NCBI GenBank assembly: GCA_900541465.1
Contig: UQJY01000025.1
Span: forward strand, 1 to 13,705
DNA from: an uncultured Fusobacterium sp.
GTDB taxonomy: Bacteria; Fusobacteriota; Fusobacteriia; Fusobacteriales; Fusobacteriaceae
Direction: 5' to 3'
DNA: 13,705 bases
Below are positions 1-13,705 of the stretch, piece after piece (the stretch's first letter is position 1; every line of letters begins with the position of its first letter). A program made the translations under genes and the position numbers. The notes beneath the pieces were generated by a model, which saw only the letters and a program-made list of their open reading frames with translations, did not search any database and was not told where the DNA came from.

Positions 1-56
1 AAAGAGCTGAGCAAATTAATGATTGAAAATCATCAATTTGCAACAGCCCCTTTTTT
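1..56. terminator. Hairpin terminator at left edge, possibly bidirectional
   Basis: Bases 11-23 pair with 29-41 (13 pairs, one A-C mismatch) around a TGAAA loop. The stem is extended by CTG (7-9) pairing with CAG (44-46), and six T residues follow at 51-56. On the plus strand this is a good rho-independent terminator for a gene that lies off the left edge. Read on the minus strand it begins 14 bases after the HAD stop codon and could also stop that transcript, but its U-tract on that side would lie outside the window. Confidence 0.65.
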
Positions 57-69
57 AATATAAATTTAT

Positions 70-756
70 TTAAATTTTTTCTAAAAGTTTTTCAATTTCT
101 TTTAAATCTGAAACTTCATAGTCAGGTTTTACTGATGAATTATTTTCTTCTCTCTTAGGATTAAACCAGATAGTTTTTACTCCTGTATTTGCTCCACCTT
201 GAATATCAGAAGATAAGCTGTCCCCTATAATCACTGCATTTTCCTTATTAAAATCTTCAATTCTTTCAAAACAGTGTTCAAAATATTCAACACTGGGCTT
301 ATCATAACCTATCTCTTCAGAAATAAAAATATCCTTAAAATATTTTTTTAGATTTGCACTTTTTATTCTTCCTTTTTGAACTTTTGTTATTCCGTTTGTT
401 ATTACATAAAGATTATATTTTTTACAAAGATTTTCTAAAAGCTCTTCTGCACCATTCATAAAATAATGCCCCATTGAAAGAAACTCTTCATAAGTTTTTG
501 CCGCCTCTTCAGGTGAACATTTAAAGCCGAATTCATCAAAAAGAAGTTTATATCTTCTTATCTTAAGTTCTGCCCTTGTTATTTTTTTCTGTTCAAGAAG
601 TTTCCACTGAGCAAGATTTATAACACTGTAACGGTCCAATACCTCTTTCTCAGGATTTATTCCAAGATGAACAAGAGTTTTTGTAAGAGCTATCCCTTCA
701 GCTTTTGTAAAGTCAAACAAAGTATTATCCAAATCAAATAAAACTGTTCTAATCAT
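70..756 (-). CDS. HAD-superfamily hydrolase, YjjG-type pyrimidine nucleotidase
   Basis: This is a 228-residue haloacid dehalogenase phosphatase. Motif I is DLDNT (residues 8-12; D8 is the nucleophile and D10 the acid/base). Motif II is VITNG (118-122, T120). The motif III lysine is K153 (KPS), and motif IV is GDSLSSD (178-184) with the Mg-binding aspartates. The region between motifs I and II is a helical C1 cap. DLDNTLFDF, the cap type and the length fit the YjjG/YfnB group, which dephosphorylates non-canonical and other pyrimidine nucleoside 5'-monophosphates in the cytoplasm. That assignment comes from family knowledge, and the substrate is inferred. The start is supported by TAGGAGAGGATA just before the ATG. 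It is a single gene, divergent from the sugar kinase, with no clear operon partner in the window. Another small-molecule HAD phosphatase remains possible. Confidence 0.85.
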   Translation of the reverse strand: MIRTVLFDLDNTLFDFTKAEGIALTKTLVHLGINPEKEVLDRYSVINLAQWKLLEQKKITRAELKIRRYKLLFDEFGFKCSPEEAAKTYEEFLSMGHYFMNGAEELLENLCKKYNLYVITNGITKVQKGRIKSANLKKYFKDIFISEEIGYDKPSVEYFEHCFERIEDFNKENAVIIGDSLSSDIQGGANTGVKTIWFNPKREENNSSVKPDYEVSDLKEIEKLLEKI

Positions 757-988
757 TATCCTCTCCTAAAATTTTTATATTTTCTCACAAAAATCTTATC
801 ATAAAAATTTATATATTTACAGAAATTTTGCCAAATATATTTTTTATTTTTTTAAATTCATCTCTATAAGCCTCTATACAGCCATTTCAGAGATTTTATT
901 TTTCATCTGGATATTTTATATATTTTTTCTTTTTAAACGTCTCAAAAATCATTTTACAGCTTTATAGAAGATTTTTATTTCTTCTCTG

Positions 989-997
989 TGGTATAAT
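989..997 (+). promoter_or_regulatory. Extended -10 promoter of the FGGY kinase
   Basis: TGG-TATAAT is a perfect extended -10 element (TGn plus TATAAT). No good -35 hexamer lies 16-18 bases upstream, so the extended element probably carries recognition. The start of transcription would fall near 1004, giving a leader of about 25 bases. The same TGTGGTATA core occurs in the cold-shock gene promoter at 12174-12182. The rest of 757-1016 is AT-rich. A weak TTGGCA (829-834, minus strand) could belong to a promoter for the HAD gene, but this is unsure. Confidence 0.65.
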
Positions 998-1028
998 AAA
1001 AGAAAAATATCATTTTGTGAGGTGCAGA

Positions 1029-2570
1029 ATGGAAAAATATTATATAGGTTTTGATGCAGGAACTCAAAGTGTAAAAGTTGCCGTTTATGATTTGGAAATG
1101 AATTGTCTGGCTGAAAAAGTTTCTCCCACACATCTTTACTATCCACAGGCAGGCTGGGTGGAAATGAACGTGGACGAATACCTTTCTGCTGCAAAAGAGG
1201 GAATAAAAAGCTGTGTACAGCAGTTAAAAGAAAAAGGTCTCAATCCTGACAACATAAGAGCCATATTTGGAGACGGTATTATCTGCGGTATAGCAGGAGT
1301 TGACGAAAATAACAATGCAGTTACCCCTTATATAAATTATCTTGATTCAAGAACACAGGAAGATGCAGAAAATATTTCTCAGAAAAACCTTTCTATCTGG
1401 GCTGAAGAATCTGGAAATCCAAAACCAAATTGTATGTTTCCGGCTATGACTGCCAGATGGATTTTAAAAAATAATGAAAATTTTAAAAAGCACGGGACAA
1501 AATTTGTTCATAATGCCCCTTATATTTTAAGCCATCTTGCAGGTCTTAAATCATGTGATGCTTTTATTGACTGGGGAACAATGTCCGGCTGGGGATTGGG
1601 ATTTAACGTTTACAAAAAAGAATGGTCCCAAAAACAGCTTGATATTTTAGAAATAGATAAAAAATATATGCCGAAAATTGTAAAACCTTGGGATATTATC
1701 GGAGGGCTTACAAAAGAAATGGCTGATTTCACAGGTTTGAAAGAGGGAACTCCAATATGTGCAGGAGCAGGAGATACTATGCAGTCAATGCTTAGCTGCG
1801 GTCTCATTGAAAAAAATATGGCAGCTGATGTAGCCGGAACCTGTGCCATGTTCTGTGTGTCAACTGACGGAATAAAACCAGAATTAAGCTCTGCTGAAAC
1901 AGGTCTTATATTTAACAGCGGAACTTTAGAAAATACATATTTCTACTGGGGATTTATCCGTACAGGAGGGCTGGCTCTGAGATGGTTCAGAGATAATATC
2001 TGTGATAAAACAGGTGACGATTCTTATTTTGATCTGCTTTCTGAAAAAGCTGAAGAAGTTCCGGCAGGTTCAAAAGGAGTTTTATTTCTTCCGTATCTTA
2101 CAGGAGGAAATAACGAATCCCCTGATGCCTGCGGCTGTTTTGTAAATATAACAATGGACACTGACCAAAAAACTTTATGGCGTTCTGTTCTTGAGGGAAT
2201 AGGATATGACTATATGGGAGTTACAGATATTTACAGAAAAGGGGGAGTAAATTTAAATCAGATAACTATTACCGAGGGAGGAAGCAGAAGCAGACTTTGG
2301 AATCAGATCAAATCAGACATGATAAACACAAAAGTAAAAACTTTAAAAAGTTCTGGAGGAGCAGTCCTTACAAATATTTTAACCGCTGCTTATGCTGTAG
2401 GAGATATCCCCGATTTAAAAGAAAAACTTGCTTCTCTTCTTGGAACAAAAGATATATACACACCTGACTTAAAAAATACAGATTACTACAGAAAAATTTA
2501 TACACTTCGTAAAAAAATGATTTCAGAAGAAATGAGAGAGGCTTTCAGCACTTTAAAAGAAATTAGATAG
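1029..2570 (+). CDS. FGGY-family carbohydrate kinase, xylulokinase-like
   Basis: The 513-residue protein has both FGGY domains. The N-terminal domain carries the phosphate loop DAGTQS (9-14), DSR (106-108) and the catalytic aspartate in GAGD (D249). The C-terminal domain carries LPYLTGG (354-360) and the adenosine-binding GGSRSRLW (417-424). It should phosphorylate a sugar or sugar alcohol with ATP in the cytoplasm. The pattern is closest to xylulokinases, but GDGIICG (81-87) replaces the more usual GQMHG-type substrate loop, so xylulose is not certain and a related ketose or polyol is possible. The ATG at 1029 is preferred. A GTG four codons upstream (1017) is in frame but overlaps the ribosome binding site GAGGTG (1019-1024). 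The gene stands alone with its own promoter and ends at a terminator shared with etfA. No sugar transporter or isomerase is nearby to reveal the substrate. Confidence 0.88.
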   Translation: MEKYYIGFDAGTQSVKVAVYDLEMNCLAEKVSPTHLYYPQAGWVEMNVDEYLSAAKEGIKSCVQQLKEKGLNPDNIRAIFGDGIICGIAGVDENNNAVTPYINYLDSRTQEDAENISQKNLSIWAEESGNPKPNCMFPAMTARWILKNNENFKKHGTKFVHNAPYILSHLAGLKSCDAFIDWGTMSGWGLGFNVYKKEWSQKQLDILEIDKKYMPKIVKPWDIIGGLTKEMADFTGLKEGTPICAGAGDTMQSMLSCGLIEKNMAADVAGTCAMFCVSTDGIKPELSSAETGLIFNSGTLENTYFYWGFIRTGGLALRWFRDNICDKTGDDSYFDLLSEKAEEVPAGSKGVLFLPYLTGGNNESPDACGCFVNITMDTDQKTLWRSVLEGIGYDYMGVTDIYRKGGVNLNQITITEGGSRSRLWNQIKSDMINTKVKTLKSSGGAVLTNILTAAYAVGDIPDLKEKLASLLGTKDIYTPDLKNTDYYRKIYTLRKKMISEEMREAFSTLKEIR

Positions 2571-2574
2571 AATT

Positions 2575-2601
2575 AAAAAAAGGGAGCAGTTTCCTGCTCC
2601 C
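2575..2601 (-). terminator. Intrinsic terminator of the thl-bcd-etfBA operon
   Basis: On the minus strand an 8-bp GC-rich stem, GGGAGCAG/CTGCTCCC, closes a GAAA (GNRA) tetraloop and is followed directly by seven T residues. It lies 17 bases after the etfA stop. On the plus strand the same hairpin sits 11 bases after the kinase stop but is followed by only TTGAAAAG, so it would stop kinase transcripts less efficiently. Confidence 0.92.
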
Positions 2602-2618
2602 TTGAAAAGTTATAAAGA

Positions 2619-3629
2619 CTATTTAGCTTCTATTGCTTTTTTTAATTCTTCAGCTAGTAATGGAGCTATTTTGTTAGCGTCCCCTACTATTCCTAAATCT
2701 GCTATTCCAAATATTGGAGCGTCTTTATCTTTGTTGATTGCTACGATATATTCAGATTCTTCCATACCTGCAACGTGTTGGATTGCTCCAGAAATTCCAC
2801 ATGCAAAGTAGATGTCAGGTCTAACTGTTTTACCAGTTTGTCCAACTTGTCTGTCGTGTTCAATATATCCAGCGTCAACAGCTGCTCTTGATGCAGATAC
2901 TGTTGCTCCGATTTGTTTTGCTACAGCTTCAAGTGCTGCAAAGTTTTCAGCTGAACCGATTCCTCTTCCTCCAGATACAAGTATCTTAGCTTCAGAGATA
3001 TCTACTTTGTTAGCTGTTTCTTTTACAACTTGAAGAACTTTTACTCTCATTTTTGAAGTATCTAAAGATACGTGGAAGTTTTCAACTTCTCCTTGTCTTC
3101 CTTCTTCTCTAGCTAATTTTTGCATAACTCCAGGTCTTACTGTTGACATTTGTGGTCTGTGATCTGGACATATAATTGTTGCCATTAAGTTTCCTCCGAA
3201 AGCAGGTCTTGTCATTTCAAGTCCTTTAGTTTCTTCAGAAATTTCAAGTTTTGTACAGTCTGCTGTAAGTCCTGTATTCATTCTTGAAGATACTCTTGGT
3301 GCTAAGTCTCTTCCTAATGTAGTTGCTCCGAAAAGAACTATTTCAGGTTTTTTAGCATCTATTATAGCTTTGAATACTTGAGCATATGCTTCAGTATCAT
3401 ATATAGCAAGTCTTGCATCATTTACCACTAAAACTTTATCTGCTCCATATTCTATTAAAGTTTTTGCTAAACCTTCAACATTATCTCCTATTAAAGCTGC
3501 TGTTACAGGAACGTCCAATTTTGCAGCTAATTCTTTAGCTTTTCCGATTAACTCTAAACCAACGTTTTGAATTACCCCGTCTCTTTGTTCTGCGAATACT
3601 AATATTCCTTTATAATCATTTAAATTCAT
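2619..3629 (-). CDS. etfA: Electron transfer flavoprotein subunit alpha
   Basis: This 336-residue EtfA pairs with EtfB in a soluble FAD heterodimer that passes electrons to or from acyl-CoA dehydrogenase. The N-terminal half is the Rossmann-like ETF domain. The C-terminal FAD domain shows the expected blocks: SGGRG (219-223), GYIEHDRQVGQTGK (254-267), CGISGAIQH (277-285), INKDKDAPIF (298-307) and ADLGIVGD (310-317). Length is normal for the family. The ATG is preceded by AAAAAGGAGATAGGATA. It is the last gene of the operon, 38 bases after etfB, and ends just before the strong terminator at 2575-2601. In butyrate-forming anaerobes this FAD site is the mobile electron shuttle to butyryl-CoA dehydrogenase, and that role is inferred from the gene context. 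Confidence 0.96.
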   Translation of the reverse strand: MNLNDYKGILVFAEQRDGVIQNVGLELIGKAKELAAKLDVPVTAALIGDNVEGLAKTLIEYGADKVLVVNDARLAIYDTEAYAQVFKAIIDAKKPEIVLFGATTLGRDLAPRVSSRMNTGLTADCTKLEISEETKGLEMTRPAFGGNLMATIICPDHRPQMSTVRPGVMQKLAREEGRQGEVENFHVSLDTSKMRVKVLQVVKETANKVDISEAKILVSGGRGIGSAENFAALEAVAKQIGATVSASRAAVDAGYIEHDRQVGQTGKTVRPDIYFACGISGAIQHVAGMEESEYIVAINKDKDAPIFGIADLGIVGDANKIAPLLAEELKKAIEAK

Positions 3630-3667
3630 TATCCTATCTCCTTTTTCCTAAGGTTCTCGTTATTAAA

Positions 3668-4456
3668 CTAAATAACAAACTTTTCTTTTAATTTTTCCAT
3701 AATTAAGTTAACTGCTGCTTTTGTATCAAGGTCATCAAATACTTTACCAGCTTGTTTAGCTCCCTTAGTAAATGATTTTTTAACTTTAGTTGGAGAACCA
3801 GCAAGTCCGATTACTGTTGGGTCAACAGTGATGTTGTCTGCTGTCCATACTTCAACTTCTCTATCAAAAGCTTCTACAATTCCTTTTACTCTCATGTATC
3901 TTGGAGAGTTAGCTTCTGATAAAACAGTTACTAGAGCTGGTAATTGAACGTTTACTAGATAGTATCCGTCTTCTACAACTCTTTTTATTGTTAATGAATT
4001 ATCATCTTTATTGTATTCCATTTCTTTTACATAAGACACTTGAGGTAATCCTAAGTGTTCTGCAATTTGTGGTCCAACTTGAGCTGTATCTCCGTCGATA
4101 GCTTGTCTTCCAGCTATTATTAAATCTGCTTCTACGTTTCTTAATGCAGCAGCTAGAGTATTAGAAGTTGCAAGAGTATCTGCACCTCCAAATTTTCTGT
4201 CTGTTACTAAGATTGCTCTGTCAGCACCCATTGCAAATGCTTCTCTTAAAATTGCTTCTGCTTGAGGAGGTCCCATTGTTATTACTGTTACATGAGCTCC
4301 ATATTTATCTTTTAATTTTAATGCTTCTTCTAATCCACCTTTATCGTCTGGGTTCATTATACTAGGAACTCCATCTCTGATAAGTGTTCCTTTTACTGGA
4401 TCCAATTTTATTTCAGTTGTATCTGGAACCTGTTTTATACAAACTACTATTTTCAT
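3668..4456 (-). CDS. etfB: Electron transfer flavoprotein subunit beta, probably bifurcating type
   Basis: The 262-residue EtfB starts with the classic KIVVCIKQVPDT (2-13). It also contains NPDDKGGLEEAL (36-47), MGADRAILV (76-84) with GGADTLATS (90-98), and the conserved AGRQAIDGDTAQVGPQ (115-130). In electron-bifurcating ETFs this subunit holds the FAD that takes electrons from NADH and splits them between crotonyl-CoA (through Bcd) and ferredoxin. The NPDDK-type segment, in place of the mitochondrial-type NPFCEIALEE, together with the bcd neighbour, suggests the bifurcating form (inference). The ribosome binding site is ATGGAGGATGGAAG before the ATG. It lies 49 bases after bcd and 38 before etfA, in the same operon. 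Reduced ferredoxin would feed an Rnf-type pump or hydrogenase, neither of which is in the window. Confidence 0.95.
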   Translation of the reverse strand: MKIVVCIKQVPDTTEIKLDPVKGTLIRDGVPSIMNPDDKGGLEEALKLKDKYGAHVTVITMGPPQAEAILREAFAMGADRAILVTDRKFGGADTLATSNTLAAALRNVEADLIIAGRQAIDGDTAQVGPQIAEHLGLPQVSYVKEMEYNKDDNSLTIKRVVEDGYYLVNVQLPALVTVLSEANSPRYMRVKGIVEAFDREVEVWTADNITVDPTVIGLAGSPTKVKKSFTKGAKQAGKVFDDLDTKAAVNLIMEKLKEKFVI

Positions 4457-4505
4457 CTTCCATCCTCCATATATTAATTCATATATTTTTATTTCTCATA
4501 TTGGC

Positions 4506-5651
4506 TTATTTTAAAAGATTTCCTGCAATTACCATTCTTTGAACTTCTGATGTTCCTTCATAGATTTCAGTTATCTTAGCATCTCTCATCATTCTTTCTA
4601 CTGGATATTCTCTTGTGTATCCATATCCACCATGTAGTTGAACAGCTTTAGTTGTTACTTCCATTGCTGTTTCAGCTGCGAATAATTTTGCTCTAGCTGC
4701 ATCCAATGTGTATGGTAAGTTGTTGCTTTCTCTCCAAGCTGCCTTATAAACAAGAAGTCTTGCTGCTTCTACTTTTACATCAAGGTTAGCTAATTGGAAT
4801 TGAGTATTTTGGAATTTAGCTATTGCTCTTCCAAATTGTTTTCTTTCTTTTACATATGCAATAGTTTCATCTAATGCACCTTGTGCAAGTCCTAATGCTT
4901 GAGAAGCTATTCCAATTCTTCCTCCGTCAAGAGTCATCATTGCAATTTTAAATCCTTTTCCGATTTCTCCTAATAAGTTATCTTTAGGAATTCTTGCATC
5001 TTCAAATATTAGTTCACAAGTAGATGAACCTCTAATTCCTAATTTCTTTTCTTTTTTACCAATAGAGAATCCTGGAGTTCCAGCTTCAATTATGAAAGAT
5101 GAAATTCCTTTTAATCCTTTACTTCTGTCTGTCATAGCAAATATTACATATACGTTAGCATATCCAGCATTTGTTATGAATATTTTTGAACCGTTTATTA
5201 CCCATTCTTGAGTTGCTTCGTCAAATACAGCTGTAGTTTGTTGTCCTGCAGCGTCTGTACCTGCATTTGGTTCTGTAAGTCCGAATGCTCCAAGCCACTC
5301 TCCACTAGCTAATTTTGGAAGGTATTTTTGTTTTTGAGCTTCTGTACCGAATCTAAGAATTGGCCAAGTTCCAAGTGAAGTATGAGCTGAAACAACAACT
5401 CCTGTAGTTCCACATACTCTTGATAATTCTTCAACAGCCATAGCATACATTAGGTTGTCTCCACCTGCTCCACCATATTCTTTTGGAATAGGAATTCCCA
5501 TAAGTCCTATTTCAGCCATTTTTTTAACAGTTTCTACTGGAAATCTTTCTTCTTCGTCAAGCTCTGTAGCTAAAGGTTTTACCTCTTTTTCAGCAAATTC
5601 TCTTATCATTTGTCTGAAAAGTTCATGTGTTTTAGGTATATTAAATTCCAT
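4506..5651 (-). CDS. bcd: Short-chain acyl-CoA dehydrogenase, probable butyryl-CoA dehydrogenase
   Basis: The 381-residue flavoenzyme has the normal three-part ACAD fold: helical N-domain (about 1-120), beta domain (about 121-230) and helical C-domain. Signature 1 is GAFGLTEPNAGTD (121-133), which contacts FAD. Signature 2 is QLHGGYGYTREYPVERMMRD (338-357). The catalytic base is E365 in IYEGTSEVQ (363-371), the short-chain position. In fermenters the enzyme runs in the reducing direction, crotonyl-CoA to butyryl-CoA, with EtfAB as partner. Cotranscription with etfB and etfA just downstream supports this. The start is fixed by TAGGAGGATTTATAGA before the ATG. A separate promoter at 5701-5728 and the 192-base gap to thl suggest it may also be transcribed independently. 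Another short or branched acyl-CoA substrate cannot be excluded from sequence alone. Confidence 0.93.
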   Translation of the reverse strand: MEFNIPKTHELFRQMIREFAEKEVKPLATELDEEERFPVETVKKMAEIGLMGIPIPKEYGGAGGDNLMYAMAVEELSRVCGTTGVVVSAHTSLGTWPILRFGTEAQKQKYLPKLASGEWLGAFGLTEPNAGTDAAGQQTTAVFDEATQEWVINGSKIFITNAGYANVYVIFAMTDRSKGLKGISSFIIEAGTPGFSIGKKEKKLGIRGSSTCELIFEDARIPKDNLLGEIGKGFKIAMMTLDGGRIGIASQALGLAQGALDETIAYVKERKQFGRAIAKFQNTQFQLANLDVKVEAARLLVYKAAWRESNNLPYTLDAARAKLFAAETAMEVTTKAVQLHGGYGYTREYPVERMMRDAKITEIYEGTSEVQRMVIAGNLLK

Positions 5652-5700
5652 TCTATAAATCCTCCTATTGATTTTTTGCTAAACTTTATTAATTATCATT

Positions 5701-5728
5701 TTTATAATAAACGTGTATGCAAAATCAA
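5701..5728 (-). promoter_or_regulatory. Candidate internal promoter for bcd-etfB-etfA
   Basis: On the minus strand TTGATT (5723-5728) and TATAAA (5701-5706) are separated by 16 bases, with a predicted start near 5694 and a 43-base leader to bcd. This would let bcd-etfBA be expressed apart from thl. The background is very AT-rich, so the match is only moderate evidence. Confidence 0.4.
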
Positions 5729-5784
5729 TTTATTTTTTATATTATTTATATTTTTTAAAAATGATTTTATATTTATGCTTAATT

Positions 5785-5833
5785 TTCAACAATAGCTTAC
5801 CAGCATTTTTTCAACTGATAAGCTATTATTGAA
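5785..5833. other. Long stem-loop between thl and bcd
   Basis: Bases 5785-5799 pair with 5819-5833 (15 pairs, one C-A mismatch). The stem continues inside with CAG (5801-5803) and CTG (5815-5817) around an 11-base loop. It starts 11 bases after the thiolase stop codon on the minus strand. A T-rich tract follows only in the plus-strand reading, so as a minus-strand terminator it lacks a proper U-tract. It could partly stop or protect the thl transcript and so set the thl:bcd ratio. Confidence 0.55.
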
Positions 5834-5843
5834 TTATTTTTTA

Positions 5844-7052
5844 TTATTTGTTTCTTTTTAAGATAACTGCTACTGACATTCCTCCACCAATACATAGAGT
5901 TGCTAGTCCGTAAGTTAAATCTCTTTTTTCCATTTCATAAGCAAGAGTTGTTAGAATTCTGTTTCCAGATGCTCCGATAGGATGTCCTAAAGCAATTGCT
6001 CCTCCGTTAACGTTAGTTCTTTCTAACATCCATTCTTTTGTTACTCCGTGTTCCTCACAAACTTCTCTTAAAACTCCAAGAGATTGAGCTGCGAATGCTT
6101 CGTTTAATTCAAATAATTCAATATCTGTTATTTTTAATCCTGCTTTTTTCAATACGTCTCTGATTCCAGGAACTGGTCCAAGTCCCATGTATGCTGGGTC
6201 TACTCCACCTTGTCCAACTGCATATATTTCAGCCATTGGTTTTAAGTTGTATTTAGCTACTGCTTCTTCAGATGCAAGTAATGCTGCAGATGCTCCGTCG
6301 TTTAATCCAGAAGCGTTTCCTGCTGTAACTGTTCCATCTTTTTTGAATGCAGTTCTTAATTTAGCAAGAATTTCAGGAGTTGATTTTCTGTTAGGATGTT
6401 CGTCTCTAGCAAATAGAACATCTTGTTTTTTAATTTTTACAGGAACTGGAACTATTTCATCATCAAATCTTCCAGAATCAACTGCTGCTATTGCTTTTCT
6501 TTGAGAATTCATAGCAAATTCATCTTGTTCTTCTCTTGTAATTCCATATTTTTCAGCAATATTTTCTGCTGTAATTCCCATATGATATTCATGGAAAGCA
6601 TCTGTTAATCCATCAGATACCATGTGGTCTACTAATTTTATATCTCCCATTTTGAATCCACTTCTAACTGATGCTGGTAATACGAATCCTGCTTGAGACA
6701 TTGATTCAACTCCTCCAGCTATTATTAAGTTAGATTGTCCAGATTTAATTTCACAGTAAGCTAAGTAAACTGATTTTAATCCAGAACCACAAATCATATT
6801 TACTGAATATCCAGGAACTTCTTGAGGAACTCCTGCTTTTATAGCAGATTGTCTTCCAATTCCTTGTCTATGTCCTGCACATAATACGTTACCCATTACT
6901 ACTTCATCTAAGTCCGCAGGATTAATTCCTGATTCTTCTATTACTTTTTTTACAACTAATGCTCCTAAATCACCAGGTTTTACATCTTTTAAACTTCCTA
7001 AGAAACTTCCGATTGGTGTTCTTTTTGCTGTTACTAAATAAACTTTTGACAT
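5844..7052 (-). CDS. thlA: Acetyl-CoA acetyltransferase (biosynthetic thiolase)
   Basis: The 402-residue thiolase condenses two acetyl-CoA to acetoacetyl-CoA, the entry step to butyrate. The catalytic residues are in place: nucleophile C88 in NMICGSG (85-91), H357 in NGGAIALGHPIGASG (349-363) and C387 in LCIGGG (386-391), plus NEAFA (317-321). The length and the GHPIGASG and CIGGG blocks are those of AtoB/ThlA rather than of degradative long-chain thiolases. The ribosome binding site is TAGGAGGAAAATA before the ATG. It is the first gene of a minus-strand operon with bcd, etfB and etfA, and has its own strong promoter (7172-7200). A leader of about 113 bases separates promoter and start codon. 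The middle pathway genes (hbd, crt) are absent here and must be elsewhere if the pathway is complete. Confidence 0.96.
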   Translation of the reverse strand: MSKVYLVTAKRTPIGSFLGSLKDVKPGDLGALVVKKVIEESGINPADLDEVVMGNVLCAGHRQGIGRQSAIKAGVPQEVPGYSVNMICGSGLKSVYLAYCEIKSGQSNLIIAGGVESMSQAGFVLPASVRSGFKMGDIKLVDHMVSDGLTDAFHEYHMGITAENIAEKYGITREEQDEFAMNSQRKAIAAVDSGRFDDEIVPVPVKIKKQDVLFARDEHPNRKSTPEILAKLRTAFKKDGTVTAGNASGLNDGASAALLASEEAVAKYNLKPMAEIYAVGQGGVDPAYMGLGPVPGIRDVLKKAGLKITDIELFELNEAFAAQSLGVLREVCEEHGVTKEWMLERTNVNGGAIALGHPIGASGNRILTTLAYEMEKRDLTYGLATLCIGGGMSVAVILKRNK

Positions 7053-7171
7053 TATTTTCCTCCTATCACGTTTTATTTTAAACTTATTTTATTTTTCATT
7101 TTTATAATATGAACTAAAAATGTTTTTTTTGCAGTTAAAAAATATTATTTTTGCATGCTCTATTTATCTTT

Positions 7172-7200
7172 GTTATACTTTGTTGGCAAAAATAAGTCAA
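7172..7200 (-). promoter_or_regulatory. Sigma-70-type promoter of thl operon
   Basis: On the minus strand TTGACT (7195-7200) and TATAAC (7172-7177) are separated by exactly 17 bases. Each differs from consensus by one base. Transcription would start near 7165, about 113 bases before the thiolase ATG. One palindrome of the ATGATAA family lies only 25 bases upstream of the -35 box. Confidence 0.8.
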
Positions 7201-7225
7201 GCACTACATTTTTAAAAAGTGATTT

Positions 7226-7244
7226 ATGATAAGTTTTTTATCAT
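7226..7244. promoter_or_regulatory. Palindrome ATGATAA-N5-TTATCAT, copy 1
   Basis: Two perfect 7-base arms (7226-7232 and 7238-7244) are spaced by GTTTT. It sits just upstream of the thl -35 box, a typical place for an activator or an overlapping repressor. Arm sequence and spacing are repeated exactly at 7466-7484. Confidence 0.6.
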
Positions 7245-7394
7245 TTTTTGATTAAATTTTATCACTCTCTATACAAGATTTTTTAAAAAAATAATTTCAC
7301 CCCATTATTATACTCAAATTATAGTCCAAAATCTCTTATTTTAAAAATATATTCTATATATCTTTTTTAATTTCTTAAAAAAATTTTATATTTT

Positions 7395-7412
7395 TGATAA
7401 ATTTTTAATCAT
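7395..7412. promoter_or_regulatory. Degenerate copy of the ATGATAA palindrome
   Basis: TGATAA (7395-7400), five bases, then TAATCAT (7406-7412). The spacing is the same as in copies 1 and 2, with one mismatch in the right arm. Given the base composition it may be a chance match. Confidence 0.3.
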
Positions 7413-7463
7413 CATTTTTTATATATTATTTTTTATATATTTATAAACATTTTTAAAAAAATT

Positions 7464-7486
7464 AAATGATAAACATTTTATCATTT
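7464..7486. promoter_or_regulatory. Palindrome ATGATAA-N5-TTATCAT, copy 2
   Basis: A perfect inverted repeat of 10 bases, AAATGATAAA (7464-7473) and TTTATCATTT (7477-7486), around CAT. Its core (7466-7484) has the same arms and the same five-base spacing as copy 1. It lies far from both flanking start codons (412 bases from thl, 363 from the exporter operon), which fits looping or cooperative binding by one regulator. Confidence 0.6.
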
Positions 7487-7779
7487 TTATTATTTTTTTA
7501 ATTTTTTTGGCAGTTTTTTTATATTTTTTTAATTTTTTAAACCATTTTATTTGGAAAATTTTTTAATTTTTTTCATGTTATTTTCTTTCATAAATTATTT
7601 TTTCAGAAAAAAATTACATTTTTCTGACATTTTTAATTATTTTTCATATTTTTTACATGAAAGTCTTTTATTTTCAATGTAATTTTACACTATTTTTACA
7701 TAAAAAAATTATACACAATTTCCATTAAAATATATTAGAATATAGATAATTACTTAAAAAATTTTTTCAGCTCAGATGT

Positions 7780-7799
7780 TATGACATACTGGTGTCATA
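7780..7799. promoter_or_regulatory. Inverted repeat, likely operator of exporter operon
   Basis: Perfect 7-base arms TATGACA (7780-7786) and TGTCATA (7793-7799) surround TACTGG. The repeat ends 50 bases before the first gene of the exporter operon. Its size and symmetry suit a dimeric TetR/MarR/GntR-type regulator. No regulator gene is present in the window. Confidence 0.5.
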
Positions 7800-7849
7800 T
7801 TAAAAAGATAAAATTAGACAACAATCTCATTATATATAAAGGAGTTTCT

Positions 7850-9097
7850 ATGAAAAAAACTTTACTCGTTTTTATTTTTCTGACAGCAGGTCTTGTTGTT
7901 CTTGGAGAAGAAATCACCCTTGATACACTTCTTGAAAGAATAACAGAAACTTCATACAGAAAAGAAATGTATGAACTTGAACAGAAAAAAACAGAAGCAT
8001 TAGAAAAATTCTATAAAATAGATAACTACAACGGAGTTAAAAGCTCCGTTACAACAAAATACGACGATACAGAAAGAATATACAGAACAACAGGAAGAGC
8101 AGAATTTGGAGATTTATACATAGAAGGAAAAGAAGTGCCTAATAAAGATGACGACCTTATATTCGGTATAAATAAAAATATAAAAAATATGATCTTTTCT
8201 AAAAATGACAGCAATCTTCTTAAAAATGATTTAAAGAAAGAGTCTGACAAATATACTTTTCTTAAAAATATGGAAGAACAGAAAATCGCCCTTATAAAAC
8301 TTTACAGAGATTATAAAACTATGGAATTTGAAATAAAAATAAAGAAGAACGGACTGAAAACTTTAAAATCAGAAGAGAAAACCCTTGAAAAATCTTTTGA
8401 ACTTGGAGCAATCCCAAGAATTGAACTAGAATCTCTGCAGTACAGCCGTAAAAATCTTGAAATTGAAATTGAAACTTTAGAAGAAAACCTAAAAAAAATA
8501 AAAACAAGATTTCTTTATGATTTCAAAATTGATATTTCTGGAAAAACTCTGGCAAATATAAGACCAAATTATACAGAAATAAATGATTACATTTCAACCG
8601 CAGGTTATAAAGATATTGAAAAATTAAGAATTGAAAAAGACATTATAAAAGAAAATATAAGATATATGAATTATGATGACAAAGTTCCTGATATTTCTCT
8701 GGGGCTGGAAAGAGATTCAAAGATTAACGAAAACAGAATAGTCTTTAAAATATCAAAACCTCTTTTCTATTATAATGCAGACCTTGAAAATGAAAAGACA
8801 TCATACTTACAGCAGGAGATACTTCTAAACCAAAAAATAGAAGAAAACAATGCTGAAAAATTAAAAATAAAATCAAACTATGCCAATTATATAAAAGAAT
8901 ACAGAGTTTTAAAAAATAAAGCCGAGCTTGAAAAAAATAAATATGAAATAAAAAAACTTGAATATTCTCTGGGAAAAATAGATTATCTTGAAGTTATGGA
9001 ATCTTTTGACGACTATATGGAATATGAAGTTTCACAGGAAAAAGCAAAGAATATTTTAAACAGTTATGTATATGAGATTATGGTTAAAGGAGAATAG
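7850..9097 (+). CDS. TolC-family outer membrane efflux protein
   Basis: The protein is 415 residues including a signal peptide (MKKTLLVFIFLTAGLVVLG, cleavage near 19/20). The mature part has the two-fold internal repeat of outer-membrane efflux ducts: beta strands (about 62-110 and 279-305), each followed by a long coiled-coil pair (about 132-225 and 310-412). The segments LGAIPRIELESLQYSRKNLE (185-204) and LGKIDYLEVMESFDDYME (374-391) are the matching repeat landmarks. It should trimerise into a channel across the outer membrane and periplasm for the MacAB-like pump encoded next. The ATG at 7850 is chosen because AAAGGAG (7838-7844) is five bases upstream and the signal peptide begins there. 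The in-frame ATG at 7781 lies inside the operator and would bury the signal peptide. It is slightly shorter than E. coli TolC. First gene of the operon. Confidence 0.88.
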   Translation: MKKTLLVFIFLTAGLVVLGEEITLDTLLERITETSYRKEMYELEQKKTEALEKFYKIDNYNGVKSSVTTKYDDTERIYRTTGRAEFGDLYIEGKEVPNKDDDLIFGINKNIKNMIFSKNDSNLLKNDLKKESDKYTFLKNMEEQKIALIKLYRDYKTMEFEIKIKKNGLKTLKSEEKTLEKSFELGAIPRIELESLQYSRKNLEIEIETLEENLKKIKTRFLYDFKIDISGKTLANIRPNYTEINDYISTAGYKDIEKLRIEKDIIKENIRYMNYDDKVPDISLGLERDSKINENRIVFKISKPLFYYNADLENEKTSYLQQEILLNQKIEENNAEKLKIKSNYANYIKEYRVLKNKAELEKNKYEIKKLEYSLGKIDYLEVMESFDDYMEYEVSQEKAKNILNSYVYEIMVKGE

Positions 9098-9098
9098 A

Positions 9099-10193
9099 AT
9101 GAACAAAAAAATTATCACCCTTTTAATTACAGCCTTCCTTTTAGGAGCAGGAATATTTATATATAAATCTTCTTCTTCATCAGTAAAAAAACCTACATCT
9201 GAATATCGTCTTATGAGGGTATCAAAGGGAACAGGAAAAGGATATATAGATGTTGAAGGAAATGTTGAAGCAAATGACACAAAAAAAGTTTTCGTAGATA
9301 AGAAATTAAAAGTTGACACTGTTTTTGTGCAGGAAGGAGATTATGTTGAAAAAGGACAGCTCCTTATGACATTTGACGAAACAGAAAGAAACAATATTAT
9401 GAGAAAGCTTGAAAGAGAACAGCTTTCCCTTGCAAAATTAAAAAGAAATCTTTTAGTTGAAAAAGAACTTAATAAAATAGGAGGAAGTTCTACAAACTAT
9501 GTTAAAGATTTAGAAGAAGAAGTAAGAAAATCTGAAATCAATATAGAAGAATATATGGAGGATCTTGCAAAGACTGCCGAGAAAATAGAAAGTCCTGTAA
9601 GTGGAACTATAACTTCTCTTACAGCCCAGGAAAATTATCTTGTTGATACAGACTCCCCTCTTCTTGAAATTGCAGATTTATCTGATATAAAGATTGTTCT
9701 TGAAGTGGCTGAATATGATGTAAAAGATATAAAGCTGGGGCAGAGCCTTGTAATTAAACCTGAAGTTTTTGAAAAGAAAGAATCTTATACAGGGGTAATT
9801 ACAAAAATTTCAAGAATTTCAAAAGTATCAAAAACAACTTCGGAAAATGTCCTTGAAGTTGAGGTGAAGCCAAACGAAGCAATCCCTTATATCGTTCCGG
9901 GATTTAAAGTTTCTGCTGTAATCTACCTTGACAGAGATGATGAAAATATTATGATACCAAAAACAGCTCTGCTTGAGGATAGAAAAAGATACTATGTATT
10001 TGTATGTGATGACTTCGGCACAATAACACAAAGATTTGTAGAAACTGAAAATATAAAAGGGGATAAAATAGTTATCCACAAAGGACTTGAAGTCGGAGAA
10101 GAAATCCTTGTAACTCCCAGCCAAAATTTAAAATCAGGTGATAAAATAAAAAAGGGAGCTGTAAAAAATGATAAGAGTAGAAAACTTAAATAA
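9099..10193 (+). CDS. MacA-like periplasmic membrane fusion protein
   Basis: The 364-residue adaptor of the RND/HlyD type links the inner-membrane ABC permease to the outer-membrane channel. An uncleaved N-terminal membrane anchor spans about 4-22. The first half of the lipoyl domain is VFVQEGDYVEKGQLLMTFD (75-93). A coiled-coil hairpin covers about 94-162. The second lipoyl half, SPVSGTITSL (165-174), and a beta-barrel with LGQSLVI (213-219) follow, then a membrane-proximal domain with MIPKTALLE (285-293). The hairpin is short, as expected for adaptors that meet a TolC-like tip. The ATG at 9099 follows AAAGGAG (9086-9092) and starts one base after the efflux-protein stop. Upstream in-frame ATGs lie inside the previous gene. 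The 3' end overlaps the ABC ATPase by 26 bases, so translation is probably coupled. Confidence 0.9.
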   Translation: MNKKIITLLITAFLLGAGIFIYKSSSSSVKKPTSEYRLMRVSKGTGKGYIDVEGNVEANDTKKVFVDKKLKVDTVFVQEGDYVEKGQLLMTFDETERNNIMRKLEREQLSLAKLKRNLLVEKELNKIGGSSTNYVKDLEEEVRKSEINIEEYMEDLAKTAEKIESPVSGTITSLTAQENYLVDTDSPLLEIADLSDIKIVLEVAEYDVKDIKLGQSLVIKPEVFEKKESYTGVITKISRISKVSKTTSENVLEVEVKPNEAIPYIVPGFKVSAVIYLDRDDENIMIPKTALLEDRKRYYVFVCDDFGTITQRFVETENIKGDKIVIHKGLEVGEEILVTPSQNLKSGDKIKKGAVKNDKSRKLK

Positions 10194-10845
10194 ATATTAT
10201 ATTAACGGCGATATGAAGCTTCATGCTTTAAAAGATATAAATTTTCATATAAAGCAGGGAGAATTTACTGCAATAATGGGGAGCAGCGGAAGCGGAAAAT
10301 CTACTATGATGAATATTTTAGGCTGTCTTGATAAAAATTTTACAGGAAAATATATTCTTGATAAAACAGATATTTCAAAAATAGAAGAAAAAGATTTATG
10401 CAGAATAAGAAACCTTAAAATTGGTTTTGTCTTCCAGTCTTTTAATCTTCTTTCAAAACTTTCAGCCTTTGAAAACGTGGAGCTTCCCCTTATTTATGCA
10501 GGCGTTCCAAAAACTGAAAGAGAAATTCTTGTAAAAGATGTTTTAAAAAAAGTCGGGCTTGAAAACAGAATGAACCACAAGCCCAGCGAACTTTCAGGAG
10601 GACAGAAGCAGAGAGTTGCCATAGCCCGTGCCATTGTAAATAATCCCTCTGTTATCCTTGCTGATGAGCCTACAGGAAATCTTGACAGTGTTTCTGAAGA
10701 GGAGATTATGAAAATCTTTTCAGCTTTAAACAGTCAGGGAAAAACCGTTGTTATTGTAAGCCATGAACCTGAAATTGCAAAATACTGCAAAAGAATAATT
10801 CTTTTTAAAGACGGAAGAATTATAAAAGATGGTGATGTTTTATGA
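10168..10845 (+). CDS. MacB/LolD-type ABC transporter ATPase
   Basis: The 225-residue nucleotide-binding subunit has every motif intact: Walker [10 protein letters not shown] (38-46), Q-loop Q90 in FVFQSFNLL, signature LSGGQ (142-146), Walker B VILADEP with catalytic E167, D-loop NLDS (171-174) and switch H199. It drives the FtsX-like permease encoded next by dimerising on ATP (mechanotransmission, known for MacB and LolCDE). The family is type VII ABC systems, in which substrate is taken from the periplasmic side. The ribosome binding site is GGGAG (10154-10158), inside the end of the adaptor gene. The stop codon overlaps the permease start as ATGA. The ATPase and permease are separate proteins here, whereas E. 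coli MacB is a fusion. Confidence 0.94.
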
Positions 10846-12065
10846 ATTTTGAAGAAAGCTTTAAAAGTTCAATAAAAGCACTTAAAGGAAATAAAGTCAG
10901 ATCTTTTTTAACAATGCTCGGTATAGTTATAGGAATTGCCTCTGTTATAACTATGTCTGCCATAGGAAAGGGAGGACAGGAAAGCATAACAGGAAATCTT
11001 AAAAAGACAGGATATGGAAAATTTACTGTCTACGTTGACAGGGAAGATCAGGCTTTCAGGTGGAAATATCTTCTTGATGACGACATTATTGAAAAATTAA
11101 AAAATACAGATAAATTTAAAGCTGTAAGCCCCATGATTAAAAAAAGACTTTTTGCAAAATTGGGGGGACGTGATGAAATTATGTGGCTCACTGTTACAAC
11201 TCCGGAATATGAAGAAATTGATAAAGTAAATATCACAGAGGGGAGAAGCCTCCTTTCATTTGAATATAAAACAGGAGAACGTTCTGTATTAATCGACCAT
11301 ATAACAGCAAAGGATTTATTTGGAAGTTCTGAAAATGCTCTTGGAAAATCTCTTGAAATGTCAGAGAGCAGAAAAAGTGTAAAAATTCCATATACCATTG
11401 TGGGAGTTTTCCAAAATCAGTTTGAGCAGTATGTAAAAGCTATGGGAGGACGGCGTATTCCAAGATTTGTGAGAATGCCCCTTAGAACCTACGATAAAGT
11501 TTATGATTTAAAAGCAAACGGCTACACAGATATTGTTATTGAATCAAAAAATCCTGATTTTATGTCTGAAGATATGGGCGAGGCTAAAAGACTTCTTGAA
11601 AAATTCACAGGGGTAAAAGATTTATACGAAGTGGGAACTCTTTCTGACGGAGCTTCATCTTTTGACAGTATTCTTACAACTCTTAATATTTTTGTAATCT
11701 TCGTTGCAGGAATTTCCCTTTTTGTAGGGGGAATAGGAGTTATGAATATTATGCTTGTAAGTGTTATTGAAAGAACAAAAGAGATAGGAATAAGAAAAGC
11801 AATAGGAGCTGCTGACAAAAATATTCTTATGCAGTTTCTCCTTGAGGCAGTTATTCTTACAGGGTGCGGAGGTATAATTGGAATTATTTCCGGTATACTT
11901 CTGGGAATAGTCATTGGAAATATTATGGGAATTCCTCCTGTTTTTTCTCTTTGGTCAATAATAATCTCTCTTGCTGTTTCTATGAGCATAGGAATTATTT
12001 TTGGAGTTATTCCTGCTAAAAAAGCTGCAAAATTAAATCCCATTGATGCACTAAGAAGCGAATAA
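10842..12065 (+). CDS. MacB-like FtsX-family ABC permease
   Basis: This 407-residue inner-membrane subunit has the four-helix FtsX/MacB plan. TM1 is about 19-40, a large periplasmic MacB_PCD domain spans about 41-275, and TM2 (about 281-308), TM3 (330-362) and TM4 (370-393) follow. The hallmark is GGIGVMNIMLVSVIERTKEI (297-316) followed by GIRKAIGA, and the C-terminus has PAKKAAKLNPIDALR, both typical of the family. With the ATPase, adaptor and outer-membrane duct it should form a tripartite pump that expels compounds from the periplasm. Drugs, peptides, toxins or lipids are all possible, and nothing in the window tells which. The start overlaps the previous stop (ATGA), and the local ribosome binding site is weak, so translation is probably by reinitiation. 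Last gene of the operon. Confidence 0.92.
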   Translation: MNFEESFKSSIKALKGNKVRSFLTMLGIVIGIASVITMSAIGKGGQESITGNLKKTGYGKFTVYVDREDQAFRWKYLLDDDIIEKLKNTDKFKAVSPMIKKRLFAKLGGRDEIMWLTVTTPEYEEIDKVNITEGRSLLSFEYKTGERSVLIDHITAKDLFGSSENALGKSLEMSESRKSVKIPYTIVGVFQNQFEQYVKAMGGRRIPRFVRMPLRTYDKVYDLKANGYTDIVIESKNPDFMSEDMGEAKRLLEKFTGVKDLYEVGTLSDGASSFDSILTTLNIFVIFVAGISLFVGGIGVMNIMLVSVIERTKEIGIRKAIGAADKNILMQFLLEAVILTGCGGIIGIISGILLGIVIGNIMGIPPVFSLWSIIISLAVSMSIGIIFGVIPAKKAAKLNPIDALRSE

Positions 12066-12087
12066 ATAAAAAAACTTTACTCCTCTC

Positions 12088-12136
12088 AATGTTCACAAAG
12101 GAATAACATTACATATATATTTTTTCTTTTTTATTT
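12088..12136 (+). terminator. Weak candidate terminator of exporter operon
   Basis: AATGTT (12088-12093) can pair with AACATT (12105-12110), followed after ATATATAT by two runs of six T residues. The stem is short and AT-rich, so this is a poor intrinsic terminator, but nothing better lies between the permease stop and the cold-shock promoter. Confidence 0.25.
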
Positions 12137-12175
12137 ATTTTTCTAAAAATAAAACTATCTAAATAACAAAATGTG

Positions 12176-12184
12176 TGGTATACT
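12176..12184 (+). promoter_or_regulatory. Extended -10 promoter of cold-shock gene
   Basis: TGG-TATACT has the TGn extension and a one-mismatch -10 hexamer. No convincing -35 box exists 17 bases upstream. The predicted transcription start is near 12191. The flanking TGTGGTATA is identical to that of the sugar-kinase promoter. Confidence 0.6.
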
Positions 12185-12190
12185 TATTGA

Positions 12191-12349
12191 GTAGTGATGA
12201 AACAGTAATTTAATAATTTAGACTTTAATATTTAAAATTTCTTTAAAACATTTTTTAAAAATAATTTTATAAGTATCTTTCAAGTATTATTCATTTTAAA
12301 AATTTAAAAACAGTTATCATTATTAACAAAAATAATACGGAGGTATCAA
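12191..12349 (+). promoter_or_regulatory. Long 5' leader of cold-shock mRNA
   Basis: If transcription starts at the 12176-12184 promoter, the mRNA has about 159 untranslated bases before the ATG. Long leaders are characteristic of cold-inducible csp mRNAs, in which the leader refolds at low temperature to free the ribosome binding site. The leader here is very AU-rich, and no E. coli-type cold box could be recognised. A closer promoter cannot be excluded. Confidence 0.45.
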
Positions 12350-12547
12350 ATGAAAGGTACAGTAAAATGGTTTAATGCAGAAAAAGGTTTTGGATTTATA
12401 ACAGGAGAAAATGGAAAAGATGTTTTTGCACATTTTTCTCAAATAAAAAAAGAAGGATTTAAATCTCTTGAAGAAGATGAAAAAGTAAGTTATGATTTAA
12501 TTCAAGGGGATAAAGGTCCTCAGGCTTCAAATATAAAATCTTTATAA
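12350..12547 (+). CDS. csp: Cold-shock domain protein (CspA family)
   Basis: The protein is a 65-residue five-stranded OB fold that binds single-stranded RNA and DNA and melts mRNA structure. RNP1 is KGFGFI (12-17) and RNP2 is VFAHF (25-29). The KGTVKWFN start (2-9) and the GPQASNI tail (56-62) are typical. Length is normal. GGAGG (12339-12343) sits six bases before the ATG. It is monocistronic, with its own promoter, a long leader and a strong terminator (12561-12587). Whether it is cold-induced or constitutively expressed cannot be told from sequence, because many Csp homologues are growth-phase regulated. Confidence 0.96.
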
Positions 12548-12560
12548 TAAACTGAAACTT

Positions 12561-12587
12561 AAAGAACCGCTGAGACGGTTCTTTTTT
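12561..12587. terminator. Bidirectional terminator between csp and the 194-aa gene
   Basis: The nine-pair stem AAAGAACCG (12561-12569) with CGGTTCTTT (12576-12584) closes the loop CTGAGA. T residues 12582-12587 follow on the plus strand. The plus-strand T-tract overlaps the stop codon (12586-12588) of the convergent minus-strand gene, and the hairpin can serve that transcript too. Confidence 0.9.
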
Positions 12588-13170
12588 ATTTTTGGGTTAT
12601 TTTTCTTTCTGTCACTTTTAATCTTTCTAAATTCATTTTTGAAAATCTGTCATTTCTGTCTACTAAAAGAGAAACAGGAACACATATTTTTTTATTATTT
12701 TTTATTTCTTTTACTGCAAGATATACAAGGATTGATATTTTATCTGTTTTTAGAAGAAAAGAAAATTCTATTTTACTGTTCCAGATTATATTTATATCAT
12801 ATTTTAAGGCTGTATCTACATTTTCAAGAAGAGTTCTTAATACCGGAAAATATGTTAATCTGTCTTTAAGCTCTAAAGTAAATGTTTTTGGTTCAAGTAT
12901 CATAATATTTTTTAAATTAATTTTTTCTTTTAGTATATCTTCATTTATTTCTTTTGCTTTTTTATTTTTATTAATAGTTTTAAAATACTGCAGACCTAAT
13001 AAATGTGAAAAGTTTTCTTCTGCAAATGATATTTCTATCTCTGTATTATCTTCAAAAGTATATTTATAAAAATAAGGACATACAAAATCTCTATAAAATT
13101 CAAAATATTCTTTAAAATCTACTTGTGATAAAGATATCTTTTTAAAACTATTTAAAAATTTATGCTCCAT
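12586..13170 (-). CDS. PBECR4-like (nuclease-fold) protein, function unknown
   Basis: The 194-residue soluble protein has no signal peptide or membrane segment. Recognisable features are a central YKYTFEDNTEIEISFAEENF (36-55) followed at once by SHLLGLQYF (55-63), a KDRLTYFPVLRTLLEN helix (102-117), and alternating beta strands to the end. An acidic-aromatic strand pair leading into HLLGL, then a helix with an RLxYF-type core, is what I associate with the PBECR4 family, phage-linked nuclease-like domains of the barnase-EndoU-colicin-RelE fold. I recall the pattern only and have not matched it. H56 would be the candidate catalytic or structural histidine. The ATG follows TAGGAGAAAGTA. There is no separate promoter in the 22 bases between it and the upstream terminator, so transcription probably depends on read-through from the RNA at 13193-13379. 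Its partner and activity are unknown. Confidence 0.6.
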   Translation of the reverse strand: MEHKFLNSFKKISLSQVDFKEYFEFYRDFVCPYFYKYTFEDNTEIEISFAEENFSHLLGLQYFKTINKNKKAKEINEDILKEKINLKNIMILEPKTFTLELKDRLTYFPVLRTLLENVDTALKYDINIIWNSKIEFSFLLKTDKISILVYLAVKEIKNNKKICVPVSLLVDRNDRFSKMNLERLKVTERKITQK

Positions 13171-13192
13171 TACTTTCTCCTAAAATCATTAT

Positions 13193-13234
13193 AAAAAAAG
13201 TCCTAAACTTTTTTATAAAAAGCAGGACTTTTTT
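13193..13234 (-). terminator. Intrinsic terminator of the structured RNA
   Basis: AAAAAAGTCCT pairs with AGGACTTTTTT (arms 13224-13234 and 13194-13204), with a nested CTTTTT/AAAAAG hairpin inside the loop. The minus-strand transcript ends in seven U residues only 22 bases before the start codon of the 194-residue gene, so it can act as an attenuator. The symmetric A/T tracts would also allow plus-strand termination. Confidence 0.8.
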
Positions 13235-13379
13235 ATCATTACAGTGGGATATCTTTTTTATTGTTTTCCCTCAACACTAATCTCAGTATGTGAAAGCCCC
13301 TGAGTGGGTTCTCGCCCTGTAATCAAGCAATACCACCGTTCTCCTTATTCTCAAACGGTCGAGATTTCAACTATTTTAT
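13193..13379 (-). ncRNA. Unidentified structured RNA or attenuator leader
   Basis: A transcript of about 187 nt is bounded by a promoter (13386-13414) and a terminator (13193-13234). This interval is clearly richer in G+C than the surrounding spacer. Local structures include ACCGTT/AACGGT around a loop holding AAGGAG, GGG/CCC around CGAGAA, CTCAG/CTGAG, and a long-range ATTACAG/CTGTAAT pair. The CAGGGC segment could alternatively pair with GTCCTG of the terminator, giving an antiterminator. A 17-codon reading frame (13283-13336, GTG start) follows the AAGGAG. It may be a 6S-like independent small RNA or a riboswitch or attenuation leader of the 194-residue gene. I could not match it to a known RNA family. 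The ends are predicted. Confidence 0.55.
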
Positions 13380-13385
13380 ATTAAC

Positions 13386-13414
13386 ATTATACCTTTTTTG
13401 CCAAAAAAAGTAAA
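13386..13414 (-). promoter_or_regulatory. Promoter of the structured RNA
   Basis: On the minus strand TTTACT (13409-13414) and a perfect TATAAT (13386-13391) are 17 bases apart. Transcription would begin near 13379. It is the only good promoter upstream of the 194-residue gene. Confidence 0.75.
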
Positions 13415-13436
13415 TTTATAATTTCTCCAAAAAAAT

Positions 13437-13476
13437 AAAAAAGACAAGGTGTTAATTGGCGTTTACCCTCGTCTTT
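13437..13476 (-). terminator. Intrinsic terminator of the candidate antitoxin RNA
   Basis: A stem of 10 pairs (one G-U), extended by two more after a one-base bulge, closes a loop of about 11 bases. U-tracts of six and seven residues follow (13442-13437 and 13435-13429 in minus-strand order). Confidence 0.8.
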
Positions 13477-13499
13477 CTTATTTGCCTTTTTTTCTTTTA

Positions 13500-13516
13500 A
13501 AAAAATTCTTTTTTGT
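13500..13516 (+). repeat. Direct repeat, copy 1 (small-RNA 5' end)
   Basis: AAAAAATTCTTTTTTGT is identical to 13615-13631. This copy lies at the 5' end of the minus-strand small RNA, so the repeat makes that RNA complementary to the peptide mRNA. The sequence is low in complexity, but the match runs for 17 bases through TTC and GT. Confidence 0.8.
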
Positions 13517-13522
13517 ATCTCT

Positions 13523-13551
13523 ATTGTATCATAGATTTTATTTGTTTTCAA
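13523..13551 (-). promoter_or_regulatory. Promoter of candidate antitoxin RNA
   Basis: On the minus strand TTGAAA (13546-13551), a 17-base spacer ending in TGA, and TACAAT (13523-13528) give a strong promoter with an extended -10. It is one of the best promoters in the window, as expected if the RNA must be in excess. Confidence 0.8.
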
Positions 13552-13560
13552 TGTTATAAT
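13552..13560 (+). promoter_or_regulatory. Extended -10 promoter of small peptide gene
   Basis: TGT-TATAAT is a perfect extended -10 element with no clear -35 box. The predicted start is near 13567, giving a 45-base leader. It lies back to back with the small-RNA promoter, whose -35 hexamer ends one base before it, so the two may compete for polymerase. Confidence 0.65.
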
Positions 13561-13611
13561 ATTTCTGCCTGATATTTCTTCCTTAAAGCCAACTGTAAAG
13601 GAGGTGATAAG

Positions 13612-13680
13612 GTGAAAAAATTCTTTTTTGTTTTAATGATGATAATAATATTTCTGTTATTATCTAAAAAAGTATATTAG
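13612..13680 (+). CDS. Small hydrophobic peptide, candidate type I toxin
   Basis: The gene encodes 22 residues, MKKFFFVLMMIIIFLLLSKK followed by VY: two lysines, a single membrane-spanning segment (4-17), then SKKVY. This charged-hydrophobic-charged plan is like Ibs, Fst and other membrane toxins of type I systems. The Ibs peptides similarly begin MK or MMK and end in LLxS...Y, though this may be convergence. The frame is far too short to trust alone. The support is its ribosome binding site, AAAGGAGGTGAT (13597-13608), a 12-base match to the 16S rRNA 3' tail, placed seven bases (from GGAGG) before the GTG start, together with its own promoter. A divergent small RNA with complementarity to the start region lies next to it. 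The GTG start and RNA pairing would keep synthesis low. The window ends 25 bases later, so the mRNA 3' end is not visible. Confidence 0.55.
   Translation: MKKFFFVLMMIIIFLLLSKKVY
13615..13631 (+). repeat. Direct repeat, copy 2 (peptide codons 2-7)
   Basis: This is the second copy of AAAAAATTCTTTTTTGT, directly after the GTG start codon of the small peptide. The preceding nine bases GATAAGGTG (13606-13614) also match GACAAGGTG at 13443-13451 in eight of nine positions. Both blocks of the peptide start region are therefore duplicated, collinearly, in the small-RNA gene. Confidence 0.75.
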
Positions 13681-13705
13681 TCTCTGACTATATAATTTTT
13701 ATGTG

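Follow-up and report, generated by a model that had tools for sequence, protein, structure and literature searches.

Two kinds of described systems come closest to the locus presented here, one in the way its RNAs pair and the other in the arrangement of its genes. In the par locus of plasmid pAD1 (Fst/RNAII), toxin mRNA and antitoxin RNA are described as meeting through kissing terminator loops and through two direct repeats whose pairing sequesters the start site, with a hairpin at the Shine-Dalgarno (SD) sequence, and they are produced from convergent promoters with one shared bidirectional terminator (PMC7472228). Divergent gene order is instead represented by TisB/IstR-1, ZorO/OrzO, ShoB/OhsC and DinQ/AgrB of E. 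coli, whose antitoxins are described as pairing in a long 5' UTR, away from the initiation site and the coding sequence (PMC4147584). In the Ibs/Sib pair, Sib is reported to overlap the entire ibs coding region (PMC3919570). According to one recent account, type I systems were previously known only from Proteobacteria, Firmicutes and Tenericutes, with cyanobacteria added in 2025 (PMC12390103).

For Fusobacterium, the titles and abstract openings of the literature searched, a set that leaves subscription papers such as T1TAdb outside its scope, contain no RNA-antitoxin system. In the sections consulted, a transcriptome paper on F. nucleatum mentions 'antitoxin' four times, always for putative YwqK-family or similar protein genes (PMC11005410), and a protein paper on the same species applies 'type I' to RelB, which is of another kind because RelB is a protein antitoxin (PMC10326533). 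HrgC has been described, speculatively, as a type I-like membrane toxin in a paper on Helicobacter, which also gives a homologue from Fusobacterium and, in the parts examined, names no RNA antitoxin for HrgC (PMC4615327); the description of plasmid pFN3 names 11 ORFs, and 'antitoxin' is absent from its main text (PMC1924603). A divergent layout with Fst-like pairing was not met in the literature searched.

The locus lies at the end of the stretch of DNA analysed (13,705 nucleotides; the window), and its sequence makes it very probable that it is a type I toxin-antitoxin module whose divergent layout is new, with a candidate toxin gene and a predicted antitoxin RNA. The sequence shows the ORF, its expression signals, complementary blocks that are specific to each locus and a coding-type pattern of conservation. 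By the same kind of evidence, the module is one member of a Fusobacterium family carried by plasmids and chromosomes, from which 15 loci were compared (the window, L002, L017, L003, L004, L007, L010, L016, L008, L009, L011, L012, L013, L015 and L018), with the near-copies L005, L006, L014 and L021 excluded from the count. The features of the window locus are the following.

13612..13680, + strand: candidate toxin ORF, hydrophobic, 22 codons, GTG start, VKKFFFVLMMIIIFLLLSKKVY (from the ORF and the alignment of relatives)
13597..13608, + strand: 12-base SD sequence AAAGGAGGTGAT, predicted to be paired in the mRNA 5' hairpin
13552..13560, + strand: putative toxin promoter, extended -10 TGTTATAAT without a clear -35, matching the family-wide TGNTATAAT
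13523..13551, - strand: putative antitoxin RNA promoter TTGAAA-17-TACAAT, 10/12 consensus letters, TG before the -10
13433..13516, - strand (13516->13433): predicted antitoxin RNA, about 84 nt (from promoter position, terminator and folding)
13436..13480, - strand: predicted intrinsic terminator of the antitoxin RNA, hairpin followed by T-rich sequence
13456..13461, - strand: antitoxin terminator loop TTGGCG (sense view), from family-wide loop sharing
13500..13516, - strand: block A, RNA side (5' end), 17/17 repeat
13615..13631, + strand: block A, mRNA side, codons 2-7, 17/17 repeat
13472..13487, - strand: candidate block B, RNA side, weak in the window, TCTTTCTTATTTGCCT (sense view), overlapping the terminator 5' arm
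13566..13590, + strand: block B, mRNA 5' end, weak, with candidates TGCCT at 13566-13570 or TCTTCCTTA..GCC at 13577-13590

The window is most likely a chromosomal stretch of Fusobacterium or a close relative because of the identities of its proteins to those of an F. vincentii record. Among the 12 window proteins compared, acyl-CoA dehydrogenase is 86% identical, EtfB and a cold-shock protein 76% each, thiolase 68%, an ABC ATPase 63%, EtfA 62%, other efflux proteins 33-49% and xylulokinase 23%; two of the 12 have no match at 1e-5. Next to the module, on the - strand, a second putative RNA (13190-13410; promoter TTTACT-17-TATAAT at 13414..13386) lies upstream of a 194-aa ORF (12586-13170, - strand). 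Its core is relatively rich in G+C, its folding has a z of -2.6 and it contains a hairpin with a T-run after it; it has no Rfam match over threshold, and 13190-13420 has no convincing homologue in F. vincentii, where the best match (E 0.003) is a terminator. The product of the ORF carries a PBECR4 (PF18813) nuclease-like domain (E 2.5e-16) and has no F. vincentii match.

On the toxin side, the hydrophobic 22-codon frame and its 12-base SD, with which the original prediction began, are both present; a small hydrophobic peptide gene of this kind is expected of a type I system. AAAGGAGGTGAT is taken to match the 3' end of the 16S rRNA over its full length. The toxin mRNA is predicted to start at about 13566-13568, and its terminator lies past the window end (13705); TGNTATAAT has a best match of 8/8 in 15/15 loci, ending 47-56 nt upstream of the start codon. 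In folding predictions the probability that the SD is unpaired is 0.05 in the window and 0.01-0.40 across the 15 loci, which suggests that it tends to be hidden by folding of the toxin mRNA; such folding alone could silence the ribosome-binding site, without the antitoxin RNA.

The divergent, promoted and terminated RNA that had also been proposed is predicted with a near-consensus promoter, a strong terminator and a length of about 84 nt. Its promoter is by itself weak evidence, because shuffled sequences yield similar counts of promoter-like sites (10 observed against 6.7 +- 2.8). Its predicted start, 13516, falls 7 nt past the -10, just where the 17-base block has its edge, and the RNA from 13516 to 13433 has a folding energy of -21.1 kcal/mol (z -5.6). 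A simple terminator scan of the window returned 0 sites, probably because it limited loops to at most 8, and Rfam has nothing at gathering scores in the window (at E<=5, 15 matches in 13150-13705, all far below those scores). Across the family, the predicted antitoxin RNAs measure about 60-85 nt, each with an intrinsic terminator, and the pairing of the terminator stem is kept through two-sided changes at 6/12 pairs (13 RNAs). The antitoxin promoter stands at the expected place in 18/19 loci with 9-12 of 12 consensus letters, as picked by a best-of-stretch search that for L015 chose a site elsewhere.

The 17-of-17 repeat between the two genes is likewise present (13500-13516 and 13615-13631). 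Its score of 17 was reached by 0/3000 dinucleotide shuffles of the upstream stretch; since the sequence is of low complexity, the best shuffle scored as high as 16.5, and because shuffles nearly match it the repeat alone is modest evidence.

When 13430-13700 was compared with plasmid records by blastn, 41 records matched at E<=1. At least half of the query was covered by nine plasmids from Fusobacterium, with E values between 2e-9 and 1e-4, and by one uncultured plasmid; the other matches listed were short. With relatives as queries, 34, 19 and 30 records matched, 30, 16 and 27 of them from Fusobacterium. The relatives are located on Fusobacterium plasmids, on one chromosome-sized F. vincentii record and on three uncultured plasmids. 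The F. vincentii record (NZ_CP084075.1, 2.1 Mb), the only one in which chromosomal spread was gauged, contains two clear module copies, and family members make up only 2 of its 19 SD-led hydrophobic small ORFs; it is listed as plasmid pSB055A and resembles the F. vincentii chromosome. Blastn with L009 returned four records, of which one is L009 and three are weak matches in Clostridioides (E 0.07). Several searches yielded no further members: tblastn with the 22-aa window peptide gave no match, a scan of genome contigs for two proteins from the neighbourhood brought up no locus from Fusobacterium, and in viral contigs two pattern searches were empty and the 23 stretches from a third lack any SD-led small hydrophobic ORF by the filter used. 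In a phage collection the best match covers 23% of the query for the window and 18% for L003. A protein from one HG79* plasmid matches plasmid replication proteins, the best matches listed being from Bacillus at 36-38%.

Seven further records were run through one script and form a weak hold-out, as they are mostly close relatives of loci already counted (L157 and L158 encode the L015 peptide, L161 and L162 that of L014, and L159 is close to L013), L163 being the only clearly new locus. Six of the seven have a toxin, an 8/8 TGNTATAAT, a block A score of 11.5-14 and a block B score of 6-10, and L160 has the RNA gene and no toxin. Shared terminator loops were called automatically in 4 of the 6 toxin-bearing records; for L161 and L162 the script took the terminator of a neighbouring RNA, and by eye the own loops of L161 are both TTGGAG. 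L019 and the examined stretch of L020 contain no family toxin, although the L020 record carries one across its origin. Plasmid pSB012A has two module copies with the same toxin peptide (L198, 3488 and 13191), and L203 has at 216 an MKKAFII-type variant toxin without the SKNV stretch, perhaps an inactive copy.

The 15 candidate toxin peptides, aligned, have 19-32 residues and a common plan, in which the N-terminus is mostly basic, the hydrophobic span comes next and the end reads roughly K-[NKS]-x-[Y/S]. Among eight relatives of the 22-codon group, differences at the three codon positions number 168/44/224 over 28 pairs, which are non-independent, with L003-L006 close to each other; the protection of second positions is a sign of a hydrophobic coding sequence. 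Pfam contains Fst, Ldr and Ibs models, the Ibs peptides being about 19 residues long. No family in Pfam, NCBIfam or PADLOC was over cut-off for the peptides given. For seven family peptides searched against Pfam at E<=10, nothing was over cut-off (0 families for the window peptide); among the rows below it are the GhoT/OrtT toxin (15.1 of 22.1 bits, E 0.028) and, at E 0.27, a colicin lysis protein, and neither Fst nor Ldr has a row.

To what extent the two RNAs of a locus fit each other was assessed by scoring each toxin against its own and against the other loci's antitoxin stretches, with permutations. Short blocks match in the 15 loci, in most of them spelled in letters of their own. Block A, between the 5' part of the RNA and toxin codons ~2-8, has an own mean of 12.9 against a cross mean of 6.7 (0/100,000 permutations), and the own score is the strict row maximum in 12/15 loci; in the exceptions L003 scores lower than with L013 (13 vs 15), L004 ties with L003 and L010 ties with L016. 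It is weaker in L018 (10.0) and in L010 and L016 (9 each). Block B, between the RNA segment before the terminator and the mRNA 5' end, has means of 8.7 and 6.7 (0/100,000 permutations). In the window its score of 6.5 is the joint lowest of the 15, with L002, and is at background (cross mean 6.7), the best match lying away from the mRNA 5' end; in L015 the best match (7) lies in the terminator loop instead. Without the window and the near-duplicate L004 (n=13), both blocks still give 0/100,000. When the first 50 nt of each RNA are paired with the mRNAs by RNAduplex, the own mean is -23.9 against -14.2 kcal/mol, and the own partner is lowest or tied for 15/15 mRNAs. The predicted antitoxin RNAs would thus be complementary to their toxin mRNAs.

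A third contact, beyond the two of the original prediction, is suggested by the terminator loops (block C). The two loops of a locus have 6-10 letters in common in 13/13 loci with both terminators, with nine loop types (0/100,000 permutations), five of the 13 loci sharing TTCCAG; left out are the window, where the sequence ends, and L018, whose 320 inspected nt contain no toxin terminator that could be recognised. The loop strings were entered by hand, some with one or more flanking stem bases, and the hairpins of L010 (toxin side), L009 and L016 (RNA side), for which the script ranked another first or none, may be match-biased because they were chosen by eye. For the window, the family pattern predicts TTGGCG in the toxin terminator loop just past 13705.

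The second contact of the original prediction was placed elsewhere, in the 3' arm of the terminator, which was to cover the start codon. The match itself, GACAAGGTG at 13443-13451 against GATAAGGTG at 13606-13614, is present in the window, with nine pairs including one G-U (-11.3 kcal/mol). Over the 15 loci, matches of this type show a slight excess of own over swapped partners (219/20,000 permutations), yet the effect is small (own mean 5.2 vs cross 4.6), so that the block is not established, and pairing would require the terminator stem to open. This contact is therefore an unlikely one for the window locus, and block B, at the mRNA 5' end, is better conserved in the family. The wider claim, of a type I-like divergent module with Fst-like repeat logic, is borne out by the 15 loci, in which the blocks are kept despite changes of their letters.

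From these features we infer transcription, an order of pairing, a block of translation, toxicity and addiction. A strong promoter would produce the short antitoxin RNA, and the extended -10 promoter back to back with it the toxin mRNA. The complementary terminator loops would make the first, kissing contact, after which the RNA 5' part would pair with toxin codons 2-8 and the segment before the terminator with the mRNA 5' end. Pairing would clamp the ribosome-binding site, already within the 5' hairpin, and so prevent translation. If unrepressed, the product may be a single-span membrane peptide that depolarises or damages the membrane, and plasmid copies could act as addiction modules.

This scheme shares with Fst/RNAII a small hydrophobic peptide and the occurrence of both plasmid and chromosomal copies (as described in PMC7472228), complementary terminator loops (in the 13 of 15 loci with both terminators), direct repeats at two further sites around the start, of which only block A is clear in the window, and a predicted intramolecular hairpin over the SD. 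Unlike Fst/RNAII, the Fusobacterium genes diverge, each with its own terminator and with matching loops, and seven family peptides match no Fst model. The divergent E. coli systems resemble the family in gene order, in short complementarity (18-21 nt there) and, for OrzO, in the use of the antitoxin 5' end (as reported in PMC3919570), whereas in Fusobacterium it is codons ~2-8 that hold block A, and the loops of the two terminators match. With Ibs/Sib the family has a very short hydrophobic peptide in common, but no Ibs model is matched by the seven peptides of at least 22 residues (two 19-residue peptides, too short, were excluded).

Antitoxin RNAs also occur apart from toxins. A covariance model (R1), built from 13 RNAs and run on 24 whole plasmids and the window, gave 56 matches at E<=0.05. 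A score of 42 bits or more is reached by 36 of them, spread over 21/24 plasmids; the other 20 are 19 opposite-strand echoes of the same hairpins and one paired RNA (L217, 32 bits). The window RNA went undetected at E<=0.05, and the three uncultured plasmids have no RNA at 42 bits. By the ORF filter, 23 of the 36 RNAs adjoin a divergent toxin and 13 are orphans, on eight plasmids (two each in L209, L204, L202, L210 and L211; one each in L206, L207 and L197); because many are near-copies, they amount to three sequence classes, two of which fit toxins carried by other plasmids, and should not be counted as 13 independent cases. One class, of seven RNAs, matches TTGAACAGACTA, which holds the start codon and codons 2-4 of MNRL toxins (A 12-13, B 10.5-12.5); the RNAs that belong to these toxins use codons 4-9. 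A second, of five, fits the MRKPIFQ toxin with A scores of 11.5-18.5 and a B score of 6, which is background. The L197 orphan matches its own resident toxin and others (A 12, B 11). In a shuffle control of 7 of the 13 orphans (best of 19 toxins, 300 shuffles each), the A+B score was reached by 0 shuffles for L209b, L197o, L202_2, L210_1 and L206o, by 1 for L209a and by 4 for L202_1, and the block A score alone by 0-7 of 300. In L210 and L211 the orphan continues, by eye, into about 35 nt of the MRKPIFQ toxin's coding sequence, identical but for one mismatch, which is what a deletion between the direct repeats would leave. Orphan repertoires, partly arranged in tandem arrays, might neutralise the peptide toxins of rival plasmids, as an RNA-based form of anti-addiction or plasmid competition, a tentative reading to which the alternative, that orphans are remnants of modules that lost their toxin by such deletions, is equal or better.

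Tandem arrays of three antitoxin RNA genes with a single toxin also occur (L012 801-1090 and L161 800-1080; plasmids pSB012B and pFh1249-1). A 'hypothetical protein' on the - strand that overlaps antitoxin RNAs in L012 (943-1125, CP056012) and L014 (847-1029) is probably spurious.

That the RNA controls a non-toxic small membrane peptide (a signal, a membrane modulator or a leader peptide) is improbable: short hydrophobic peptides are not all toxic and chromosomal copies occur, but the frequency on plasmids, the strongly promoted antisense RNA and the orphan RNAs would better fit a toxin. That the repeats act on DNA, as operators, recombination sites or gene conversion tracts, with no antitoxin RNA at all, is hardly credible. 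Direct repeats do flank both promoters and vary in length, and L210 and L211 look, by eye, like products of deletion between such repeats; but each of the separate blocks finds its match at an RNA-specific position, the loops of the terminators agree where the stems around them differ (as in L007), antitoxin promoters are near consensus and terminator stems compensate on both sides (6/12 pairs, 13 RNAs).

A type I module thus remains the preferred reading of the window locus. The genes of such modules bear no annotation in the plasmid records examined, among them the two copies on NZ_LN831028.1, which like pFN3 is 11,934 bp long. The family would indicate that divergent genes with duplicated terminator loops can arrive at a pairing logic like that of Fst, and its many natural pairs, cognate and non-cognate, could serve to test RNA recognition. 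As a covarying family in Fusobacteriota, it would add a phylum to the type I systems.
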